A DNA stretch of 64,000 nucleotides from Cyclobacteriaceae bacterium. GTDB lineage: Bacteria; Bacteroidota; Bacteroidia; Cytophagales; Cyclobacteriaceae. The notes beneath the pieces were generated by a model, which worked only from the letters and a program-made list of their open reading frames with translations, was not told where the DNA came from and ran no database searches. The DNA lies in assembly GCA_020436085.1 (NCBI GenBank), contig JAGQYM010000013.1, positions 27,390-91,389 on the forward strand. Reading direction: 5' to 3'. Both the position numbers and the translations under genes were made by a program. Positions 1 through 64,000 of this stretch are shown in pieces. Each line of letters opens with the position of its first letter. Within the stretch, counting starts at the first letter, position 1.

Positions 1-1415
1 ACACGAATAGCATGAATGCCTCTGAAGTTTTCATAGTCCGGAGCCATGTAGGCAGGATAGTCTTCTTTCTTTGGGCTTGCCTCTCCCGAAACAGTAAATG
101 GGGTTGAGTTACAATTTTGTATCCAGCCTGTAGTTGGGTTCAATACATTGATCGTTTCGCTAACCGGATGAAGTCCCTTCCAATCAGTGGCAGGGTTGCT
201 ACCGTCAACCGGATTATTCCAATCAAAACTTGGATCCCTTACAGGAATGAAATTGCCGTGAAAATAGGCGATGTTGCCATCGGCATCGGCATACACAGTA
301 TTGTTAGACGAATTAGTTGTTAGCGCCATGGTATTGTTAAACTCTTCATAAGATTTGGCTTTAGTTCTTGTGAAGGACTGCGTCAGCGCTTTCAACGGCT
401 CATTCATCAAGCTTATACTAATCCACTTACCATCTTTCTCTGCAATCACAGGGCCATGATGTGTTTTGTAAACGGTGAAATCTTTTGTTGTTGTAGTCGT
501 CCCATTCTTATACGCAAGTGTAATGGTCTCACTTTCCACTGGACGCAATGCATCGCCATACTTGTACATCATCTTACCATCATCGTCAACAACCGTCTCC
601 ATGTACTCGTCAATAGCATCCGCTCGACTAGAGGTGTGCATCCAACCGCAGCGTTCATTGAAGCCTTGATAAACGAAGAACTGTCCCCAGGTAACTGCAC
701 CATACGCATTCAATCCCTCTTCACTAACGACATGTACTTCAGGGCGAAAGTAAAATGAAGTGTGTGGATTAATATAAAATAACGCCTTGCCGCTAGCGCT
801 TTTAGAAGGGGCAAGTGCAAAGCCATTGCTCCCCGTTGGCTCCTTTTCCCAGCCATCGCCATCCCATTCTTCGGTGACCACGGCCATCGGATTTTCTTTA
901 TCATAAAATGCCGCGAGGTCTTTCAATGAAATGGATTCAATATCCCCACCGATACTTCCCTCACTAAACATCAAGGGCATCCAGGGTCGGAAGTGGGTGA
1001 TCAACTTCGGTTTAGTTTCGGGATAGTCAGCCAAGTATTGGTTTGCACCCTCAGCAAATGCATCCAGAAGATTCTTCATCCAATCAGGACTCTCATTATA
1101 AATAGTGACTGCTTTGGTGGTGTCAATGAATAGGTGCATTCGCAAATCACTCATCAGGCTAGCCTCGCCTTCCACCTCGGCCATGCGGCCCATAGCATTG
1201 ATGTAGTTGACCTCTACCCTGTTAAAATCGTCTTCGCACTGTGCATAGATCAATCCGTAAACAGCATCTGCATCTGTCTTGCCAAACACATGAGGAACAC
1301 CCCAATTGTCGCGAATAATGGTCACTCTGTCACCCTGGCCCTGTGACTCGTCTAATGGTTTTTGATTGCATTGAGCAAGAACAACAAGGAGAGCAAGGAG
1401 GTATACTAATCTCAT
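1..1415 (-). CDS. Penicillin acylase family hydrolase, 3' part outside window
   Basis: The frame is open from an ATG at 1415 to the window edge, giving about 471 codons; the C-terminus is missing. The start region is hydrophobic and ends in Leu-Ala-Gln-Cys, so it may be a lipoprotein, although Gln before the Cys is atypical. An N-terminal segment (RDNWGVPHVFGKTDADAVYG) matches the alpha-chain start of penicillin/acylhomoserine-lactone acylases. At residues 195-198 Gly-Ser-Asn-Gly marks the expected autocatalytic cleavage point; Ser196 would be the N-terminal nucleophile of the beta chain. Family members are processed Ntn hydrolases that cleave amide bonds of acylated substrates in the periplasm. 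Full-length proteins are about 700-800 residues. The substrate (beta-lactam, AHL, acyl peptide) cannot be told from sequence. Confidence 0.88.
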   Translation of the reverse strand, partial: MRLVYLLALLVVLAQCNQKPLDESQGQGDRVTIIRDNWGVPHVFGKTDADAVYGLIYAQCEDDFNRVEVNYINAMGRMAEVEGEASLMSDLRMHLFIDTTKAVTIYNESPDWMKNLLDAFAEGANQYLADYPETKPKLITHFRPWMPLMFSEGSIGGDIESISLKDLAAFYDKENPMAVVTEEWDGDGWEKEPTGSNGFALAPSKSASGKALFYINPHTSFYFRPEVHVVSEEGLNAYGAVTWGQFFVYQGFNERCGWMHTSSRADAIDEYMETVVDDDGKMMYKYGDALRPVESETITLAYKNGTTTTTKDFTVYKTHHGPVIAEKDGKWISISLMNEPLKALTQSFTRTKAKSYEEFNNTMALTTNSSNNTVYADADGNIAYFHGNFIPVRDPSFDWNNPVDGSNPATDWKGLHPVSETINVLNPTTGWIQNCNSTPFTVSGEASPKKEDYPAYMAPDYENFRGIHAIR

Positions 1416-1575
1416 GGCCAGAAATGGATGTGTGGTCTGCAATTTAGAGTTTATTGAATAGCGTCCAATGGTTTTGGTGCGGGTGGTTGAATGAACCAGG
1501 TATCGAGATTTTGTCACTTAGTTCATTTATCTCAAATTTGTGCTTTAATTATTCATCTTACTATTTATACAATCA

Positions 1576-2016
1576 ATGAAAACAGCAGAAATCCATACCA
1601 ACAAGGGAGTAATGAAAGTAAAGTTTTTCGAGAAGGACGCTCCCAAAACTGTAGAGAACTTTGTGACCCTTGCTGAAAAAGGATTTTATGATGGCCTTAC
1701 TTTTCACCGCGTGATACCCAACTTCGTAATTCAGGGTGGGTGCCCCAACGGTATCGGAAATGGTGGCCCAGGTTACACCATCGATTGTGAACTAACCGGT
1801 GATAATCAATACCATGACAAAGGAGTAATGTCAATGGCACATGCCGGACGAAACACTGGCGGGTCTCAATTCTTTATCTGCCACAATCGCGAAAACACTA
1901 AACATCTGGACAGAAACCACACCGTATTTGGTAAAGTATACGAAGGTCTTGATGTAGTTGACAAAATTCGTCAGGATGACGTGATGGAGAAAGTGATCAT
2001 TCTAGATGAAGAATAA
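1576..2016 (+). CDS. Cyclophilin-type peptidylprolyl isomerase
   Basis: This 146-residue protein is a compact cyclophilin without a signal peptide, so it is probably cytoplasmic. It starts with the family pattern in which a short beta strand leads to [19 protein letters not shown]. The catalytic segment [13 protein letters not shown] holds the conserved Arg, and GNGGPGY and [15 protein letters not shown] follow in the usual order. The family catalyses cis-trans isomerisation of prolyl bonds during folding. The stop codon is followed directly by the ATG of the cyclase-family gene (TAAATG), so the two are probably co-transcribed and translationally coupled. The length is typical of the small bacterial PpiB type. 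Confidence 0.95.
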
Positions 2017-2811
2017 ATGAGACAATTTTCTATCATACTGACTACGCTGGCATTAGTCACAAGCTGTGCGCCTAAAGAAAAAGAGGGCGATCGGTTTGAA
2101 GAATTGTTTCATGGCGAATTAAAGATTGTTGATCTCACGCATCCCCTCAGCGAGACCAGCCCCTACTGGCCCGATCCTAATGGCTACGCATTCGACTATG
2201 ATACACTGATAAAGCAACCGAGTGGTGCGCCAGGTATGGGAAGATATAAAGTATCGGAACACTTGGGCACGCACATGGACGCACCAATTCATTTTGCTGA
2301 TGGCAAATCGTCAATAGACGACATAGCGCCCAATGAAATGTTTGGCCCGGCTGTGGTAATTGATGTCTCATCAAAGTGCGCAGCAGATGCTGACTATGTG
2401 CTTGTAAAGCAAGACATCCTTGATTGGGAGGCGGAACACGGACCGATTCCAGAACGTGCCATCGTGCTAATGAATTCAGGTTGGGGCAACAAATGGGAAG
2501 ATGCTGCAGCCTATAAAAACGAAGATGAAAAAGGCCAAATGCACTTTCCTGGATTCTCTGCCGAAGCCGCTGAATTGCTTATCAAGGAACGCAACATTCT
2601 CGGCATTGGAATCGATAATTTCAGTGTAGACCGGGCCATCGCCACCGACTTTCCAGTTCACCTCATCGTGAACGGAGCTGGGAAATTTCATTTGGAAAAT
2701 GTAGCCAACCTTGACCAACTTCCTCCGACTGGTGCATACCTGATTAATGCGCCCATCAAGATCGAAGGAGGCTCAGGTGGTCAGGTAAGGATATTTGCGG
2801 TGGTGCCTTAG
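2017..2811 (+). CDS. Cyclase family protein (kynurenine formamidase-like), lipoprotein
   Basis: This 264-residue protein opens with a short signal peptide ending in Val-Thr-Ser-Cys, which is a lipobox, so it is likely anchored in an envelope membrane. The signature HLGTHMDAPIHF near residues 83-94 is the metal-binding HxGTHxDxPxHF motif of the cyclase family (PF04199), which includes KynB arylformamidase and isatin hydrolase. A later segment, IGIDNFSVD, also fits. The family hydrolyses amide or lactam bonds using a divalent metal. The lipoprotein signal makes a role in tryptophan degradation in the cytoplasm unlikely; no other kynurenine pathway gene is nearby. The ATG abuts the cyclophilin stop codon. 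The substrate is unknown. Confidence 0.9.
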   Translation: MRQFSIILTTLALVTSCAPKEKEGDRFEELFHGELKIVDLTHPLSETSPYWPDPNGYAFDYDTLIKQPSGAPGMGRYKVSEHLGTHMDAPIHFADGKSSIDDIAPNEMFGPAVVIDVSSKCAADADYVLVKQDILDWEAEHGPIPERAIVLMNSGWGNKWEDAAAYKNEDEKGQMHFPGFSAEAAELLIKERNILGIGIDNFSVDRAIATDFPVHLIVNGAGKFHLENVANLDQLPPTGAYLINAPIKIEGGSGGQVRIFAVVP

Positions 2812-2822
2812 GCAACGTACTC

Positions 2823-2999
2823 CTATTCTTCTTTGATCACCGATTTGATTTTCTTCACCATTTCAGGCGTCACCTCCCTTACACCATGGGACGTCTTTGC
2901 ATGTTCTGTCGCTTTTGCAAGAGCTTCTTCCTCCGTCTTGGCTTTAATAACACCATCGCAATCAAAGCCGACATCTCTGCAACGAATTACTTTTTCCAT
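2823..2999 (-). CDS. DUF1059 family small protein
   Basis: This 58-residue protein begins with an ATG at 2999. Its pattern, Cys-Arg-Asp-Val-Gly-Phe-Asp-Cys-Asp near the start, then an acidic helix (TEEEALAKATEHAKTSHG) and a C-terminal helix rich in Lys, is that of DUF1059 proteins, which are usually 55-65 residues. The function of the family is unknown. It lies 29 bp downstream of the DsrE-like gene and is probably the last gene of a run that starts with the Crp/Fnr-type regulator. It ends 11 bp from the convergent cyclase-family gene. Confidence 0.85.
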   Translation of the reverse strand: MEKVIRCRDVGFDCDGVIKAKTEEEALAKATEHAKTSHGVREVTPEMVKKIKSVIKEE

Positions 3000-3028
3000 T
3001 TTTTTGATCTTTAGAGTTGAACATTTGA

Positions 3029-3460
3029 CTAATACACAAGCACCTTGTCACTTTCCAATGTAAGGCGCACCAAAACACTCGGCATGGCAAACTCGGCCGG
3101 CTTTCCCTTGATGTCTTCGTCTGTCACTCCTCTTCCCATACTGGACATTCCTGACAGATAGAATTTACCACCTCCCTTTACGATCGCATCATAGTGTTCG
3201 CGCAATTTTCCGGTACCAAGCCCTGTCAGGTTATCCAAGACCTGGTCTTTAATCAGAGGAACACCATCTCCGGCTAAAAAAAGAGAAACAATATGTCCTT
3301 CTTCTATTGCCGTGCGTGCCACAAGAAACGCTAAGGCCGCCACAGTCGGATTCTCTGCCCCCTGTGTTACGTGAATCAACAACTTCGATGGAGTTTGTTG
3401 ACCAAAGGTTGGACTGGTAGCCACAACCAACATGCAAAAGCAAAACAATATGTATTTCAT
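3029..3460 (-). CDS. DsrE/DsrF-like family protein, exported
   Basis: This 143-residue protein has a cleavable signal peptide (residues 1 to about 20, ending Thr-Phe-Gly-Gln). The mature part begins with KLLIHVTQGAENPTVAALAFLVARTA and continues with FLAGDGV and a glycine-rich FYLSGMSSMGRGV segment, a layout typical of the DsrE fold. Classical DsrE/TusD proteins carry sulfur on a Cys; here the mature protein has no obvious Cys at the usual sites, so sulfur relay is unlikely. It sits between the DinB gene and the DUF1059 gene, all on the same strand and closely spaced. The role is unknown. Confidence 0.8.
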   Translation of the reverse strand: MKYILFCFCMLVVATSPTFGQQTPSKLLIHVTQGAENPTVAALAFLVARTAIEEGHIVSLFLAGDGVPLIKDQVLDNLTGLGTGKLREHYDAIVKGGGKFYLSGMSSMGRGVTDEDIKGKPAEFAMPSVLVRLTLESDKVLVY

Positions 3461-3482
3461 AAGCTATGATTTAAATTTTTAT

Positions 3483-4028
3483 TCAAGTCGGAAAATCCGA
3501 ATGTCGACTAATACCATCAATTTGATTGCGATGGCGATCAAGATGAAAGCGTAGGAATTCCATCCGCTGAAAAACGTCCAATGGACCTGAGATGGGATGC
3601 GGATGAATAACTGACTCGGGGTCAATCCCCTTAAGGACAACTTCTAACTCTTCCAGTAGCAGTTGGCAATTGTTCAGAGAAACAAGCCAAAAGGCAAGTG
3701 CTCCACCCCATCGTGGCGCTGCTATTTCTGGTGCAACTTCTTTGGGCTGCCAGGTTCTAGAAACGATCTCCTCGATAGGCAAACCCTTGTGAATTAGCGT
3801 GCCCTTCCAATGAGATCGCCCTGCCTTTATCGCTTCAACAGTTTTCCAAATTCCGCAAATACCACCCATCTCCGCCCACACCAAATGCTCCACATTTTCA
3901 ACAATAGACCATTTATCCACCTCTGACTTAAATTGAGCCTGTTGCTCAGAAAATCTCCCAGCAGACTGTACTACCAGATTGCGTGCTCTGGAAACCTCTT
4001 TAATTAATTCTGATAACTGTTTTGACAT
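3483..4028 (-). CDS. DinB superfamily protein
   Basis: The protein of about 181 residues shows the DinB/YfiT four-helix pattern: an N-terminal helix, then Lys-Trp-Ser-Ile-Val-Glu-Asn-Val-Glu-His-Leu (the first His), and near the C-terminus EFLRFHLDRHRNQID, giving the remaining His ligands of a metal site. The family contains thiol transferases and many stress-induced proteins of unknown reaction. I chose the ATG at 4028; a TTG at 4040 would add four residues but lies inside a palindrome. The gene follows the Crp/Fnr-type regulator with a 69-81-bp gap that holds two inverted repeats and a -7-like box, so it is a likely direct target of that regulator. Confidence 0.82.
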   Translation of the reverse strand: MSKQLSELIKEVSRARNLVVQSAGRFSEQQAQFKSEVDKWSIVENVEHLVWAEMGGICGIWKTVEAIKAGRSHWKGTLIHKGLPIEEIVSRTWQPKEVAPEIAAPRWGGALAFWLVSLNNCQLLLEELEVVLKGIDPESVIHPHPISGPLDVFQRMEFLRFHLDRHRNQIDGISRHSDFPT

Positions 4029-4040
4029 CTGCTCCCACAA

Positions 4041-4053
4041 TTGACACGGTCAA
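4041..4053. promoter_or_regulatory. Inverted repeat TTGAC-N3-GTCAA upstream of dinB-like gene
   Basis: The 13-bp sequence TTGACACGGTCAA is a perfect palindrome with a 3-nt centre. It lies just upstream of the chosen ATG (4028) and overlaps the candidate -7 box on the minus strand, a position suited to a repressor or to autoregulation. That it is an operator is inference from symmetry and position. Confidence 0.4.
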
Positions 4054-4058
4054 TTATA
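4051..4058 (-). promoter_or_regulatory. Candidate -7 box of the dinB-dsrE-duf1059 promoter
   Basis: Read on the minus strand this is TATAATTG, seven of eight matches to the Bacteroidota -7 consensus TAnnTTTG. It would place transcription start near 4047-4044, about 16-19 bases before the ATG at 4028. I see no clear -33 box at the right spacing, which fits a promoter needing an activator. Confidence 0.35.
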
Positions 4059-4078
4059 GCAGAGTCACTTTTGGAATG

Positions 4079-4098
4079 TGTGTATCAAAAGATACACA
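4079..4098. promoter_or_regulatory. Perfect inverted repeat, candidate Crp/Fnr-type site
   Basis: TGTGTATCAAAAGATACACA has 8-bp perfect arms around AAAA. Its core GTATC-N4-GATAC has the same 5-4-5 geometry as FNR-type boxes. It sits between the Crp/Fnr-type regulator gene and its downstream neighbour. The centre is about 41 bp upstream of the start site predicted from the -7-like box, the classic spacing for class II activation by this family. A terminator is less likely because no T-run follows on the minus strand. Confidence 0.5.
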
Positions 4099-4109
4099 AG
4101 GTGAAAAAA

Positions 4110-4742
4110 TCAGGTCAGCTCAATATATCCGCGATGAAGCGTAAGCACTTTGTCCAGCTCCATTTCCTTAAGTATCCTTGAGACTACCACCCTTGTGGTG
4201 CCAAGCTCATTGGCCAACGTCTGATGTGAGATGGCTACTTGTTTTGAACTATTCTCTGTCACCTTACTGGCCAGGTAATCTTTTATTCTGGCTTGAATAG
4301 GTTTAAATGCAACGTCTCCAAACGCCTGCAGAAGATCGTCATATCTCGCCTTGAATGTCTGTATGATAAACCTATTCCATGAAGGATATCGCAATTGCCA
4401 CTCGGCTATCACGAAAGCTGGCAATACGAGCAATTCAGTTGGCTCCATTGCAATACCGTTGGCTTTACTGTTGTAGTCAAAATAGGCAGATGAAAGCGAC
4501 ATCATGCAAGTCTCACCTTTTGCTACATAGTATAGCAGAATCTCGCGATCATCTTTTTCTTGAAATACCCTTATCCGTCCTTTTATTACAATCGGTAGAA
4601 AATTCAAGTACTGACCTTCCTTTATGAGAACGTCACCTTTTTTGGCTTGAGCCAAAGAGCCGTGTTCGAGTATGCCAGTCTGAAGTCCTGGCTCAGTAAA
4701 CGAACTAAGAACTTTGAATATGTCCTTGGAAGGTTTCACCAT
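4110..4742 (-). CDS. Crp/Fnr family transcriptional regulator
   Basis: This 210-residue protein has an N-terminal cyclic-nucleotide-binding-type beta barrel (about residues 30-130: KKGDVLIKEGQYLNFLPIVIKGRIRVF, then ILLYYVAKGETCMMSLSSA) and a C-terminal winged helix (about 150-210) with the recognition segment HQTLANELGTTRVVVSRILKEME. There is no Fnr-like cluster of Cys, so oxygen sensing by an iron-sulfur cluster is unlikely. The canonical cAMP phosphate-binding Arg-Ser pair is not evident either, so the signal is unknown. It heads a same-strand run with DinB, DsrE-like and DUF1059 genes. Confidence 0.92.
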   Translation of the reverse strand: MVKPSKDIFKVLSSFTEPGLQTGILEHGSLAQAKKGDVLIKEGQYLNFLPIVIKGRIRVFQEKDDREILLYYVAKGETCMMSLSSAYFDYNSKANGIAMEPTELLVLPAFVIAEWQLRYPSWNRFIIQTFKARYDDLLQAFGDVAFKPIQARIKDYLASKVTENSSKQVAISHQTLANELGTTRVVVSRILKEMELDKVLTLHRGYIELT

Positions 4743-4765
4743 TCAGAAACGGAACGATAGGCTCC

Positions 4766-4785
4766 GATTACCTAAAGTAGTAATC
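4766..4785. promoter_or_regulatory. Inverted repeat GATTAC-N8-GTAATC upstream of the regulator gene
   Basis: Six-base perfect arms are separated by 8 nt, 24-43 bp upstream of the ATG of the Crp/Fnr-type gene. It could be an autoregulatory site or a site for another factor. It does not share bases with the 4079-4098 palindrome, so binding by the same protein is doubtful. Confidence 0.25.
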
Positions 4786-4878
4786 TTCCCGATTTGAATT
4801 AGGGTTTGGGTATTATATTTTTCTTAAATGAAATGGAGAAACCACAAATGCTAGCGAATTGCCTAACCGCAATCTCTA

Positions 4879-6378
4879 TCAGATCATTCCGAGAACTTTC
4901 CCCGTCCTCTTCCTGGAAGCCTCCAAAGCCGCTCCATCCTTGTGCAAATCCTTACCGTAGGAAGGAACCATCTCTTGAAGCTTGGCCTGCCAATGGTCAG
5001 ACTTGCTTTGCTTGATAAAGCACTTTCCAAGCAGATCTAACATCACAGCAGCCGCAGTAGATGCTCCGGGAGACGCGCCAAGCAAAGCAGCCACAGTGCC
5101 ATCCTGCGACACCACCACCTCGGTACCAAATTCGAGCACACCCCTCTTCGCCTTATCCTTCTTGATTACCTGCACCCGTTGTCCCGCTACCAGCAATTCC
5201 CAATCATCCTGTTTAGTGAAAGGCACATACTCGCGCAAAGCAGCATGACGATCCTCAGGCGTCTGACGAACCTGCTCTATCAAATATTTAGTTAATGGAA
5301 TATTCTTAATACCCGCAAAGATCATCGGAATCGCATTGTCTAGCTTGATCGACTTGGGCAAATCCATCAGCGATCCGTTCTTAAGAAACTTTGTCGAGAA
5401 TCCAGCAAACGGTCCGAACAAAAGCTCCTTGCTCCCATTGATCCAACGTGAATCAATATGCGGAACAGACATCGGTGGCGCACCCACAGAAGCTTTTCCA
5501 TAGACCTTCGCATTGTGCTTATTAATGAGCTCGTTATTGTTGCATTTCAGCCACATGCCGCTCACCGGAAAACCACCGTAGCCTTTTCTCTCATTAATCT
5601 CAGCTCGCTTTAGCAAATGCAATGTTGCTCCTCCTGCGCCTATAAAGACGAACTTTGCGTTGCATTGATCTTTGATTTCATTCAGCTCACTGCGCACAAA
5701 CACGTCCCAACCTCCTTTTCCGTCTGGGTCGAGATCAAGGCATTCCATATTGTAGTGGATCGTTACCCCATCCATCGTCTCCAGCTTGCTGATCATGCTT
5801 CTGGTTAATGCACCGAAGTTGACGTCAGTGCCGATACTCATGTGTGTACCCGAAACTTTTTGAAGACTGCTTCTACCGCGCATTACCAGCGGTGCCCATT
5901 CCATCATCTCGTCACGATCTTCAGAGTACACCATGTCGCTGAAGAGTGGACTTTCCTTCATTAACTCATATCGCTTCTTAAGGTAGTCGACATTATCTTC
6001 TCCCCAAACCACGCTCAGGTGTGGAACTCTTGTGATGAATTGTGTTGGATCTTTAATTATACCGTTGTCAACCAGATAAGACCAAAACTCACGGGACACT
6101 TCAAAGGATTGTGCAATCTTCAAAGCCTTCGTGATATTGATTGATCCGTCTTCCTTTTGAGGAGTGTAATTGAGTTCGCAAAAAGCCGAGTGACCAGTGC
6201 CTGCGTTATTCCATGCATCCGAACTCTCCATGCCTGCTTCGTCCAGCCGTTCGAAAATCTGAATGGTGATACCAGGATCAAGCTCTTTAAGTAGCATACC
6301 CAGGGTGGCACTCATTATGCCAGCCCCCATCAGCACCACATCCGTTTTCTTTTCGAGGGGCTTGATCGTCTTGGTCAT
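4879..6378 (-). CDS. mqo: Malate:quinone oxidoreductase
   Basis: This 499-residue protein matches the peripheral membrane flavoprotein that oxidises malate to oxaloacetate and passes electrons to quinone. The FAD-binding segment TDVVLMGAGIMSATLGMLL is at residues 12-30, followed by the family-specific ESSDAWNNAGTGHSAFCELNYTP, and near the C-terminus a second FAD-contact region (VAALLGASPGASTAA). Length is normal for Mqo. It has no signal peptide, as expected for an inner-face membrane enzyme. It stands alone between the Crp/Fnr-type gene and the agu genes, with no other TCA-cycle gene nearby. Confidence 0.97.
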   Translation of the reverse strand: MTKTIKPLEKKTDVVLMGAGIMSATLGMLLKELDPGITIQIFERLDEAGMESSDAWNNAGTGHSAFCELNYTPQKEDGSINITKALKIAQSFEVSREFWSYLVDNGIIKDPTQFITRVPHLSVVWGEDNVDYLKKRYELMKESPLFSDMVYSEDRDEMMEWAPLVMRGRSSLQKVSGTHMSIGTDVNFGALTRSMISKLETMDGVTIHYNMECLDLDPDGKGGWDVFVRSELNEIKDQCNAKFVFIGAGGATLHLLKRAEINERKGYGGFPVSGMWLKCNNNELINKHNAKVYGKASVGAPPMSVPHIDSRWINGSKELLFGPFAGFSTKFLKNGSLMDLPKSIKLDNAIPMIFAGIKNIPLTKYLIEQVRQTPEDRHAALREYVPFTKQDDWELLVAGQRVQVIKKDKAKRGVLEFGTEVVVSQDGTVAALLGASPGASTAAAVMLDLLGKCFIKQSKSDHWQAKLQEMVPSYGKDLHKDGAALEASRKRTGKVLGMI

Positions 6379-6478
6379 GGCCTGGTTTCCGGTTTAAAAA
6401 GCTCACAAATTACAGCATCGGGTGGCACCTTGCAAGTAATTCAAGAGTTTGGAAATGGGGTCAAAAAGGTTCAAAAAC

Positions 6479-7513
6479 CTATTTTGGAATCTGCTGACTA
6501 AGGCAGTGAAGCGTACCAAAACCCCAGATGAGGTCAATCGAGTTGATGCCTATTACCTTCCTTGTGGGGAAACATTGTGCGATGGTATCCATGGCAATTC
6601 GGTCCGCTTCATCATTGAATGTTGGAACCAAAACACAATTGTTTATGATCAGGAAATTGGCGTAACTGGCAGGTAACGACAGCCCTTCAAAAATGATTTT
6701 ACCTGGCATCGGCAGTTCTACAACATTCAGTTGCTTTCCTCCATGTATTCGTGCCTTCTTTAGTCTCTTTAGATTATCCTGAAGTGGTTTATAGTTTTTA
6801 CTCTTTTTGTCACTCTCAACAACGGTCAATACTGTGTCTTCATTGGTAAACCGGCAAAGGTCATCAATATGTCCGTGGGTGTCATCCCCAGCAATTCCAT
6901 CTCCTACCCAAATAGTTTTCTCCACTCCAAAGTATTCATAGAATACAGCCTCATAGTCCTCCTTACGAAATCCCTTATTGCGAACCTGTATCGTTGGATG
7001 AAGCATACATTCTTCGGACGTAATCATCGTCCCCTTTCCGTTCACCTCAAGCGCTCCTCCTTCCATCACCACCGGCTTGCCTTTATACATCGCCTGAGTG
7101 ACTGGAATGTTGAGATGCTTTGCCACAACATCGGGTATCTTATTGTCAAGCTGGTAGTTGTTGTATTTCGCCCAAGCGTTAAAGTTGAAGTTAATGGCCT
7201 CTCTCTTGTTCCCGCTCTTCACGATGATCGGTCCAGAGTCCCGCATCCAGCTGCGGTTCGTTCGCTGGATAATGTACTTTACGTTTTTGAGCTTGACGGT
7301 GGCTCTGTCGAGGTACTCCGCGACAGTCGACTTTAACTTTTCATCTTTCACCACGAGGATGACTTCCTCTTGTTCGGCTACTTTTTTGATGAACTCTACG
7401 AACGCCCATTGTACAGGATTCAGTTTGCCGGGCCAGTCGTTACCATTGTGAGGAAAGCAGAGAAGCACACCTTGCTGTGTTTCCCACTCTGCTGGGAATC
7501 TACGTGACGCCAT
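6479..7513 (-). CDS. aguA: Agmatine deiminase
   Basis: This 344-residue protein belongs to the agmatine deiminase / bacterial peptidyl-arginine deiminase family, which hydrolyses agmatine to N-carbamoylputrescine and ammonia. Visible signatures are RSWMRDSGPIIV, the GDGIAGDDTHGHIDDLCRF block carrying the catalytic His and Asp, and NNCVLVPTFND with the nucleophilic Cys at about residue 293. There is no signal peptide, which favours cytoplasmic agmatine deiminase over secreted PAD. Its ATG directly follows the stop codon of the carbamoylputrescine amidase gene (TAAATG), so the two enzymes of the agmatine route are translationally coupled in pathway-reversed order. Confidence 0.95.
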   Translation of the reverse strand: MASRRFPAEWETQQGVLLCFPHNGNDWPGKLNPVQWAFVEFIKKVAEQEEVILVVKDEKLKSTVAEYLDRATVKLKNVKYIIQRTNRSWMRDSGPIIVKSGNKREAINFNFNAWAKYNNYQLDNKIPDVVAKHLNIPVTQAMYKGKPVVMEGGALEVNGKGTMITSEECMLHPTIQVRNKGFRKEDYEAVFYEYFGVEKTIWVGDGIAGDDTHGHIDDLCRFTNEDTVLTVVESDKKSKNYKPLQDNLKRLKKARIHGGKQLNVVELPMPGKIIFEGLSLPASYANFLIINNCVLVPTFNDEADRIAMDTIAQCFPTRKVIGINSIDLIWGFGTLHCLSQQIPK

Positions 7514-8401
7514 TTAGTTTTCGATTGCCCTCTTGGTGAGATCTTGAAAAGCATCTATCCTTCTGTCGCGGAAGAAGGGCCAGTTTTGTCTTACATTTTC
7601 CTGTAATGACAAGTCAATCTCCGCCATCAATATCTCTTCTTTGTCATGTGAAGCCATTGCAAGTATTTCACCTTGCGGTCCGCAGATAAAGGAAGCGCCC
7701 CAGAACTCGAGGCCATTGGTACCAGGCACATACTTCTCAAGTCCGATGCGATTGGCAGCAGCCACAAAAACTCCATTGGCAACTGCATGTCCCTTCATCA
7801 CGTTCATCCATGCTCCATACTGCTTTTCACCATACTCTGCTTTTTCTGCAGGGTGCCATCCAATAGCCGTAGGATAAAATAAAACCTCTGCTCCTTGCAA
7901 GGCAGTAAGTCTGGCTGCCTCAGGATACCATTGATCCCAGCAAATCAACGTACCGATCTTACCGTGTTTGGTTTGAAAAGTTTTGAATCCAATATCACCC
8001 GGTGTAAAGTAAAACTTCTCGTAAAAATGCGGATCATCAGGTATGTGCATCTTGCGATACAATCCAGCTTGCGAACCGTCAGCGTCAATGATGTAGGCAC
8101 TGTTGTGATATATGCCTGCCATTCTTTTCTCAAAGAAGGGAACAATAAGCGACACCTTTAACTCCTTAGCAACAGCACTGAATGCCGTAAATGAAATATC
8201 CCCAAGCGGTTCAGCTAAGGCAAAATTGCTCACGTCTTCGCTCTGACAGAAATAGTGGCTGCTATATAACTCAGGAAGACAGATCACCTCTGCACCCTGG
8301 GCCGCAGCCTTTCTTATCCACTCAAGGCATTTGGCCCGGTTGGCCTCAGGCTTATCGTTAAGATTCAGTTGGATGACTGCTATTTTGTAGTTCTTCGCCA
8401 T
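7514..8401 (-). CDS. aguB: N-carbamoylputrescine amidase
   Basis: This protein of about 295 residues is a nitrilase-superfamily enzyme that hydrolyses N-carbamoylputrescine to putrescine, CO2 and ammonia. The Glu-Lys-Cys triad is visible as LPELYSSHYFCQ (Glu44), YRKMHIPDD (Lys117) and GTLICWDQWYPEAARL (Cys154). The HYFCQSED and WDQWYPEAAR stretches are typical of the AguB branch. I chose the ATG at 8401; a TTG at 8407 would add two residues. It is the first gene of the aguBA pair. With AguA it gives the cell an arginine-derived route to putrescine. Confidence 0.95.
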   Translation of the reverse strand: MAKNYKIAVIQLNLNDKPEANRAKCLEWIRKAAAQGAEVICLPELYSSHYFCQSEDVSNFALAEPLGDISFTAFSAVAKELKVSLIVPFFEKRMAGIYHNSAYIIDADGSQAGLYRKMHIPDDPHFYEKFYFTPGDIGFKTFQTKHGKIGTLICWDQWYPEAARLTALQGAEVLFYPTAIGWHPAEKAEYGEKQYGAWMNVMKGHAVANGVFVAAANRIGLEKYVPGTNGLEFWGASFICGPQGEILAMASHDKEEILMAEIDLSLQENVRQNWPFFRDRRIDAFQDLTKRAIEN

Positions 8402-8496
8402 TGACAAATTTGTTTTGGCGCAAAGATATTAATTCAAGAGGTGTATCACCAACGGAGGAGCTCCCGGAAGTGGTCTCGTTTGATTATTATTGTATT

Positions 8497-9018
8497 ATGT
8501 ACAGAAGGGTGAAAGATACAGTCGTGTTCTGCTCGTTGATCGCCATTGGGATGAGTTGCACCGAACCAAAAGAGATGAGTTCCATTGATCCGGTGAATTG
8601 GAACAAACGCACAGTTGGTCACCCGCTCCCCGACTCGCTCACCTCCGGTGAAACATATCTGTCCGTCTATTCCGAAATCTACAGTCGTACTGAGCATCAA
8701 ACCCACGCACTTACCGTTACCGTAAGCATGAGAAATACCGACCCGGTAGATTCCGTTTTCATCACCAAGGCTGAGTACTTCGACACACAGGGTAAACCTA
8801 TTAGAATCTACTTCGAAAAAGCAATCTACCTCGCACCCCTGGAAACAGTAGAAATCGTCATTGATGAAAAAGACCGTGAAGGTGGAACCGGTGGAAATTT
8901 TCTATTCGACTGGTCAATACCCACAACGGCAAGCGAACCCTATTTTGAAGGTGTAATGATTTCAACCTCAGGCCAACAGGGAATTTCCTTTACAACACAA
9001 GGGAAGCGCGTACGGTAG
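8497..9018 (+). CDS. DUF3124 domain lipoprotein
   Basis: This 173-residue protein starts with a signal peptide ending in Gly-Met-Ser-Cys, so it is a likely lipoprotein. The body shows the DUF3124 pattern: YLSVYSEIYSRTEHQTHALT, VSMRNTDPVDSVFIT, YFDTQGKPIR, then GGTGGNFLFDW and a C-terminal ISTSGQQGISFTTQGK. The function is unknown. The frame extends upstream to an ATG at 8401, inside the aguB start, but the lipoprotein signal begins at 8497, so the later start is preferred. It is divergent from aguB, sharing a spacer of about 95 bp. Confidence 0.88.
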   Translation: MYRRVKDTVVFCSLIAIGMSCTEPKEMSSIDPVNWNKRTVGHPLPDSLTSGETYLSVYSEIYSRTEHQTHALTVTVSMRNTDPVDSVFITKAEYFDTQGKPIRIYFEKAIYLAPLETVEIVIDEKDREGGTGGNFLFDWSIPTTASEPYFEGVMISTSGQQGISFTTQGKRVR

Positions 9019-9054
9019 ACAGTTTTGAGTTTTAAGGTTTGAGTTAGCTGCTAG

Positions 9055-9711
9055 TCACTGATAGAGATAATCCTTGATTTGTATATTCTCCAGGACTTGA
9101 GGAGCATCGTGATCTAAGCCGGACTTGAACATCGACTTACCCAACTCCTCGGAAGTGATTGACGTCTTGGCTAGAATGCCTTTGAGCATCGGATAGAGAA
9201 AACGCATCGTCTGATACATCAGGTTGGGTTCTGTTCTTTTCTCTACCGGGTAAATATACCCTGGTCGGAAAAGGTGAAGGTGCTTGAATTCCATTTGGAT
9301 CAGATAGTTTTCCGCCATCCCTTTGTACCTGGCAAAAGACATTTTGGACTTTTCGGTCTGATCTGCACCATCTCCGCTAAGAAAACAAATGGTAACATTA
9401 GGGCTTGCCTTCTTTATTACATCAGCAAATGCCTTTGTATAATCGACAGTGATGGATTTGAATTCTTTATCGGGAAGCTGGCCGGTATAGGCACCAATAC
9501 AAAAGTAGGCCGCATCCAGTTGCTCGAAGTGATAATCAATGGCATCGTAGTTAAGATAGTCTGCATGCACCACTTCATTCAACTTGGCATGAGTCACACC
9601 TGTTGGCTTACGGACGATCGTGGTAACGCGCCTTATCCTTTCACTTTGGAGACATTCTCTTAGGATGATCTTTCCAATCATCCCGGTGCTGCCCATGATC
9701 AATACATTCAT
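9055..9711 (-). CDS. NAD(P)-binding Rossmann-fold protein
   Basis: This 218-residue protein begins with MNVLIMGSTGMIGKIIL, the Gly-rich NAD(P)-binding loop of short-chain atypical reductases, and has AYFCIGAY and FLSGDGADQTEKSKMSFARYKGMAENYL, a Ser/Tyr-Lys-like segment seen in NAD(P)H-binding proteins related to HTATIP2/TIP30. The substrate is unknown. Its ATG overlaps the stop of the upstream GH13 gene by four bases (ATGA), indicating translational coupling, although no metabolic link is obvious. Confidence 0.85.
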   Translation of the reverse strand: MNVLIMGSTGMIGKIILRECLQSERIRRVTTIVRKPTGVTHAKLNEVVHADYLNYDAIDYHFEQLDAAYFCIGAYTGQLPDKEFKSITVDYTKAFADVIKKASPNVTICFLSGDGADQTEKSKMSFARYKGMAENYLIQMEFKHLHLFRPGYIYPVEKRTEPNLMYQTMRFLYPMLKGILAKTSITSEELGKSMFKSGLDHDAPQVLENIQIKDYLYQ

Positions 9712-11423
9712 CTTTTCACAATTACAGCTTCGTAAGGTCGCAAAGTACCATCTGTCCTTGGAGACTCATAATTACCCAAAACCAGGTTTTGATTCGACCA
9801 GTCAATGTCACTGTCTACCCTTCCCTCGCTGTCGCTAAAGTTCAACATCACCGTCCAAAGCTCTCCTTCCCACTCACGTGTGTAAGCGTAAACTGTTTCA
9901 TTGGCTGGGTCAAGTAAGGTGTATTTGCCATACACCAAAACCGGGTTTGACTTTCGAAGGTCAGTCAATTCGCGGAAGTAGTTTAATACAGACTGTGGAT
10001 CATTTTGCTCCTGCTCTACGTTCACTTCCGCGTAATTTGGATTCAGTTCAATCCATGGATCACCGGTAGTGAAGCCTGCCTTGCCTTCGCCATTCCATTG
10101 CATAGGTGTGCGGCCATTGTCGCGGCTGCCAAATTGAAGAGCCTTCATAAAATTATCCAGATCACCTCCGGTATTTTTTATCCTTTGGTATTCGTTTAGT
10201 GCCGCAATGTCTTTGTATTGAGAAATATCTGTAAAGCCAGGATTAGACATACCCAATTCATCACCATAGTAAACATAAGGAGTACCTCTCATGGTGAGGA
10301 TAAAAGTAGACAGCATCTTTGCAGAATAGGCACGGTATTCCGCACTGTCATTGGCATACCGACTCACCATCCGCGCCTGGTCGTGGTTGGCGAGAAAAAT
10401 AGAGAGCCAACCCTTTTCAGCAAAGGCGCTATCCCACTCGGAGAATACCTCCTTAAACTTTAATAGCGAGTATCCTTCTGGCTTCGGAATATCAACCCCA
10501 TCAAATGCATAAGCCATGTTCAGTTCATTCCTATCCGCATCGACAAGGTCATGGGCATCCTGATAAGTCTTGCCTGCGCCTTCAGCCACAGACATCACAT
10601 CATATTTACTAAACACTGCCTGATTCATTTCCTTCAGGTAGTCGTGCAGGTAAGGACCCATCGCATAGAATTCTATGAAGTTGGTGGGCGACAAACCTGG
10701 GTATTCGGGATAAGTGATATCCTTGGATGCAAATTGAAATGCGTCAAGTCTAAATCCATCCACACCTTTATCAGCCCAGAATTTCATAATGTCATACACC
10801 TCTTGTCTTACAGCTGGGTTTTCCCAGTTAAGGTCGGGTTGTTTTCTTGAGAAGTAATGCAAGTAATAGGCATTCGTAGTCGAGTCGTACATCCATGCAT
10901 CGCCATTTACGTCAAACAGACTGTGACGATAAGGTGGCTTTCCCTTTTCTGCTGGCCACCAGTGATAGTAGTCACGGTATTTGTTATCTCTTGAACTTCT
11001 GCTCTGCTTGAACCATTCGTGTTCATCACTGCTGTGATTTACCACCACGTCCATTACTACTTTAATACCTCGTTCGTGAAATCCTTTAAGCATGGCATCG
11101 AAATCTTCCATGGTTCCAAACTCTTTAAGAATCGCGCGATAGTCACTTACGTCATAGCCGTTGTCATCATTGGGAGATTCGTATATTGGATTAAGCCAGA
11201 CTGCTGTGATGCCGAGGCTCTTGATGTAGTCCATCTTGGAGATAATACCCTTCAAGTCCCCTACGCCATCGCCATCACTGTCCTTAAAACTCCGTGGGTA
11301 TATCTGATACACAATAGCTTCTTTCCACCACGTGGTATTGACGGGTTGATCCTTTTTCTGGGTTGGTTCGCAGGACATAGTTATAATTAGCAGGGCTAAG
11401 ATGAGATACTTGAATCTATTCAT
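9708..11423 (-). CDS. GH13 alpha-glucosidase, lipoprotein
   Basis: This protein of about 571 residues starts at 11423, where a signal peptide ends in Ile-Thr-Met-Ser-Cys, so it is a lipoprotein. The mature part opens with WWKEAIVYQIYPRSFKDSDGDGVGDLKGI, the oligo-1,6-glucosidase/alpha-glucosidase start of GH13. The catalytic triad is visible: nucleophile Asp227 in DGFRLDAF, acid/base Glu281 in SVAEGAGKT and Asp348 in ANHDQ. Family members cleave terminal alpha-linked glucose from malto- or isomalto-oligosaccharides. The lipobox implies action at the cell surface or periplasm. A longer reading from 11624 runs through the upstream palindromic repeat and is not credible. Confidence 0.93.
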   Translation of the reverse strand: MNRFKYLILALLIITMSCEPTQKKDQPVNTTWWKEAIVYQIYPRSFKDSDGDGVGDLKGIISKMDYIKSLGITAVWLNPIYESPNDDNGYDVSDYRAILKEFGTMEDFDAMLKGFHERGIKVVMDVVVNHSSDEHEWFKQSRSSRDNKYRDYYHWWPAEKGKPPYRHSLFDVNGDAWMYDSTTNAYYLHYFSRKQPDLNWENPAVRQEVYDIMKFWADKGVDGFRLDAFQFASKDITYPEYPGLSPTNFIEFYAMGPYLHDYLKEMNQAVFSKYDVMSVAEGAGKTYQDAHDLVDADRNELNMAYAFDGVDIPKPEGYSLLKFKEVFSEWDSAFAEKGWLSIFLANHDQARMVSRYANDSAEYRAYSAKMLSTFILTMRGTPYVYYGDELGMSNPGFTDISQYKDIAALNEYQRIKNTGGDLDNFMKALQFGSRDNGRTPMQWNGEGKAGFTTGDPWIELNPNYAEVNVEQEQNDPQSVLNYFRELTDLRKSNPVLVYGKYTLLDPANETVYAYTREWEGELWTVMLNFSDSEGRVDSDIDWSNQNLVLGNYESPRTDGTLRPYEAVIVKR

Positions 11424-11499
11424 GATGCAATTGAATGGCCAATGCCAAGATAACAAAATGGCGCCTGTAATGTTCTTTTCCGGGGGAGGACTGTTATTT

Positions 11500-11533
11500 G
11501 ATAAAAATAAAAGCGCGGAAGTAACTTCCGCGC
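11500..11533 (-). terminator. Rho-independent terminator of the methyltransferase gene
   Basis: At 11513-11533 a 10-bp perfect stem (GCGCGGAAGT with ACTTCCGCGC) closes on a single base, followed on the minus strand by a T-rich run (TTTTATTTTTAT) at 11500-11512. It lies downstream of the methyltransferase gene, after the palindromic repeat, and upstream of the GH13 start. Confidence 0.6.
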
Positions 11534-11540
11534 CAGTCGA

Positions 11541-11655
11541 GATTGACCTCACCCCATCCAAATTTTCCTTACTGATGAATCGATTGCCCCTCTCCGTACG
11601 GAGAGGGGGGCAAGGGTTGTGCAAAACAAAAAAAATATTTGGGGTGAGGTGGGCA
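11541..11655. repeat. Nested palindromic intergenic repeat (REP/MITE-like)
   Basis: An outer inverted repeat, CCTCACCCCA at 11547-11556 and TGGGGTGAGG at 11640-11649, encloses a perfect 22-bp palindrome at 11587-11608 whose left arm is CCCCTCTCCGT. The sequence between is partly A-rich. Elements with a CCTCACCCC arm and a CCCCTCTCC/GGAGAGGGG hairpin occur as dispersed intergenic repeats in many bacteria. Only one copy is seen in this window and no transposase is linked to it. Confidence 0.6.
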
Positions 11656-11685
11656 AGACAGCTGATATACTGAAGTGCTGAATGT

Positions 11686-12513
11686 CTAAACCGATACCAT
11701 GACCTTCAAATACGTTGCCGGAATGTGCGTCTTATTCTTATCCGCACTCTGGTTCTGGCTTACAAACAATTCTTCAAGCTCTCTTTGCAAATCCTCTGCC
11801 TTACCATTCTTTGAAGCAGCTTCAAAAGCATTCATGGTTGGTCCGTAATAATCGCGGAATAAGGATACCAGCGTGACGGGAGATGCATCGAAAGTGAACG
11901 TGTACGTCTCACGGGAAAATGAAATCCTATCCTTGTCAACTCCTGCCTGGCCGAAGCGCTCGACAACATTCGACTCCACACCCCACAACATCGGACTGAC
12001 AAATCCTTCTGGTGGTGGAGGTGTATAAGCAGAACTGATTTTTAGGATCTGTGCCACCAATGTGGGATCACCAGGGATCCAGTTACCCATTACAATTCTA
12101 CCACCTGAACGCGTAACGCGGACCAACTCTTTGGCTACATCATGAGGCCTTGGCGCAAACATGGCTCCGAAAATACTCATCGAAAGATCGAAACTCTCAT
12201 CTTTCAATTCGCTAAGATTAGTAGCATCACCATCCTGGAATTTTATGTTGGTCAAACCTTCAGCTTGCGCTCGTTTGTTTCCCGCAGCTACCAGGTTGCT
12301 CGCAATATCTACACCGAGCACATTAGCTCCTCTCCTTGCCGATGGAATGGCAGTTGTGCCATCGCCACATCCGAGGTCGAGGACCTGAAGGTCTTTGGTA
12401 ATACCCAGCGATGCCACCAGCGCATCACCGCTTTCGCGCATACTAGCTGCGATTCGGGTGAAGTCACCCTTCTCCCACAATGCCTTGTTTGGATTCATAA
12501 CTTTTACTTCCAT
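11686..12513 (-). CDS. Class I SAM-dependent methyltransferase
   Basis: This 275-residue protein has the SAM-binding motif I LQVLDLGCGDGTTAIPSARRG near residues 43-63, followed by VLGVDIASNLV (motif II acidic residue), FQDGDATNL and a downstream RVTRSGGRIVMGNW strand. The rest (YTPPPPEGFVSPMLWG, FTFDASPVTLVSLFRDYYGPT) is a substrate-side cap whose family I cannot name. An internal Met at residue 6 is an alternative start. It is transcribed alone toward the palindromic repeat and terminator. The substrate is unknown; the family includes ubiquinone/menaquinone-type and small-molecule methylases. Confidence 0.88.
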   Translation of the reverse strand: MEVKVMNPNKALWEKGDFTRIAASMRESGDALVASLGITKDLQVLDLGCGDGTTAIPSARRGANVLGVDIASNLVAAGNKRAQAEGLTNIKFQDGDATNLSELKDESFDLSMSIFGAMFAPRPHDVAKELVRVTRSGGRIVMGNWIPGDPTLVAQILKISSAYTPPPPEGFVSPMLWGVESNVVERFGQAGVDKDRISFSRETYTFTFDASPVTLVSLFRDYYGPTMNAFEAASKNGKAEDLQRELEELFVSQNQSADKNKTHIPATYLKVMVSV

Positions 12514-12760
12514 TGTTTTGTTGTTTGCTTGGGGAGCAAAAGTAGCTGCATGGGTTGGCTCAATAATGTGGATAACTATCCGTGTTCACCCCGTGTATAC
12601 TTAATAGACTAGCTGGCTCACAAAATGACGAAGTTGTTTACCCAGGGTTGACCTCGTAGATTCCTCTTGAAGTTTAACCGGCTGGAGTCAAGCCCTTTTA
12701 AAACAAAAACCATAACGATAATAAGGCTATATTAGGGGTTCGACTTTATCGCAACCTGTC

Positions 12761-14299
12761 TTGAATAGATTGTCCTTTCTTCTTGTCCTGCTGTTGGTGC
12801 AGGTGCCGGGCATCGCCCAGGATAACTACATGCAGGTAACAGAGGCACTACAGAAAGCCTTTGATGCTCAAAATCCAGAAGACGGCCTCACCTATCTTAA
12901 TACAGTTGGCAAACAAATAGAGCAGGCTAACGATTCATTGAAATTAGAATTCTTCATTGCTAAAGGCGTAGCACATGGTCAGCTGGGAAATGCTGATTCT
13001 TCTTTCTTCTTCCTGAATCAAGCGCAGCTTATTGCGGAACAAACCTCCAATGATCTGCTGCTAATAAAAGTTTATAACACCCGGGGCCTTGTGCTGATGG
13101 GGATCAACAAATATGAGGACGCACTTAACGTATTTCAAAAAGGACTGGCTATAGGAGAAAATAAGACAGAGCCACGTTACCTTCAGGCAGTTCGGAAAAT
13201 TCTCGGTAACTCCGGGGGAATATTTTATCAGTTGGAACACTACGAAGGCGCACTCCGCCATACGTCAAGAGCACTCGACATATCAGAGCAACTGAATGAT
13301 TCATCGGGCATTGCTTACAACAATCTCCGCCTCGCACTCACGTACCAGGCGATGGACAGCCTTGAGGAGTGTGTTGACCACCTGACCGTATCTAATAAGC
13401 TGCTTCGATCCCTGCAAGACACTACCACCATGCTTTATGTGGAGAACACACTTGGCCTGGTCTATGGAAAGCAGAATCAATACAACAACTCCCTTACCCA
13501 TTACAAGACGGCCCTCCGGCTAGCCTCTTTGATTAAGAATCAGGAAGAGATCATGCACACCAAAGTCTTCATCGCCCGGACGCTGCTGAAACTGAATCAA
13601 TTGAATGAGGCACAAACTTTAGCGCAAGATATTGTAGCTGAGGCCGAGAAAAATGGGATGGCTAATCACAAAGAGTCGGCCTACGACATACTCTACAATA
13701 TTTCGTTGAGCAGAGGACAATGGCAGTCGGCACTTAATTTCAGAAACAAGAGCATTGACGTCAAGGACTCAATTGCTAATGTGGAGGTTAAATCACGGAT
13801 TGCGGAGCTGGAGACGAAATACGAAACCGAAAAGAAGGAAGCTGAGATTATGAGGTTGTCACTAGAGAATGAGCTGAACACCGCCAACCTGGCCAGATCC
13901 CGAAATGCCAACATTGCCATGGCGATAGGTGGTTCACTCACGCTTGCTATTATTATCGTATACTTCACACAAAGACACAAGAAGCAACAAGCGGAAAAGG
14001 AAGCACAAGAACTACAAATTGAAGCCCTCAAAAAGAGGTTTATGGAACTTCATGCCAGTCCTGCGGAGTTAGCCGTAGCGCTGGAGTTTCATGAGCTTAA
14101 CAGCAAACTGAACACCAAACTCACGGAGCGCGAATTTGAGGCGTTGAAGCTGAGCCTGGAGGGAAAGACCAACAGCGAAATAGCCGATCTTTTGTTCATT
14201 TCTGTCAGCACCGTGAAGTTTCACCTGCGGAATACCTACTCAAAAATGGGTGTGGGTAACAGGAAAGAGGCTTTCCAGCTGATGCTTAAAACAAGCTGA
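12761..14299 (+). CDS. Membrane-bound TPR-LuxR one-component regulator
   Basis: The 512-residue protein begins at a TTG (12761): no ATG exists between the upstream in-frame stop and the signal peptide (MNRLSFLLVLLLVQVPGIAQ). After it come about six TPR-like helical pairs (residues 30-350), a coiled coil, one membrane span (about 382-401, NIAMAIGGSLTLAIIIVYF), a second coiled coil, and a C-terminal LuxR/GerE helix-turn-helix (about 453-512, LTEREFEALKLSLEGKTNSEIADLL, then VSTVKFHLRNTYSKMGV). The layout suggests that a periplasmic TPR sensor controls DNA binding on the inside without a phosphorelay. This architecture recurs in Bacteroidota. The next gene, the ELWxxDGT protein, is a possible target by position only. 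Confidence 0.9.
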   Translation: MNRLSFLLVLLLVQVPGIAQDNYMQVTEALQKAFDAQNPEDGLTYLNTVGKQIEQANDSLKLEFFIAKGVAHGQLGNADSSFFFLNQAQLIAEQTSNDLLLIKVYNTRGLVLMGINKYEDALNVFQKGLAIGENKTEPRYLQAVRKILGNSGGIFYQLEHYEGALRHTSRALDISEQLNDSSGIAYNNLRLALTYQAMDSLEECVDHLTVSNKLLRSLQDTTTMLYVENTLGLVYGKQNQYNNSLTHYKTALRLASLIKNQEEIMHTKVFIARTLLKLNQLNEAQTLAQDIVAEAEKNGMANHKESAYDILYNISLSRGQWQSALNFRNKSIDVKDSIANVEVKSRIAELETKYETEKKEAEIMRLSLENELNTANLARSRNANIAMAIGGSLTLAIIIVYFTQRHKKQQAEKEAQELQIEALKKRFMELHASPAELAVALEFHELNSKLNTKLTEREFEALKLSLEGKTNSEIADLLFISVSTVKFHLRNTYSKMGVGNRKEAFQLMLKTS

Positions 14300-14404
14300 T
14301 CATCAACCCTTTACAAACTATTTACATAGAACTAACCCGCAGGGTCAGGTAAATTCTTTACTCATTTTTGGAGGTTCATGGCATTATCAACCAAAACTAA
14401 TGTC

Positions 14405-17400
14405 ATGAAAAGAATTACACACACTTTCTCGATCATGCTTTTGCTTGGAATACTTCATTTCCATGCAAAGGCACAAATTGAACTGGTTGCCGATCTGGCT
14501 CCAGGGACGGAATCCGAAGTTATTGGATTTGAAAATGAATGGGATGAAAACCTATTCATTTTAGGTGATCAACTTTTATTTATTCTGAGGGACCATCCTT
14601 TGTATGGCACTGAACTTTGGCGAATGGGCACTGACGAACAGATAACATTGGTCAAAGACTTACAACCTGGCCTTGGAGGCGGCTTGGAAAATACCACTAT
14701 TATGCTTTTTAATAACCTCGCCTATTTTCTTGGAAAAGATTCCAATGGAGTTCATTCGCTTTACCAAACAGACGGCACTAGCGAGGGAACAGTAGTGGTA
14801 AAAGAACTCTATGATTCCGAAATAGAAAACTTAAGCAGTCATCATGTAGTAAATGGTAAGCTCTTATTCCATATATCAATCAGCGAGGGTCAACGGGATC
14901 TGTGGGTGACGGATGGCACCGCTGACGGAACTGAGATTCTAACAGCCAATATAAATGTTGGTGATGCTATAAACATTGGCAATCAGGCTCTGGTAAGTGG
15001 TTATGATGAGATTCACGGCAATGAGCTTTGGGTTACTGATGGCACTGAAGCAGGAACTCATCTTTTCAAAGAGCTCAACCCAGGTACTGAAAATGGTGAC
15101 CCTTATAATTTTTATAAATCAAGCATAGGAATATTTTTTCAGGGAAACACAGTAGCAGAGGGCCGTGAATTATGGATGACCGATGGCACGGTTGAAGGTA
15201 CCGTTCTGGTCAAAGATATTAGGGATGATTCTCCAGGAAATGGCAGCAATCCCCATGACTTTACTGAATTAGATGGAATAATATTTTTTACAGCAGACAA
15301 TGCTTTGTGGAAAACAGATGGCACAGAGTTAGGTACTGAATTGGTTGTTAGCGGTGATCCCAATAACCCGGAATATCTATTTGCCTATGATGGTGAATTG
15401 TATTTCAATGCACAAGGTGGTAGTAATGTCTTTTTTGAATTATATAAAACAGATGGATCCACTACCACGCTAGTCAAAGATATTAATACCCCTTCCAACA
15501 GCTCTAGCCCAAAAGCCCATTTCATAATTGGTGATACTCACTACTTTTTTGCCTATGACAATACTGCTACAGGCTTATGGACAACGGATGGAACTGAGGA
15601 AGGAACTACACTAATCAAACATCTGTACGATGGATCTCTTTTCCCTGCCAACATTAAGTCAGAATCAAACCCTACTTTATTTAATGGTAATTATTATTTC
15701 AATATCTCAAATCAACTTTGGCGCACAGATGGCACCGAAGTAGGGACTGTAGAAATAAATCACAGTGTAAATGTGCCTATTGATTCAAGTCCTTTGAACT
15801 TCATTGAAACTCCGCTGGGAACATTCTTTGCAGCATTTGTTAATGGTGACCCCCACCTATTTGTAACTGATGGCGATGCACTAACTGACCTTAGCGAGGC
15901 TGGATTTGTGCTGAATGGGGAACCCGAAGAAATCAACAGCGACTTTATTTTCTACAACAACAAACTCATCTTCAGTGGGTACACAGCCGAAGAAGGTGAA
16001 GAGCCCTGGATTACTGATGGTACACTGGCGGGAACTCATCTGATAAAGGATGTGAACACATTTGACCTTTTTGGTGGAGCGAGAGAATTCTTTGAGTTCA
16101 ATGAGAAGGTTTACTTCCGCGCCAAGAATGCGGGCAGCAATGATTTCGAATTATTCGTAACCGATGGTACTGAAGGAGGCACAAGTCTGGTAAAAGATAT
16201 CAATACTGGAATCCAGCCTTCTCATCCCAACGGCTTTGGAATCATAGGAGATAAAATGTATTTCGAAGCGTTTACCACAACCTATGGCAGTGAGTTATGG
16301 GAAACAGATGGAACAGAGGAAGGCACAAAGTTGGTGGTTGACTTGCGCGCTGGTAACCCTGGCGCTATCCATGATGTTCAGGCTTACTATTTTGGTAAAG
16401 TTTTTTTTACAGCTTATGTATCAGCCGGAGTCGGTACTGAGCTTTATTTTTCTGATGGGACTGAGCTTGGTACAGGATTGCTCTACGAAATTGGCCCTGG
16501 TGGCAATACGGGTGGAATTCAAGATGGAACTTTTATAAAGTTACCTACTAAATTGGTGTTCACAGCCAATGATGGTACCATTTGGTCAACTGAAGGAACT
16601 CCGGAAACCACTTTCCAAATACTTAACGAAGAATACACTGCTACCACATCATATCGATATTCTGTAGGTGTCATCAATGAAAAATATGTGTTCGTTGCAC
16701 AAGACAATGAAGATGACACACATTACATTTTTGCTACTGATGGAACTATTGAAAATACTGTAGCACTTGCATCCGGCTTCACTTACGATGATGACAACAT
16801 CTATGAATTATCGAATGGCAGATACCTCTATTCCGCTGAAATTGATGGTAAGTTATATTTTACAACTGGTTTTGGCATTCACTCTACAGATGGAACAGTT
16901 GCCGGAACTTCCTACTTTGGGGAAGGTAAAAATGGCACCTCGTTTAATGCATTATACCCTGCAACACTTAATGGAAAATTATATTTTACCGGATTTGAAG
17001 AAGGAAGTACCACAGAAACGCTGTTTGTCTCCGATGGTACAAGCTCAGGCACACAAGCACTGGACAATGGTGGTGTGGCTGTAAAAGGTTTACTCCAGCC
17101 AATAGCAGATTACCTCTACTTCGCAGGATATGACTTTGAGTTTGGTCAGGAGTTGTATCGATTCAACACTACGCTCGAAACCCAGCAAATCACCTTCAAC
17201 TCCATCGAGGATCAATTCCTGGAAGCAGGAACATTAACACTTTCGGCCAATGCTTCTTCAGGTCTTCCTGTAAGTTTCAGCGTAGTGAGCGGACCAGTAA
17301 CCCTCAGCGGCAACATTTTGTCATTTACCGGTTTGGGTGTAGTAACTGTAAGTGCGAGCCAGGCGGGTAACAATCAATACTTTGCTGCAAGTCCTGTGGA

Positions 17401-17665
17401 GCAGTCGTTTGAGATCATCTCGGTTACGGGACTAGAACGTGAGTCCTCGCCTATCATCATCTATCCAAACCCAGCAACGGATGTGCTCACAATCCAGACG
17501 GAGCAAAGAGACGTGTTCATCAAGTTGTTCAACATCCACGGTGGCGAGGTGATGGATATTCAACCCAATGTTGGAAACAGGATATCGCACCTGGCAAACG
17601 GGATCTACATCGTGCGAATCTCCGGTACCCATGGATTCACTTCTCGAAAAATTATCAAAAAGTAA
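14405..17665 (+). CDS. ELWxxDGT-repeat surface protein with T9SS sorting domain
   Basis: This protein of about 1086 residues has a signal peptide (MKRITHTFSIMLLLGILHFHAKA), then at least 18 repeats of about 45-60 residues, each marked by a variant of Glu-Leu-Trp-x-x-Asp-Gly-Thr-x-x-Gly-Thr, as in DLWVTDGTADGT, ELWMTDGTVEGT and EPWITDGTLAGT. An Ig-like domain (about 928-1006) and a type A T9SS C-terminal domain (from about 1010, IIIYPNPATDVLTI, ending in RKIIKK) follow. The repeat is known from Bacteroidota surface proteins and is probably a beta-propeller or beta-helix; the ligand is unknown. An ATG at 14378, preceded by GGAGG, would add nine residues. The lipoprotein gene follows 11 bp downstream. 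Confidence 0.92.
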   Translation: MKRITHTFSIMLLLGILHFHAKAQIELVADLAPGTESEVIGFENEWDENLFILGDQLLFILRDHPLYGTELWRMGTDEQITLVKDLQPGLGGGLENTTIMLFNNLAYFLGKDSNGVHSLYQTDGTSEGTVVVKELYDSEIENLSSHHVVNGKLLFHISISEGQRDLWVTDGTADGTEILTANINVGDAINIGNQALVSGYDEIHGNELWVTDGTEAGTHLFKELNPGTENGDPYNFYKSSIGIFFQGNTVAEGRELWMTDGTVEGTVLVKDIRDDSPGNGSNPHDFTELDGIIFFTADNALWKTDGTELGTELVVSGDPNNPEYLFAYDGELYFNAQGGSNVFFELYKTDGSTTTLVKDINTPSNSSSPKAHFIIGDTHYFFAYDNTATGLWTTDGTEEGTTLIKHLYDGSLFPANIKSESNPTLFNGNYYFNISNQLWRTDGTEVGTVEINHSVNVPIDSSPLNFIETPLGTFFAAFVNGDPHLFVTDGDALTDLSEAGFVLNGEPEEINSDFIFYNNKLIFSGYTAEEGEEPWITDGTLAGTHLIKDVNTFDLFGGAREFFEFNEKVYFRAKNAGSNDFELFVTDGTEGGTSLVKDINTGIQPSHPNGFGIIGDKMYFEAFTTTYGSELWETDGTEEGTKLVVDLRAGNPGAIHDVQAYYFGKVFFTAYVSAGVGTELYFSDGTELGTGLLYEIGPGGNTGGIQDGTFIKLPTKLVFTANDGTIWSTEGTPETTFQILNEEYTATTSYRYSVGVINEKYVFVAQDNEDDTHYIFATDGTIENTVALASGFTYDDDNIYELSNGRYLYSAEIDGKLYFTTGFGIHSTDGTVAGTSYFGEGKNGTSFNALYPATLNGKLYFTGFEEGSTTETLFVSDGTSSGTQALDNGGVAVKGLLQPIADYLYFAGYDFEFGQELYRFNTTLETQQITFNSIEDQFLEAGTLTLSANASSGLPVSFSVVSGPVTLSGNILSFTGLGVVTVSASQAGNNQYFAASPVEQSFEIISVTGLERESSPIIIYPNPATDVLTIQTEQRDVFIKLFNIHGGEVMDIQPNVGNRISHLANGIYIVRISGTHGFTSRKIIKK

Positions 17666-17676
17666 ACCTCACGATC

Positions 17677-18126
17677 ATGACGACTATAAAATATATCTTC
17701 TCAATACTTCTTTTTGTCGGGCTTCTTGGCGTTACCGGCTGCCGGAAGAAATCGGACGACCCCGGCCCCACGGCACTAGACCTGCGGTTGGAGGAACTAA
17801 TGAATGATGGCACCAACTGGGTTCTTGGAAGCGATGGCGTAACCAAGGATGGTCTGGACGTTACAGATCAGTTTGCAGGATTTAAACTGACAATCGGCAA
17901 CAAAACCTACAGCACCGTGAATGGGCTAAGTCCTGTATGGGAACCCACAGGAACTTGGGATTTCCAAAGTGATAACCCAGATTTGATCGTACGTGATGGC
18001 TCTACTCAAGTGACCGTGAACCTTTCAACAAGTGCGTTGACTTTAATCTTCACCGCAGCCGGAGTTCCCGGAGGTAGGGTAAAGTCAGTATCTGGCGAAT
18101 ACCAGTTTCACCTGGTAAGTGAGTAA
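17677..18126 (+). CDS. Hypothetical lipoprotein downstream of ELWxxDGT gene
   Basis: This 149-residue protein has a signal peptide ending in Gly-Val-Thr-Gly-Cys, so it is a lipoprotein. The mature part contains LNDGTNWVLG-like and GTWDFQSDNPDLIVRDGS segments that suggest a small beta-barrel or lipocalin-like fold as found in many Bacteroidota lipoproteins. I do not recognise the family. It is 11 bp behind the ELWxxDGT gene and likely shares its transcript, so it may be a membrane partner for the surface protein. Its 3' side faces the 21-22-bp repeat array. Confidence 0.75.
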   Translation: MTTIKYIFSILLFVGLLGVTGCRKKSDDPGPTALDLRLEELMNDGTNWVLGSDGVTKDGLDVTDQFAGFKLTIGNKTYSTVNGLSPVWEPTGTWDFQSDNPDLIVRDGSTQVTVNLSTSALTLIFTAAGVPGGRVKSVSGEYQFHLVSE

Positions 18127-18206
18127 GTGTGTGTAATGTCAGCTGCCCTGCTTCTATTTTTTAGAGGTGGGGCGCTGACGTTCTTTGACTTGCGTCCATG
18201 ATGAAT

Positions 18207-18730
18207 GGTTAACAAGATCGCTCCCTCATCAACCATATCGTAAACACACGGTGCCATGTCAAGCAACATAGGGTACCAGGTCCTGGCTATCTGGTGGCGT
18301 ATCTGAAAGTGTATGGTACCAAGGTTAAAGTTGACGCTGGCATATCTTGTTCTATACGCAACCAGGGGTGATTGTGTATGGTACCATATCTTGTAGTGGA
18401 TGGTATCAACCCTAAAAAAAATGGTATCAAGGTGTGACATATACCCTATCAGGGGGAAGTTGTACGGTCACGGGTATTGTAGTGAGTGGTGCCAGGGGTA
18501 AAAGTGAGACAGCCAGGGTGTAAAGTGACGGAGGCTACCCCTAAAGTATACCCATGCAATTGTTGTTTGTACAGAGACATGTCATAAAGTGCGGCAGACA
18601 ATTGTTGTTTGCACACAGCCAGGGTGTAAAGTGACAGAGGCTACCCCTAAGGTATACCCACACAATTCTTGTTTGTACACAGGCATGTCATGAAGTGCGG
18701 CAGACAATTGTTGCTCGCACGCGGCCGGGT
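18207..18730. repeat. Degenerate 21-22-bp tandem array with 106-bp higher-order repeat
   Basis: The 616-bp gap between two convergent genes is filled by about 24 tandem units of 20-22 bp. Units begin near 18250, 18272, 18294, 18315, 18336, 18358, 18380, 18402, 18423, 18444, 18466, 18488, 18509, 18530, 18552, 18573, 18593, 18615, 18636, 18658, 18679 and 18699. A typical unit starts GGTACCA or GGTATCA and ends TAAAGTGAC, TTGTTTGTAC or similar. A five-unit block (18509-18614) is duplicated at 18615-18720 with about ten differences, giving a 106-bp period. Mixed 21- and 22-bp units break any reading frame, and there are no unique spacers as in CRISPR. The function is unknown. Confidence 0.85.
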
Positions 18731-18742
18731 CATCCCATGGAT

Positions 18743-19246
18743 TTAACTTCCTCCAAGCGCTCTAATTCGATCGTTAATTTCCTTTTTTCTTCTTTGAAAA
18801 TTGGATTCATCGGAGGAACTCCAGTTGTTCTTGTTTTTTCGGCTGCCTCTCACCTCCTCAAGTGAGGTAAGCTCTTGCCTCAGTCTACTGATTTCTTGTG
18901 AGCTGGCCGTGGAATTGGTATTGGTGGACGTACCCTGGCTTGTCTTTTGTTTCTCTAATTCACGATTTCGTCTTTCCATTTCCTCCTGCTGTTGAACAGT
19001 CTTTTTCCTACGCTCCAAATCCGATATTTCTTTATTGATGGCATTGGTCTTTTTGTTGTAGGCACTTTCAAAAACTGAAGTCCAGGTTCTGTTGGCCTTC
19101 ATGGTCGCTCTTTGGGAGTTCATGGTAACTTTTTCTTTCTCCAGATCGGCAATTCTTTGAGCGATCGCGCTGCTGGTGCCCTGAGAATAACCTTGCATGC
19201 AAATGGCAAACAAAGCGAGGGTGATCAAATGCCTTAAGCTATTCAT
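18743..19246 (-). CDS. Exported coiled-coil protein with internal duplication
   Basis: This 167-residue protein has a signal peptide (to about residue 22) and is otherwise mostly charged helix. Two stretches look like copies: residues 31-78 (RIADLEKEK..., NRTWTSVFESAYNKK, INKEISDLE) and 118-165 (EISRLRQEL..., KNNWSSSDESNFQRR, KEINDRIRAL), separated by a Gln/Lys-rich helix and a Ser/Thr/Asn linker. I do not recognise a family. It is likely a small periplasmic coiled-coil protein. Its stop codon lies only 12 bp from the end of the 21-22-bp repeat array. Confidence 0.75.
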   Translation of the reverse strand: MNSLRHLITLALFAICMQGYSQGTSSAIAQRIADLEKEKVTMNSQRATMKANRTWTSVFESAYNKKTNAINKEISDLERRKKTVQQQEEMERRNRELEKQKTSQGTSTNTNSTASSQEISRLRQELTSLEEVRGSRKNKNNWSSSDESNFQRRKKEINDRIRALGGS

Positions 19247-19355
19247 TATTGTGTGGTTGAGTGTATAGACAGGATAATACTAAACATAAATAATGCCAAG
19301 GCCATTACCAAGCATAGCCAGCCAGCGATTTACTTGTTCAGCAACGATTCGATCG

Positions 19356-21617
19356 TTACATCCTCTGTATACCTGCCGCCAGATCCTTACCAAACGGTTG
19401 ATCATAAAAGCGTTTGCCCGTGGCTTTGTAAAGTGCATTCGCTACCGCTGCGAAAGTTGGCGGGAACAAAGGCTCCCCAAGTCCGGTTGGGTCGATATCA
19501 TTCTTTACGAAGTGTACCTCGATGTTCTTTGGAGCCTCTTGATGGCGTATGATTCGGTACTTGTCGAAGTTGCTTTTCTGCGGAACTCCATTTTCGAAAG
19601 TAAGTTCTCCATAGAGTGCATTCCCTATGCCATCAACAATGGATCCCTCGCCCATGTTCACTGCCGCATCAGGATTCACTACAATACCACAGTCCACAGC
19701 AGCATAAACATTATGAATGAAAGGCTGTCCCTTCTCCATTGTTACATCCATCACCTGGGCCACATATGTATTGTGACAAAAGTAGGCAGACACTCCCCGA
19801 CTCACATCGGATGACGGTTGATCCCAATTGGATTTTTCCCGAACCAGATTCAATACGCCTGCGTAGCGATCAGGATCGTAGTCGTTATTTGTACCCACCG
19901 GGTTATCCTTGGCCCGTTGAAGCAATTCTAACCTAAACTCAATCGGGTCCTTGCCTGCAAGCTCAGCCAACTCATCAAGAAATGACTGCTCTGCAGCTGC
20001 CATGAAGTTAGAACGTGGTGCACGGAAGGAACCGGTGGTCAGGTTGGAGTTAATCACAAACTCTTCCGCGAGGTAGTTGTCCACAGCACCCGCTGGAAAT
20101 CGGTTCTCTTGTAACGGACTTTCTGGAATGCCACCGGTCTTCACATGAAAGGCAATGAGGTTATTGTCGGCATCGAGTGCTGCGCGATAGACTGCACTGT
20201 ATGCAGGCCGGTAAATTCCAGAGGTCATATCATCCTCACGGGTATAAATCAATTTCACAGGAGCACCAGCCTTCTGTGATATGACTGCCGCCTCAAGTAA
20301 CCAATGAGCATAAGACCTGCGACCAAACCCACCACCCAGGCGCGTCATTTTGATTTCGATTTTGTCTAGTGGCAAACCAAGACGCTCCGAAACTGCCAGT
20401 TCAGTTAATTCGGGCTTCTGTAGTGGTCCTATCAGCAGGGCCTTGTCAGCGGTTACGTCCGCGAAGAAGTTCATCGGCTCCATGCAGTTGTGCGCCAGGA
20501 ACGGAGCCCGATAGGTACGTTCCAAAACCTTAGCCGCTTTCTTGAATGCAGCCTCAGGATTACCATCTCTGCGAGCAACCTTTGCAGGCTTACTCATCAA
20601 CTTTGCGAGCGCGTCAGCGTGTGCATCAGTACTTTCTAAACCCGAAGGAACTGTCACACTTTCTGCCGGACTGCTAAAACCTTTTCTTTGGATGATGTGC
20701 GTATCGAACGGCTCCCACTCCACTTTCAACTGCTCCTTCGCTTTCATCACTTCCCACGTGCTGTTGCCCACTATGGCAACTACTTCGGGGAAAGTACAGG
20801 TATCAAAGTATTGCCGTACGTAATTGTCGTTCATTGACTTCACGGCAAAAACATCCTTTATCCCTGGCATCGATCTGGCTGCAGTGTCATCAAACGACTT
20901 GACTTTCAGTCCAAAGGCAGGCGGATGAACGATCATGGCGATGAGCATGCCCTCACGTTGTGTATCCATGCCAAACAAAGGCTTGCCTGTTACGATTTTT
21001 AGGGCATCCACATTCTTCTTTGATGTGCCAATGAGCTTGAAGTCTTTGGTTTCTTCTAATGTAACTTCTTCAGGTACCTCAAGACCCGCTGCAGCAGCGG
21101 CCATACTTCCGTACCCGGCTGACTTTCCACTAGCCTTATGATAGAGCTTCCCCGATTCAGTAGTCACCTCTTCCACTGGCACCTGCCACGACTGGGCGGC
21201 TGCTTGGCGAAGCATGTACCGTGCAGTAGCTCCCGCAGTTCGCAGACTCTTCCATCCTAGCCTCAGGGCCTGACTGCCACCGATGAACTGCCGCGTAAAA
21301 TATTTGGTATCCAGATCAGCCTGTTCAACAACTACATTTTTCCATTCTACATCCAACTCTTCTGCCACGATCATCGGCATGGAAGTTTTCACATTCTGAC
21401 CACCTTCAGGATTAGGCGACATGATCGTCACCACACCGTTTTCACCGATCTTGATGTAGCCATTGAGTTGAAACCATTCTTCAGGCATAGCCAGCGCCTC
21501 TTCAGTCGAAGGCTTGCACCCCGCCAGCCAACTGAAGCTAAGCATCATACCGCCACCTGCGAGTGCGGATACTTTGAGAAATGATCTCCTGTTGATGGAT
21601 GTGCTAGCAACTGACAT
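19356..21617 (-). CDS. Xanthine dehydrogenase-family molybdopterin-binding subunit, TAT-exported
   Basis: The 753-residue protein carries a twin-arginine signal (NRRSFLKVSALAGGG) ending in a Cys, so it is exported folded and may be lipidated. The body resembles the large subunit of isoquinoline 1-oxidoreductase-type aldehyde dehydrogenases (IorB): EGGQNVKTSMPMIVAEEL, GGSQALRLGWKSLR, MTRLGGGFGRRSYAHWLLEAA (Mo-cofactor loop), GSFRAPRSNFMAAAEQSFLDE, and the GLGEPLFPP segment with the catalytic Glu near residue 715. These enzymes hydroxylate aldehydes or N-heterocycles using water, normally with a separate [2Fe-2S] subunit. No such subunit gene is adjacent here: both neighbours are unrelated. Confidence 0.92.
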   Translation of the reverse strand: MSVASTSINRRSFLKVSALAGGGMMLSFSWLAGCKPSTEEALAMPEEWFQLNGYIKIGENGVVTIMSPNPEGGQNVKTSMPMIVAEELDVEWKNVVVEQADLDTKYFTRQFIGGSQALRLGWKSLRTAGATARYMLRQAAAQSWQVPVEEVTTESGKLYHKASGKSAGYGSMAAAAAGLEVPEEVTLEETKDFKLIGTSKKNVDALKIVTGKPLFGMDTQREGMLIAMIVHPPAFGLKVKSFDDTAARSMPGIKDVFAVKSMNDNYVRQYFDTCTFPEVVAIVGNSTWEVMKAKEQLKVEWEPFDTHIIQRKGFSSPAESVTVPSGLESTDAHADALAKLMSKPAKVARRDGNPEAAFKKAAKVLERTYRAPFLAHNCMEPMNFFADVTADKALLIGPLQKPELTELAVSERLGLPLDKIEIKMTRLGGGFGRRSYAHWLLEAAVISQKAGAPVKLIYTREDDMTSGIYRPAYSAVYRAALDADNNLIAFHVKTGGIPESPLQENRFPAGAVDNYLAEEFVINSNLTTGSFRAPRSNFMAAAEQSFLDELAELAGKDPIEFRLELLQRAKDNPVGTNNDYDPDRYAGVLNLVREKSNWDQPSSDVSRGVSAYFCHNTYVAQVMDVTMEKGQPFIHNVYAAVDCGIVVNPDAAVNMGEGSIVDGIGNALYGELTFENGVPQKSNFDKYRIIRHQEAPKNIEVHFVKNDIDPTGLGEPLFPPTFAAVANALYKATGKRFYDQPFGKDLAAGIQRM

Positions 21618-21713
21618 TTCGAATAAATAATTAGGTGAGTCAGTTAAAGTTACGAAATGAGAGTCTAAACGAGCAGCTAATAATCAGTAAATTGATCTTT
21701 CAAAATCAGCGTT

Positions 21714-22952
21714 ATGCACAAATCTCAATTCCTCGCAGTGGCAGTACTGCTAGTCAATATCTCTGCGATAAATTTTAATCTGCTTGCACAAACTACCGAG
21801 TCAGTCATGGTACACGAGGTGCCTGCTGAAAATGGTTCATACACAGTCACTCCCAAAGTTCCAGCAGATGGAAAGGTGCCCATTGGTACCGTGCTAACGG
21901 TAAAAGCGAAACCATCGACAGGATACAGCCTCGATGCAGTGTACTACACAGTAAAAGGCGGCATGTGGGGTACGTTAAGCTATGAGAACTTCACTCCTAC
22001 TATGAAGATCACTGTAGATAAAGAGATGTGGCTAGGCGCGACATTCATTCAAAAGTCATTGGTCAATAACATAAACGTAACCCACGATGTCGTGTACGCC
22101 AAGCCCGGTAAGAAACCACTCAAGTATGATGTATACTCACCGAAAGGTGCGCGCAATCTTCCCTGTATTGTTATTATCCATGGCGGTGGCTGGTCATCCA
22201 ATAATGAAGACATTATGCGCGGCCTGGCACGCGAACTTGCACAAGGCGGACATTATGTTGTGTTCAGCATAGACTACCGTTGGGTAAATAAACTGGATGG
22301 TGACGAACAGCCCACGTCCATGCATCACCTGATTGAAGATGTCTTTGGTGCGATCGCTCACATCCAGGAAAATGCTACGCGTTATGGAGCAGATCCGAAT
22401 CGCATAGGCGTGACGGGAGATAGTGCAGGTGGCCACCTGTCTGAAGCTGCAGCCCTACTCTGCACCATGATTGGTGATGGTGGGTTTAGCGAACAAGCAG
22501 GTGTGTTTGAATACCGTCCCACCTATATGCCTAAGGGGAAGTCTGTAGATCAGGTTCGCGCAGAAATTACCAATGCAGTCAGAGCCGTAGCGCCAAGTTA
22601 CGGACCGTCAGATGCCCGAGACTTCAAGATGTTTATCACACAAACGAGCGAGGAATATTATGATGCTGTTTCACCTGTCAAGCACATTCCTGATGTGACG
22701 GACCGGAGTGTGCCACATTTCATCGTACGGGGCGACCAAGACAACACCGTGCCCCATCAAGCAGTGCAATCTTATGTGGATGTACTAAAAGCCAAAGGAC
22801 AACCAGTGGAATACATTCTGGTAGAAGGTGCTGGTCACGCTTTCTTTGATTGGAAGCCCGATGCAGAAACGAGGGGAACCTTCGAGAAGTACGGTGTAAA
22901 GTATGCGGGCGAGATGAGGGAGTTCTTTGACGGGGTGTTTGGGAGAGATTGA
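21714..22952 (+). CDS. Alpha/beta hydrolase (esterase) with N-terminal beta-repeat domain
   Basis: This 412-residue protein has a signal peptide (to about residue 25), then a small domain (residues 30-105) with the pattern VTPKVPADGKVPIGTVLTVKAKPSTGYSLDAVYY-like, resembling divergent InlB B-repeats. The catalytic domain (about 120-412) shows the oxyanion motif HGGGWSSNN, the nucleophile elbow GDSAGGHLSEAAALL (Ser in GDSAG), an Asp in VRGDQDNTVP and a His in EGAGHAFF. The family covers secreted esterases, including carbohydrate and feruloyl esterases. The gene is divergent from the molybdopterin dehydrogenase gene. Confidence 0.9.
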   Translation: MHKSQFLAVAVLLVNISAINFNLLAQTTESVMVHEVPAENGSYTVTPKVPADGKVPIGTVLTVKAKPSTGYSLDAVYYTVKGGMWGTLSYENFTPTMKITVDKEMWLGATFIQKSLVNNINVTHDVVYAKPGKKPLKYDVYSPKGARNLPCIVIIHGGGWSSNNEDIMRGLARELAQGGHYVVFSIDYRWVNKLDGDEQPTSMHHLIEDVFGAIAHIQENATRYGADPNRIGVTGDSAGGHLSEAAALLCTMIGDGGFSEQAGVFEYRPTYMPKGKSVDQVRAEITNAVRAVAPSYGPSDARDFKMFITQTSEEYYDAVSPVKHIPDVTDRSVPHFIVRGDQDNTVPHQAVQSYVDVLKAKGQPVEYILVEGAGHAFFDWKPDAETRGTFEKYGVKYAGEMREFFDGVFGRD

Positions 22953-22987
22953 TATAAATAAACTTTGTTTGCACCAACTGGACCTAT

Positions 22988-23359
22988 TCAATTGATAGCG
23001 TTCCCAAGCCTGAACAAAAAAGACTTTCCATTTCGAATCACGTTCAGAGTATCATTACCTTTCTTTTTGATTAAACTATCCCCCCTTAACAAAAATAAGT
23101 GCAAGTCCGAAGGCTCATAGGCATTGTTACGGGCAAAACCGATAGTACATTTTTGATCATTGGAAAATGTAACTCGGGATACACTCCGAATTTGAGTTAA
23201 AGCAACAATCTTTGAGTTAACTGAATCTTCAATTCCGATCCCAGGATATTTCATGTCTTCCGCTTTGGCAAACAAATACGCCCGATAACTAAAAGCAACA
23301 AACAATACAACACAGACAACTAACACAGCGAAGACAAACCTTAAGTACATCCTTTGCAT
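22988..23359 (-). CDS. Hypothetical membrane-anchored protein
   Basis: This 123-residue protein has one N-terminal hydrophobic span (about residues 6-25, FVFAVLVVCVVLFVAFSY) and a C-terminal domain of about 90 residues with no motif I know. It begins 3 bp after the stop codon of the S41 peptidase gene, so it is surely in the same transcript and is the last gene of an apparent four-gene operon running from 26135 to 22988. Confidence 0.65.
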   Translation of the reverse strand: MQRMYLRFVFAVLVVCVVLFVAFSYRAYLFAKAEDMKYPGIGIEDSVNSKIVALTQIRSVSRVTFSNDQKCTIGFARNNAYEPSDLHLFLLRGDSLIKKKGNDTLNVIRNGKSFLFRLGNAIN

Positions 23360-23362
23360 AAG

Positions 23363-24775
23363 CTACCGAAATAAACTTAAAACGAAATTTAGCTCAGTAT
23401 CAACACCTCCAAAATAGTCTTTAGTGTTGGAAGTCACGTTGAAGTCTGGAATAACCCCTCTCCCGGTGTCAACGTCAACCGCATACCCAAATTTCCTCAG
23501 AGGAATATAAACCTGGATACCAGAATTGGGTAATGTAAGAACAACAGGAACTCCTGCTGAGAATCCAGTAAAATTGTCTCTGTTCTCGCGACCTGCTATT
23601 AGTCCTCGTTTGTTGGACTTTATCTGAGTGGCAAACGCGCCAGCTGCTGAACCAGTTTGCTCATTGATCATCACTATTACTTCGCCCTCGAAATTTTTTG
23701 GGTTGGGCTTCACTTCAGCAAGAGAAAAGTGATCGGTCAGTTGGACACTTCCATTATTTCGAGTGATTTGCTTTGAATTTATCTTATCTAACCGCGCGGC
23801 AGCTTGGTAGTTGGTATATTCTAGGTACGTGGGCTTATCAATTGTTGCTACCTCGACAGACTTTGCAAATTTGAACGATTTGTCGGCAATATAGGAGTAT
23901 AGTAGTATTGCGTTCTTCAACTCTCCTCCACCGTTGTTACGCAAGTCTATAGTCAATCTCTTCACATTCAATTTTTCAAGTTTGGCAAATGAGTCCCTTA
24001 AGAAATTATTAAAAGTCTTTTTGGTTCCCTCGGCAGCTGCCAAATTGTTAAATGAACCAATCTTCAGGTATGCCCCTTGAAGACTATCGATGAAGTGAAT
24101 ATTCCATGGAAAATGATTTGTCTCAGAATATTTAGCCCAGTATTCAGGTGCTTCAATTCCAGGCAGCGCCTCAGTTATATTCTTCCCACTAGAAGGATCG
24201 AACAGATCCAATTTGAACTCCTTTGGTTGGCCAATTATGATGTTGTAGTAATAAGATAGATCATCCTCGACAGCAGCTTTATACCGAGCATCATCGTTGA
24301 ACCCATCCATCGAAACATATGGGACTATCTGTCTTACTAATTCGCCAATTGGCACGTCATTTATTCTGGTAATCTGTAAGCCCCTTAGACGATTATCCGT
24401 TGATGAAAAGTCGTTCCTGATGAAAACACTTTTATCAAACTCGATAAGCCTTAAGGGCATAAGTTTACTTTGCCTTAAAAAGCCATCTGGAGGTTTAATC
24501 ACAGTGTGACCATTTCTTATTGAGGTGACGATAAGTGAAGCCTGCCTGTAAAATTTGATAACAGTTAGCTCGGAACCCAACGATCTCTCAACGCTGTCAA
24601 CAACTTGCTCAAATTTCTCTTTTGGAGTATACCTATAGATGTCCGGATGCAACTCAACCAAAGTTGTTTTCAGTATCGTCAGGTCTTCTTTCAGTCGATC
24701 GCTGGAAACCCTAAGTATATCTTGTCCAGATGCTGCATGACACAGCATGATGAAAACGATTGTTAGTAACCTCAT
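23363..24775 (-). CDS. S41 family peptidase (C-terminal processing type)
   Basis: The 470-residue protein has a signal peptide (to residue 17) and the S41 layout: an N-terminal helical region (LVELHPDIYRYTPKEKFEQVVDSVE), a PDZ-like part, and the catalytic domain with LTIDLRNNGGGELKNAILLYSYIA, VMINEQTGSAAGAFATQIKSNKRGLIAGREN (Ser in GSAAG) and GRGVIPDF. Tail-specific proteases of this family cleave periplasmic substrates. The protein is clearly related to the second S41 gene at 40563-41981. It lies between a TPR protein gene (35 bp upstream) and a small membrane protein gene (3 bp downstream). Codon use looks AT-richer than in flanking genes. Confidence 0.9.
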   Translation of the reverse strand: MRLLTIVFIMLCHAASGQDILRVSSDRLKEDLTILKTTLVELHPDIYRYTPKEKFEQVVDSVERSLGSELTVIKFYRQASLIVTSIRNGHTVIKPPDGFLRQSKLMPLRLIEFDKSVFIRNDFSSTDNRLRGLQITRINDVPIGELVRQIVPYVSMDGFNDDARYKAAVEDDLSYYYNIIIGQPKEFKLDLFDPSSGKNITEALPGIEAPEYWAKYSETNHFPWNIHFIDSLQGAYLKIGSFNNLAAAEGTKKTFNNFLRDSFAKLEKLNVKRLTIDLRNNGGGELKNAILLYSYIADKSFKFAKSVEVATIDKPTYLEYTNYQAAARLDKINSKQITRNNGSVQLTDHFSLAEVKPNPKNFEGEVIVMINEQTGSAAGAFATQIKSNKRGLIAGRENRDNFTGFSAGVPVVLTLPNSGIQVYIPLRKFGYAVDVDTGRGVIPDFNVTSNTKDYFGGVDTELNFVLSLFR

Positions 24776-24810
24776 TAAAAATGAAACGCTTTCATGATGA
24801 GATAATTTTC

Positions 24811-25626
24811 CTAGTCGAAATCCTGCAACTCCCTTTCAATATCTGCTATAAACACTTGATCCATTGGATGTGTATAGGGATCAAATCTCTTATACCCTTT
24901 TTGGTAGTAAGCTCTGGCCTTTTCCAAATTGCTTTTACTCTTAGCAATCATACCTTGCTTTTTATACAGCAGTCCCAGGTAGTAATAGTTGTCTGGCAGA
25001 TACTCGCTATACTGGATGGATTTGTTTAGCAACTCTATCGCACCTCCAACGTCACCAACTTCCATCTTTATAATCCCCAAATGCAAATAATCATACGGCA
25101 TCGGAGAATATTCAGGTTTGGAAAGTTGACTTTCAATAATATCAATTGCCTTCTGTCTATCTCCGATTCCCTTATAACACAGCGCTTTCACTATTTCAAG
25201 ATGGTAATCTCCATTCATTGAATAGCCAATGTCATCACCCATCACAGATTCTAATTTTTCCAAATCCATTAGCGAACCACGGTAGTCTCGAAGAAACTGG
25301 TACTTGCACCACCCCCGATAGCCAAGGTGTGCAATTGGGTTTAGCTCAACTGCTTTGTCAATTAATTTTTTCCAGGTAGCAAATTCTCCCCGTTTTAAGT
25401 AGGGAACCGATTTTTCGAAATAGGCATAATCAAAGCTCGGACAAAGCTCAATTGCTGCATCGAAGTCTTTTTGCGATTGCCTGGAGCCTTGAGGCCCTGT
25501 AGCCCGTATTGACAAAAGACAAGCTGTATAACATGGTTCGTTGCTTGACTTATAAATCTCGCAGTTGGGCTGTGAAATGGCATAAACGGGAATACTCAAT
25601 GCGGCAACGATCAAAATCAACCTCAT
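24811..25626 (-). CDS. Exported TPR-repeat protein
   Basis: This 271-residue protein has a signal peptide (ending about Ser-Gln-Pro-Asn) and TPR helices across most of its length, seen in FDYAYFEKSVPYLKRGE, PYDYLHLGIIKMEVGDVGGAIELLNKSI and LPDNYYYLGLLYKKQGMIAKSKSNLEKA. The N-terminal part carries several Cys (residues about 22-40, 57). TPR proteins act as scaffolds. Its ATG overlaps the upstream lipoprotein stop by four bases (ATGA), and the S41 peptidase follows after 35 bp, so the three are likely a unit. Confidence 0.8.
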   Translation of the reverse strand: MRLILIVAALSIPVYAISQPNCEIYKSSNEPCYTACLLSIRATGPQGSRQSQKDFDAAIELCPSFDYAYFEKSVPYLKRGEFATWKKLIDKAVELNPIAHLGYRGWCKYQFLRDYRGSLMDLEKLESVMGDDIGYSMNGDYHLEIVKALCYKGIGDRQKAIDIIESQLSKPEYSPMPYDYLHLGIIKMEVGDVGGAIELLNKSIQYSEYLPDNYYYLGLLYKKQGMIAKSKSNLEKARAYYQKGYKRFDPYTHPMDQVFIADIERELQDFD

Positions 25627-26135
25627 GGCAAAACCTCAATTAGTTTCCCCCTCTCGATCTTGAAAGTCAGATATTGGTAATAATCGAACACTCTACCATC
25701 GTATTCTCCGACAACCCACCCATCCAGTTGCCTTGTTGCTTTTAGCAATTTGGAAGTTAGATCAGCACTAAACTCTCTCTCGCTATAGCCCTGATCAATT
25801 CCCAATACCCTGAACCTTCCTGTCTTTCCACCGCAGTTGACTACAAATCGGAGCGTTAAGTATCCTGTGTCGTCAGAAGCTCCAGAAATAGGAACCGACT
25901 TTAGAAAATACTCATTGATGGCTGGTTTTTCACCTTTGTATTGGAGGCCCTTTCCGAAATTATAGTACTGGAGAACTCGTTCTTCATCACATAACTTGAA
26001 ACTGGGATCATCCACTTCAGGATCAAAGGTAATGTCTCCAACTTGGAGTGGATATTCAAAGTCCGTCTTGGTAGCGTTTTGTCCACATGAGCAAAGTGCT
26101 ATTAGAATGATATGAATGAAGATAAATTGCTTCAA
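25623..26135 (-). CDS. Lipoprotein with TonB C-terminal-like domain
   Basis: This 170-residue protein has a signal peptide ending in Leu-Cys-Ser-Cys, a lipoprotein signal. Residues about 95-168 (GYLTLRFVVNCGGKTGRFRVLGIDQGYSEREFSADL, then GWVVGEYDGRVFDYYQYLTFKI) follow the strand-helix-strand order of the TonB C-terminal domain, which in Bacteroidota also occurs in non-energising proteins. There is no TonB membrane helix or proline-rich spacer. It is the first gene of the four-gene operon with TPR, S41 and membrane proteins. Confidence 0.65.
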   Translation of the reverse strand: MKQFIFIHIILIALCSCGQNATKTDFEYPLQVGDITFDPEVDDPSFKLCDEERVLQYYNFGKGLQYKGEKPAINEYFLKSVPISGASDDTGYLTLRFVVNCGGKTGRFRVLGIDQGYSEREFSADLTSKLLKATRQLDGWVVGEYDGRVFDYYQYLTFKIERGKLIEVLP

Positions 26136-26180
26136 GCAGTGGTGGTTTTCTTACAATATAGAAAATACCTACACCAAAAC

Positions 26181-26210
26181 CCAAACAAAAAAGCCCCTTG
26201 GGCGGGGCTT
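26181..26210 (-). terminator. Rho-independent terminator after the GH3 gene
   Basis: A stem of AAGCCCC with GGGGCTT (26191-26210) is followed on the minus strand by a run of six T then GTTTGG. It lies 29 bp past the stop of the GH3 glucosidase gene. Four T residues on the plus-strand side mean it could also act weakly in the other direction. Confidence 0.7.
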
Positions 26211-26238
26211 TTGAGGCTGTCAAATGACTTAATCAAAA

Positions 26239-28581
26239 TTACTTCTTCCCAGTCATCTCATTAACAGGTGACTTGGGCGTAAGTAGCTTCTGGGTTTTTT
26301 CTACAACGATGTCTTTGCCAACCTTAAACGTTGCCGTCTGCTTTGACTGTGCAGAGGTGCCGATGCTGATAGTGTAGGTTCCCTTGTCTGCTACCCAGGA
26401 GGAAATCTTCGTTTGATACGAAGCGAGGTCTGACGCGCGCAACGTGAATGTGAACGACTGAGATTCTCCGGGCTGGAGCGGTCTGGTCTTAGCAAAAGCC
26501 TTCAACTCTTTAGCTGGCTTATCCAATTTGCCCGTAGGCGCGCTGATATACAACTGCACCACTTCTTTTCCCGCCACACGTCCCGAGTTAGTCACCGTAA
26601 CACTTGCTGTAATTTTATCTGCAAAAGTAGCGGAGCTGAGATTCAAACCTGAAAACACAAAATCAGTATATGACAAGCCGTAGCCAAATTCGTAGGCCGG
26701 CTTCACACCGTAGGTAGTGTAGTAGCGATAGCCTACATACACCCCTTCCTCATAATCAACTTGAGCCATATATTCCTTTTGGCCGAAAGCACCTTGCACT
26801 TCTCTATCCTTAAACTCTTTACCAGGGAAGTTTTTTACAGAAGGATCATCTGTATACGCAACAGGGAATGTAGCTGTCAATTTACCGGAAGGATTAACCT
26901 TACCCGTTAGGATGTCGGCCATCGCATTACCTCCTTCCAGACCGGGCTGCCACGCCAATAATATCGCATCCACATTGTCGCGCCACTGCGATACATCCAC
27001 AGGTGCTGCGATGTTCAGCGTAACAATTACTTTTTTTCCTTTGGCATGAAACGCTTTCGATACTTCTGAAATGAGAGTTTTTTCCGTCTCCGTCAGGTAA
27101 TAGTCACCGTCTACTTTGCGGTCGGTACCTTCACCTGCATTCCTTGAGATCGCCACGATGGCATGAGCGTTGGTCTCGGCCGCTTTCGCAATCATGTCTG
27201 CACTGATTTTATATTCACCAATCGGTGGAGTTGGATTCATAAACTCCTCCATCATGCTTTTCTTTGGATGCTTCATATTCTCCTCGTCAACATAGGCCTT
27301 GTAAGTAGTGTATAGATCCGGATCGATCACGATACCGGCATGAAACAATCCTTCTGCCAATGAAATGGTATACATCTTCGTTACGTCACCACTTCCGGTT
27401 CCACCAGCAATGAGCTCAACACCGCCATTACCAAACAACGCTACGGTCGAGCCAGATGAAATCGGCAGAGCCTGCTCATTTTTCAACAGCACCATCGACT
27501 CCGTAGCTGCCCAACGCGACAGCTGCGCATTCTTTTTAAGATCTGGACTATCTGAATATGCATACTTATTAAAAGTGGGTGACGACATCATGATGTTAAG
27601 GATGTCCGTCACGTTTTTATCAAGTGTCTTTACATCTAGCGATCCACTTTTGACAGCTTCAAGTATTGCCTGGCGCTGAGGTGGTGTTCCCGGCATCAGC
27701 AAGTTGTTGCCCGCTTTCATTTGAGCAACAGCATCTCTTCCACCAAACCAATCAGTCATAACAAATCCTTTGTACCCCCACTCATCACGTAATAAATTTG
27801 TCAGCAGCTGAGGATCTTGAGAAGTGTAGGTCCCATTAACAAGGTTGTAAGAACTCATGATGGTCCAGGGTTTTGCCTGCTTCACCAATATCTCCCATCC
27901 CTTCAAATAAATTTCTCTAAGTGCTCTTTCACTCGCCACCACATCTACAGTCATTCTGTTCCACTCCTGATTGTTGGCAAAGAAATGTTTTGGAGAAGTA
28001 CCAACCCCTTGGCTTTGAATTCCCTTGACCATAGCAGATGCAATGTTGCCAGTAAGCACAGGGTCTTCGGAATAATATTCAAAGTTCCGACCACCTCTTG
28101 GATTCCGTTGAATGTTCAGACCGGGGCCAAGAATCACATCGATACCAAATTCTTTCGCTTCCTGTCCATAAGCTGCACCGATGGTCTTCACCATAGTCGT
28201 GTCCCAGCTTGATGCCATCAATGTCCCGATCGGCCAGGCTGTAGCGTAATAGAGTCTGGACTTACCAGAATTAAAAGCGTGAACTCCGGCCGGGCCATCA
28301 CACACAACCATCGAAGGTATACCAAGACGTGGAATACCGTTCACTACGCCTGCTGCCCCTATCACTCTCTTCTGTGCTTCCACCGGCTCGACATTTCCAC
28401 CGAACGGCATCCCCGGCACATACATACCAGCACCGACCAGCACAGTTACTTTTTCTTCTATGGTCATGGCAGCCACCACTTCGCTTACGGGGTTTTTACC
28501 AAGTTGAGGCGTCTGCGCCCATGCGTTAGCGACAAGACTGAAAAGTCCGGCCACAATCAAGGTTAGTCTTGGGGAAGTCAT
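26239..28581 (-). CDS. GH3 family beta-glucosidase, exported
   Basis: The 780-residue protein has a signal peptide (to Trp-Ala-Gln at about residue 23) and the full GH3 order: a TIM-barrel domain with GIPRLGIPSMVVCDGPAGVH, GPGLNIQRNPRGGRNFEYYSEDP and SPKHFFANNQEWNR; the nucleophile Asp277 in VMTDWFGG; a second alpha/beta domain with SMVLLKNEQALPIS and ISRNAGEGTDR; and a C-terminal fibronectin-III-like domain (about 665-760). This is the BglX-type periplasmic enzyme that removes beta-linked glucose or xylose from oligosaccharides. Divergently transcribed from the Nudix-winged-helix regulator, with an operator-like palindrome between them. Confidence 0.95.
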   Translation of the reverse strand: MTSPRLTLIVAGLFSLVANAWAQTPQLGKNPVSEVVAAMTIEEKVTVLVGAGMYVPGMPFGGNVEPVEAQKRVIGAAGVVNGIPRLGIPSMVVCDGPAGVHAFNSGKSRLYYATAWPIGTLMASSWDTTMVKTIGAAYGQEAKEFGIDVILGPGLNIQRNPRGGRNFEYYSEDPVLTGNIASAMVKGIQSQGVGTSPKHFFANNQEWNRMTVDVVASERALREIYLKGWEILVKQAKPWTIMSSYNLVNGTYTSQDPQLLTNLLRDEWGYKGFVMTDWFGGRDAVAQMKAGNNLLMPGTPPQRQAILEAVKSGSLDVKTLDKNVTDILNIMMSSPTFNKYAYSDSPDLKKNAQLSRWAATESMVLLKNEQALPISSGSTVALFGNGGVELIAGGTGSGDVTKMYTISLAEGLFHAGIVIDPDLYTTYKAYVDEENMKHPKKSMMEEFMNPTPPIGEYKISADMIAKAAETNAHAIVAISRNAGEGTDRKVDGDYYLTETEKTLISEVSKAFHAKGKKVIVTLNIAAPVDVSQWRDNVDAILLAWQPGLEGGNAMADILTGKVNPSGKLTATFPVAYTDDPSVKNFPGKEFKDREVQGAFGQKEYMAQVDYEEGVYVGYRYYTTYGVKPAYEFGYGLSYTDFVFSGLNLSSATFADKITASVTVTNSGRVAGKEVVQLYISAPTGKLDKPAKELKAFAKTRPLQPGESQSFTFTLRASDLASYQTKISSWVADKGTYTISIGTSAQSKQTATFKVGKDIVVEKTQKLLTPKSPVNEMTGKK

Positions 28582-28616
28582 TTGTTTGAAGGGTTGTTTA
28601 AGCTGGGTTAGAATTC

Positions 28617-28639
28617 TAATGAGTCAATATGACACAATA
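28617..28639. promoter_or_regulatory. Candidate operator between GH3 gene and Nudix-type regulator
   Basis: A 23-bp imperfect palindrome with half-sites TGAGTCA and TGACACA around ATA; the inner GTCA/TGAC arms are perfect, and most outer bases also pair. It lies 36 bp upstream of the GH3 ATG and 90 bp upstream of the regulator ATG. Palindromes with GTCA/TGAC cores suit dimeric winged-helix regulators. Assignment to the neighbouring regulator is inference. Confidence 0.45.
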
Positions 28640-28728
28640 GTAGGATATTTGCCGTTTAATGACAATGACTACGATCTGTTTTTATATAGAAGTTGGTCTC
28701 TGACAAAATTTGAGGGATATTTACGGCC

Positions 28729-29520
28729 ATGGCAAAAGGCAAAACACCTGCTGTTTCCACTTCATTGAAAGAATTCCTGCGCACAGGGCATCGCCATTTT
28801 CTTCGAAGCCTGTCGGTCGACAACGTCATCTTTGGGTTTCATGAAAACCAATTGAAAGTACTACTCCTACACACCACCTTTGGAAATCAATGGGGATTGC
28901 CAGGAGGCTTTGTGGGAATTGACGAACCGCTGGACAAAGCGGCTGCCAGGGTACTTCGCGACCGAACCGGTCTCAATGATCTTTACCTGCAACAGTTCCA
29001 CACATTCGGCCAGACCGAACGAAGGGACAATAAAGTGTTGTCAAAGGTGCTCAAAGATTTAAATCTTAATCCGGGCAAAGATCATTGGACTCTTCAGCGC
29101 TTTGTAACGGTCGGATATTTTGCCCTTGTAGAATACGCCAAAGTAAACCCACAACCGGACGATTTATCCACCACTTGCACCTGGCACGATCTGGATAACC
29201 TGCCTACCCTGCTGATGGATCATGGAGATATCATTAACAAGGCATTGGAAGAACTACGCATAAGATTAAAGTATCAACCCATTGGATACAATTTGCTGCC
29301 GAGAGAGTTCCCCATGAAAGATCTCCAGTCAATTTACGAAACAGTGCTCGGTCGCAAATTAGATCGCGCGAACTTCAACCGTAAAATGGTCGGCTACGAT
29401 ATCCTGGATAAGAAGAAAAAGCTCTTTACCGGAGGATCACACAAGGCTCCCTACCTCTATAGCTTCAACAAGAAGAAATACTTCAAAGCACTGGAGAACG
29501 GGTTGGGCAGCGACTTTTGA
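28729..29520 (+). CDS. Nudix-domain winged-helix transcriptional regulator (NrtR/AraR-like)
   Basis: The 263-residue protein has an N-terminal Nudix-fold domain (about residues 20-170; NQWGLPGGFVGIDEPLDKAAARVLRDRTGL) and a C-terminal winged-helix part (about 185-250; EFPMKDLQSIYETVLGRKLDRANFNRKM, then YDILDKKKKLFTGG). The Nudix box has lost its catalytic Arg-Glu-x-x-Glu-Glu core (here RVLRDR), as in the Bacteroidota regulators of this family that bind sugars or ADP-ribose-like ligands instead of hydrolysing them. Its position, divergent from a GH3 glucosidase, suggests sugar-responsive repression of that gene. A Nudix hydrolase with residual activity is the alternative, but less likely. Confidence 0.88.
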   Translation: MAKGKTPAVSTSLKEFLRTGHRHFLRSLSVDNVIFGFHENQLKVLLLHTTFGNQWGLPGGFVGIDEPLDKAAARVLRDRTGLNDLYLQQFHTFGQTERRDNKVLSKVLKDLNLNPGKDHWTLQRFVTVGYFALVEYAKVNPQPDDLSTTCTWHDLDNLPTLLMDHGDIINKALEELRIRLKYQPIGYNLLPREFPMKDLQSIYETVLGRKLDRANFNRKMVGYDILDKKKKLFTGGSHKAPYLYSFNKKKYFKALENGLGSDF

Positions 29521-29573
29521 CAAAAAGTTCCCGGCCGAATCAACTTATTCTCTATTAATTATGCATTACCAAC

Positions 29574-29604
29574 GTTGCGATTGACAAGGGTATTGTTACT
29601 TTTA
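29574..29604 (+). promoter_or_regulatory. Candidate promoter of the DinB gene at 29640
   Basis: TTG at 29575-29577 and TACTTTTA at 29597-29604 (seven of eight bases of TAnnTTTG) are separated by 19 bases, matching the -33/-7 arrangement of Bacteroidota sigma-A promoters. The ATG is 36 bases downstream. Confidence 0.4.
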
Positions 29605-29639
29605 ACGCACCTTTTCAAAAAATCAAAAACCACAACATT

Positions 29640-30164
29640 ATGAAAAATCTAGTCGCAATAATTGCGCTCTTAGTCTCGTTTCAGGCATTTAGTCAGGGCC
29701 AGTTTCAGAATGAGACAGCCGGTTCGCTTGCCTTCACATCAGGGCAGGTAATGCAACTTGCTGCCGCCTTCCCTAATGACAAGTATGGCTGGACTCCACA
29801 GGATGGAGTTCGTACCGTATCGCAGGTTTGTGCTCACATCATCTCTGCTAATTACTTCTTCGCCTCAAAGCTTGGAGGACAGATTCCAGCAGACGTAAAA
29901 ATGGAGTCGCTTGAAAAAGACCTTACATCCAAAGACGCAGTTACAAAAGAGTTGAAGAGATCATTTGAAGCAATAGGCACTGCCATTAAGAACACCAAAG
30001 ATGCTAGCCTGAAGGAAAAAGTTGAATTCCCCTTCCCCGGTGAGTACACAAAAATGACTGCGTGCTTGATTGCACTAGGCCATGCCAATGAGCACCTGGG
30101 GCAACTCATTGCGTATGCGCGCACCAACGGAGTCGTTCCTCCCTGGAGTGCTGCGGGCGAGTAA
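29640..30164 (+). CDS. Exported DinB family protein
   Basis: This 174-residue protein has a signal peptide (ending Phe-Ser-Gln-Gly) and the DinB-type helical bundle: VMQLAAAFPNDKYGWTPQDGVRTVSQVCAHIISANYFF (first His), a central helix LKRSFEAIGTAIKNTKDASLKEK, and CLIALGHANEHLGQLIAYARTNGVVPPWS at the end with the two other His positions. The metal triad therefore seems intact. Function is unknown. It differs in length and sequence from the DinB gene at 3483-4028, which has no signal peptide. A strong terminator follows. Confidence 0.85.
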   Translation: MKNLVAIIALLVSFQAFSQGQFQNETAGSLAFTSGQVMQLAAAFPNDKYGWTPQDGVRTVSQVCAHIISANYFFASKLGGQIPADVKMESLEKDLTSKDAVTKELKRSFEAIGTAIKNTKDASLKEKVEFPFPGEYTKMTACLIALGHANEHLGQLIAYARTNGVVPPWSAAGE

Positions 30165-30184
30165 CATCGCTGCACGAAAATCAA

Positions 30185-30216
30185 ATACCCCGGCTTTTCG
30201 GCCGGGGTATTTTTTT
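30185..30216 (+). terminator. Rho-independent terminator of the DinB gene
   Basis: A 10-bp perfect stem (ATACCCCGGC with GCCGGGGTAT), a 6-nt loop and a run of T residues follow the DinB stop by about 20 bp. The convergent SnoaL gene ends at 30247; the minus-strand side has only a short T-poor tail, so the signal mostly serves the plus strand. Confidence 0.85.
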
Positions 30217-30246
30217 GCCTTAGAAAAAGAGAATAGAATTTACGGT

Positions 30247-31185
30247 TTATTTTTCCAACTGCACCTTAATTTGTTTGTTGTACACGGTGTAGTCTGCAAA
30301 ATCATACTGACGGATAATTTTGCCATCCCGAAATCTAAGGAGTGACTTGATAGGAAGAGATACCAACACTTTACCCGGTGCGTTGCCCGTCCATGATGGC
30401 GGTAAAACCAATGATAATGTTGTGTTGACTACAACATAGTCGCCTGCTGTGAATGCATTGTTTACCACCATGTCTACATACGACAATCGTTGATCGCCAA
30501 ATATTCCGGACCAGAATTTAGATACCGCTTCCTTGCCCATATATTCAAACTTCCCTCCTTTGAATATGTCTTTGGCCGTTAAATCTTTAAACTCAATCGA
30601 GTCGTGAAAGAACGTAGACATTGACGCAACATCCCACCGAGAATATGCTTCGTAATAGCGGAGAGTTGTTGACACATTTCGCTCACCCACCTCATTGGAC
30701 CTGGCCTTCTTGTCTTTCAACTGGCTCGCGAGTTGACGGCTATAACTGGTGAAGTCAGGATAATCGTGAAGTAAGATGATCTTGCCATCTCGAAATTGAA
30801 GAACTGAAATGACCTCAATATTGAGCAGCACATTTTTGCCTTCCACGACATTTACCACTTCATAACGCATGTCCAGCACCACAAAGGATCCCGAAACGAA
30901 GTGCTCTCTGATGTCAAATTGAATTCTTAAAGGAAGCGGTGTAAATGTCTTTTTCCAGACTTCGATCACGTTCTTCTTCCCTTCAGCATGGGACCCAATG
31001 TCAAAAAATTCAACCGAGTCATGAAGAAACGTACCCATCTTATCAAAATCCATTTGTTCAAAAGCCTGCAGATAGTCGCGGGTAATTTTCCACAGGTCGT
31101 TGGAATGCCTATCAACAACCTGGCTGTTCGCGGCAATGCTGACAACGAATGCCAGCAACACAAGTATCCTCTTGGTCATAGACAT
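30247..31185 (-). CDS. Exported protein with two tandem SnoaL/NTF2-like domains
   Basis: The 312-residue protein has a signal peptide (to about residue 22) and two SnoaL-type domains of about 130 residues. The first (about 25-155) contains DYLQAFEQMDFDKMGTFLHDSVEF, VVLDMRYEVV and FRDGKIILLHDYPDFTSY; the second (about 165-310) contains RYYEAYSRWDVASMSTFFHDSIEF, VVVNTTLSLV and FRDGKIIRQYDFADYTVY. The copies are plainly paralogous. NTF2-like pockets bind small hydrophobic molecules; no catalytic residues can be assigned. An ATG two codons in (31179) is an alternative start. A lipoprotein gene lies 9 bp upstream in the same direction. Confidence 0.85.
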   Translation of the reverse strand: MSMTKRILVLLAFVVSIAANSQVVDRHSNDLWKITRDYLQAFEQMDFDKMGTFLHDSVEFFDIGSHAEGKKNVIEVWKKTFTPLPLRIQFDIREHFVSGSFVVLDMRYEVVNVVEGKNVLLNIEVISVLQFRDGKIILLHDYPDFTSYSRQLASQLKDKKARSNEVGERNVSTTLRYYEAYSRWDVASMSTFFHDSIEFKDLTAKDIFKGGKFEYMGKEAVSKFWSGIFGDQRLSYVDMVVNNAFTAGDYVVVNTTLSLVLPPSWTGNAPGKVLVSLPIKSLLRFRDGKIIRQYDFADYTVYNKQIKVQLEK

Positions 31186-31194
31186 CCTGCCTCT

Positions 31195-31623
31195 TTACAT
31201 CGATAGTGTAAAGTACCCGGTGTGATCTCCATCACAGTCCGTTCCTGTTATCTCCATTTTGAGACTGTTGTTCGATAAAATTTTGCCGTTCCCCTCAAAA
31301 CTGCCCGTGCAGCCAATAATCGTATCATCCCAAACAAAATTGGTAATGGCATCCTCGCTGACTGTAAAACTTATGGCACCGTCATTGACTCCACCGCAGC
31401 ATGATGTGAAATTATTGCTGATGAAAAATGTACCCTCGAATTTACCTGGAGTAACTTCTGTAAGCTTGGCAGATATTGCCAAATTACTGAAGCTGGCCGT
31501 AGCGGTGTTGGAGGTCCAAAGACCCTTATAATTTCCGCCAGCTAATACCCGTTGCTCATCGTCATCGCTGCTGCATGACAAAAGACAAACTGAAAGAACA
31601 ATGAAAGAAAGATTCCTGAACAT
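31195..31623 (-). CDS. Hypothetical cysteine-containing lipoprotein
   Basis: This 142-residue protein has a signal peptide ending in Leu-Leu-Ser-Cys followed by Ser-Ser-Asp-Asp-Asp-Glu, a lipoprotein signal with acidic residues after the Cys. The mature part looks all-beta (GNYKGLWTSNT, GKFEGTFFIS, GSFEGNGKILSNNSLKMEITGTDCDGDHTGYF) with four Cys that could form disulfides. I do not recognise the family. It is 9 bp upstream of the tandem SnoaL gene and probably shares a transcript. Confidence 0.7.
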   Translation of the reverse strand: MFRNLSFIVLSVCLLSCSSDDDEQRVLAGGNYKGLWTSNTATASFSNLAISAKLTEVTPGKFEGTFFISNNFTSCCGGVNDGAISFTVSEDAITNFVWDDTIIGCTGSFEGNGKILSNNSLKMEITGTDCDGDHTGYFTLSM

Positions 31624-31778
31624 GTTTTTTATTTACAATTGAATAATACGAGGTCGACTTCTATCGACACGGAAAAATAGGCTGTTGGATAATTATGCCC
31701 CGTCTGATTCTTATCCTGATAAATTATACGGACTACTTGGACAGCAAAAGGCAGAAATTCCTCCCGCGAATTGGAGGA

Positions 31779-32879
31779 CTATCCCTTTACAACTTCAGGT
31801 AGGTGGCTAAAAAATTCTTTAGGCGTGCGCCCCTTCTGGTCTTTGAACGCTTTGTAAAAAGTTGACTTAGAACTGAACCCTGCCTCCGCGGCAACCCCAA
31901 AAAGATTGTAGTTTTCGTGACGGCCAGCCTCCATCAACGCAACAAACTCTTCAATTCGGTATTTATTAATAAGAGCCGTAAAGCTGCTGTTCATATGCGC
32001 GTTGATAGTGTAGGATAGTTTTACCTTGTCAATCCCGGTAAGGTCAGCCAGATCTGTAAGCGAGAATTCCGGGTTCTTGTAATTTTTTCCAGTGACCAGC
32101 ACATTGATTATTTCCTTTTTGATCATGCTGCACTGTGCTTCATCAATATTGACGTGTTGATACCTTGCCGTCTTTCCAAAATCCGGTATGGCAAATAGTG
32201 ACGGACGTAAGACGAGGAAATAACCAAAGAGCAATACCAGAAAGGACATCGAGAGATACAATATGTCGGGCCTTGGCGATAGTGGAACATATGGAATTCC
32301 AAGACTTGATAGAACCATCAACAACCAACTGATATTGGCTATAACCAACCCAAGCGTAGGCACCAGAAAAGCCTTATGCACCACCTCATTCGTGTACTCA
32401 TGTCTCGAGATTAGTCTCCATGCCTTCCAAACAAGCACTAGATTTAGAAAGATAGAGATCGTGTCCGCAGCAAGCAGATCATAGTAAGCACGATAAAAAA
32501 ATATCTCCTGCATTTGCGACAACGGCATAACAGCATAGCGAAGCCATGCACCGATAAATACCAAAGCAGGAAGCAACAAAAACAAGTGGCTCCTTTTAAG
32601 TCTGAACTGAGGTGTCAATGACGACTCAACAAAAAGGTAGTAAAGAGGACAGTAAGTGAAAATGAGCACATAACTTAACAACACCAGCTTTCTCGACACT
32701 TGAGCAATCAAATCCGCTTGAGAAGCCACCATCATAAAAATGGAAACAGTCATTAGCAGACTGATCAAATAGCCATTCGCTTTACTGTTATTGGGTGCCC
32801 TTAATCTGAATAGCGCAACAGCAAATACAAAGCCCTGCAGTGCCCCGGCAATCATTATATATTTTATCCATGGGCTCAT
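31779..32879 (-). CDS. AraC family regulator with membrane N-terminus
   Basis: This 366-residue protein has seven or so hydrophobic segments in the first 230 residues (for example MIAGALQGFVFAVALF, LVLLSYVLIFTYCPLYYLF, LFLLLPALVFIGAWL, FLVLLFGYFLVL) and a C-terminal AraC-type double helix-turn-helix (about 265-362; SLTDLADLTGIDKVKLSYTINAH, then GVAAEAGFSSKSTFYKAFKDQKGRTPKEFF). These integral membrane AraC proteins are common in Bacteroidota; their signals are mostly unknown. It follows the TPR histidine kinase gene on the same strand by 30 bp. It is a paralogue of the gene at 47608-48711. Confidence 0.9.
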   Translation of the reverse strand: MSPWIKYIMIAGALQGFVFAVALFRLRAPNNSKANGYLISLLMTVSIFMMVASQADLIAQVSRKLVLLSYVLIFTYCPLYYLFVESSLTPQFRLKRSHLFLLLPALVFIGAWLRYAVMPLSQMQEIFFYRAYYDLLAADTISIFLNLVLVWKAWRLISRHEYTNEVVHKAFLVPTLGLVIANISWLLMVLSSLGIPYVPLSPRPDILYLSMSFLVLLFGYFLVLRPSLFAIPDFGKTARYQHVNIDEAQCSMIKKEIINVLVTGKNYKNPEFSLTDLADLTGIDKVKLSYTINAHMNSSFTALINKYRIEEFVALMEAGRHENYNLFGVAAEAGFSSKSTFYKAFKDQKGRTPKEFFSHLPEVVKG

Positions 32880-32909
32880 CTGTGTCGCGCCTTATTGTGG
32901 TTGGTGAGA

Positions 32910-34865
32910 TTAATCTCTATACGTCTGCTCAACGATATTGTTGCCCGACAGGCCTTGCACAATTGGAATCTCAACCATCAGCGTGGAGTATCGTTTATTG
33001 GGTTTGGTTTCAAGGTTGATATCTCCTTTCACGAGCTTCGCCCGAGTCTGAATGTTCTTCCACCCATTGCCGGTAGATGCTGTTAACAACGATGCATCAA
33101 ACCCCTGACCGTTGTCTTCAATGGTGAGGATAATGGATTGCTCATCCTTCACGATCTGAATATTGATTTTATCCGCGTCATTGTATTTGAGCAGATTGTT
33201 CACCCACTCCTGCACAATGCGAAACAAGGATATCTCCTCTAATTCTGATAGCCTTTCCTCTAACCCGAAGGTCATCACTTCCACCTTTTTCTTACCCGTT
33301 TCATTGATACGAAGCGCGAACTCTTGCAGCGCGGTCGTTAGTCCCTGGTTAATCAAAGTTTGAGGCATCAAATCAAAACAGATACCACGCAGCTCATCAT
33401 ACATGTTTTCAATCACCCTTGTGCAGTTCTCAAACACGCGATCTCGTACTTCTGAAGTCTTGTTCTTCTCTTCCTCGAGCGATTTGATGTTCAGGTTGAG
33501 CACTGAGATCATCTGGCCAAAGCCATCATGAAGGTCCCGGGCAAAACGATTGCGCTCTTTTTCTTGACTGGCAATTGCCGCCTTGATCTGCACCTCCCTC
33601 AATTCAATTTCCTTTTCTCTTATCATTAATTCTTCCTTTCGAAGAGAGCGATTGCGCAACAACACAAAAATGATAACGAGTAACAGGATCACCGCGATGG
33701 CAGCGGCAAGCAGTATGTAGTTAAGGCGGATTTCTGCTTCTTTACTTTCGAGGCTTGCTTTCTGTATCGCAATTTGATTCTCCTTTTCACGTGTTGCGTA
33801 TTGCGTTTCCAATCGAGCCACGGCCGTTCTGGTCTCAACGTCTTGCAGAGAGTCTTTGAGGTGATAATATTTGAGCAGATATGTCAGTGCCTGCTGATCT
33901 TTGTCAATCAAATCGAAATACAGATACTTCTGATAATATACATCATACAGTTTCTCAACATCTTGCGAGCGGTGTGAGTAGTATTCGCCACTGTCAAGGT
34001 ACATCGCAGCCTGTTTGTAGTTGCCCAGCTTGTAGCTAATCGTGCCGAGATTGGTAATTACAGTCGCAAGATTGTAGGAACGATCATTATGCTGTTGAAG
34101 CTCCCAATTCATCACCAGACACTTCTCGAAAAACTCCTGTGCTTCCTTTAGCTCACCCTTTTTTAAAAGGCTGTTACCAATGTTATTATAAACAATCGGA
34201 ACGCGGGACTGATTCTCGACCTTGTCAATGAACTCCAATGTTTTTCTGTGGTAATAGATAGCTGAATCCATATCTCCACGATCATCATAATTGATAGCCG
34301 TGACTGTATTCGCTTCCATTTTATGGCCGTAGGTTGAAGCAGAAAACTCTCTGGCCAGAGTAATGGTCCGCTTTCCATATTGTATACCCAAATCATAGTT
34401 CCCCAAATCGTGGTGACTTACTGAAATCCGCGTAAGCGCAGTAATCATGCTCGAAGAATCCTTCAAGTCAGCAAACAAGTCATACGATTGCTGCCCGTAC
34501 CTCAAACCCTCCGAGTAATTGCCGATAACGATTTCATTCAGACTCATCCGCAATGCCATGTCCGCCACCAGCTTCGTTTCATTGTTTTTCTCAAAAATCC
34601 GTTGGGCAATTCTACCATTGGCCAGGGCATCTTGCTTTTTGTCGATACCCCACAAGGCAAAATCAAGCAGTCGGTATATGTGACCAAGCTGTACCGTGGA
34701 ATCGGTTGCTGGAAGCTCCTTAAGAAGTTGATTAAGGGCAGTTATGGCTTCCTGATGTTCCCCACCTCGGATAAGATCACGCGCTTGCGTGATTCGATCG
34801 TCAATGGATTGCGCACTCGCAAGAAGGACGAAGAAAGAAGCCAACAAAGTAAAAATGCCGCGCAT
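32910..34865 (-). CDS. TPR-containing sensor histidine kinase (NarL/HisKA_3 type)
   Basis: The 651-residue protein has a signal peptide (to about residue 18), TPR repeats (about 20-360), a coiled coil, one membrane span (about 382-402, ILLAAAIAVILLLVIIFVLL), a HisKA_3 phosphoacceptor helix (about 440-500; NRFARDLHDGFGQMISVLNL with His in RDLHDG) and a HATPase_c domain (about 555-645; EWVNNLLKYNDADKINI as N box, EDNGQGFD as G1, GNGWKNIQTRA as G2). This family normally phosphorylates a NarL-type response regulator. None is adjacent: the following gene encodes a membrane AraC protein without a receiver domain, so the kinase appears orphan. Confidence 0.93.
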   Translation of the reverse strand: MRGIFTLLASFFVLLASAQSIDDRITQARDLIRGGEHQEAITALNQLLKELPATDSTVQLGHIYRLLDFALWGIDKKQDALANGRIAQRIFEKNNETKLVADMALRMSLNEIVIGNYSEGLRYGQQSYDLFADLKDSSSMITALTRISVSHHDLGNYDLGIQYGKRTITLAREFSASTYGHKMEANTVTAINYDDRGDMDSAIYYHRKTLEFIDKVENQSRVPIVYNNIGNSLLKKGELKEAQEFFEKCLVMNWELQQHNDRSYNLATVITNLGTISYKLGNYKQAAMYLDSGEYYSHRSQDVEKLYDVYYQKYLYFDLIDKDQQALTYLLKYYHLKDSLQDVETRTAVARLETQYATREKENQIAIQKASLESKEAEIRLNYILLAAAIAVILLLVIIFVLLRNRSLRKEELMIREKEIELREVQIKAAIASQEKERNRFARDLHDGFGQMISVLNLNIKSLEEEKNKTSEVRDRVFENCTRVIENMYDELRGICFDLMPQTLINQGLTTALQEFALRINETGKKKVEVMTFGLEERLSELEEISLFRIVQEWVNNLLKYNDADKINIQIVKDEQSIILTIEDNGQGFDASLLTASTGNGWKNIQTRAKLVKGDINLETKPNKRYSTLMVEIPIVQGLSGNNIVEQTYRD

Positions 34866-34933
34866 GCCATGCTGGTAAACCTCTAATATCCGAAATAATG
34901 ATATGCTGAACTAATGCATAGCAATAAACCAGG

Positions 34934-35431
34934 TCATGATTTATTGCCACCGACCTTTGATAAGGTTGCACGAAGATGGAGCTGAAGTTTTGTTACGTTT
35001 TGGGTGGCCATTTGCATCTCATAACTAAATGATGCATTGACGAGGTTCAATATCCATTGTCTGCTGGTGCCAACAATTCGGAAATCGTGACTAATAGTTG
35101 AGGGTGAAAATTTTAGCTCAATCTTCTCGTCTGTCGCAATAGCCTCTTCTAGTAGAATTACCTCCGAGCGACCGCCACTTTGCACTGTACGAAGGCTACC
35201 AGTCATATTCTCTTCAAATGATAAAAAACCTGATTCCCAGTGGCTGGGCTTTGCGCTTGGCTTTATCCAGGTACGCTGTTCCAAATGACAGAACGGTCGC
35301 TCCTCATCAACGCTAAATCTCAGATGCTCAACATAGCGGAAATTGTCTATCGTAGGAAACATACCTTCACCTTCCCCTCTCCATTCACCTTCAAGGAAGC
35401 CAAAAATCCTTTGCATTAATGTTTCGTTCAT
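34934..35431 (-). CDS. Nitrobindin-like heme-binding beta-barrel protein
   Basis: This 165-residue protein matches the THAP4/nitrobindin (DUF1794) family: GFLEGEWRGEGEGMFPTI near residue 12, YVEHLRFS, FCHLEQRTWIKPSAKPSHWESGFL, and a C-terminal LQLHLRATLSKVG whose His is the expected axial heme ligand. These small barrels bind ferric heme and react with nitric oxide or peroxynitrite. It has no signal peptide. The ATG at 35431 is preferred to an upstream TTG at 35449. It stands alone with 67-90-bp gaps on either side. Confidence 0.85.
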   Translation of the reverse strand: MNETLMQRIFGFLEGEWRGEGEGMFPTIDNFRYVEHLRFSVDEERPFCHLEQRTWIKPSAKPSHWESGFLSFEENMTGSLRTVQSGGRSEVILLEEAIATDEKIELKFSPSTISHDFRIVGTSRQWILNLVNASFSYEMQMATQNVTKLQLHLRATLSKVGGNKS

Positions 35432-35522
35432 TTCACTTTTTGTCGTCAAACTTAAGCCAAGGGAGAAGGCGATAACAGTAGCACTTTCAATGGAGACGAG
35501 CAGACCAGTGTGCTGTCTGCTA

Positions 35523-36308
35523 CTATTGCTTCATATTAAGATCGATGAGTTTATCAATCTTCTCTTCAAGGGCACTCACTTTCTGTTCCAATGCCTCGTT
35601 GTTGTCGCTTACCATTGCATCTACAAAAATCGAGTTCACCAATGATAGACCGAAAATACCTCCTGTAATCACGATGATGATGAAATAGACACGCGTAAGA
35701 AAACCCACCGTTTCGCTGGAGTTTTGTGCAATGAAGTCAGGTATCTCGTACCAACCTTCTACAGTAAAAATTTTGAAGATGGTATAAAACGAAATTAAAG
35801 GGTTGGAGAAATACTCGTGGGCGACATTTCGAAAAATGAAACAGGACAACACTGAGATCACAAAATTGTAAACCATGAAGCCGGCCAGCACGATTACGGA
35901 TGCTTTCAAAGCGCGCTGCACACCAACAATCAGATGGTCGATGTCAGGAAAGAAACGTAGAAAGCGAAAGAACTTGAACACACGAGAAATTCTCAATACC
36001 AGTAGATACTCTAGCTGTGTTGAATTTCCATTGAAAGCCCAAAAGTAAAGAGATGGAACAGCCAGGATGATAAGGATAAAGTCAAACTTGTTCCAGTTGG
36101 ACTTGAGATAGTTGCGCAGCCCAAATGCATAGAGTTTGACAATCAGTTCGAACAAAAACAAGAGTGTGATCAGATTGTCAATGTGTTCCAGAGAGTTGCT
36201 TACCGTTCTGGATAACTCAAATCCTTGAGCAAAGATTACAATGGCATTGATGACGATCAATACCAGGATAAATGCATCATTGAGTAAGATGCGTTTCAAC
36301 CTTCTCAT
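35523..36308 (-). CDS. BacNav-like voltage-gated ion channel
   Basis: The 261-residue protein has the six-span layout of a single-domain voltage-gated channel. S1-S3 are hydrophobic segments between residues 13 and 92. S4 carries Arg106, Arg109, Lys112, Arg115 and Arg118 at every third position. S5 is about 135-158, the pore helix and filter about 172-190 and S6 about 203-230. A coiled-coil tail (about 235-258) fits the C-terminal assembly bundle of bacterial sodium channels. The filter reads Thr-Val-Glu-Gly-Trp (182-186), where NaChBac-type channels have Thr-Leu-Glu-Ser-Trp. The Glu that forms the high-field-strength site is kept, so sodium or mixed cation selectivity is expected. Confidence 0.9.
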   Translation of the reverse strand: MRRLKRILLNDAFILVLIVINAIVIFAQGFELSRTVSNSLEHIDNLITLLFLFELIVKLYAFGLRNYLKSNWNKFDFILIILAVPSLYFWAFNGNSTQLEYLLVLRISRVFKFFRFLRFFPDIDHLIVGVQRALKASVIVLAGFMVYNFVISVLSCFIFRNVAHEYFSNPLISFYTIFKIFTVEGWYEIPDFIAQNSSETVGFLTRVYFIIIVITGGIFGLSLVNSIFVDAMVSDNNEALEQKVSALEEKIDKLIDLNMKQ

Positions 36309-36420
36309 ATAAATCTAAAACTAAAGTCAACTAGCCGCCCGAGACATAATGTCATTTCGGAGGCGATCGTGAATATAACTTTTTTGTATTGAGAGCCGAT
36401 TAATGCGGCCGATGAAAATA

Positions 36421-36762
36421 TCAGGCTAAATCAAATTTGGCAGAAAAGGCTGGATACTGTTCCCAGAGTGCCACCTTAAAGTCTCTTGATTCTTTGAGCA
36501 CGCGTTTACCTAATGCTGTGATCGTAAAAATTCGCTTCCGCCTGCCACCACGCTCAGCTGTGGCCTTTCCCATTTCTGATTTGAGAAAACCCTTGGTCTC
36601 AAGTCTGTCAAGGGTCGAGTGGACTGCTCCGATCGACACAGACCTTCCAGTTTGTGAGTTGAATTCCTCAGCGATGCTAAAGGCATAGGCTCGCTCCTCA
36701 CCCAGGATGCCAACCAATAAGAGAATCACTTCTTCAAATTCACCAAGACGGGTTTCGATCAT
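36421..36762 (-). CDS. PadR family transcriptional regulator
   Basis: This 113-residue protein is a PadR-type winged helix: EVILLLVGILGEERAYAFSIAEEFNSQTGRSVSIGAVHSTLDRLETKGFLKSE with the family start pattern, a wing with GGRRKRIFTIT, and a C-terminal dimer helix. The usual role is ligand-relieved repression of a nearby gene. It lies between the M1-like peptidase gene (50 bp upstream) and the channel gene (112 bp downstream), all on one strand. The spacer in front of the channel gene holds a short palindrome GACATAATGTC at 36343-36353. Confidence 0.92.
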   Translation of the reverse strand: MIETRLGEFEEVILLLVGILGEERAYAFSIAEEFNSQTGRSVSIGAVHSTLDRLETKGFLKSEMGKATAERGGRRKRIFTITALGKRVLKESRDFKVALWEQYPAFSAKFDLA

Positions 36763-36812
36763 TTGATACTAGATTGTAGAGCTAATATACGGAAGGTATT
36801 CGAAAAAGGTTG

Positions 36813-38249
36813 CTAATCATCCTTTTCAATTGACACTTTGTAAGCGGCAGCAAGCTCGGATACTGTATTGGCATTTTTTATTAACTCAATATAGCGGGTG
36901 CCATAGTACCAATCGTCAATGACGGACTTGACCTTCTTATCCTTCTTGATCAGGAATTTTGGAAGATCATCAATGCCCGCTCCAGACTTTTCAAACTGAC
37001 GGTAAAACTCTCCCATGGCTGCCAGTAATTTCTCCTTCCCCATCACCTCACAGAGCACATAGAAAAACAGAGGCCCTATGCCATATGACAACGAAGAGGT
37101 CACTCCCTTCTTGCCATACTCTGAAATTGAAATTTGTTCGGTGTGAGACTTGAAGTAGTTCTTCATTCGTTCCAGTCTTTTGGTGAGGGACGGAACAAAC
37201 GTTCCTCGTTCGTTGAGTTCGTCATAAGCCAGGTATTGTAGGAACATCGACTGACCTTCATTCCAGCGAGGCGACTTCAGATCGGTGTCTCGAGCATTCC
37301 AGAAATGAGCAATCTCGTGATACAACTCGCCCATCGATTCAGGTGAACGAAAAGATGGCGCTGTCTGAATAATAGTTGGCATCACTACCTGAGAGCCATA
37401 CATATCCGGGATTTCAGCCAACACAAACTTGGGTTGCGTAAGCAAAGGTCCCATCCATCGGGCATAAAGATCGAACACTTCTCCAATTCCAACTATTATA
37501 CGCTGAGCACCGTCCTCATCATCTTCAAAATAATACACACTGTAACTTCCTTTTTCTATCACATGATAAGGCGCAATAGGCATGACTATGGCCGCGGCAG
37601 GCGCTGGAGATTCATAATGCCATTTGACTTGTGTGCCAACGGAAGTCTTTGCTTTTAGGGTATATCCTGTTGCTGCACAATGTGTCGATGGTAGTGTTAG
37701 CTGCACTTGCTGTGTAAACTTATCATCACTTCGCCATCGTTTACTCATGCTTTCCTCCGATGGCTCCATCAACTGAGGATACGAAAATGACTCTGGTCTG
37801 ATGATGGTAAACTTGGGATCAAGCGATTCCTGCACATACAGCATTCCCGTTTCTTGATAGCCACTGACGTGACCCTGATATTCTAAAACGAAGGTGACCA
37901 CATCACCCACAGTCGCCTGCTTAGAAAAAGTGAGCGTTATATGGTTAAGTTGAAACGTCTCCCATCCTTCTATTCTCACCAGGCTTTGTGTGATTTTGTA
38001 TGGATTACCTTTTTCATCATAAGCCTTTGTAACGTTAAGCAAGCGATGCAGCAACAGACTTACGGAAGATGTCGCTTGCATGGGGCTTATTTCGATTCTT
38101 GCAATTGCAGTTAGTGTATTTTGAGGGTATTCCAATCCTTGGTGATCAAGTGGAATTGACATATCAAGTTGATAGGATAATATGTCCAACTGATCGGACT
38201 GGGCATGTAGGCCAAATGTGATGAATAATAGAAATGCAATGATCTTCAT
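36813..38249 (-). CDS. M1-like metallopeptidase, exported
   Basis: The 478-residue protein has a signal peptide (to about residue 17), an N-terminal beta-rich region resembling the M1 saddle domain, and the zinc site HEIAHFW at residues 311-317 followed by Asn-Glu-Gly at 330-332, the third ligand. The spacing between the two is 15 residues, a little shorter than the usual 18. Aminopeptidase N-type GAMEN is not evident; MYGSQVVMPTI lies at that place, so exopeptidase specificity may differ. A C-terminal helical part is present but short. The peptidase acts in the periplasm or outside. The PadR gene follows. Confidence 0.82.
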   Translation of the reverse strand: MKIIAFLLFITFGLHAQSDQLDILSYQLDMSIPLDHQGLEYPQNTLTAIARIEISPMQATSSVSLLLHRLLNVTKAYDEKGNPYKITQSLVRIEGWETFQLNHITLTFSKQATVGDVVTFVLEYQGHVSGYQETGMLYVQESLDPKFTIIRPESFSYPQLMEPSEESMSKRWRSDDKFTQQVQLTLPSTHCAATGYTLKAKTSVGTQVKWHYESPAPAAAIVMPIAPYHVIEKGSYSVYYFEDDEDGAQRIIVGIGEVFDLYARWMGPLLTQPKFVLAEIPDMYGSQVVMPTIIQTAPSFRSPESMGELYHEIAHFWNARDTDLKSPRWNEGQSMFLQYLAYDELNERGTFVPSLTKRLERMKNYFKSHTEQISISEYGKKGVTSSLSYGIGPLFFYVLCEVMGKEKLLAAMGEFYRQFEKSGAGIDDLPKFLIKKDKKVKSVIDDWYYGTRYIELIKNANTVSELAAAYKVSIEKDD

Positions 38250-38350
38250 ACTTGCTGACTAGCCAATACGAAGACTTTCGATAACTCCAATGGTTACAGA
38301 AAATCAGAAACAAATATTATGAGTGGCTCAAAATCAACGGACATATTGAA

Positions 38351-38403
38351 CGTGAGCGAAACATCACCACTTAAAAAGAGTTAGCTGTGATTCTTCGCTC
38401 ACG
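38351..38403. repeat. Long intergenic stem-loop
   Basis: CGTGAGCGAA (38351-38360) and TTCGCTCACG (38394-38403) form a perfect 10-bp stem. After a 2x2 internal loop, ATCAC (38363-38367) pairs with GTGAT (38387-38391). It lies between the SRPBCC gene and the M1-like gene. Neither strand has a clear T-run after it, so it is not a standard terminator; it might be an RNA structure or a decayed insertion end. Confidence 0.45.
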
Positions 38404-38425
38404 CCCAGAAGGACAGTCGTTAAGA

Positions 38426-38851
38426 CTACTTAGCCTCTACGTATTTCTTGAAGTTGTCAAGAATTGCTTGCCAGCCGCCACGCTGCATTTCCAAACTGTT
38501 CTCTTCTTCCGCTTCAAACGTTTCTGTTACTTTAGTTTGGTTCCCATTGACATCAAATAACACTTCAACTGTGCGACTATCATCCATTGTGTATGCAATG
38601 CATTTGTTCTTATCAACTTTGTCGTAGGTACCTCCAAAATCGAAACCTGCGCTGCCATCTCTGGCTTCCATTCGCGAGACGAATCTCCCACCTACTTTCA
38701 AGTCGTTTTCGGCTCTTGGGGTATGCCACTCAGGCGATGGACAGTTCCACTTAATAATATCCTCTGGTGTCGACCACGCGTCCCACACTTTGTCTACAGG
38801 TGCATTGATCGTTGCTTCAATTGTGATTTTTTGCTTAGTCATGGTTGTCAT
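38426..38851 (-). CDS. SRPBCC (AHSA1-like) domain protein
   Basis: This 141-residue protein has the START-like pattern of AHSA1/SRPBCC proteins: ITIEATINAPVDKVWDAWSTPEDIIKWNCPSPEWHTPRAENDLKVGGRFVSRMEA, then GTYDKVDKNKCIAYTMDDSRTVEVLFD and a C-terminal helix QRGGWQAILDNFKKYVEA. Such proteins bind hydrophobic ligands, and stand-alone members are often paired with ArsR regulators; none is present here. ATGs at 38851 and 38842 are both possible starts. Cytoplasmic. Confidence 0.9.
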   Translation of the reverse strand: MTTMTKQKITIEATINAPVDKVWDAWSTPEDIIKWNCPSPEWHTPRAENDLKVGGRFVSRMEARDGSAGFDFGGTYDKVDKNKCIAYTMDDSRTVEVLFDVNGNQTKVTETFEAEEENSLEMQRGGWQAILDNFKKYVEAK

Positions 38852-38944
38852 ATGATTTTAGTTTCTGTTGATTTTGTTTAACAATGTAAAACTAGTGTCA
38901 AAATTCACCACCCTTGACTGCAGATTACGACAATAAGGGGGCTA

Positions 38945-38961
38945 ATGACGACAGTGGTCAT
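38945..38961. promoter_or_regulatory. 17-bp palindrome upstream of the OFA transporter gene
   Basis: ATGACGACAGTGGTCAT is symmetrical except for one pair (positions 6 and 12) around a central A. It lies in the shared spacer between the divergent SRPBCC and MFS genes. It resembles a dimer-bound operator; no local regulator can be assigned. Confidence 0.35.
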
Positions 38962-39086
38962 CCGTAGGGTGCCATTTGTCTTTTCTCACTGACCGCCCGA
39001 ATAGTAATGACTCAAATTACCTGCTACAGATCACATGCTCACCTGCCCTCACAATCGGTATTTGTTATATTGTCAGAAAAAAAACC

Positions 39087-40466
39087 TTGGCCTTCCTCAC
39101 GTTTTTGGACAAGCAGCATTCAATCGCGAAACCTGGCTACAGCCGTTGGCTCGTTCCACCCGCAGCGCTCAGCATCCACTTATGCATTGGACAGATTTAT
39201 GCGTACAGCGTATTCAACGAACCGATGACGAGGATTCTCGGCATTTCAAGTTCTGCACAGGGTGACTGGGCACTCACAACGCTGGGCTGGATATTCAGTA
39301 TCGCGCTGTTCATGTTAGGTGCATCTGCTGCTTTATTTGGCAAGTGGCTCGAACGTGTCGGACCTCGCAAGGCAATGTTCACTTCAGCATTTTGTTTTGG
39401 CAGCGGCTTTCTGGTTGCGGCCTTGGGTGTGTACGTCCATAATATTTGGATCGTCTATCTCGGTCATGGTGTACTCGGTGGTATTGGCTTGGGGTTGGGT
39501 TACATTTCACCAGTGTCCACACTGATCAAATGGTTTCCTGATAGGCCTGGTCTTGCTACCGGAATGGCGATCATGGGCTTTGGCGGTGGGGCAATGATTG
39601 CATCTCCTCTTTCAGTGCGCCTCATGAAATATTTCAGCACAGCGAATTCCGTTGGCGTTGCTGAGACATTCATAGCCATGGGCATCATCTACTTCATCGT
39701 AATGATGTACGGAGTATTCACTGTGCGAATTCCTCAGGATGGTTGGAAGCCCGATGGATTTGAGCCTTCCACAATCAAATCGAATGCAATGATCACCACT
39801 GCACAAGTGGATGCCGATACAGCCGTTCAAACACCGCAATTCTGGTTGATATTTGCTGTGTTGATGCTAAACGTTACTGCAGGTATAGGTGTGCTTGGGC
39901 AGGCATCGGTGATGATCCAGGAAATGTTTTCCATTGATGTGGTTGGTCAAGACAAAGCAGTGACTGCCGCGGCTGCCGCTGGCTTTGTGGGACTGCTGAG
40001 TCTGTTCAATATGATTGGACGTTTTTTCTGGTCATCTACCTCAGACAAAATAGGCAGAAAAAATACCTATATGATTTTCTTTCTGCTGGGTGCTATCCTC
40101 TATGTCGCCATTCCCTCTTTTGGGAACATGGGGAACACAACACTCTTCATCGCCACGTTTTGCATCATCATCAGTATGTATGGCGGTGGTTTTGCAACCG
40201 TGCCTGCTTACCTCAAGGACATGTTTGGCGTAATGCAAGTGGGTGCAATCCATGGTCGCTTGCTCGTAGCGTGGTCGCTGGCCGCATTGTTTGGTCCGAG
40301 TCTTATCAACTACCTGCGCGCTTATCAAATTGAAACGGTAGGGCGGCCACCAGCGCAGGCTTATTCTTTCACCATGTACATCATGGCCGGATTACTGATC
40401 ATCGGATTTGTATGCAATGCCTTGGTCAAGCCAGTTGATCCCAAATACCATCATAACAGGGAGTGA
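39087..40466 (+). CDS. MFS transporter, OFA (oxalate/formate antiporter-like) family
   Basis: The protein has about 12 membrane spans and the OFA signature SRWLVPPAALSIHLCIGQIYAYSVFNEPM near its start, GKWLERVGPRKAMF (loop 2-3 motif), and GLGYISPVSTLIKWFPDRPGLATGMAIMGFGGGAMIASPL. The second half has NMIGRFFWSSTSDKIGRKNTYMIFF. The family exchanges small mono- or dicarboxylates across the inner membrane; the substrate cannot be told. There is no ATG in frame before the first span. TTG at 39087 gives an N-terminus of the usual family length; TTG at 38976 would add 37 residues. The start is therefore uncertain. Confidence 0.88.
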   Translation: MAFLTFLDKQHSIAKPGYSRWLVPPAALSIHLCIGQIYAYSVFNEPMTRILGISSSAQGDWALTTLGWIFSIALFMLGASAALFGKWLERVGPRKAMFTSAFCFGSGFLVAALGVYVHNIWIVYLGHGVLGGIGLGLGYISPVSTLIKWFPDRPGLATGMAIMGFGGGAMIASPLSVRLMKYFSTANSVGVAETFIAMGIIYFIVMMYGVFTVRIPQDGWKPDGFEPSTIKSNAMITTAQVDADTAVQTPQFWLIFAVLMLNVTAGIGVLGQASVMIQEMFSIDVVGQDKAVTAAAAAGFVGLLSLFNMIGRFFWSSTSDKIGRKNTYMIFFLLGAILYVAIPSFGNMGNTTLFIATFCIIISMYGGGFATVPAYLKDMFGVMQVGAIHGRLLVAWSLAALFGPSLINYLRAYQIETVGRPPAQAYSFTMYIMAGLLIIGFVCNALVKPVDPKYHHNRE

Positions 40467-40562
40467 TTTAATTTAATGGAGCTCCGATTTGCAACAATCC
40501 AAGGTCGAATTCCGAACCTTTGATTGATATCACCGTGGAAGTATTTATATCATTTTTAAAAA

Positions 40563-41981
40563 ATGAAGAATACAATCCTATGCGTGGTGCTGCTCACTCT
40601 GCCACTGGTAAGATGCACACCACAGCCACCAAAAGACTTTTCATTAACGCAACTTCAGTCTGACTTTGATCTCTATCGCAAAGCGCTGGAAGAAGCACAC
40701 CCTGGACTATATCGATATCACAGCAAAACACAGTTTGACTCTATATTTAATAAAACACGAAAGTCACTTAGCGGAGTCAATACGTTAACTGATTTTTACG
40801 AAAGACTCACTCCCATCAATACATTCATTGGATGCGGCCACACGCGCACGCTGCTACCGCAAGGCTGGAACAAAGTAGCCAAGGCGGTAGAGAAACACCT
40901 CCCATTTGAATTTCGTGTACTTGACGGCAAAGCTATCTTATATAAGTCCCACGTTAATGACAATGACTTTGCACCAGGGACACAGTTAATCTCGATCGAG
41001 CAACCGTTTGAACAACTAGCTGCAAGAATGTTACCCGTCTTTAGCTCAGACGGATACGTTACATCATCGCGATGGCGTGATCTCGAACGCAATTTTTCAA
41101 CATTTCTGCAACTCCTGGTGAAGGAAGAAGGGCCCTATCACGCTGTGCTGCTGAAGCCGGATGGAAAAAGGATTGAAAAGGAAATTAGTCTTATCAGCAG
41201 TGATGCTATCGCAAAATCATCCGCTCAGCCGGATCTGGAATTCGAAATACTGAATGTACCATCTACAGCCAAAATCACTGTTCGGTCCTTTTCAGGAAAT
41301 ATCAGCGACAAAAACGGAACGGGGTTCAGCGCCTTCCTCAAAGACTCATTTCAAAAATTGCAAAACGAAAAGATTCAAAACCTGATCATTGACGTGCGCG
41401 GTAATGGCGGAGGTCGTGATGATTATGGATCGCTGCTTTTCTCTTATCTAACCAACGAGGCTTACTCCTACTACAGTTATCTTGAAGTAAACAAACCAGA
41501 GTTTACTTTTCTAGAGTATACAAACCAATCAGAAAGCTTTGTGAGAAGTCTTATGAATTCAATCACCGAAAAAAACGGCCGCTATTTTCTAAATGAGAAC
41601 CAGCATTCCTGTCTTTCCCCTCAGACACCAAGTAAACCCACGTTCAATGGAAATGTGTATGTACTGATCGATGGCAGAAGTTTCTCGGCAACCGCAGAAT
41701 TTTGCGCGGTCACACGATTTCATGAACGTGCAGTCTTCATCGGAGAAGAAACCAGTGGTGGATATGAAGGAAACAACAGCGGAGGAAGTATTCTGCTGAC
41801 GCTTCCCGAATCGAAAATCAGACTTGCCATTCCGACATACAAATATGTGTCGGCAGTTGATATCGAGAAATACCCAAAGGGACGAGGAATATTACCGCAT
41901 CATGAGATCATCCCAACAGTCAACGGGCTTGCAAATGGAAAAGATGAGGTAATGGACTACGTGTTGACGTTGATAAAATAA
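40563..41981 (+). CDS. S41 family peptidase, lipoprotein
   Basis: The 472-residue protein has a signal peptide ending in Leu-Val-Arg-Cys, a plausible but imperfect lipobox. It shares order and wording with the S41 protein at 23363-24775: LEEAHPGLYRYHSKTQFDSIFNK, LIIDVRGNGGGRDDYGSLLFSYL, VYVLIDGRSFSATAEFCAVTRFHERAVFIGEETSGG (Ser in RSFSA) and KGRGILPHHEI. The catalytic Ser and Lys region seem present. Periplasmic tail-specific or related proteolysis is likely. It converges on the M24 peptidase gene with only 3 bp between stop codons. Confidence 0.9.
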   Translation: MKNTILCVVLLTLPLVRCTPQPPKDFSLTQLQSDFDLYRKALEEAHPGLYRYHSKTQFDSIFNKTRKSLSGVNTLTDFYERLTPINTFIGCGHTRTLLPQGWNKVAKAVEKHLPFEFRVLDGKAILYKSHVNDNDFAPGTQLISIEQPFEQLAARMLPVFSSDGYVTSSRWRDLERNFSTFLQLLVKEEGPYHAVLLKPDGKRIEKEISLISSDAIAKSSAQPDLEFEILNVPSTAKITVRSFSGNISDKNGTGFSAFLKDSFQKLQNEKIQNLIIDVRGNGGGRDDYGSLLFSYLTNEAYSYYSYLEVNKPEFTFLEYTNQSESFVRSLMNSITEKNGRYFLNENQHSCLSPQTPSKPTFNGNVYVLIDGRSFSATAEFCAVTRFHERAVFIGEETSGGYEGNNSGGSILLTLPESKIRLAIPTYKYVSAVDIEKYPKGRGILPHHEIIPTVNGLANGKDEVMDYVLTLIK

Positions 41982-41984
41982 CTG

Positions 41985-43286
41985 CTATTTGATCACCTGT
42001 ATCCTTTTGTTAATGGGATACAACCACTCCACGCCACGATCCGTCACGATAGCATCATCCTCCAATGGAATGCGCAACTTCTTACCGCCCCATTCCGGCA
42101 GTGGAGTATACGCAAATAACTCGATGGAAAGTAGGTTGGTAGGCCTCACTACATATTTGAATCTCACAGGGTTCCACTCCGCTATACTCGGGCCTATACC
42201 GTGACCCCAGTTGCCCACAGAGTGACAGCCAATTATGACATCAGTTTTGTCATCTGAGTTTGGTTTGTTGAAAGCGATTTTGGAAAAGCCCGCAGCCTGC
42301 AAAGCATTGTAGATATTGGTCATATTCTGCTCTGCCGTAATGCCGGGCCTGATGGTGGCTTTAATAATGTCTCGAACCTTCACGCCTTGATCAAATGCAT
42401 TTTGAATACTCTTTGGCACCTCGGTCTCGCCCTCTTTTAACACGTATGCAATACGTTTCATATCGGTGTACATATTCATGAGACCCACGCCCCAGTCCAG
42501 CATCAGAATGTCCCCACGTTGAATGATTCGGTCGGTTGAAGTAGCCACGATTCCGTCAGGGCCCGTAACATAAACCGAAGGCATCCCAAAAGATGACTCG
42601 AGATTATTCTTGAATAACTGCTCTTTCATCCACCACGCCACATCTTCCAGTGTAGTGACGCCTGGTGTGATCACTTCATTCGAAAAAGCTTTTTCGGCAA
42701 TTTGGTAAGAGTAGTTTCCTGCCTCTGTAAAAACATTAATCTCTGTCGCTACTCTTCTTGAGCGAAAATCAGATGTTAGCTTTTCAGCACTTACAAATCT
42801 CGCCTCATATTTCTTACCTAATACTTCTGCCAAATGTTGATACATCGTATACGAAAGTCCATCTGCACCACCGATCATCTTTGACATGTTGAGTCCTATC
42901 CTCTTTGGATCACGCTTTGTAACATAATCCTTCAACTCATCCTCACTTCCAAAATAATCATACGATCCACCGCCTTCCAGAAAGCCGCCATCGATGCCAA
43001 GCGCAGCACGCTCAATTCTAGGTTTACCAGTGTCAGTAAAAATATAGTAACCGTTTTGTGTTGTATATCCCGCACCCATGTCCGGATAGAGTGGATCAAA
43101 GTTCCCTTCCTTGTTAGTGATAATCCACATGTCGATATTGTTTTCCCTCATCACTGCCGGCAGCACCAAATCGAATTTATCATTTCGAATTTCGTTCATG
43201 ATCCGCCATCTGCGGTAGGCTTCCTGCGCGAAAGATGAAGAGGAAACAGAAGTAAGGATAACAAGGAAGGCAATGATTTTACGCAT
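41985..43286 (-). CDS. M24 family metallopeptidase (Xaa-Pro aminopeptidase-like), exported
   Basis: This 433-residue protein has a signal peptide (to Phe-Ala-Gln at about residue 21) and a two-part creatinase/aminopeptidase P layout. The N-terminal domain includes RENNIDMWIITNKEGN. The C-terminal pita-bread domain has the metal-binding order LDWGVGLMNMYTDMKRIAYV (two Asp), HSVGNWGHGIGPS (His), a Glu in LSIELFAYTP and a Glu in IPLEDDAIVTDRGVE. These enzymes remove N-terminal residues ahead of proline, probably in the periplasm. It follows the truncated histidine-kinase-like gene on the same strand by 32 bp. Confidence 0.9.
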   Translation of the reverse strand: MRKIIAFLVILTSVSSSSFAQEAYRRWRIMNEIRNDKFDLVLPAVMRENNIDMWIITNKEGNFDPLYPDMGAGYTTQNGYYIFTDTGKPRIERAALGIDGGFLEGGGSYDYFGSEDELKDYVTKRDPKRIGLNMSKMIGGADGLSYTMYQHLAEVLGKKYEARFVSAEKLTSDFRSRRVATEINVFTEAGNYSYQIAEKAFSNEVITPGVTTLEDVAWWMKEQLFKNNLESSFGMPSVYVTGPDGIVATSTDRIIQRGDILMLDWGVGLMNMYTDMKRIAYVLKEGETEVPKSIQNAFDQGVKVRDIIKATIRPGITAEQNMTNIYNALQAAGFSKIAFNKPNSDDKTDVIIGCHSVGNWGHGIGPSIAEWNPVRFKYVVRPTNLLSIELFAYTPLPEWGGKKLRIPLEDDAIVTDRGVEWLYPINKRIQVIK

Positions 43287-43318
43287 TGTGAAAATGGTTT
43301 ATTCGCGAATATATAACA

Positions 43319-44218
43319 CTACTCGTCTCCTTTCTCAATCGCCCGTGTAATATCACTCACGATGAGATCAAGCCGCTCGGTAGTTTCCTTTAAGTGATTA
43401 TTAATATTCTGGGTTTCATCTTTCAGGTCCATTTTCGAAAGAATGTTTACCAGACCCAATATGCTGGCCACAGGGCTCCTCAATTTGTGTGCATTGATGA
43501 ATGCGTATTCCTCCAATGCTTTGTTCTTCCTTTCCAACGAGGCCGTTCGTTCGCGAACCAATGACTCCAAATTCTCATTAATCCGTTTGATCTCCTCTGC
43601 CTGGTGTTGTATCTCTTCATAGCTCGCTCGCAGTGCAAGTCGTGCCTTAATCTCGCGCAGCGTTAGATTGAATCTCGTTCTGATCAACAGAATCATAAAC
43701 ACCGCACTTACCATAAGAAGCAACCCCCCGCGTAAAAAGAACGCATTTGGAGTTAAGTCCGGATTTGCATTCACAAACAAAGCAGTTGCCGCAGTCGACA
43801 GCAGGATAACGAAAAGAGAATACCTCCAATGCCAAAGAACAAACATTGAGGCTCCAACGATCAATGCCATGTAGTTCAAGTTTTGCCCGAGCAATCCATC
43901 GCTGTCGATGTATGTGTAAGTAAATGCATTTTGCAGCGAAATGAGACTGAACGGAACGAAGGCAATAATGAATGATGAAAACACCAACTTCCTGTGAATG
44001 ACAATCGTCAAAATAGTAATGGCTGATACACAAAGTCTGATGATCAACAATACACTCCACCCCTGCGGAATGTTGATATAATCTGTAATGGCAAAAACCG
44101 GATCAAAAATAGCCGCAACCCAGGCTGCCGTGATGTGAAATCGGCCGGCCGACTTCTCCAACTCCTCCTGCGTGAGTCGTTCAGGAACATCAGTAAACTT
44201 GGAGGGAATATTTTGCAT
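43319..44218 (-). CDS. Membrane histidine-kinase-like protein lacking an ATPase domain
   Basis: This 299-residue protein has six or so membrane spans (about residues 28-185), a coiled coil (about 190-235), and a DHp-type segment (about 236-295; EYAFINAHKLRSPVASILGLVNIL with the phosphoacceptor-like His in AHKLRSP). It then stops at a TAG; no HATPase_c domain follows in any frame before the M24 gene begins 32 bp later. It may be phosphorylated in trans, act as a dimerisation partner, or be a natural remnant. Loss by a recent frameshift is unlikely because no leftover ATPase sequence remains. Confidence 0.85.
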   Translation of the reverse strand: MQNIPSKFTDVPERLTQEELEKSAGRFHITAAWVAAIFDPVFAITDYINIPQGWSVLLIIRLCVSAITILTIVIHRKLVFSSFIIAFVPFSLISLQNAFTYTYIDSDGLLGQNLNYMALIVGASMFVLWHWRYSLFVILLSTAATALFVNANPDLTPNAFFLRGGLLLMVSAVFMILLIRTRFNLTLREIKARLALRASYEEIQHQAEEIKRINENLESLVRERTASLERKNKALEEYAFINAHKLRSPVASILGLVNILSKMDLKDETQNINNHLKETTERLDLIVSDITRAIEKGDE

Positions 44219-44397
44219 GGAAAAAATATGTGGTCGACAAGGATACAGAAAGATTATAATTTCTCAATAACATCGATAGTCGTGAATTGTTAAAGACAAC
44301 CTGTGCAAACTATTCAAACGGTAATTCAACCTTTCATAAACCCGTTCGCGCTCAGGCTTCGTTTTTAATTATTTTTAATTACCTAAACCTGATTATC

Positions 44398-45972
44398 ATG
44401 AAACGATTGTTCTTACTCCTTGTAGCTTGTCCACTTTGGATATCAGCACAAGTTAAACCTGCACCTGACCGCAAAGCCGGTGAGGGTGAAGGGCCATTTA
44501 ATCGCCTTGTCATTAGAGGAGCTACTCTGATCGATGGAACCGGTGCGCCTCCAACAGGTCCGGTCGATATCGTGATCGAAGGAAATAAAATCAAAGAGAT
44601 CGTGCATGTAGGTACTCCTCACGTTCCCATCGACCCAAAAGGTCGACCCGCAAAAGGAACGAAAGAAATAGATGCTCACGGATCCTATGTCATGCCTGGG
44701 TTCATCAACATCCACGTGCACGTGGGGGGTGTGCCCAAAGCGCCTGAAGCTGAATACGCGTACAAACTTTGGATGGGACATGGCATCACCACCATTCGTG
44801 GCGTTCCTGCAGGCGAATTGAATTGGGTAGAAAGTGAAAAGAAACGAAGTGCTGAAAACAAGATCGTAGCGCCAAGAATTGTAAACTTCCAGGTTCCTGG
44901 CACTGGCGCTGAATGGAAAGGCGGCCCCATGACTACACCAGCGAAAGCAAGAGAATGGGTAGCATGGGCAAGCACCAAAGGAGTTGAGGGTATTAAGATA
45001 TTTAATCTTGATCCGGATGTGATGGCAGCTGCCATAGATGAATGCCACAAAAGAAAGATGGGATCAGTAGCCCACATCAACCAGATGATGGTGGGTCGCG
45101 TAAACGCAAGACAAGCATGTGAAATGGGGCTCGACAACCTGACACACTTTTATGGTTTGTTTGAGTCCTTGTACAAGGATGCAGATGTACAACCCTGGCC
45201 TAGAAACATGATCTATGATGACGAGCAAGACAGATTCAGCCAGGTGGCCTATCAGTGGGACAAGATCTATCCTCGCGGCAGCAAGCAATGGAATGATTTG
45301 ATCAATACTTTCCTGGAGCACAAATTTATCATTGATCCAACCATGACTGCCTATTTGGCCGGACGCGATGTGATGCGCGAGCGTACAGCCGACTGGCAGC
45401 AAAAATATGTGTTACCAACATTGGCAGATTTCTATACCTCCAACCGTGAAAATCATGGATCCTATTTCTACAACTGGACTACATGGGAAGAAGTAGCATG
45501 GAGAAACTTCTACCATGTGTGGATGTCATTCCTTAACGATTATAAAAATGCTGGTGGCCGCGTCACAGTAAGTGACGATGCGTCATTCATTTACAATCTA
45601 TACGGTGTTGGTGTGATAGAAGAAATGGAATTGTTGCAGGAAGCTGGCTTCCACCCTCTTGAAGTAATCAGAGGTGCTACGTTACATGCTGCCGAAGCGA
45701 TCTTCGAGCCAAAAGGCAAACCGATCGAATTTGGAATCGTACGCCCCGACTTGCTTGCCGACCTCGTGATCGTAGATGAAAACCCGATTGAAAACCTCAA
45801 GGTGCTCTACGGAACAGGGTTCCCTCGCCTGAATGACGAGACCGGAAAAGTAGAACGCGTAGGTGGCGTGAAGTACACCATAAAAGACGGCATCATCTAT
45901 GATGCAAAGCAACTTCTCAAAGACGTAGAAGCGATGGTGCAAAAACAAAAAGACGAACGCGGAATTAAGTAA
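44398..45972 (+). CDS. Exported amidohydrolase
   Basis: The 524-residue protein starts at the ATG at 44398, giving a signal peptide (MKRLFLLLVACPLWISAQ). The mature part has the amidohydrolase superfamily order: LVIRGATLIDGTGAPPTGPVDIVIEGNKI, VMPGFINIHVHVGG (the HxH metal pair), THFYG (later His), VSDDASF (metal Asp), and a C-terminal PDLLADLVIVDENP composite sheet. The periplasmic location suits imidazolonepropionase/dipeptidase-like members common in Bacteroidota. A TTG-initiated longer reading (44287) is rejected. Substrate unknown. Confidence 0.9.
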   Translation: MKRLFLLLVACPLWISAQVKPAPDRKAGEGEGPFNRLVIRGATLIDGTGAPPTGPVDIVIEGNKIKEIVHVGTPHVPIDPKGRPAKGTKEIDAHGSYVMPGFINIHVHVGGVPKAPEAEYAYKLWMGHGITTIRGVPAGELNWVESEKKRSAENKIVAPRIVNFQVPGTGAEWKGGPMTTPAKAREWVAWASTKGVEGIKIFNLDPDVMAAAIDECHKRKMGSVAHINQMMVGRVNARQACEMGLDNLTHFYGLFESLYKDADVQPWPRNMIYDDEQDRFSQVAYQWDKIYPRGSKQWNDLINTFLEHKFIIDPTMTAYLAGRDVMRERTADWQQKYVLPTLADFYTSNRENHGSYFYNWTTWEEVAWRNFYHVWMSFLNDYKNAGGRVTVSDDASFIYNLYGVGVIEEMELLQEAGFHPLEVIRGATLHAAEAIFEPKGKPIEFGIVRPDLLADLVIVDENPIENLKVLYGTGFPRLNDETGKVERVGGVKYTIKDGIIYDAKQLLKDVEAMVQKQKDERGIK

Positions 45973-45986
45973 TAAAATGATCTGAT

Positions 45987-46014
45987 GATGGGCTGGTTTA
46001 CAAATCAGCTCATC
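45987..46014. terminator. Weak hairpin between convergent genes
   Basis: GATGGGCTG and CAGCTCATC form a 9-bp stem with one G-T pair and a 10-nt loop, in the 43-bp gap between the amidohydrolase and methyltransferase stop codons. It may end transcription from both sides, but there is no T-run, so the call is weak. Confidence 0.3.
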
Positions 46015-46015
46015 T

Positions 46016-47152
46016 TCACATCAACTTTTCGAGATAATGGTATTCAATACCATATTCTCTCTTCAACTCATCAAATCTAACGGACGCACGATCACGATCA
46101 ACTGAATCCGACTTCACGGCCGTCAGCATGATATTCTTATTGGTGTGCTCACTCGAGATGAATTCGAAGAGATTTGTTTTGTAGCCATGCATCTCAAGAA
46201 AAAGAGCTCTTAGCGTGTCTGTTACCATTTCAAAAAAACGCTCCTTGTAAATACCATACTTCAGTACTGGACTATCAAATGATTTCCCCTTAAGCTGTTT
46301 CCTGATCTGCTTGTGGCAGCAAGGCGCACAAACAATCAATTGGGCGCCAGACTCAATTCCCTTCGCAATAGCATCATCAGTCGCAGTGTCGCATGCATGC
46401 AATGCGATGAGTATATCTGTTGCTCCGCCCTCATATCCTTCAATGGTACTCTCCGCAAAGCTGAGACCGTGAAAGCTACACTGCCCGGCAATCTCGTTGC
46501 AAAGAGTCACTAACTCTTTTCTTAATTCCACCCCCGTCATCTCTACATTGTACTTAAGAGCATGTGTCAGATGACTATACAATGCAAACGTGAGGTATCC
46601 CTTACCTGAACCCATGTCCACGATCCTGATTTTCTCGTTCCATTCTTTGTCACTAACAAGCCCATCCAAAATCTCAAGATATTTATTGATCTGTCGGTAT
46701 TTGTCGGCCATGCGTGGAATCAGCTTACCCTCGCGATCTGACACTCCTAGAAGTTGAAGATACTTCTCATCAAGAGAGGCCAACAATTGTTTGGACCGGT
46801 CATGCACATCACTTACAATCTGCCCGACACTCTTCTTTCTGCTAAGGTGCGTGACTCCTTTTTTTGAAGTCCGAAATGTGATCTCCTCATCGGTTGTCCA
46901 CAGTGTAGCCACTTGAAACTCACCCATGGACGATTTTAGCTGTTCAAGCCAGTCACCTTCCGGAAAATTTTTAACGATGTCTTTGGTTTGATGGCGATAG
47001 GTAAACGAATAGTGCGGTAAACCTTTTAGAGTGACACCTTTTACATACACATTTCTAAGATCTGATTGCTTTTTTGCTGGTTTGCTCAGCGTCAGCTTTA
47101 CAAAGGAATTTTCCTTAACACTGGAAGCAAGTATATCGAGAAACTCATTCAC
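46016..47152 (-). CDS. SAM-dependent methyltransferase (Methyltransf_32-like)
   Basis: The 378-residue protein has motif I in IRIVDMGSGKGYLTFALYSHL (about residues 186-206), VEMTGVELRKELVTLCNEIA (motif II), TDILIALHACDTATDDAIAKGI and a CAPCCHKQIRKQL segment typical of the Methyltransf_32 group (related to METTL25-like proteins). The N-terminal 150 residues form a separate domain with many basic residues (LTLSKPAKKQSDLRNVYVK), perhaps for nucleic acid binding. The target is unknown. It follows the small exported protein by 24 bp and is the third gene of an AraC-led unit. Confidence 0.87.
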   Translation of the reverse strand: MNEFLDILASSVKENSFVKLTLSKPAKKQSDLRNVYVKGVTLKGLPHYSFTYRHQTKDIVKNFPEGDWLEQLKSSMGEFQVATLWTTDEEITFRTSKKGVTHLSRKKSVGQIVSDVHDRSKQLLASLDEKYLQLLGVSDREGKLIPRMADKYRQINKYLEILDGLVSDKEWNEKIRIVDMGSGKGYLTFALYSHLTHALKYNVEMTGVELRKELVTLCNEIAGQCSFHGLSFAESTIEGYEGGATDILIALHACDTATDDAIAKGIESGAQLIVCAPCCHKQIRKQLKGKSFDSPVLKYGIYKERFFEMVTDTLRALFLEMHGYKTNLFEFISSEHTNKNIMLTAVKSDSVDRDRASVRFDELKREYGIEYHYLEKLM

Positions 47153-47176
47153 GACTGCAAATGTAGGGCTTCGTGA

Positions 47177-47611
47177 TCAAACTTTATCGAGCAAAACAAC
47201 GAACGACCATTCTTCTGCTTTGCCATCAACATCGAGTTGAATGATAATCTTCACCTTATTCTCTTTGTCGTTAATGTACCCGTCATAAAAGGTTATCCTG
47301 TCTCCCAGGTTGTCCGGCCTCGGTTCCACCTTTGTTAATAACTTCTTTCCCTTATAACTCTCAATAGAAACCTCGCGAGCCTTCACTCCTTTTGATTTAG
47401 GATAAACAGAGAACACCCTGTAGTTGGGAATCATTCCTCGATTTGGATAATGAATTTCATCACCAGATTTAACATTTTCGAAGAACTCAGCAGTTTGTCC
47501 ATTGCGCCTGTACATAATGGACACCCGCGCCTCAATCTCACTTTGTTGTGCCAGTGCACTAACAGCGCTGGAAAAGAAAAGAATAAATGCTACGCAAAAT
47601 CGTGTTCTCAA
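47177..47611 (-). CDS. Hypothetical exported protein
   Basis: This 144-residue protein has a signal peptide (ending Ala-Leu-Ala-Gln-Gln) and a mostly beta mature part (EARVSIMYRRNGQTAEFFENVKSGDEIHY, DRITFYDGYINDKENKVKIIIQLDVDG). I do not recognise the family. Its ATG overlaps the AraC gene stop by four bases, and the methyltransferase gene follows 24 bp later. Confidence 0.7.
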   Translation of the reverse strand: MRTRFCVAFILFFSSAVSALAQQSEIEARVSIMYRRNGQTAEFFENVKSGDEIHYPNRGMIPNYRVFSVYPKSKGVKAREVSIESYKGKKLLTKVEPRPDNLGDRITFYDGYINDKENKVKIIIQLDVDGKAEEWSFVVLLDKV

Positions 47612-48711
47612 ACCTTCACTTTTTCTTTATACTCTCCTGGAGAACACCCCACATACTTTTTAAACAATTGGTTAAACGATGTCCTGTTGTTAAAACCAGA
47701 GTTGAGTGCGATAGACAAAAGCTTCTCGTTGTTGTCAGGATCATCCAACCGACTCAACGCTTCCTGAATTCTATACTCAGTCAAAAGTTCGTGAAAGGTT
47801 TTGCCAAAGTATTCATTGATGACTTGCGAAGTATGATTGGTAGAAATTCCAAGACGACCAGCCAATTCAGAAAGGCGCAGATCAGTTGAAAGATGAATCT
47901 TTTCTTTTTGCAATAAACGAAGAATCTCGGTCTGATACCGCTCACCTTCTTCACGGGTCAATGCCGATTTCTCGTATTTCTTCGCACCAGGTTCTCTTCT
48001 TACAAAGCCGTGCAATAACTCTGGTCGAACAAAAGCAACATATCCTACCTGGTAAATACCAACAGTTCCAATCAATGATAACACATAGTCATACTCTATT
48101 TTGAAATCAACTGCATAAATCAAAATGTAATAAGCAGCGAAGATGAATGCATAAATAGAGAGCCCATAGAAAGTGCTGGTGATCAGAGACAGATGTTGAT
48201 CGTCCTGGCTTGACTTTACGACCTTGAATAACAGAAAACTATAGTATGCAAGATGAAGACAAACCCCGACTTGAAAAACCAGGCGAAACCAAAGGTTTGA
48301 ATAGCCACCATTGATAATCACCTGCCGCTTCGACTCCTCGTCAAGGAAATAGAAATTCAAATGAAATAGAATATAGATTGCGAAAGGCACCAGATGCCAT
48401 ACATCGCGTGCAGTTAACTTGAAACTATCATCAACCAATTGTTTGGCATAAAGCAACAACAACGGTCCGAACAAAAACACAAAACTCCTTGTCGCTCCTG
48501 ATATGTGCGGCTCCACCAATTCATAGCGTGTCCAAAAGGCCACGTTTTCCAGCGTGTTGAGAGAAAATAATAACACAAACACTGCAAGGGTGATGTTGGC
48601 ATTTTTGTTTTTACCGTTACTCAGTGCCAGCAGTGCCGCAAGGAAAATTCCCTGACCTCCCGCTACAAGGAAAATAATGTTCCAGAAGTCAAGTTGCACT
48701 GATTCCATCAT
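47608..48711 (-). CDS. AraC family regulator with membrane N-terminus
   Basis: This 367-residue protein has about seven hydrophobic spans in its first 230 residues (IIFLVAGGQGIFLAALLAL, NITLAVFVLLFSLNTL, FVFLFGPLLLLYAKQL and others) and a C-terminal AraC-type helix-turn-helix (about 265-362; RLSELAGRLGISTNHTSQVINEYFGKTFHELL, SIALNSGFNNRTSFNQLFKKYVGCSPGEY). It is a paralogue of the regulator at 31779-32879, sharing layout and length. It leads a unit with a small exported protein (ATGA overlap) and a methyltransferase. Confidence 0.9.
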   Translation of the reverse strand: MMESVQLDFWNIIFLVAGGQGIFLAALLALSNGKNKNANITLAVFVLLFSLNTLENVAFWTRYELVEPHISGATRSFVFLFGPLLLLYAKQLVDDSFKLTARDVWHLVPFAIYILFHLNFYFLDEESKRQVIINGGYSNLWFRLVFQVGVCLHLAYYSFLLFKVVKSSQDDQHLSLITSTFYGLSIYAFIFAAYYILIYAVDFKIEYDYVLSLIGTVGIYQVGYVAFVRPELLHGFVRREPGAKKYEKSALTREEGERYQTEILRLLQKEKIHLSTDLRLSELAGRLGISTNHTSQVINEYFGKTFHELLTEYRIQEALSRLDDPDNNEKLLSIALNSGFNNRTSFNQLFKKYVGCSPGEYKEKVKV

Positions 48712-48784
48712 TCAAAAATAACAGAGATGGCGGAACTCTGCATACCGGAAGATGGTGTAACCCATCAAATGAATGATAAGCTAT

Positions 48785-51448
48785 CTACTTTGTTGCTTTT
48801 TCGCCTGTCGAGGCCGGTGCCTTCCAGAATGTACTTTTTGCCACTTGCGATTTCGCATACGATCCACCATACATCAAAGCATTAAACAAGATCTTGAATG
48901 TGCCATAGGGCTGCCCTCTCCATTGTGGACGAAATCCCATTAACACAACATGACCTTGTCCATACTTCACATCCATGCCCGCTGCAAATCCGTTGATGTG
49001 CTTCTCTCCTAACAAATAACCTGATAGTAATGGAGAGCCTTGATCCTTGTACTTCGCCAACGCCTCACCTTCAAAACCTGGCAACGAAGTGAATACAGGG
49101 CTGTTGTACACGAATACATTCGCTCTGTCTTTCATTCCTGCCATCACAGGATGTTCCGTATTTACCTCAACCTCAAGTATTGAGCCTCCAGTAAAGAACT
49201 CCTTTCGATTAACACCTTTGACAACATTCTTCACTGGCAAATGCAGTTCGTCAATCGCAAAGTCACTGGCTTCATTCAGGCAAACTAACGTTCCTCCATT
49301 TCTCACAAATGCTTCCAGCTGTTGGATTCCTTCTCCTTCCAATCCACCTTCATATCGTGGCGGCACAGATCCTTTCTTAAATCCTTCTTTTAGTATTGAT
49401 TGTCGATCCGCAGGCAAAACAATCACATCGAATCTCGTATTCAAATCACCCGCAGCCATGTCGGCATTCGTAAGGTTGGTGTAAGTGAAACCAAAACATT
49501 CCAACAGCCATCGCGTCCATCCCTCATCCATGCTTGGCCTCCATGGGCGATACAGTCCTATTTTTGGTCGAACGGTTGTGCCACCACTGCTGCTTGTCCA
49601 CTGCGCGTTAATGGAGTAGTCTCTCACCCATGTCTCAAGACTTGATCGCACAACACCAGAGACAATGTATTTTCCATTAGATGCCCTCACACTGCCTCCG
49701 GCTTTCAATGCGTTGTTAACGACACGGAAAGAATTATTCTCTTTCGGATCAACCATCAAATTAGAACCACTTCCTGTCGCTCTTCCTGCTGGCGCCAAAA
49801 TTCCAGCAGCGACAGCGTTTGTATTAAATCCAACACCTGGAACAAAATCACCTGGATATGCATCTTCATCTCCCTTTTTCCAATCAGCAGTTGCGGCTTT
49901 TATTGGATCAATGGCATTTTTGATATCATCGGACAAAGGCGAGCCGATAGCAATAGTGCGCACGTCATACTGCAGCGGCATGGTCCATCCTGCAGCATCA
50001 TAAGGTTGTTCAGGAGGCCCCTCAGGATATTCTCTTAAGTCAGGATAAGCTTGACGATCAAAAACCTGCCTTACCAGCTCCGCATATTCCTGTTCCATTG
50101 AGATGATCCACGTCCCCTTACCAAAAGTCATGTCGTTTACTGAAACTGATTTATTCAGTTGACCAACCTTCACACCGTTGAAAGCTAAACGTCTCAACAT
50201 CTCAACCGCAGCCATCGGGTCAGACTGCTGCTGAGGGATGATATATGCAAAAGGAGGTTCTTTGGTGTAACGCTCCTTCACTTGCACTGCCGACTGATAC
50301 CTGCCGTAAAGAAGCTCATAGCCAAACTTGGCAGCATAGTCGAGCGTTGCAATGGATGCAGTCTTCATATAACCCATCGCATCGCTGATCCGCCACCAGC
50401 CTCCTTTCCACGGACTTAGGTACAACGCCTCTGCACGCAAGTCTGTTTTGTCTTTTGGATAATCATCAATGGTGTAAAAATGCGGAGTAGCATACCTGTA
50501 CAAAGATGTCTCCGTCCAATATGATGGTGTGTTCTGCAACACTGGCAAGTAGTCGATGTAGCCTGGATACCACGCATCAAATCCGGTACCCATGTGAGTA
50601 GCGCCTGGTTGATTATTAATCTCTAGCGCTTGAGCAATGGCCATTCCAATCATATTTACCTCACGCGCAATGATTGGCGGTGTTTGAGGTGTAATAGGTT
50701 CTGCAAAAGGTGGAAGCCAAATGCGTGTAGGGAAAGGTGAAGACTGGTGATGTACATAAATGATATTCGGTTCCCATTCGCGCCAGGTTCTTTCCATCAC
50801 TCTCGATTCTATCGTATTCAATGCATACGCATCTCTGTTGTTATCATGGCCCACATACTTTTGATACAACTTAGGTATGGGCGCAATCTCATAAGGTGTA
50901 CCGACATTGGAATGATACCAGTCTGCTACCATCGTCATCCCGTCAGGATTGATTGTTGGCCACAGCATTAGCACCACGTTGTCAAGTATGTTCTTGATCT
51001 TGGGAGTTTCAGCTTGTCTTACAATATCATAGATAAGTGATATCGTGTGGTTCGGACCAGCCACCTCCGTTGCATGCAGACCGCCATCAATGTGTACGAT
51101 TGGTTTTCCTTGATTGGCCAGTTGTTTTGCTTCTTCTACGGTGAGATTGTCAGGGTGAGCAAGTCGCTTGGTGATCTCTTTGATCTTGTCAATGTTCGCA
51201 AGGTTTTCCTTCGAAGAGATCAATGCAAAATACCAGTCGCGTCCCTCCGATGTCTTTCCGATGTGAACCACTTTCAGGATGTCACTTGCCACCTCCAGCT
51301 TCCTGAGATACGCTACGCTTTGTTCATAAGTAGCAAGATGAAAATCAGATCCCACTTCAAAGCCCAACGTTTCTGTAGGGGAAGGAATCTGAGCATTACC
51401 AATAAATGGAACAAGTAAAAAGAACGAGATGAGGTGTTTGAAGCGCAT
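48785..51448 (-). CDS. M14 family zinc carboxypeptidase-like protein with GATase-like C-terminus
   Basis: The 887-residue protein has a signal peptide (to about residue 19) and an M14-type domain: the zinc pair His125 and Glu128 in GGLHATEVAGPNH, WPTINPDGMTMVADWY, and a third His in IIYVHHQSSPFPTRIWLP. The catalytic Glu region near WTETSLYRYATP is plausible. The C-terminal part (about 620-870; FDVIVLPADRQSILKEG, LEAFVRNGGTLVCLNEASDFAI, GQGHVVLMGFRPQWRGQPYGTFKILFNALM) has the class I glutamine amidotransferase-like fold seen in large secreted Bacteroidota M14 proteins. It acts on peptides outside the cytoplasm. Confidence 0.9.
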   Translation of the reverse strand: MRFKHLISFFLLVPFIGNAQIPSPTETLGFEVGSDFHLATYEQSVAYLRKLEVASDILKVVHIGKTSEGRDWYFALISSKENLANIDKIKEITKRLAHPDNLTVEEAKQLANQGKPIVHIDGGLHATEVAGPNHTISLIYDIVRQAETPKIKNILDNVVLMLWPTINPDGMTMVADWYHSNVGTPYEIAPIPKLYQKYVGHDNNRDAYALNTIESRVMERTWREWEPNIIYVHHQSSPFPTRIWLPPFAEPITPQTPPIIAREVNMIGMAIAQALEINNQPGATHMGTGFDAWYPGYIDYLPVLQNTPSYWTETSLYRYATPHFYTIDDYPKDKTDLRAEALYLSPWKGGWWRISDAMGYMKTASIATLDYAAKFGYELLYGRYQSAVQVKERYTKEPPFAYIIPQQQSDPMAAVEMLRRLAFNGVKVGQLNKSVSVNDMTFGKGTWIISMEQEYAELVRQVFDRQAYPDLREYPEGPPEQPYDAAGWTMPLQYDVRTIAIGSPLSDDIKNAIDPIKAATADWKKGDEDAYPGDFVPGVGFNTNAVAAGILAPAGRATGSGSNLMVDPKENNSFRVVNNALKAGGSVRASNGKYIVSGVVRSSLETWVRDYSINAQWTSSSGGTTVRPKIGLYRPWRPSMDEGWTRWLLECFGFTYTNLTNADMAAGDLNTRFDVIVLPADRQSILKEGFKKGSVPPRYEGGLEGEGIQQLEAFVRNGGTLVCLNEASDFAIDELHLPVKNVVKGVNRKEFFTGGSILEVEVNTEHPVMAGMKDRANVFVYNSPVFTSLPGFEGEALAKYKDQGSPLLSGYLLGEKHINGFAAGMDVKYGQGHVVLMGFRPQWRGQPYGTFKILFNALMYGGSYAKSQVAKSTFWKAPASTGEKATK

Positions 51449-51504
51449 AGCCAGCTGAATTAATGCGGTAATCTCAGCTACTTATGGCAACAATCAAAGA
51501 AAAA

Positions 51505-52509
51505 TTACACACAGTACATCTTGAACCTATCGATGTGGTCTTCCGATCCGAGGATGATCAGGACGTCACCGTTCTCAACCACGGTGTCGCTATTCGGGTC
51601 AAAGATAAATCCTTCGGCAGGGTCCTTAATTCCCAGCACAGTTGCTCCGGTATTCTTGCGAATATCAAGTTCCTTGATGGTCTTATTCCTGTACTCTTCT
51701 TTCAACTCGTTGAACTTGAATTCTTCGAGCTTGAGATCCTGTTTAGTCATTCCCGTAAGGATCTCGAGAAATTCGATCACATGCGGCTGTGTGATCAGGT
51801 GAGCCATATGAATTCCACCAATGGCAAATGGCTTTACTACTTTGTTGGCTCCGGCACGGTACAATTTCTTTTCTGCTCCCTCATTGGAAGCACGGGCGAT
51901 GATATTCACATTGGGATTTAAACCCTTTGCCGTTATGCAGATTAGCATGTTATCCGCATCGTTGGGCAATGTGATGATAATCGATTTTGCCGATTTGATA
52001 CCAGCCCGAATTAATACCTCTTCTTCGGTAGCATCATCGGTAATCACCTCAAAGCCTGGCTTCTCCGGCACGTACTTTAATGCCGCTTCCTTATTTTCGA
52101 CCAGTACAAATTTCTTGTCACTCTTCTTCAGTTCATCACAAGTCTTTGCGCCAGTGCGGCCATAGCCTACCACGATTATATGATTGTCCAATTTCCTGGT
52201 CTTTTTGTTGAATATTAAAGTAGTAAATATTTTCCTGAACTCACCTTCAAAAATATACCGGCTAATCACCGACACGATGTAAGCGAAGATTCCAAGATTA
52301 AGCACCATGTACACGCTCGTAAAAATCTTTCCTGCATCACTAAGGGGTAGCACTTCGCCAAACCCGACAGATGAAACGATAAGCATCGTCATATAAAATG
52401 CATCCAGCCCGTTGTACCCCTCAATGATCATGTAGCCAAGGGTACCCACCAGAACGCTGGTCAGAAGGAATGTTGCTGCAAGCAAAAATGATTTTACGCT
52501 TTCACTCAT
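51505..52509 (-). CDS. Potassium channel with RCK (TrkA-N/TrkA-C) domains
   Basis: This protein of about 334 residues has two membrane spans around a pore loop (about residues 10-85), a Rossmann RCK domain (about 105-225; HIIVVGYGRTGAKTCDEL, with VENKEAALKY for nucleotide contact) and a TrkA-C domain (about 255-334; TKQDLKLEEFKFNELKEEYRNKTIKELDI). The filter is Ser-Val-Gly-Phe-Gly-Glu (47-52), a variant of TVGYGD found in some bacterial K+ channels. I chose the ATG at 52509; a TTG at 52596 would overlap the divergent permease start. The RCK domain gates the channel by ligand (NAD, ADP or Ca2+). Confidence 0.9.
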   Translation of the reverse strand: MSESVKSFLLAATFLLTSVLVGTLGYMIIEGYNGLDAFYMTMLIVSSVGFGEVLPLSDAGKIFTSVYMVLNLGIFAYIVSVISRYIFEGEFRKIFTTLIFNKKTRKLDNHIIVVGYGRTGAKTCDELKKSDKKFVLVENKEAALKYVPEKPGFEVITDDATEEEVLIRAGIKSAKSIIITLPNDADNMLICITAKGLNPNVNIIARASNEGAEKKLYRAGANKVVKPFAIGGIHMAHLITQPHVIEFLEILTGMTKQDLKLEEFKFNELKEEYRNKTIKELDIRKNTGATVLGIKDPAEGFIFDPNSDTVVENGDVLIILGSEDHIDRFKMYCV

Positions 52510-52588
52510 TATCACATCGCGATCGACAATTGTGTTTATCTTTAGCCGATCATCCTCATAAATATAAAGAATCAACCTAAAAGATAAC

Positions 52589-54064
52589 TTGAGCAAAGTC
52601 AGCCTGACCCGTCACCTTAGTCTTCTCGGCCTGGCATCTACGGGCATATGTTCGATGTTGGGCGCATCGATCTATGTTGTTCCTTTTATGATTCAAAAAA
52701 ATGTTCCCGGAATTGGCCCCTACGTGCTGCCAGCTTTTCTGTTTGCTGCTATACCAGCTCTTATGGCCGCATTCAGCTACAGCACACTGGCATCGGCCAT
52801 GCCGAGAGCAGGCGGCAGTTACATCTATGCAAGTCGTGGCCTATCACCCTACCTCGGTTTCGTTGCCAGTTTCTCTCAGTGGTTCGGATTGTCGATTGCA
52901 ATCGGGGTTATTTCATATGTCATTATTCCCTTCTTCAGAGATATCGCAAGCCAGGTTGACGCTCCTCAAATTGCCGGAGTGTTGGAGATGGGAATAGTAA
53001 GGGTGAGCTTGGCACTCCTGCTTTTGTGGACATTCGTTTACATCAACTTAAGAGGAGTCACCACCTATGAGCGAACTGTAATTCCATTGATGATCTTAAT
53101 GTTTGCGCTTGGCGCAATTGTAATAGTCAGTGGCTTCGTTTTCACGCAAGAAGAATTTATCAATGTAATGACACGTGAACACGGTATCAATGTCTCTCTT
53201 GAACCTGCGAAATTTCAATGGCCGGTTTTCTTTGCAGCCGCTGCTCTGCTCTTCTCAAGTTTTATTGGCTTTGATTCCATTGCTCAGGCAGGAGGCGAAG
53301 CAAAAAATCCAACCCGCAACCTACCCCTTGCCATTCTGATTGCAATCCTTTCGGTAGGATGTTTTTACTTTCTCTTTACAAGTTCTGTTTATCATGCTGT
53401 ACCCTGGCAGTTCGTTGCAGCACAGGCTATGCAACAAGACATTACCGCTGCCGGTATCCTTGGTTATTTTCTCCCTTCAAGTCTGGCGATTGCTATCGTG
53501 GTCGGAGCAGCGATAGCACTGCTCAATGATTTACCCGCGATGATTCTATCAGTCTCACGTCTTATGTTTGCGTGGGCGGAAGACGGAATTTTTCCCAGGT
53601 CAATTGCCAAAGTGGACACCAAATGGAAAACACCAAAAAATGCAATTGTCGCCAGCGGCCTGATGGCGTCAATCGGGATACTTGGAAGTCATTTCGCGGG
53701 TGACTTCTTCCTCGGCATCGACATCATGGTCACTTCAATGCTCGTGAATTTCTTGTTGATGTGTTTGACGGTAATCATTTTACCCAAACGGAATCCCTCT
53801 ATCGCGTCATCAATCACCGTGTTCAAAAATCGATCTGCTCAATTGTGCTTCTCTGTTTTCGGTGTATTGCTACTGTCCGTTTTCCTCGTGGTGCATATTG
53901 CCAAAGACCTTAGAAGCGAAGTCGATGCATGGTATTTCCACTCCACGCCTGTCTGGCTGATCGTGATGAGTATAGCCAGCTTCATCTACTTTAAAGAGAG
54001 AAAGCAGCTAACTCAAACCGGAGTCGATGTCAACTCCCTTTTTAACAACCTTCCACCAGAATAG
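52589..54064 (+). CDS. APC superfamily amino acid permease
   Basis: The 491-residue protein has about 12 membrane spans and the APC start pattern SLLGLASTGICSMLGASIYVVPFMIQ (the unwound first span), FSYSTLASAMPRAGGSYIYASRGL, and FSSFIGFDSIAQAGGEAKNPTRNLPLAI near span 6, which is a strong APC signature. It imports amino acids or amines by proton or substrate exchange. The start is a TTG (52589); the next ATG lies inside the first span. It is divergent from the K+ channel gene with 79 bp between starts. A cupin gene and an aldo/keto reductase-RidA gene lie downstream. Confidence 0.92.
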   Translation: MSKVSLTRHLSLLGLASTGICSMLGASIYVVPFMIQKNVPGIGPYVLPAFLFAAIPALMAAFSYSTLASAMPRAGGSYIYASRGLSPYLGFVASFSQWFGLSIAIGVISYVIIPFFRDIASQVDAPQIAGVLEMGIVRVSLALLLLWTFVYINLRGVTTYERTVIPLMILMFALGAIVIVSGFVFTQEEFINVMTREHGINVSLEPAKFQWPVFFAAAALLFSSFIGFDSIAQAGGEAKNPTRNLPLAILIAILSVGCFYFLFTSSVYHAVPWQFVAAQAMQQDITAAGILGYFLPSSLAIAIVVGAAIALLNDLPAMILSVSRLMFAWAEDGIFPRSIAKVDTKWKTPKNAIVASGLMASIGILGSHFAGDFFLGIDIMVTSMLVNFLLMCLTVIILPKRNPSIASSITVFKNRSAQLCFSVFGVLLLSVFLVVHIAKDLRSEVDAWYFHSTPVWLIVMSIASFIYFKERKQLTQTGVDVNSLFNNLPPE

Positions 54065-54082
54065 CCAAGTCAGTCAACTTAC

Positions 54083-54445
54083 TTAGATCCACTTCTGATC
54101 GTGTACCGTCTTCTCGTGTTCTACTGCTCCCGTATGAGCAGTGTCTTTGGGTTCAAACAAGAGCACCCATACTTCCTCCCCATTGGTTCTGGGGTTGTGC
54201 TCAACACCCTTCGGCACGATAATCATTTGTCCCTCTTTCACCACTTCAGTGCGATCACGGAAATCCATATAAAGTGTTCCTTTAAAAATCATGAACAACT
54301 CGTCCTCATTTTCGTGACTATGCCACACGAATTCATCTTTTACTTTAGCCAGTTTTACATACTGTCCATTGAGTTCACCGATAAGCTTTGGTGTCCACGT
54401 TTCAGAAAAGAGTGAGAATTTCTCCTTGATGTCTACTGGCTTCAT
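54083..54445 (-). CDS. Small cupin-domain protein
   Basis: This 120-residue protein is a single cupin: motif 1 in EFVWHSHENEDELFMIFKG (His-x-His, Glu) and motif 2 in MIIVPKGVEHNPRTNGEEVWVLLF (Pro-Gly-x-x-x-His). It starts with KPVDIKEKFSLFSETWTPKLIGELNG, typical of a group of stand-alone cytoplasmic cupins. The metal site appears complete. It is divergent from the aldo/keto reductase-RidA gene, with a spacer of 78 bp, and converges on the permease gene with 18 bp between stops. Confidence 0.9.
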   Translation of the reverse strand: MKPVDIKEKFSLFSETWTPKLIGELNGQYVKLAKVKDEFVWHSHENEDELFMIFKGTLYMDFRDRTEVVKEGQMIIVPKGVEHNPRTNGEEVWVLLFEPKDTAHTGAVEHEKTVHDQKWI

Positions 54446-54474
54446 TTACAGATATTTTAGATAGTAAAATGAGG

Positions 54475-54507
54475 TTTTGAACCCCTCAGAGGGTATTTTT
54501 AACCCCT
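54475..54507. promoter_or_regulatory. 21-bp-spaced direct repeat between cupin and AKR-RidA genes
   Basis: TTTTGAACCCCT (54475-54486) and TTTTTAACCCCT (54496-54507) match at 11 of 12 bases and are 21 bp apart, so on one face of the helix. Between them ACCC-CTCAGA-GGGT is symmetrical. It may be a regulator-binding site for the divergent pair. Confidence 0.35.
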
Positions 54508-54523
54508 GCGTAAAGATAAACAT

Positions 54524-55981
54524 ATGCCCTCGACTGAAAAGTGGACTTCTCTTTCTTCCTCACTCAAAGTGTCAAAAGTAATTACAGGGCTTTGGCAAGT
54601 AGCTGATTTGGAAAGAGATGGGAAATCGGTCGATCAGAATAAGATGGCTACAGGTATGAGCGCCTATGCTGATGCTGGGTTCACCACATTTGACATGGCC
54701 GACCACTATGGGTCTGCAGAGGAGATCGCTGGCTTGTTTGCCAACCAATACAAGGCTGCCCCAATTCAGCTGTTAACCAAATGGGTACCTAAGCCCGGTA
54801 AAGTTTCAAAGCAGGATGTGATTGATGCTGTTGATCGATCACTTACCAGAATGCAAGCTTCATCCCTGGATCTCCTTCAGTTCCATGCCTGGAATTATGC
54901 CGATCCTACCTGGCTCGATTGCCTCTTCTGGCTTGAGGAATTGAAGGCAAGCGGCAAGATCAAAAACCTGGGCGTTACCAACTTCGACACCGCACACCTT
55001 CGAATCGCCATAACATCCGGCATCGACATCATATCTAATCAGGTCTGCTATTCACTGTTGGATCAGCGTGCCTCTCAGTCGATGCGTGAGTTCTGCCTTT
55101 CTCACAATGTGAAGATACTGGCGTTCGGCACCATTGCCGGTGGGTTTCTTTCTGAAAAATGGCTTGGCAAACCTGAGCCTGAAATCACCGAATCATTATC
55201 ATGGTCGCAGATGAAATACAAAAGGTTCATCGATTTTGCCGGTGGATGGGATCTGTTTCAGTCTTTGCTTAGCGCACTGGATTCAGTCGCAAAAAAATAT
55301 GACCTTACCATACCACTTATCGCAAGTCGGTTTATACTTGAAGATCCAGCAGTTGGCGCAGTCATCATTGGTGCTCGCCCCGGCTTGAGCGACCACATTG
55401 ATGAAAACAAAAAGCTACTTGAGTTCTCACTCGACTCAGCAAGCACCAACAAAATAAAAGAAGCGATCTCTGCGTTCAGTGCAATTCCTGGAGATTGTGG
55501 AGATGAATATCGAAAGCCACCTTACCTGACTGCATCTGGAGATTTAAGCCATCATGTCGACAACATTCCTCCACCGTTTCCAACGGTCACTGATTCAACA
55601 GGAAAGATCAAAGCACTGAGTGGAACCGTTTGGGAAGATATGGCAGGGTTCTCAAGAGCCGTCAGAAAGGGAAATCGAATCCTGGTCTCCGGAACTACCG
55701 CAACACATGGAGACAAAGCAATTGGAGGAAAAGATCCCGCTGCACAAATGCATTTTGTGATTGATAAAATTGAAGGAGCATTGCAGTCACTCGGTGGCAC
55801 ACTGGACGATGTAGTACGAACACGCATTTATGTGAGTGACGTAGCCAACTGGGAACCAATCGCCCGTGCCCATGGTGAACGCTTCAAAAACATTCAGCCT
55901 GCCAATACACTGATCAATGCTAATCTCATTGGCGATGAGTACCTGATTGAAATGGAGGCTGAAGCCGAACTTTCTTCTTAG
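54524..55981 (+). CDS. Aldo/keto reductase fused to a RidA-family domain
   Basis: The 485-residue protein joins two domains. Residues 1 to about 320 are an aldo/keto reductase: FDMADHYGSAEEIAG (catalytic Asp and Tyr), LLTKWVPKP (Lys), LLQFHAWNY (His), and IIGARPGLSDHIDEN (NADPH site). Residues about 365-485 are a YjgF/YER057c/UK114 (RidA) domain: FSRAVRKGNRILVSGTTATHG, VIDKIEGALQSLGGTLDDVVRTRIYVSDV, GERFKNIQPANTLINANL and IEMEAEAEL. In RidA proper the PA-Arg-T Arg binds the imine substrate's carboxylate; here it is Asn (about residue 460). The fusion suggests that an imine or enamine is handled together with an aldehyde. Confidence 0.9.
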   Translation: MPSTEKWTSLSSSLKVSKVITGLWQVADLERDGKSVDQNKMATGMSAYADAGFTTFDMADHYGSAEEIAGLFANQYKAAPIQLLTKWVPKPGKVSKQDVIDAVDRSLTRMQASSLDLLQFHAWNYADPTWLDCLFWLEELKASGKIKNLGVTNFDTAHLRIAITSGIDIISNQVCYSLLDQRASQSMREFCLSHNVKILAFGTIAGGFLSEKWLGKPEPEITESLSWSQMKYKRFIDFAGGWDLFQSLLSALDSVAKKYDLTIPLIASRFILEDPAVGAVIIGARPGLSDHIDENKKLLEFSLDSASTNKIKEAISAFSAIPGDCGDEYRKPPYLTASGDLSHHVDNIPPPFPTVTDSTGKIKALSGTVWEDMAGFSRAVRKGNRILVSGTTATHGDKAIGGKDPAAQMHFVIDKIEGALQSLGGTLDDVVRTRIYVSDVANWEPIARAHGERFKNIQPANTLINANLIGDEYLIEMEAEAELSS

Positions 55982-55984
55982 CGA

Positions 55985-57895
55985 TTACTCAGCAGGAACC
56001 AGCCACGCTTTTCTAAGCTTCAGCTGGTCTGCGGTTGCATTCTCATCAAATGAAAGTTGATGGCGTTTATGTACTTCTATGACTTTCACTGGAGCCTCAA
56101 GTCTAACCTCTGCATAGTCACCGGATTCTGATTTCCTAAGTACAGTATAGGATATTGTACCTCCTTCTTTCATCGCAGCCTTATGGGTAGAAATGAACTC
56201 ACTGAACTCTGGACCTAATGCAGGTAGCTTTTCATCATTAACCTTCACGAGCATGTCTCCATTTTTCAGACCAAGTGCCTTGCCCTGTGCATTCATACGA
56301 TCCGTATTTTGAAAGGTAATCATTGGTGTTTCGTTGTATTGAGTGACCGTAACGTTGCTATTATCAAACCCCAGGCTCACATCTTTTTGAGCCACATCCT
56401 TTTCATATTTCACTCCTACATCTTTGAATATCGACTCCAGCGGTAGCGATGCCGAACCGGCAACATACGTCCGAAGGAACTCTTCAATTTCCGGATAGGT
56501 CAACTGCCCAATTTCTGTAAACAGTTGATCATCATTAAACGATTTATACTTTCCATATTTCTTCGACAAGTCTGCGATCAAATCCTGAAGTCCGTATTTG
56601 CTGTCGGACAGCTTACGTAGCTTGATGTCAAGACACATTCCGATGATGGCACCCTTTTGATAAACATTATAAAACTGGTCTCCATACTTATCGAGTACGT
56701 GCTCGCTAAACTCCGTAAAAGGGAGATCATCCTTAAACCCATCTGCGATGAGCAACTTCTGGCGCAAAATTCCCAAATACTGATCTGGCGTGATCAATTC
56801 ATACTTCACCTGCATGTTACCAGAGAAATATTCAGTAACTCCTTCATACAACCACAAGTGTTGAGACATCTTTGGATCGTTAAAATCAAAATGCCCTATT
56901 TCCTCCGAATGAATAGTAAGTGGAGTCACGATGTGAAAAAACTCATGAGCTGCAAAATCGCGAAGATTCTGCTTCATACGATCGATAGATCTCTCCGGCA
57001 TGTAATAGAATGATGAATAAGAATGCTCCAGTGCTCCGTATGAAGTCACCGGTTGATCTGTGAAGTAAAAAATGAAGGCATACTTCTCAACCGGCAGCGT
57101 GCCGCCAAGATATTCTTTCTGTGCCATCAAAACCTCCTTCACGCTATTGGCAATCTCCTTAGCGGAGATTACACCGTTAGGAGAATAAGACCCGATCAAT
57201 ACTTCGGTGTTGGCAACCTTGATAACCGCGGTATCAGTTTTTGCATACATCAAAGGAGAGTCAGCCAAACGATCGAAGTCCTCCGCCATAAATACATCTA
57301 CCCTTTTGTCTGGTCCAGGTTTAGCCTCCAACTTCAAATTTGACAGCGGCTCATTCGATTTCTCCGGTATTAATCCTGTTGAGCCATAGAAATCTTTTTG
57401 CCTTACAATATTGAAACGGAAAGGCGTCTGTTTCATTTGGTCAAAGTATCCAAAAAAACCACTGGGGTTCAGAACATAGTTTTTGTTCTCTTCAATGTTG
57501 GTGCCCGCTGGCCAAAAGACGTCCGGCCCTGCCAACTGAGTATCGAAAGTATCCTCAATCCAATAGCTGATCTTGTTCAGTTTTTTGGCGCTTTTTATTT
57601 TCCATGCATTAGTCTCCAGCTTCTCAACGGGAAGCGGATTCCCTTTTTTATCCAGTGCCTTAAAGTCTGATACGAACCGGCCATAATCCTGAACTGCATA
57701 AGTTCCCGGAATGATCTTCGGAAGGTAAAAGGTGATCTCATCCTGAGTAAGCGAAGGCGGAGACATTTCAACGTATAGCTTATCATCCACCACACGCGTT
57801 AGATCAACTGTATATTCATATGCCTTCTTCGATTGTGAGAAGGCTGCGAACGACAAACAAAGGCCGGCAATCAATAGAATTTTGCTTTTCATCAT
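55985..57895 (-). CDS. M61 family metallopeptidase with PDZ domain, exported
   Basis: The 636-residue protein has a signal peptide (to about residue 21, Phe-Ser-Gln), an N-terminal beta domain (YEYTVDLTRVVDDKLYVEMSPP, typical of M61), the zinc site HEFFH at residues 317-321 with the third ligand in LYEGVTEYFSG, and a C-terminal PDZ domain (about 520-600; ALGLKNGDMLVKVNDEKLPALG). Glycyl aminopeptidase-type members prefer N-terminal Gly or Ala. Met at residue 2 is an alternative start. Stop codons of this gene and the AKR-RidA gene are 3 bp apart. Confidence 0.93.
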   Translation of the reverse strand: MMKSKILLIAGLCLSFAAFSQSKKAYEYTVDLTRVVDDKLYVEMSPPSLTQDEITFYLPKIIPGTYAVQDYGRFVSDFKALDKKGNPLPVEKLETNAWKIKSAKKLNKISYWIEDTFDTQLAGPDVFWPAGTNIEENKNYVLNPSGFFGYFDQMKQTPFRFNIVRQKDFYGSTGLIPEKSNEPLSNLKLEAKPGPDKRVDVFMAEDFDRLADSPLMYAKTDTAVIKVANTEVLIGSYSPNGVISAKEIANSVKEVLMAQKEYLGGTLPVEKYAFIFYFTDQPVTSYGALEHSYSSFYYMPERSIDRMKQNLRDFAAHEFFHIVTPLTIHSEEIGHFDFNDPKMSQHLWLYEGVTEYFSGNMQVKYELITPDQYLGILRQKLLIADGFKDDLPFTEFSEHVLDKYGDQFYNVYQKGAIIGMCLDIKLRKLSDSKYGLQDLIADLSKKYGKYKSFNDDQLFTEIGQLTYPEIEEFLRTYVAGSASLPLESIFKDVGVKYEKDVAQKDVSLGFDNSNVTVTQYNETPMITFQNTDRMNAQGKALGLKNGDMLVKVNDEKLPALGPEFSEFISTHKAAMKEGGTISYTVLRKSESGDYAEVRLEAPVKVIEVHKRHQLSFDENATADQLKLRKAWLVPAE

Positions 57896-58086
57896 GGAAT
57901 GATAAGGTTCAAACGTCCTTTAATTAATACGGGTAATTACGAACTATCTATTGAAGTTGAGGCGGCTTCATTCTAGTCCAATATGTCCGTGTACGAAGAT
58001 TTTCGCAGGAAGTTACAGATCAGGTAACACGAGGATTTCGATTTAGTTTAAACCATAGATCAGCATGGCGTCATCGATTTTGGTTT

Positions 58087-58094
58087 TAACTTTG
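58087..58094 (+). promoter_or_regulatory. Candidate -7 box of the kinase-M23-aminotransferase gene
   Basis: TAACTTTG matches the Bacteroidota -7 consensus TAnnTTTG fully and is 20 bases upstream of the ATG at 58115. No good -33 box is seen. The rest of the 219-bp spacer (57896-58114) shows no other feature. Confidence 0.4.
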
Positions 58095-58114
58095 AAAGTT
58101 CACCCAACCTGATC

Positions 58115-61100
58115 ATGACCTATTCCCCCGAAGATGCTGCACACTTAATTAGAACACACTTCAGCTTGCAGGGAGAACTAACTCCGCTACCAGGTGAAAT
58201 AGACCTGAACTACAGGCTAGAAGCTTCTGATGGCGGACAATACACCTTCAAGATCGCCAACAGCAACGAGAAGCTTGAGAACCTGGAGTTTCAAAACGCA
58301 CTGATGAAGCACCTGAATACCGCTGGCTTGGGGCTTGATATTCCAAAGGTTGTTAATAGTATAACCGGCAATCCGATTTTAACAATTAAGGAAGGCGATC
58401 GTAGCCGATTTATCAGATTACTGACCTGGGTGGAAGGTCGACCTTTAGCTAAAGTAAATCCACATTCTACACACGTACTCAGGCAATTAGGCAGCCTTGT
58501 GGGCAGCCTGAGCAAAGCCCTTCAGGACTTCAGCCATCCGGCATCTGACCGATTTATCAAGTGGGATGTCGCCCGACTGAAGTGGATTGAGCCGCACGTA
58601 GCGAAGATGAAAGACAACGCAAGAAAGGACTTATTAAATCATTTCCTTTTGCTGCACCGTCAATGGGTTTTGCCCATTGAGTCTTCCCTCAGAAAGAGCG
58701 TCATCTACAATGACGCAAACGATTATAATGTACTGGTCAGCCATGATCCTATCGATCCCGTTATTCCTTCAGTCATCGACTTTGGTGATGCTGTTTACTC
58801 GCACACAGTAAATGATCTCGCGATCGCAATGGCTTATGGACTCATGCACAAGCCCGATCCCCTAGGCGCTGCGTTTCATATCGTAAAGGGATACCATGAA
58901 ATCTTCCCACTTCAGGATGAAGAGTTGAAGGCGCTGTTCTCTCTAACAGCAGCTCGTCTCCAGATCAGTGTAGTATGTTCAGAAATCAATCGCGAAGAAG
59001 AACCAGACAACATCTATCTACAAATTAGCGATCAGGGTGCCTGGGATTTGCTTGAAAAAATGAAGGGCATCTCTCCTTCGCTCGCATACTTCACTTTTCG
59101 CAATGCATGTGGTTTAGCTGCTCATCCGAGCCATCAACGATTCACACAATGGGCTTCAACCGCTTCGCTCCATCAACTCGTAAAAAACGATCCGGTAAAT
59201 GAAAGTCACTCGCTTGATTTGTCAGTTGGGAGCCTCGACCTGGGTGACCAGAATACGGTGCTTGACAGCCAGAGATTGCATTATAAAATTGCTGAGCTGA
59301 TCAATTCATCCGGAAAGAAACTTGCGATTGGAAAGTACAATGAACCACGTCCTTTTTACACATCGCAAGAGTTCAACTTCGAGGGTAATGAAGGACCGGA
59401 GTGGCGCACCGTTCACATCGGTCTCGACCTGTTTTTACCTGCGGGTGAAACAGTTTTTGCTCCGATTGATGGTGAAGTTGTAAGTGCTTCCGACAATGCG
59501 GGCGATCGAAACTATGGCCCCACTGTTATCCTAAAACATGATATTTTACCTGAGTTAACATTTTATACCCTTTATGGGCACCTCAGCCGGCAGTCGATCA
59601 AAAAACTAAAGCCTGGTGATAAGTTGACAGCTGGCTCCCCTATCGCCACACTTGGTGACCTTCATGAAAACGGTGGCTGGTCTCCTCACTTGCACTTCCA
59701 GATTATGCTCGACCTGCTTGACAACGAAGTTGACTTTCCGGGAGTAGCACGCCCATCAGTGAAAGAAATTTGGACAAGCATCTGCCCCGATCCATGGTGG
59801 CTAATTGCAAGCAAGCCATCATCAGTAACAGAACCTCGTGGAGAGCATGAACTCCGTCAATCCAGAAGCAAACATCTGGGAAAGAACCTGAGTCTCTCCT
59901 ACCAAAGGCCTCTCCAAATGGTGCGCGGCTTTCGCCAACATCTATATGATGCTACAGGCAGAAAATATTTGGATACGGTCAACAACGTTGCTCATGTCGG
60001 TCATGAACATCCGCGTGTGGTCGCAGCGGGTCAACGGCAGATGGCTGTGCTCAATACCAACACTCGATATCTTCACAAGAATGTCATTGAGTTTACCGAA
60101 GAGTTACTAAAGACATTTCCAGACGAGTTGAGTGTTGCCTACCTGGTCAACTCAGGCAGCGAGGCCAACGAACTCGCGCTTCGTATGGCAAAGACTTACA
60201 CCAACCGAAAAGACATGATCGTAGTCGAGGTTGGGTACCATGGTAATACGAACGCATGTGTAGAAATTAGTTCGTACAAGTTTGACGGCAAAGGTGGAAA
60301 AGGCCCCTCTGATCACATCCATGTTGTACCAATTCCAGACATCTATCGCGGAAAATATGCTTCCGAGCCAGATGCAGGCAAAAAGTATGCTGTACACATA
60401 GATGACGCGATCAAGACCATGAAGGCCAAGGGCACTGCTCCAGCAGCCTTCATCTGTGAGTCAATTTTGAGTTGTGGCGGCCAGGTTGTGCTGCCCGAGA
60501 GTTATCTGAAGGAAGCCTACAGAACGGTCCGGGCTGCCGGTGGTGTGTGTATTGCAGACGAAGTGCAAACAGGCTGCGGCCGAGTGGGAACGCATTTTTG
60601 GGCTTTTGAAACACAGGGCGTTACACCCGATATAGTGACGATTGGTAAACCCATCGGCAACGGACACCCGCTTGGAGTAGTCGTCACAACAAGGTCGATC
60701 GCTGACGCTTTTGCCAACGGAATGGAATACTTCAATACGTTTGGAGGCAATCCTGTGTCAAGTGCCATCGGCCTTGAAGTACTCAAGGTCATCAAAGATG
60801 AAGGCCAGCAAGCTAATGCAGTCACCGCTGGCACATATCTCACCGATGAACTTAATAAGCTAAAAAAGCAACATACCATTATCGGGGACGTGAGAGGTAT
60901 GGGCCTTTTCCTCGGTATCGAGTTGGTATTAGATAAGAATAAAACACCTGGCACAAAGCAGGCATCTTACCTCGCCAATCGAATGCGAGAGCTGGGAATC
61001 CTCATGAGCACAGACGGCCCCTACGAAAACGTTCTTAAGATAAAACCCCCCATGGTGTTCGAGAGCAATGACGCTGACTTCCTTTTGTCGACACTTGATC

Positions 61101-61132
61101 GGGTGCTGAAAGAGGATTTTCTAAAAATTTGA
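58115..61132 (+). CDS. Trifunctional fusion: APH-type kinase, M23 peptidase, class III aminotransferase-fold lyase
   Basis: The 1005-residue protein joins three domains. Residues 1-330 are an aminoglycoside-phosphotransferase/hydroxylysine-kinase-type domain with [11 protein letters not shown] (catalytic Asp200) and [11 protein letters not shown]. Residues about 415-555 are an M23 (LytM) domain with intact zinc ligands His434 and Asp438 (HIGLD) and His525-x-His527 (SPHLHF). Residues about 590-1005 are a class III aminotransferase fold: [33 protein letters not shown]-like and [14 protein letters not shown] with PLP Lys845. The relatives are AGXT2L1/PHYKPL ammoniophospholyases and HYKK kinases; similar fusions are known. 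It has no signal peptide. Probable chemistry is phosphorylation of a hydroxy-amine, then elimination of phosphate and ammonia. Confidence 0.9.
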
Positions 61133-61133
61133 T

Positions 61134-63611
61134 CTATTCGTTTCTTAGTGTCTCCACAGGATTCGTAAACGCTGCCTTGATGGTGTTGTAAAAAACCGCA
61201 ATCAGTGAGACTGCAACTACCCAGATCAACGGAATCGCAAACGTCAACCAGTCGATATTCGTTCTATCCTGAAAGCCATCCAACCATTGTCTGGAAAACC
61301 AGAACGAAAGTGGAACTGCAACCAGAAATCCCCCCACTACAAGCACCATAATCTGTCCCGCCAACCGACCAAAAATCTGAGAGACCGAAGCTCCGTGCAC
61401 TTTCCGCACTGCAATCTCCTTTAACTTCTTGTTTACTGTGTGCATCGAAATACCCACAAGCCCGAATAAAGCCAGAACGGTAGCAACTGCGGAAAACAAA
61501 GCCACCTGATTACCAAACGACACATGCGACTGATAAGCTTGATTGAAATAGTCATCTACAAAAAAGTATTGAAACGATTCTTCAGGAAATTCTTCACGGT
61601 AGACACTTTCGATTTTAGAAACCAAATTTTGATAGTCAGATGACTCAAGGCGAAAGCTGAGAAATTCAGAGTCACTCCACCAATACCCCTCTCGTGTGAG
61701 TACAAACGCCATCGGAAATTTTGTTCCATCCAACGCAAGCTGATCAAAGTCACTCACCACTCCTCGAATACTCACATGTGACACGGGCCCGAAGGAATGA
61801 AGTAACTCGATAGGCTGCGCGACTGCCGCTTCCGGATTCTCAAATCCAAGCGCTCTGATCGCAGCTTCGTTGAGTACGAGATCCCCAACCAATTGTGCAG
61901 TATCAGCCCTGTTTACATCTCCAACAGTAAAATCTCTCCCTGCAATCAGATCAATATCAAATGTGGAAAAGTACTCATAGTCAACGGGCAAATACTTCAT
62001 GATCACCGCTTCACTCCTGTCTCCGCCCTCACGCTGCACCAATTCAACATGCCTCAGGTTTTCTCCCGGCAGATAGGAATGACTGGTCATGTGCGTCACT
62101 CCAGGAATTTCTTTTACACTGGATCTGATCTGGTCAACCTTATTCCAATACTGTCGATCCTTAATGTTGGGTGTATAAATGCTCAATGTCTGTGACAACG
62201 AAATTCCAAGATCTCTCTCCTTGAGGTAATCCAATTGAGTGGTCACCACCATGGTGAGGATTATCAAAATCAACGACAAAGAATATTGGGTAACGACCAA
62301 CCATCGCCAAAGACCGGCACCATATTTTGAACTCTCGAGCTTTCCACGGAGTACATTCCTCGGCTGAAACCTCCAGGCAAGGATGATCGGATAAACAATC
62401 GTGATAATCGCGCCAACAGCCCATGTTGAAAACAGAAGCTTCCAAACAACAGTGGAGTCAAACAGGTCTGCCGACAAGCTAATACCCAACCACGCTGGAA
62501 GCACAGCCATGCCCAGCACGATAAGCGTAATGCCAATAAAGGCTGCAATAAAATGTAGCGTTAAGGATTCTGTAACAAGCTGTGCAGCAAGATGCCATTT
62601 GTTGGCTCCAAAACTCGACCTGATCCCAACTTCAGCAGCGCGTTGCATCGTTCTGGCTACCGATAGGTTTATGAAGTTAATCCAGGCTAATAAAAGAACT
62701 GCGAACGCTGCTCCATAAAGATAATTCAGATAAGTACCTTCACCATTCACTTCAAACTCTCCTTCGAGGTGTGAATTCAAATGAATGGAAGGCAAAGGCT
62801 GCAGCGTAAACTGCATTTCATAATTTCTGCTATCAAATTGTGGTTTACCAACTTGATTAGCTAACGCTTGAATTTTCTCCTGAACTTCAACAGCGTTTGA
62901 ACCTTGTCTTAGTTTCACATAAGTAAAAAAATAATCCCAGTCCCACGCTGTCCATCTCCAGTTGGGATGCTGCGCGCGAAATGTTTCAAAGGAAATGAGC
63001 AGATTAAAGTTAAAGTGCGTGTTAACCGGCAAGTCCTTCATCACACCCGTAATGAGATAGAGATCGTCAAAGTCTTCGATAATCCGGATCGACTTTCCAA
63101 CCGGATCAATGTCGCCAAACAGTTTACTGGCCATCGATTCGGAAAGCACTACTGTGTAAGGTCTATCCAGCAGATCAGGACCTGTTGACTTAATCAGTTC
63201 AAAATCTAAAACATTAAAAAAATCAGACTCTCCATGATAGACGTTATGTTCGACCTGGTCGATGTATTCGCCATCAACTTCTCTCCGGAGTGTTACCTTC
63301 TTCGCATCCAACGGGTGAATTCTAAAAGCGGACTCCACTTCTGGCACTCCTGCCAATACTGTTCCCTTTAAGATAACTGGGGCTTGTGCGCGCGGGTTTT
63401 GCTCAACGCCATTTTGAATCTTGCGGCTCGCAATCCGGTAAACCTCATTCTTGTTCTCATGAAATGAATCGTAACTCCGCTCAAACGAAATGTAGTGAAT
63501 GAGAAGGATGAAGCAGGCCATCCCGATCCCAAGGCCTAATGTATTGACGAAGGTGTAGTAGCTATTCTTTTTAAAGCCCCTGAGACTCGTGAGCAGTAAG
63601 TTCCTAAGCAT
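61134..63611 (-). CDS. ABC transporter permease, FtsX/MacB type
   Basis: The 825-residue protein has the two-half layout of Bacteroidota MacB-type permeases: an N-terminal span and periplasmic MacB_PCD domain (residues about 20-240), three FtsX spans (about 285-420; AAFAVLLLAWINFINLSVARTMQRAAEVGIRSSFGA), a second span plus periplasmic domain (about 430-660), and three more FtsX spans (about 680-810; EIAVRKVHGASVSQIF). These proteins move lipoproteins, peptides or antibiotics outward or act mechanically, with an ATPase partner. No ATPase gene is next to it in the window. Its stop is 1 bp from the convergent fusion gene. Confidence 0.93.
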   Translation of the reverse strand: MLRNLLLTSLRGFKKNSYYTFVNTLGLGIGMACFILLIHYISFERSYDSFHENKNEVYRIASRKIQNGVEQNPRAQAPVILKGTVLAGVPEVESAFRIHPLDAKKVTLRREVDGEYIDQVEHNVYHGESDFFNVLDFELIKSTGPDLLDRPYTVVLSESMASKLFGDIDPVGKSIRIIEDFDDLYLITGVMKDLPVNTHFNFNLLISFETFRAQHPNWRWTAWDWDYFFTYVKLRQGSNAVEVQEKIQALANQVGKPQFDSRNYEMQFTLQPLPSIHLNSHLEGEFEVNGEGTYLNYLYGAAFAVLLLAWINFINLSVARTMQRAAEVGIRSSFGANKWHLAAQLVTESLTLHFIAAFIGITLIVLGMAVLPAWLGISLSADLFDSTVVWKLLFSTWAVGAIITIVYPIILAWRFQPRNVLRGKLESSKYGAGLWRWLVVTQYSLSLILIILTMVVTTQLDYLKERDLGISLSQTLSIYTPNIKDRQYWNKVDQIRSSVKEIPGVTHMTSHSYLPGENLRHVELVQREGGDRSEAVIMKYLPVDYEYFSTFDIDLIAGRDFTVGDVNRADTAQLVGDLVLNEAAIRALGFENPEAAVAQPIELLHSFGPVSHVSIRGVVSDFDQLALDGTKFPMAFVLTREGYWWSDSEFLSFRLESSDYQNLVSKIESVYREEFPEESFQYFFVDDYFNQAYQSHVSFGNQVALFSAVATVLALFGLVGISMHTVNKKLKEIAVRKVHGASVSQIFGRLAGQIMVLVVGGFLVAVPLSFWFSRQWLDGFQDRTNIDWLTFAIPLIWVVAVSLIAVFYNTIKAAFTNPVETLRNE

Positions 63612-63733
63612 TGGATGAGGTTAATTGATTCGGATGAATCAACGTACCACCAGGTCCCGCGTTTTCCTTTTTACACGAGTTCCACCTGACTCTCCTTCGG
63701 ATTTCAACATTCTGGAGTCAGAACGAGAAATAT

Positions 63734-64000
63734 TTACGCTGGCATCCCCGATGTTACAGACCTCAGGCCTGAATTCTGGGTTGGTGCATCACCATTTTGA
63801 AGCCGCTTTCTGTATTCGGCTGGCGTACAATTCATCACCTTGCGGAAGGCTTCATAGAATGTAGAGTTGCTGCTAAGACCGACCTCGCTGGCAATCGCTT
63901 CAATGGTGTATTTAGTATCCTTTTCCAGTCGTTCACAAATCTCAGTGATGCGATACTCGTTGATAAAATCATTGAAGTTCTTGCCGTGGCTGTGTTGAAT
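63734..64000 (-). CDS. AraC family regulator, N-terminal part outside window
   Basis: The frame is open from the window edge to a TAA at 63734-63736, giving 88 residues of a C-terminal AraC-type helix-turn-helix: KNFNDFINEYRITEICERL, then TIEAIASEVGLSSNSTFYEAFRKVMNCTPAEYRKRL. The protein start and any sensor domain lie outside the window; by analogy with the two complete paralogues in the window it may have a membrane N-terminus. It lies 122 bp upstream of the FtsX-type permease gene on the same strand and might control it. Confidence 0.88.
   Translation of the reverse strand: MQHSHGKNFNDFINEYRITEICERLEKDTKYTIEAIASEVGLSSNSTFYEAFRKVMNCTPAEYRKRLQNGDAPTQNSGLRSVTSGMPA

Follow-up and report, generated by a model that had tools for sequence, protein, structure and literature searches.

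The intergenic spacer at 18127-18742 of the window (the whole 64,000-nucleotide stretch analysed, G000:C44:27390-91389, from the 4.42-Mb, 191-contig draft genome of a Cyclobacteriaceae bacterium) is largely occupied by short degenerate repeats, which raises the question of what such an array is and whether its regular spacing serves a purpose between two convergent genes. The left-hand gene (17677-18126, plus strand, 149 aa) has a lipoprotein-like start, judged by eye, and the convergent right-hand gene (18743-19246, minus strand) encodes 167 aa; neither product matched Pfam, and the latter was found in one of 62 genus genomes (E 1e-5), namely this genome itself. A gene similar to the left-hand one is located on contig C132 (L014, about 1384-1828), with no array seen after it. 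Further to the left, positions 14378-17665 of the window encode a 1095-aa protein that is full of ELWxTDGTxxGT repeats and carries a Por secretion tail (Pfam PF18962).

The spacer was examined by TRF, autocorrelation, a fitted 22-column unit model and Fourier spectra. The array extends over 18229-18729 and is non-coding; its full units number about 22, each 21 or 22 bp long (21.5 on average). Two further copies, treated below, lie elsewhere in the genome; all three are named after their contigs, the window copy being C44 and the others C77 and C151. The fitted model placed its full units from 18250 onward, where the homology common to the three copies begins, and one weak unit before them (18229-18249, plus strand, unit model score 4.9), where the alignment of C151 and C77 with the window copy ends. 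An isolated model match outside the array, at 18114, was left out of the unit count. The fitted consensus, GGTACCATGTTTAAATGTACAC, is 21 or 22 bp long and holds ~10 bits per unit. The left half (18250-18508, plus strand) consists of 12 GGTACCA-type units, each of 21 or 22 bp, recognised from landmarks, autocorrelation and the unit model; the landmarks fall where an earlier note on this DNA had placed them, at 18250, 18272, 18315, 18380, 18402, 18423 and 18488. There follow, on the same strand, a five-unit block of 106 bp (18509-18614), its second occurrence (18615-18720) and the mere start of a third (18721-18729), which breaks off in C44, its counterpart in C151 continuing, diverged, toward the flanking gene's stop codon. 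TRF and a repeat search recovered this duplication. Its two blocks agree at 96/106 positions in C44 (ten differences, about as many as reported before), 99/106 in C151 and 71/106 in C77. The blocks of C44 and C151 look as if homogenised, unlike those of C77. The 96% likeness of C44 and C151 is confined to the arrays, and gene conversion inside them could, at a guess, explain it. The first 13 units gave no sign of a five-unit higher-order repeat running through the whole array, and mean pairwise unit identity within the arrays was 0.41-0.54. The array described in the earlier note is therefore real, with a unit number nearer 22-23 by the fitted model than the ~24 given there; the spacer, which had been called almost wholly periodic, is periodic over 18229-18729, its first ~100 bp (18127-18228) lying outside the array.

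Autocorrelation of 18127-18742 was compared with 300 dinucleotide shuffles, for which the 95% limit on the largest shuffled z was 3.45. The top lags were 106 (z 6.6), 43 (5.0), 21 (3.8) and 108 (3.5), each of which exceeded the limit singly, so that the proposed period near 21-22 bp held against shuffled sequence; lags 42 (z 3.3), 22 (3.2) and 64 (2.9) were also raised. The duplication-free part (18230-18508) gave, on its own, z 5.2 at lag 22 and 4.8 at lag 43 (limit 3.5). The twelve highest lags of C77 (43, 21, 86, 22, 108, 216, 106, 64, 65, 194, 130 and 152) all lay at most 2 bp from a multiple of 21.6, and because they fit these multiples up to 216, the phase is coherent across ~10 units in this copy. 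Lags 321 (z 2.6) and 343 (z 2.9) were weakly raised in C44, beside non-multiples such as 209 and 102. Over the whole copies, Fourier analysis revealed an A+T period of 21.1-21.4 bp (z 7.6, 12.8 and 14.0; limits 6.3-6.4); in the left halves alone, this period stayed under its limit (z 5.1 and 5.2).

The locus, which had been noted as a single one, is not alone. Searching the genome itself returned two further copies at C151:14781-15261 (96%) and C77:61425-61883 (78%). Once in the right orientation, C44, C151 and C77 are collinear unit by unit, with C151 and C77 extending beyond C44 at the ends and the shared part collinear in all three, while their flanks are unrelated except for ~40 extra left-side bases common to C151 and C77. 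The first 25 shared bases (window 18250-18274) are the same in C44 and C77 and form the longest unchanged run among the 474 compared. A unit-level model (R1) run on the same genome, with 150 of 664 first-look candidates scored, recovered the three arrays, the best at E 7e-9, with no other match below E 0.4; its matches on contigs C114 and C145 (E 0.4-0.8) were rejected, as they had no period at the match. A generic period scan covered 434,180 bases of this genome (51 peaks) and 400,000 bases of the congener G070 (84 peaks); among the 25 listed peaks per genome, the non-coding ones at 21.5 were the C77 and window arrays, C151 appearing as 35.5. One G070 region (L086), in which lags 21 and 42 were raised, was set aside, its significance being borderline and its lags multiples of three. 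Elsewhere in G070 (L094, G070:C1:3200001-3220000, about 8919-9360), head-to-tail units of ~121 bp resemble, by eye, a truncated tRNA gene end and adjoin what appears, also by eye, to be a fuller copy.

Relatives searched with the 1570-bp locus gave no match in 38 other genomes. The unit model found no array in 389 other family genomes or in 394 other genomes of a phylum sample, overlapping sets searched with stricter filters and with 13 of several hundred first-look candidates scored per listed genome, such that weak arrays there could have escaped. A genus search with the C77 copy matched 3 of 61 other genomes over 20-32 bases (E about 0.008); these matches (L017-L019) are short, apparently within genes and lack a 21.5-bp period at the match, and were not accepted as arrays. 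Exact patterns (two per collection) were absent from genome_contigs and viral_contigs, and BLAST against plasmids and phages returned nothing, in collections where the records nearest the window genome may be absent. With congeners this remote (aminopeptidase identity 78% at best), absence from them says little about the age of the array. What the searches delineate is an apparently species-restricted, dispersed, non-coding element of ~0.5-0.6 kb, with three copies found.

We then considered the borders and insertion sites. C151 has inverted ends of 11 bp (TTGAAATCCGA at L002:1403-1413, inverted at 2016-2026; P 0.003) and C77 has inverted ends of 9 bp (TGAAATAAT at L003:1430-1438, inverted at 1987-1995; P 0.047), both P values coming from simple shuffles of author-chosen windows. 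The right-hand members of both pairs fall within the final codons of the gene next to the copy. These ends are missing from C44, where the longest inverted end match is 7 bp and the stretch homologous to C151 runs from 18250 to 18729, both limits lying inside the array; at the gene end at 18739-18747 (minus strand), GTTAAATCC resembles the C151 TTGAAATCC ends weakly, by eye. The short inverted ends would represent the borders of a mobile unit. With borders uncertain, the longest direct matches at the ends measured 5, 6 and 7 bp where shuffling gave means of 5.9-6.6, and no clear target duplication emerged. The left-end pattern occurs nowhere else in the genome with fewer than three mismatches, and its matches on contigs C103 and C125 (three mismatches each) showed no array by eye. 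No mobility gene was recognised among the listed open frames beside the three copies (by eye, with eight proteins scanned against Pfam). On contig C151, some 2 kb away from the copy there, L063 10745-12445 holds a gene pair that encodes, as judged by eye, an apparent DNA methyltransferase and a possible restriction partner.

The C77 site was compared with congeners. Its flanking gene encodes an M24 aminopeptidase, found in 11 of them, 10 readable and one cut off. The C-terminus is RPVVELK, against RPAVELPLKK in the closest congener, and varies among the 10 congeners compared. The aminopeptidase stop is followed within 1-32 bp by a same-direction open frame in 9 of the 10 readable congeners; in the remaining locus (L053), several hundred bases follow it. 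In the window genome, the aminopeptidase is followed by the C77 array and then by a different gene, and the best homologue (60%) of the congener partner is on contig C22.

The spacing of the units stayed fixed across copies while their letters changed. A gapless alignment of C44 with C77 has 110 differences over 474 positions, and when gaps were allowed, the internal ones amounted to a compensating pair ~10 bases apart. The ratios of mismatches to gap openings in BLAST were 97:2 for C44-C77, 109:2 for C77-C151 and 20:1 for C44-C151. As a control, we took all other repeat pairs that were 80-900 bases long, 65-98% identical and free, in at least one member, of any open frame above 110 aa. The control search covered roughly one tenth of the genome, and all 14 pairs belonged to a single family on contig C191. 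This second non-coding repeat family (L069, G000:C191:100001-120000, at 8447-8824, 10275-10647 and 13249-14416) has GGAGACACTTCG / CAGTGTCTC-type palindromes and indel-rich copies about 70-92% alike. With redundant pairs included, the eight array pairs totalled 310:5 and the 14 control pairs 365:60, the control repeats carrying roughly tenfold more gaps per mismatch. Three long control pairs (62:9, 61:12 and 27:4) differed from C44-C77 with Fisher P values of 0.009, 0.001 and 0.029, which are not independent, as these pairs share copies. This single C191 family, which is the whole control, contains palindromes, and some of its pairs have a 113-162 aa open frame in one member; indels may accumulate in it more rapidly than in ordinary DNA.

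A second yardstick came from mutation rates. Dividing the values given in Table 1 of one survey, we obtained an indel to substitution ratio of about 0.10-0.36 in seven bacteria (PMC4978911), which predicts at least 11 indels for the C44-C77 divergence. The probability of at most two indels among 110 substitutions was 0.0012 at a ratio of 0.10, 0.09 at 0.05 and 0.62 at 0.02. Selection on the spacing, rather than mutation bias or substitution-only copying, would be the simplest reading, and the near absence of indels lends indirect support to the helically phased binding array that had been suggested as a role for this DNA.

Column conservation in the unit was also uneven, with a GGTACCA core. 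The simulation P values were 0.003 (C44) and 0/300 (C77) for the first 12 units and 0.017 (C44) and 0.003 (C77) for 17 units, measured on units that were gapped by the fitted model and share ancestry. The core did not evolve significantly more slowly between C44 and C77 (15/84 vs 44/172, random-phase P 0.11; rank correlation P 0.16), and dyad symmetry of the unit was not significant (P 0.14). Consensus positions changed less between these two copies than the others (41/244 vs 64/206, or 17% and 31%); a hand estimate of neutral decay gave ~16% vs 28%, near the observed values, and we did not count the contrast as selection because neutral decay predicts about the same.

This agreement fits a functionless minisatellite inside a MITE-like element, produced by tandem duplication, copied to three places and now decaying by drift. 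The restriction to three copies in one genome, with none detected elsewhere, and the ragged ends point the same way, and intergenic minisatellite-MITEs offer a precedent (PMC4596501). Against it stand the spacing fixed over 110 differences and the uneven column conservation; moreover, units 41-54% alike on average should have lost phase under free indels. We regard decay by drift as doubtful, but as a serious contender.

That precedent, BrickBuilt of Porphyromonas gingivalis, is a minisatellite within a MITE and, by its published anatomy, the nearest known kind (PMC4596501). According to the same description (PMC4596501), BrickBuilt is intergenic and dispersed, has no BLASTn relatives outside its species, and contains direct repeats of 23 nt, close in length to ours, that follow one another in tandem with no spacers; the present element shares this arrangement as well as the dispersed intergenic location. 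Short inverted ends, which some BrickBuilt copies have, may be a further likeness, the candidate ones of the present element being weak, and a target-site duplication is reported for only some BrickBuilt copies (PMC4596501). The differences are considerable. One strain has 19 BrickBuilt copies against three here, and the units carry 0-11% mismatches, whereas the present ones are only 41-54% alike (PMC4596501). BrickBuilt repeat number expands and contracts between strains, while here order and spacing are fixed in the shared part; BrickBuilt also has leader and tail segments, and long stem-loops are predicted for it, whereas our element lacks an unusually stable fold (PMC4596501). The host is probably of the same phylum as the window genome, which its Por secretion-tail protein places in Bacteroidota. 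Searches of open-licence literature on intergenic tandem repeats, helically phased repeats, minisatellites, MITEs and iteron-like arrays brought up no recognised description of this element.

Could the array instead act as RNA, transcribed as the 3' tail of the neighbouring gene and governing its termination or decay? The same array end faces the neighbour's stop codon, within about 50 bp, in all three copies; however, the neighbouring genes converge at two of the three sites, so any intergenic insert there lies near a stop. Fold stability under RNA parameters was unremarkable relative to shuffled sequence, with z of -0.72 and 0.03 for the two strands of C44, and 0.02 and -0.55 for one strand each of C77 and C151. 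Rfam returned no match up to E 1 for window positions 17600-19300, and scanning of C44 and C77 gave no terminator. These results run counter to the RNA structure at a 3' end that the earlier note had listed among the candidate roles, and make a 3'-UTR element improbable. A Bacteroidota-type promoter pattern matched twice in the window, at no point within the array, and sigma-70-like matches numbered two in C44 (shuffled mean 1.3) and four in C77 (1.6, sd 1.2).

An iteron array or partition site, captured by the chromosome as a plasmid or phage remnant, would explain the unit length, which equals that of the 22-bp iterons of R6K and pPS10 (PMC4980987). The array shares with theta-plasmid iterons such as those of R6K direct repeats near 22 bp (PMC4980987), within the 17-22 bp range and at near-integral helical spacing. 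It differs from them in being chromosomal, dispersed and far more diverged, and in having more than 20 units rather than two to seven. The plasmid and phage collections yielded no match, the three copies lie at unrelated genes, and Rep_3 (PF01051), the one initiator family covered, was not detected in the genome at E 0.01; the chance of such a remnant is slender. REP/BIME and related repeats are dispersed, non-coding, intergenic and located near gene ends, as the present copies are, but they are palindromic, unlike our units, which lack significant dyad symmetry. A coding or pseudogene repeat, for which 21 bp would make seven codons, is practically untenable, since 22-bp units are kept between copies, each copy has stops in every one of its six frames, and the C44-C77 differences are spread over codon positions without phase (35/37/37), in line with the non-coding nature claimed from the start.

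The reading we prefer, with a probability of roughly 0.45, is that of a species-restricted, dispersed and probably MITE-like element, with its phased direct repeats as a candidate protein-binding track whose spacing is under selection. It is supported by the three collinear copies with unrelated flanks, the phase over ~10 units in C77, the A+T period, the TIR-like ends in C151 and C77, and the presence of C77 at a site where congeners have an adjacent gene. The element would offer at least 22 direct repeats placed 21 or 22 bp apart, or two helical turns, and selection would keep this spacing while the letters drift. From spacing kept under drifting letters, we infer that a protein may bind successive units along one face of the DNA, by analogy with plasmid iterons, on which initiators form cooperative complexes; the bound protein could likewise form a cooperative filament or complex. 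Separating two iterons by half a helical turn abolishes cooperative binding in that system (PMC4980987). A bolder version, which we think unlikely, would make the mobile element a helically phased protein-binding track set directly behind genes, a portable nucleoid or transcription-boundary site whose spacing is held by a filament-forming protein.

Intergenic minisatellites, BrickBuilt among them, are generally regarded as variable in length; here, three dispersed copies hold unit order and spacing despite more than 20% sequence change. With the unit spacing fixed, helical phasing becomes open to a simple test, and the array could lead to a DNA-binding protein that responds to spacing more than to sequence.
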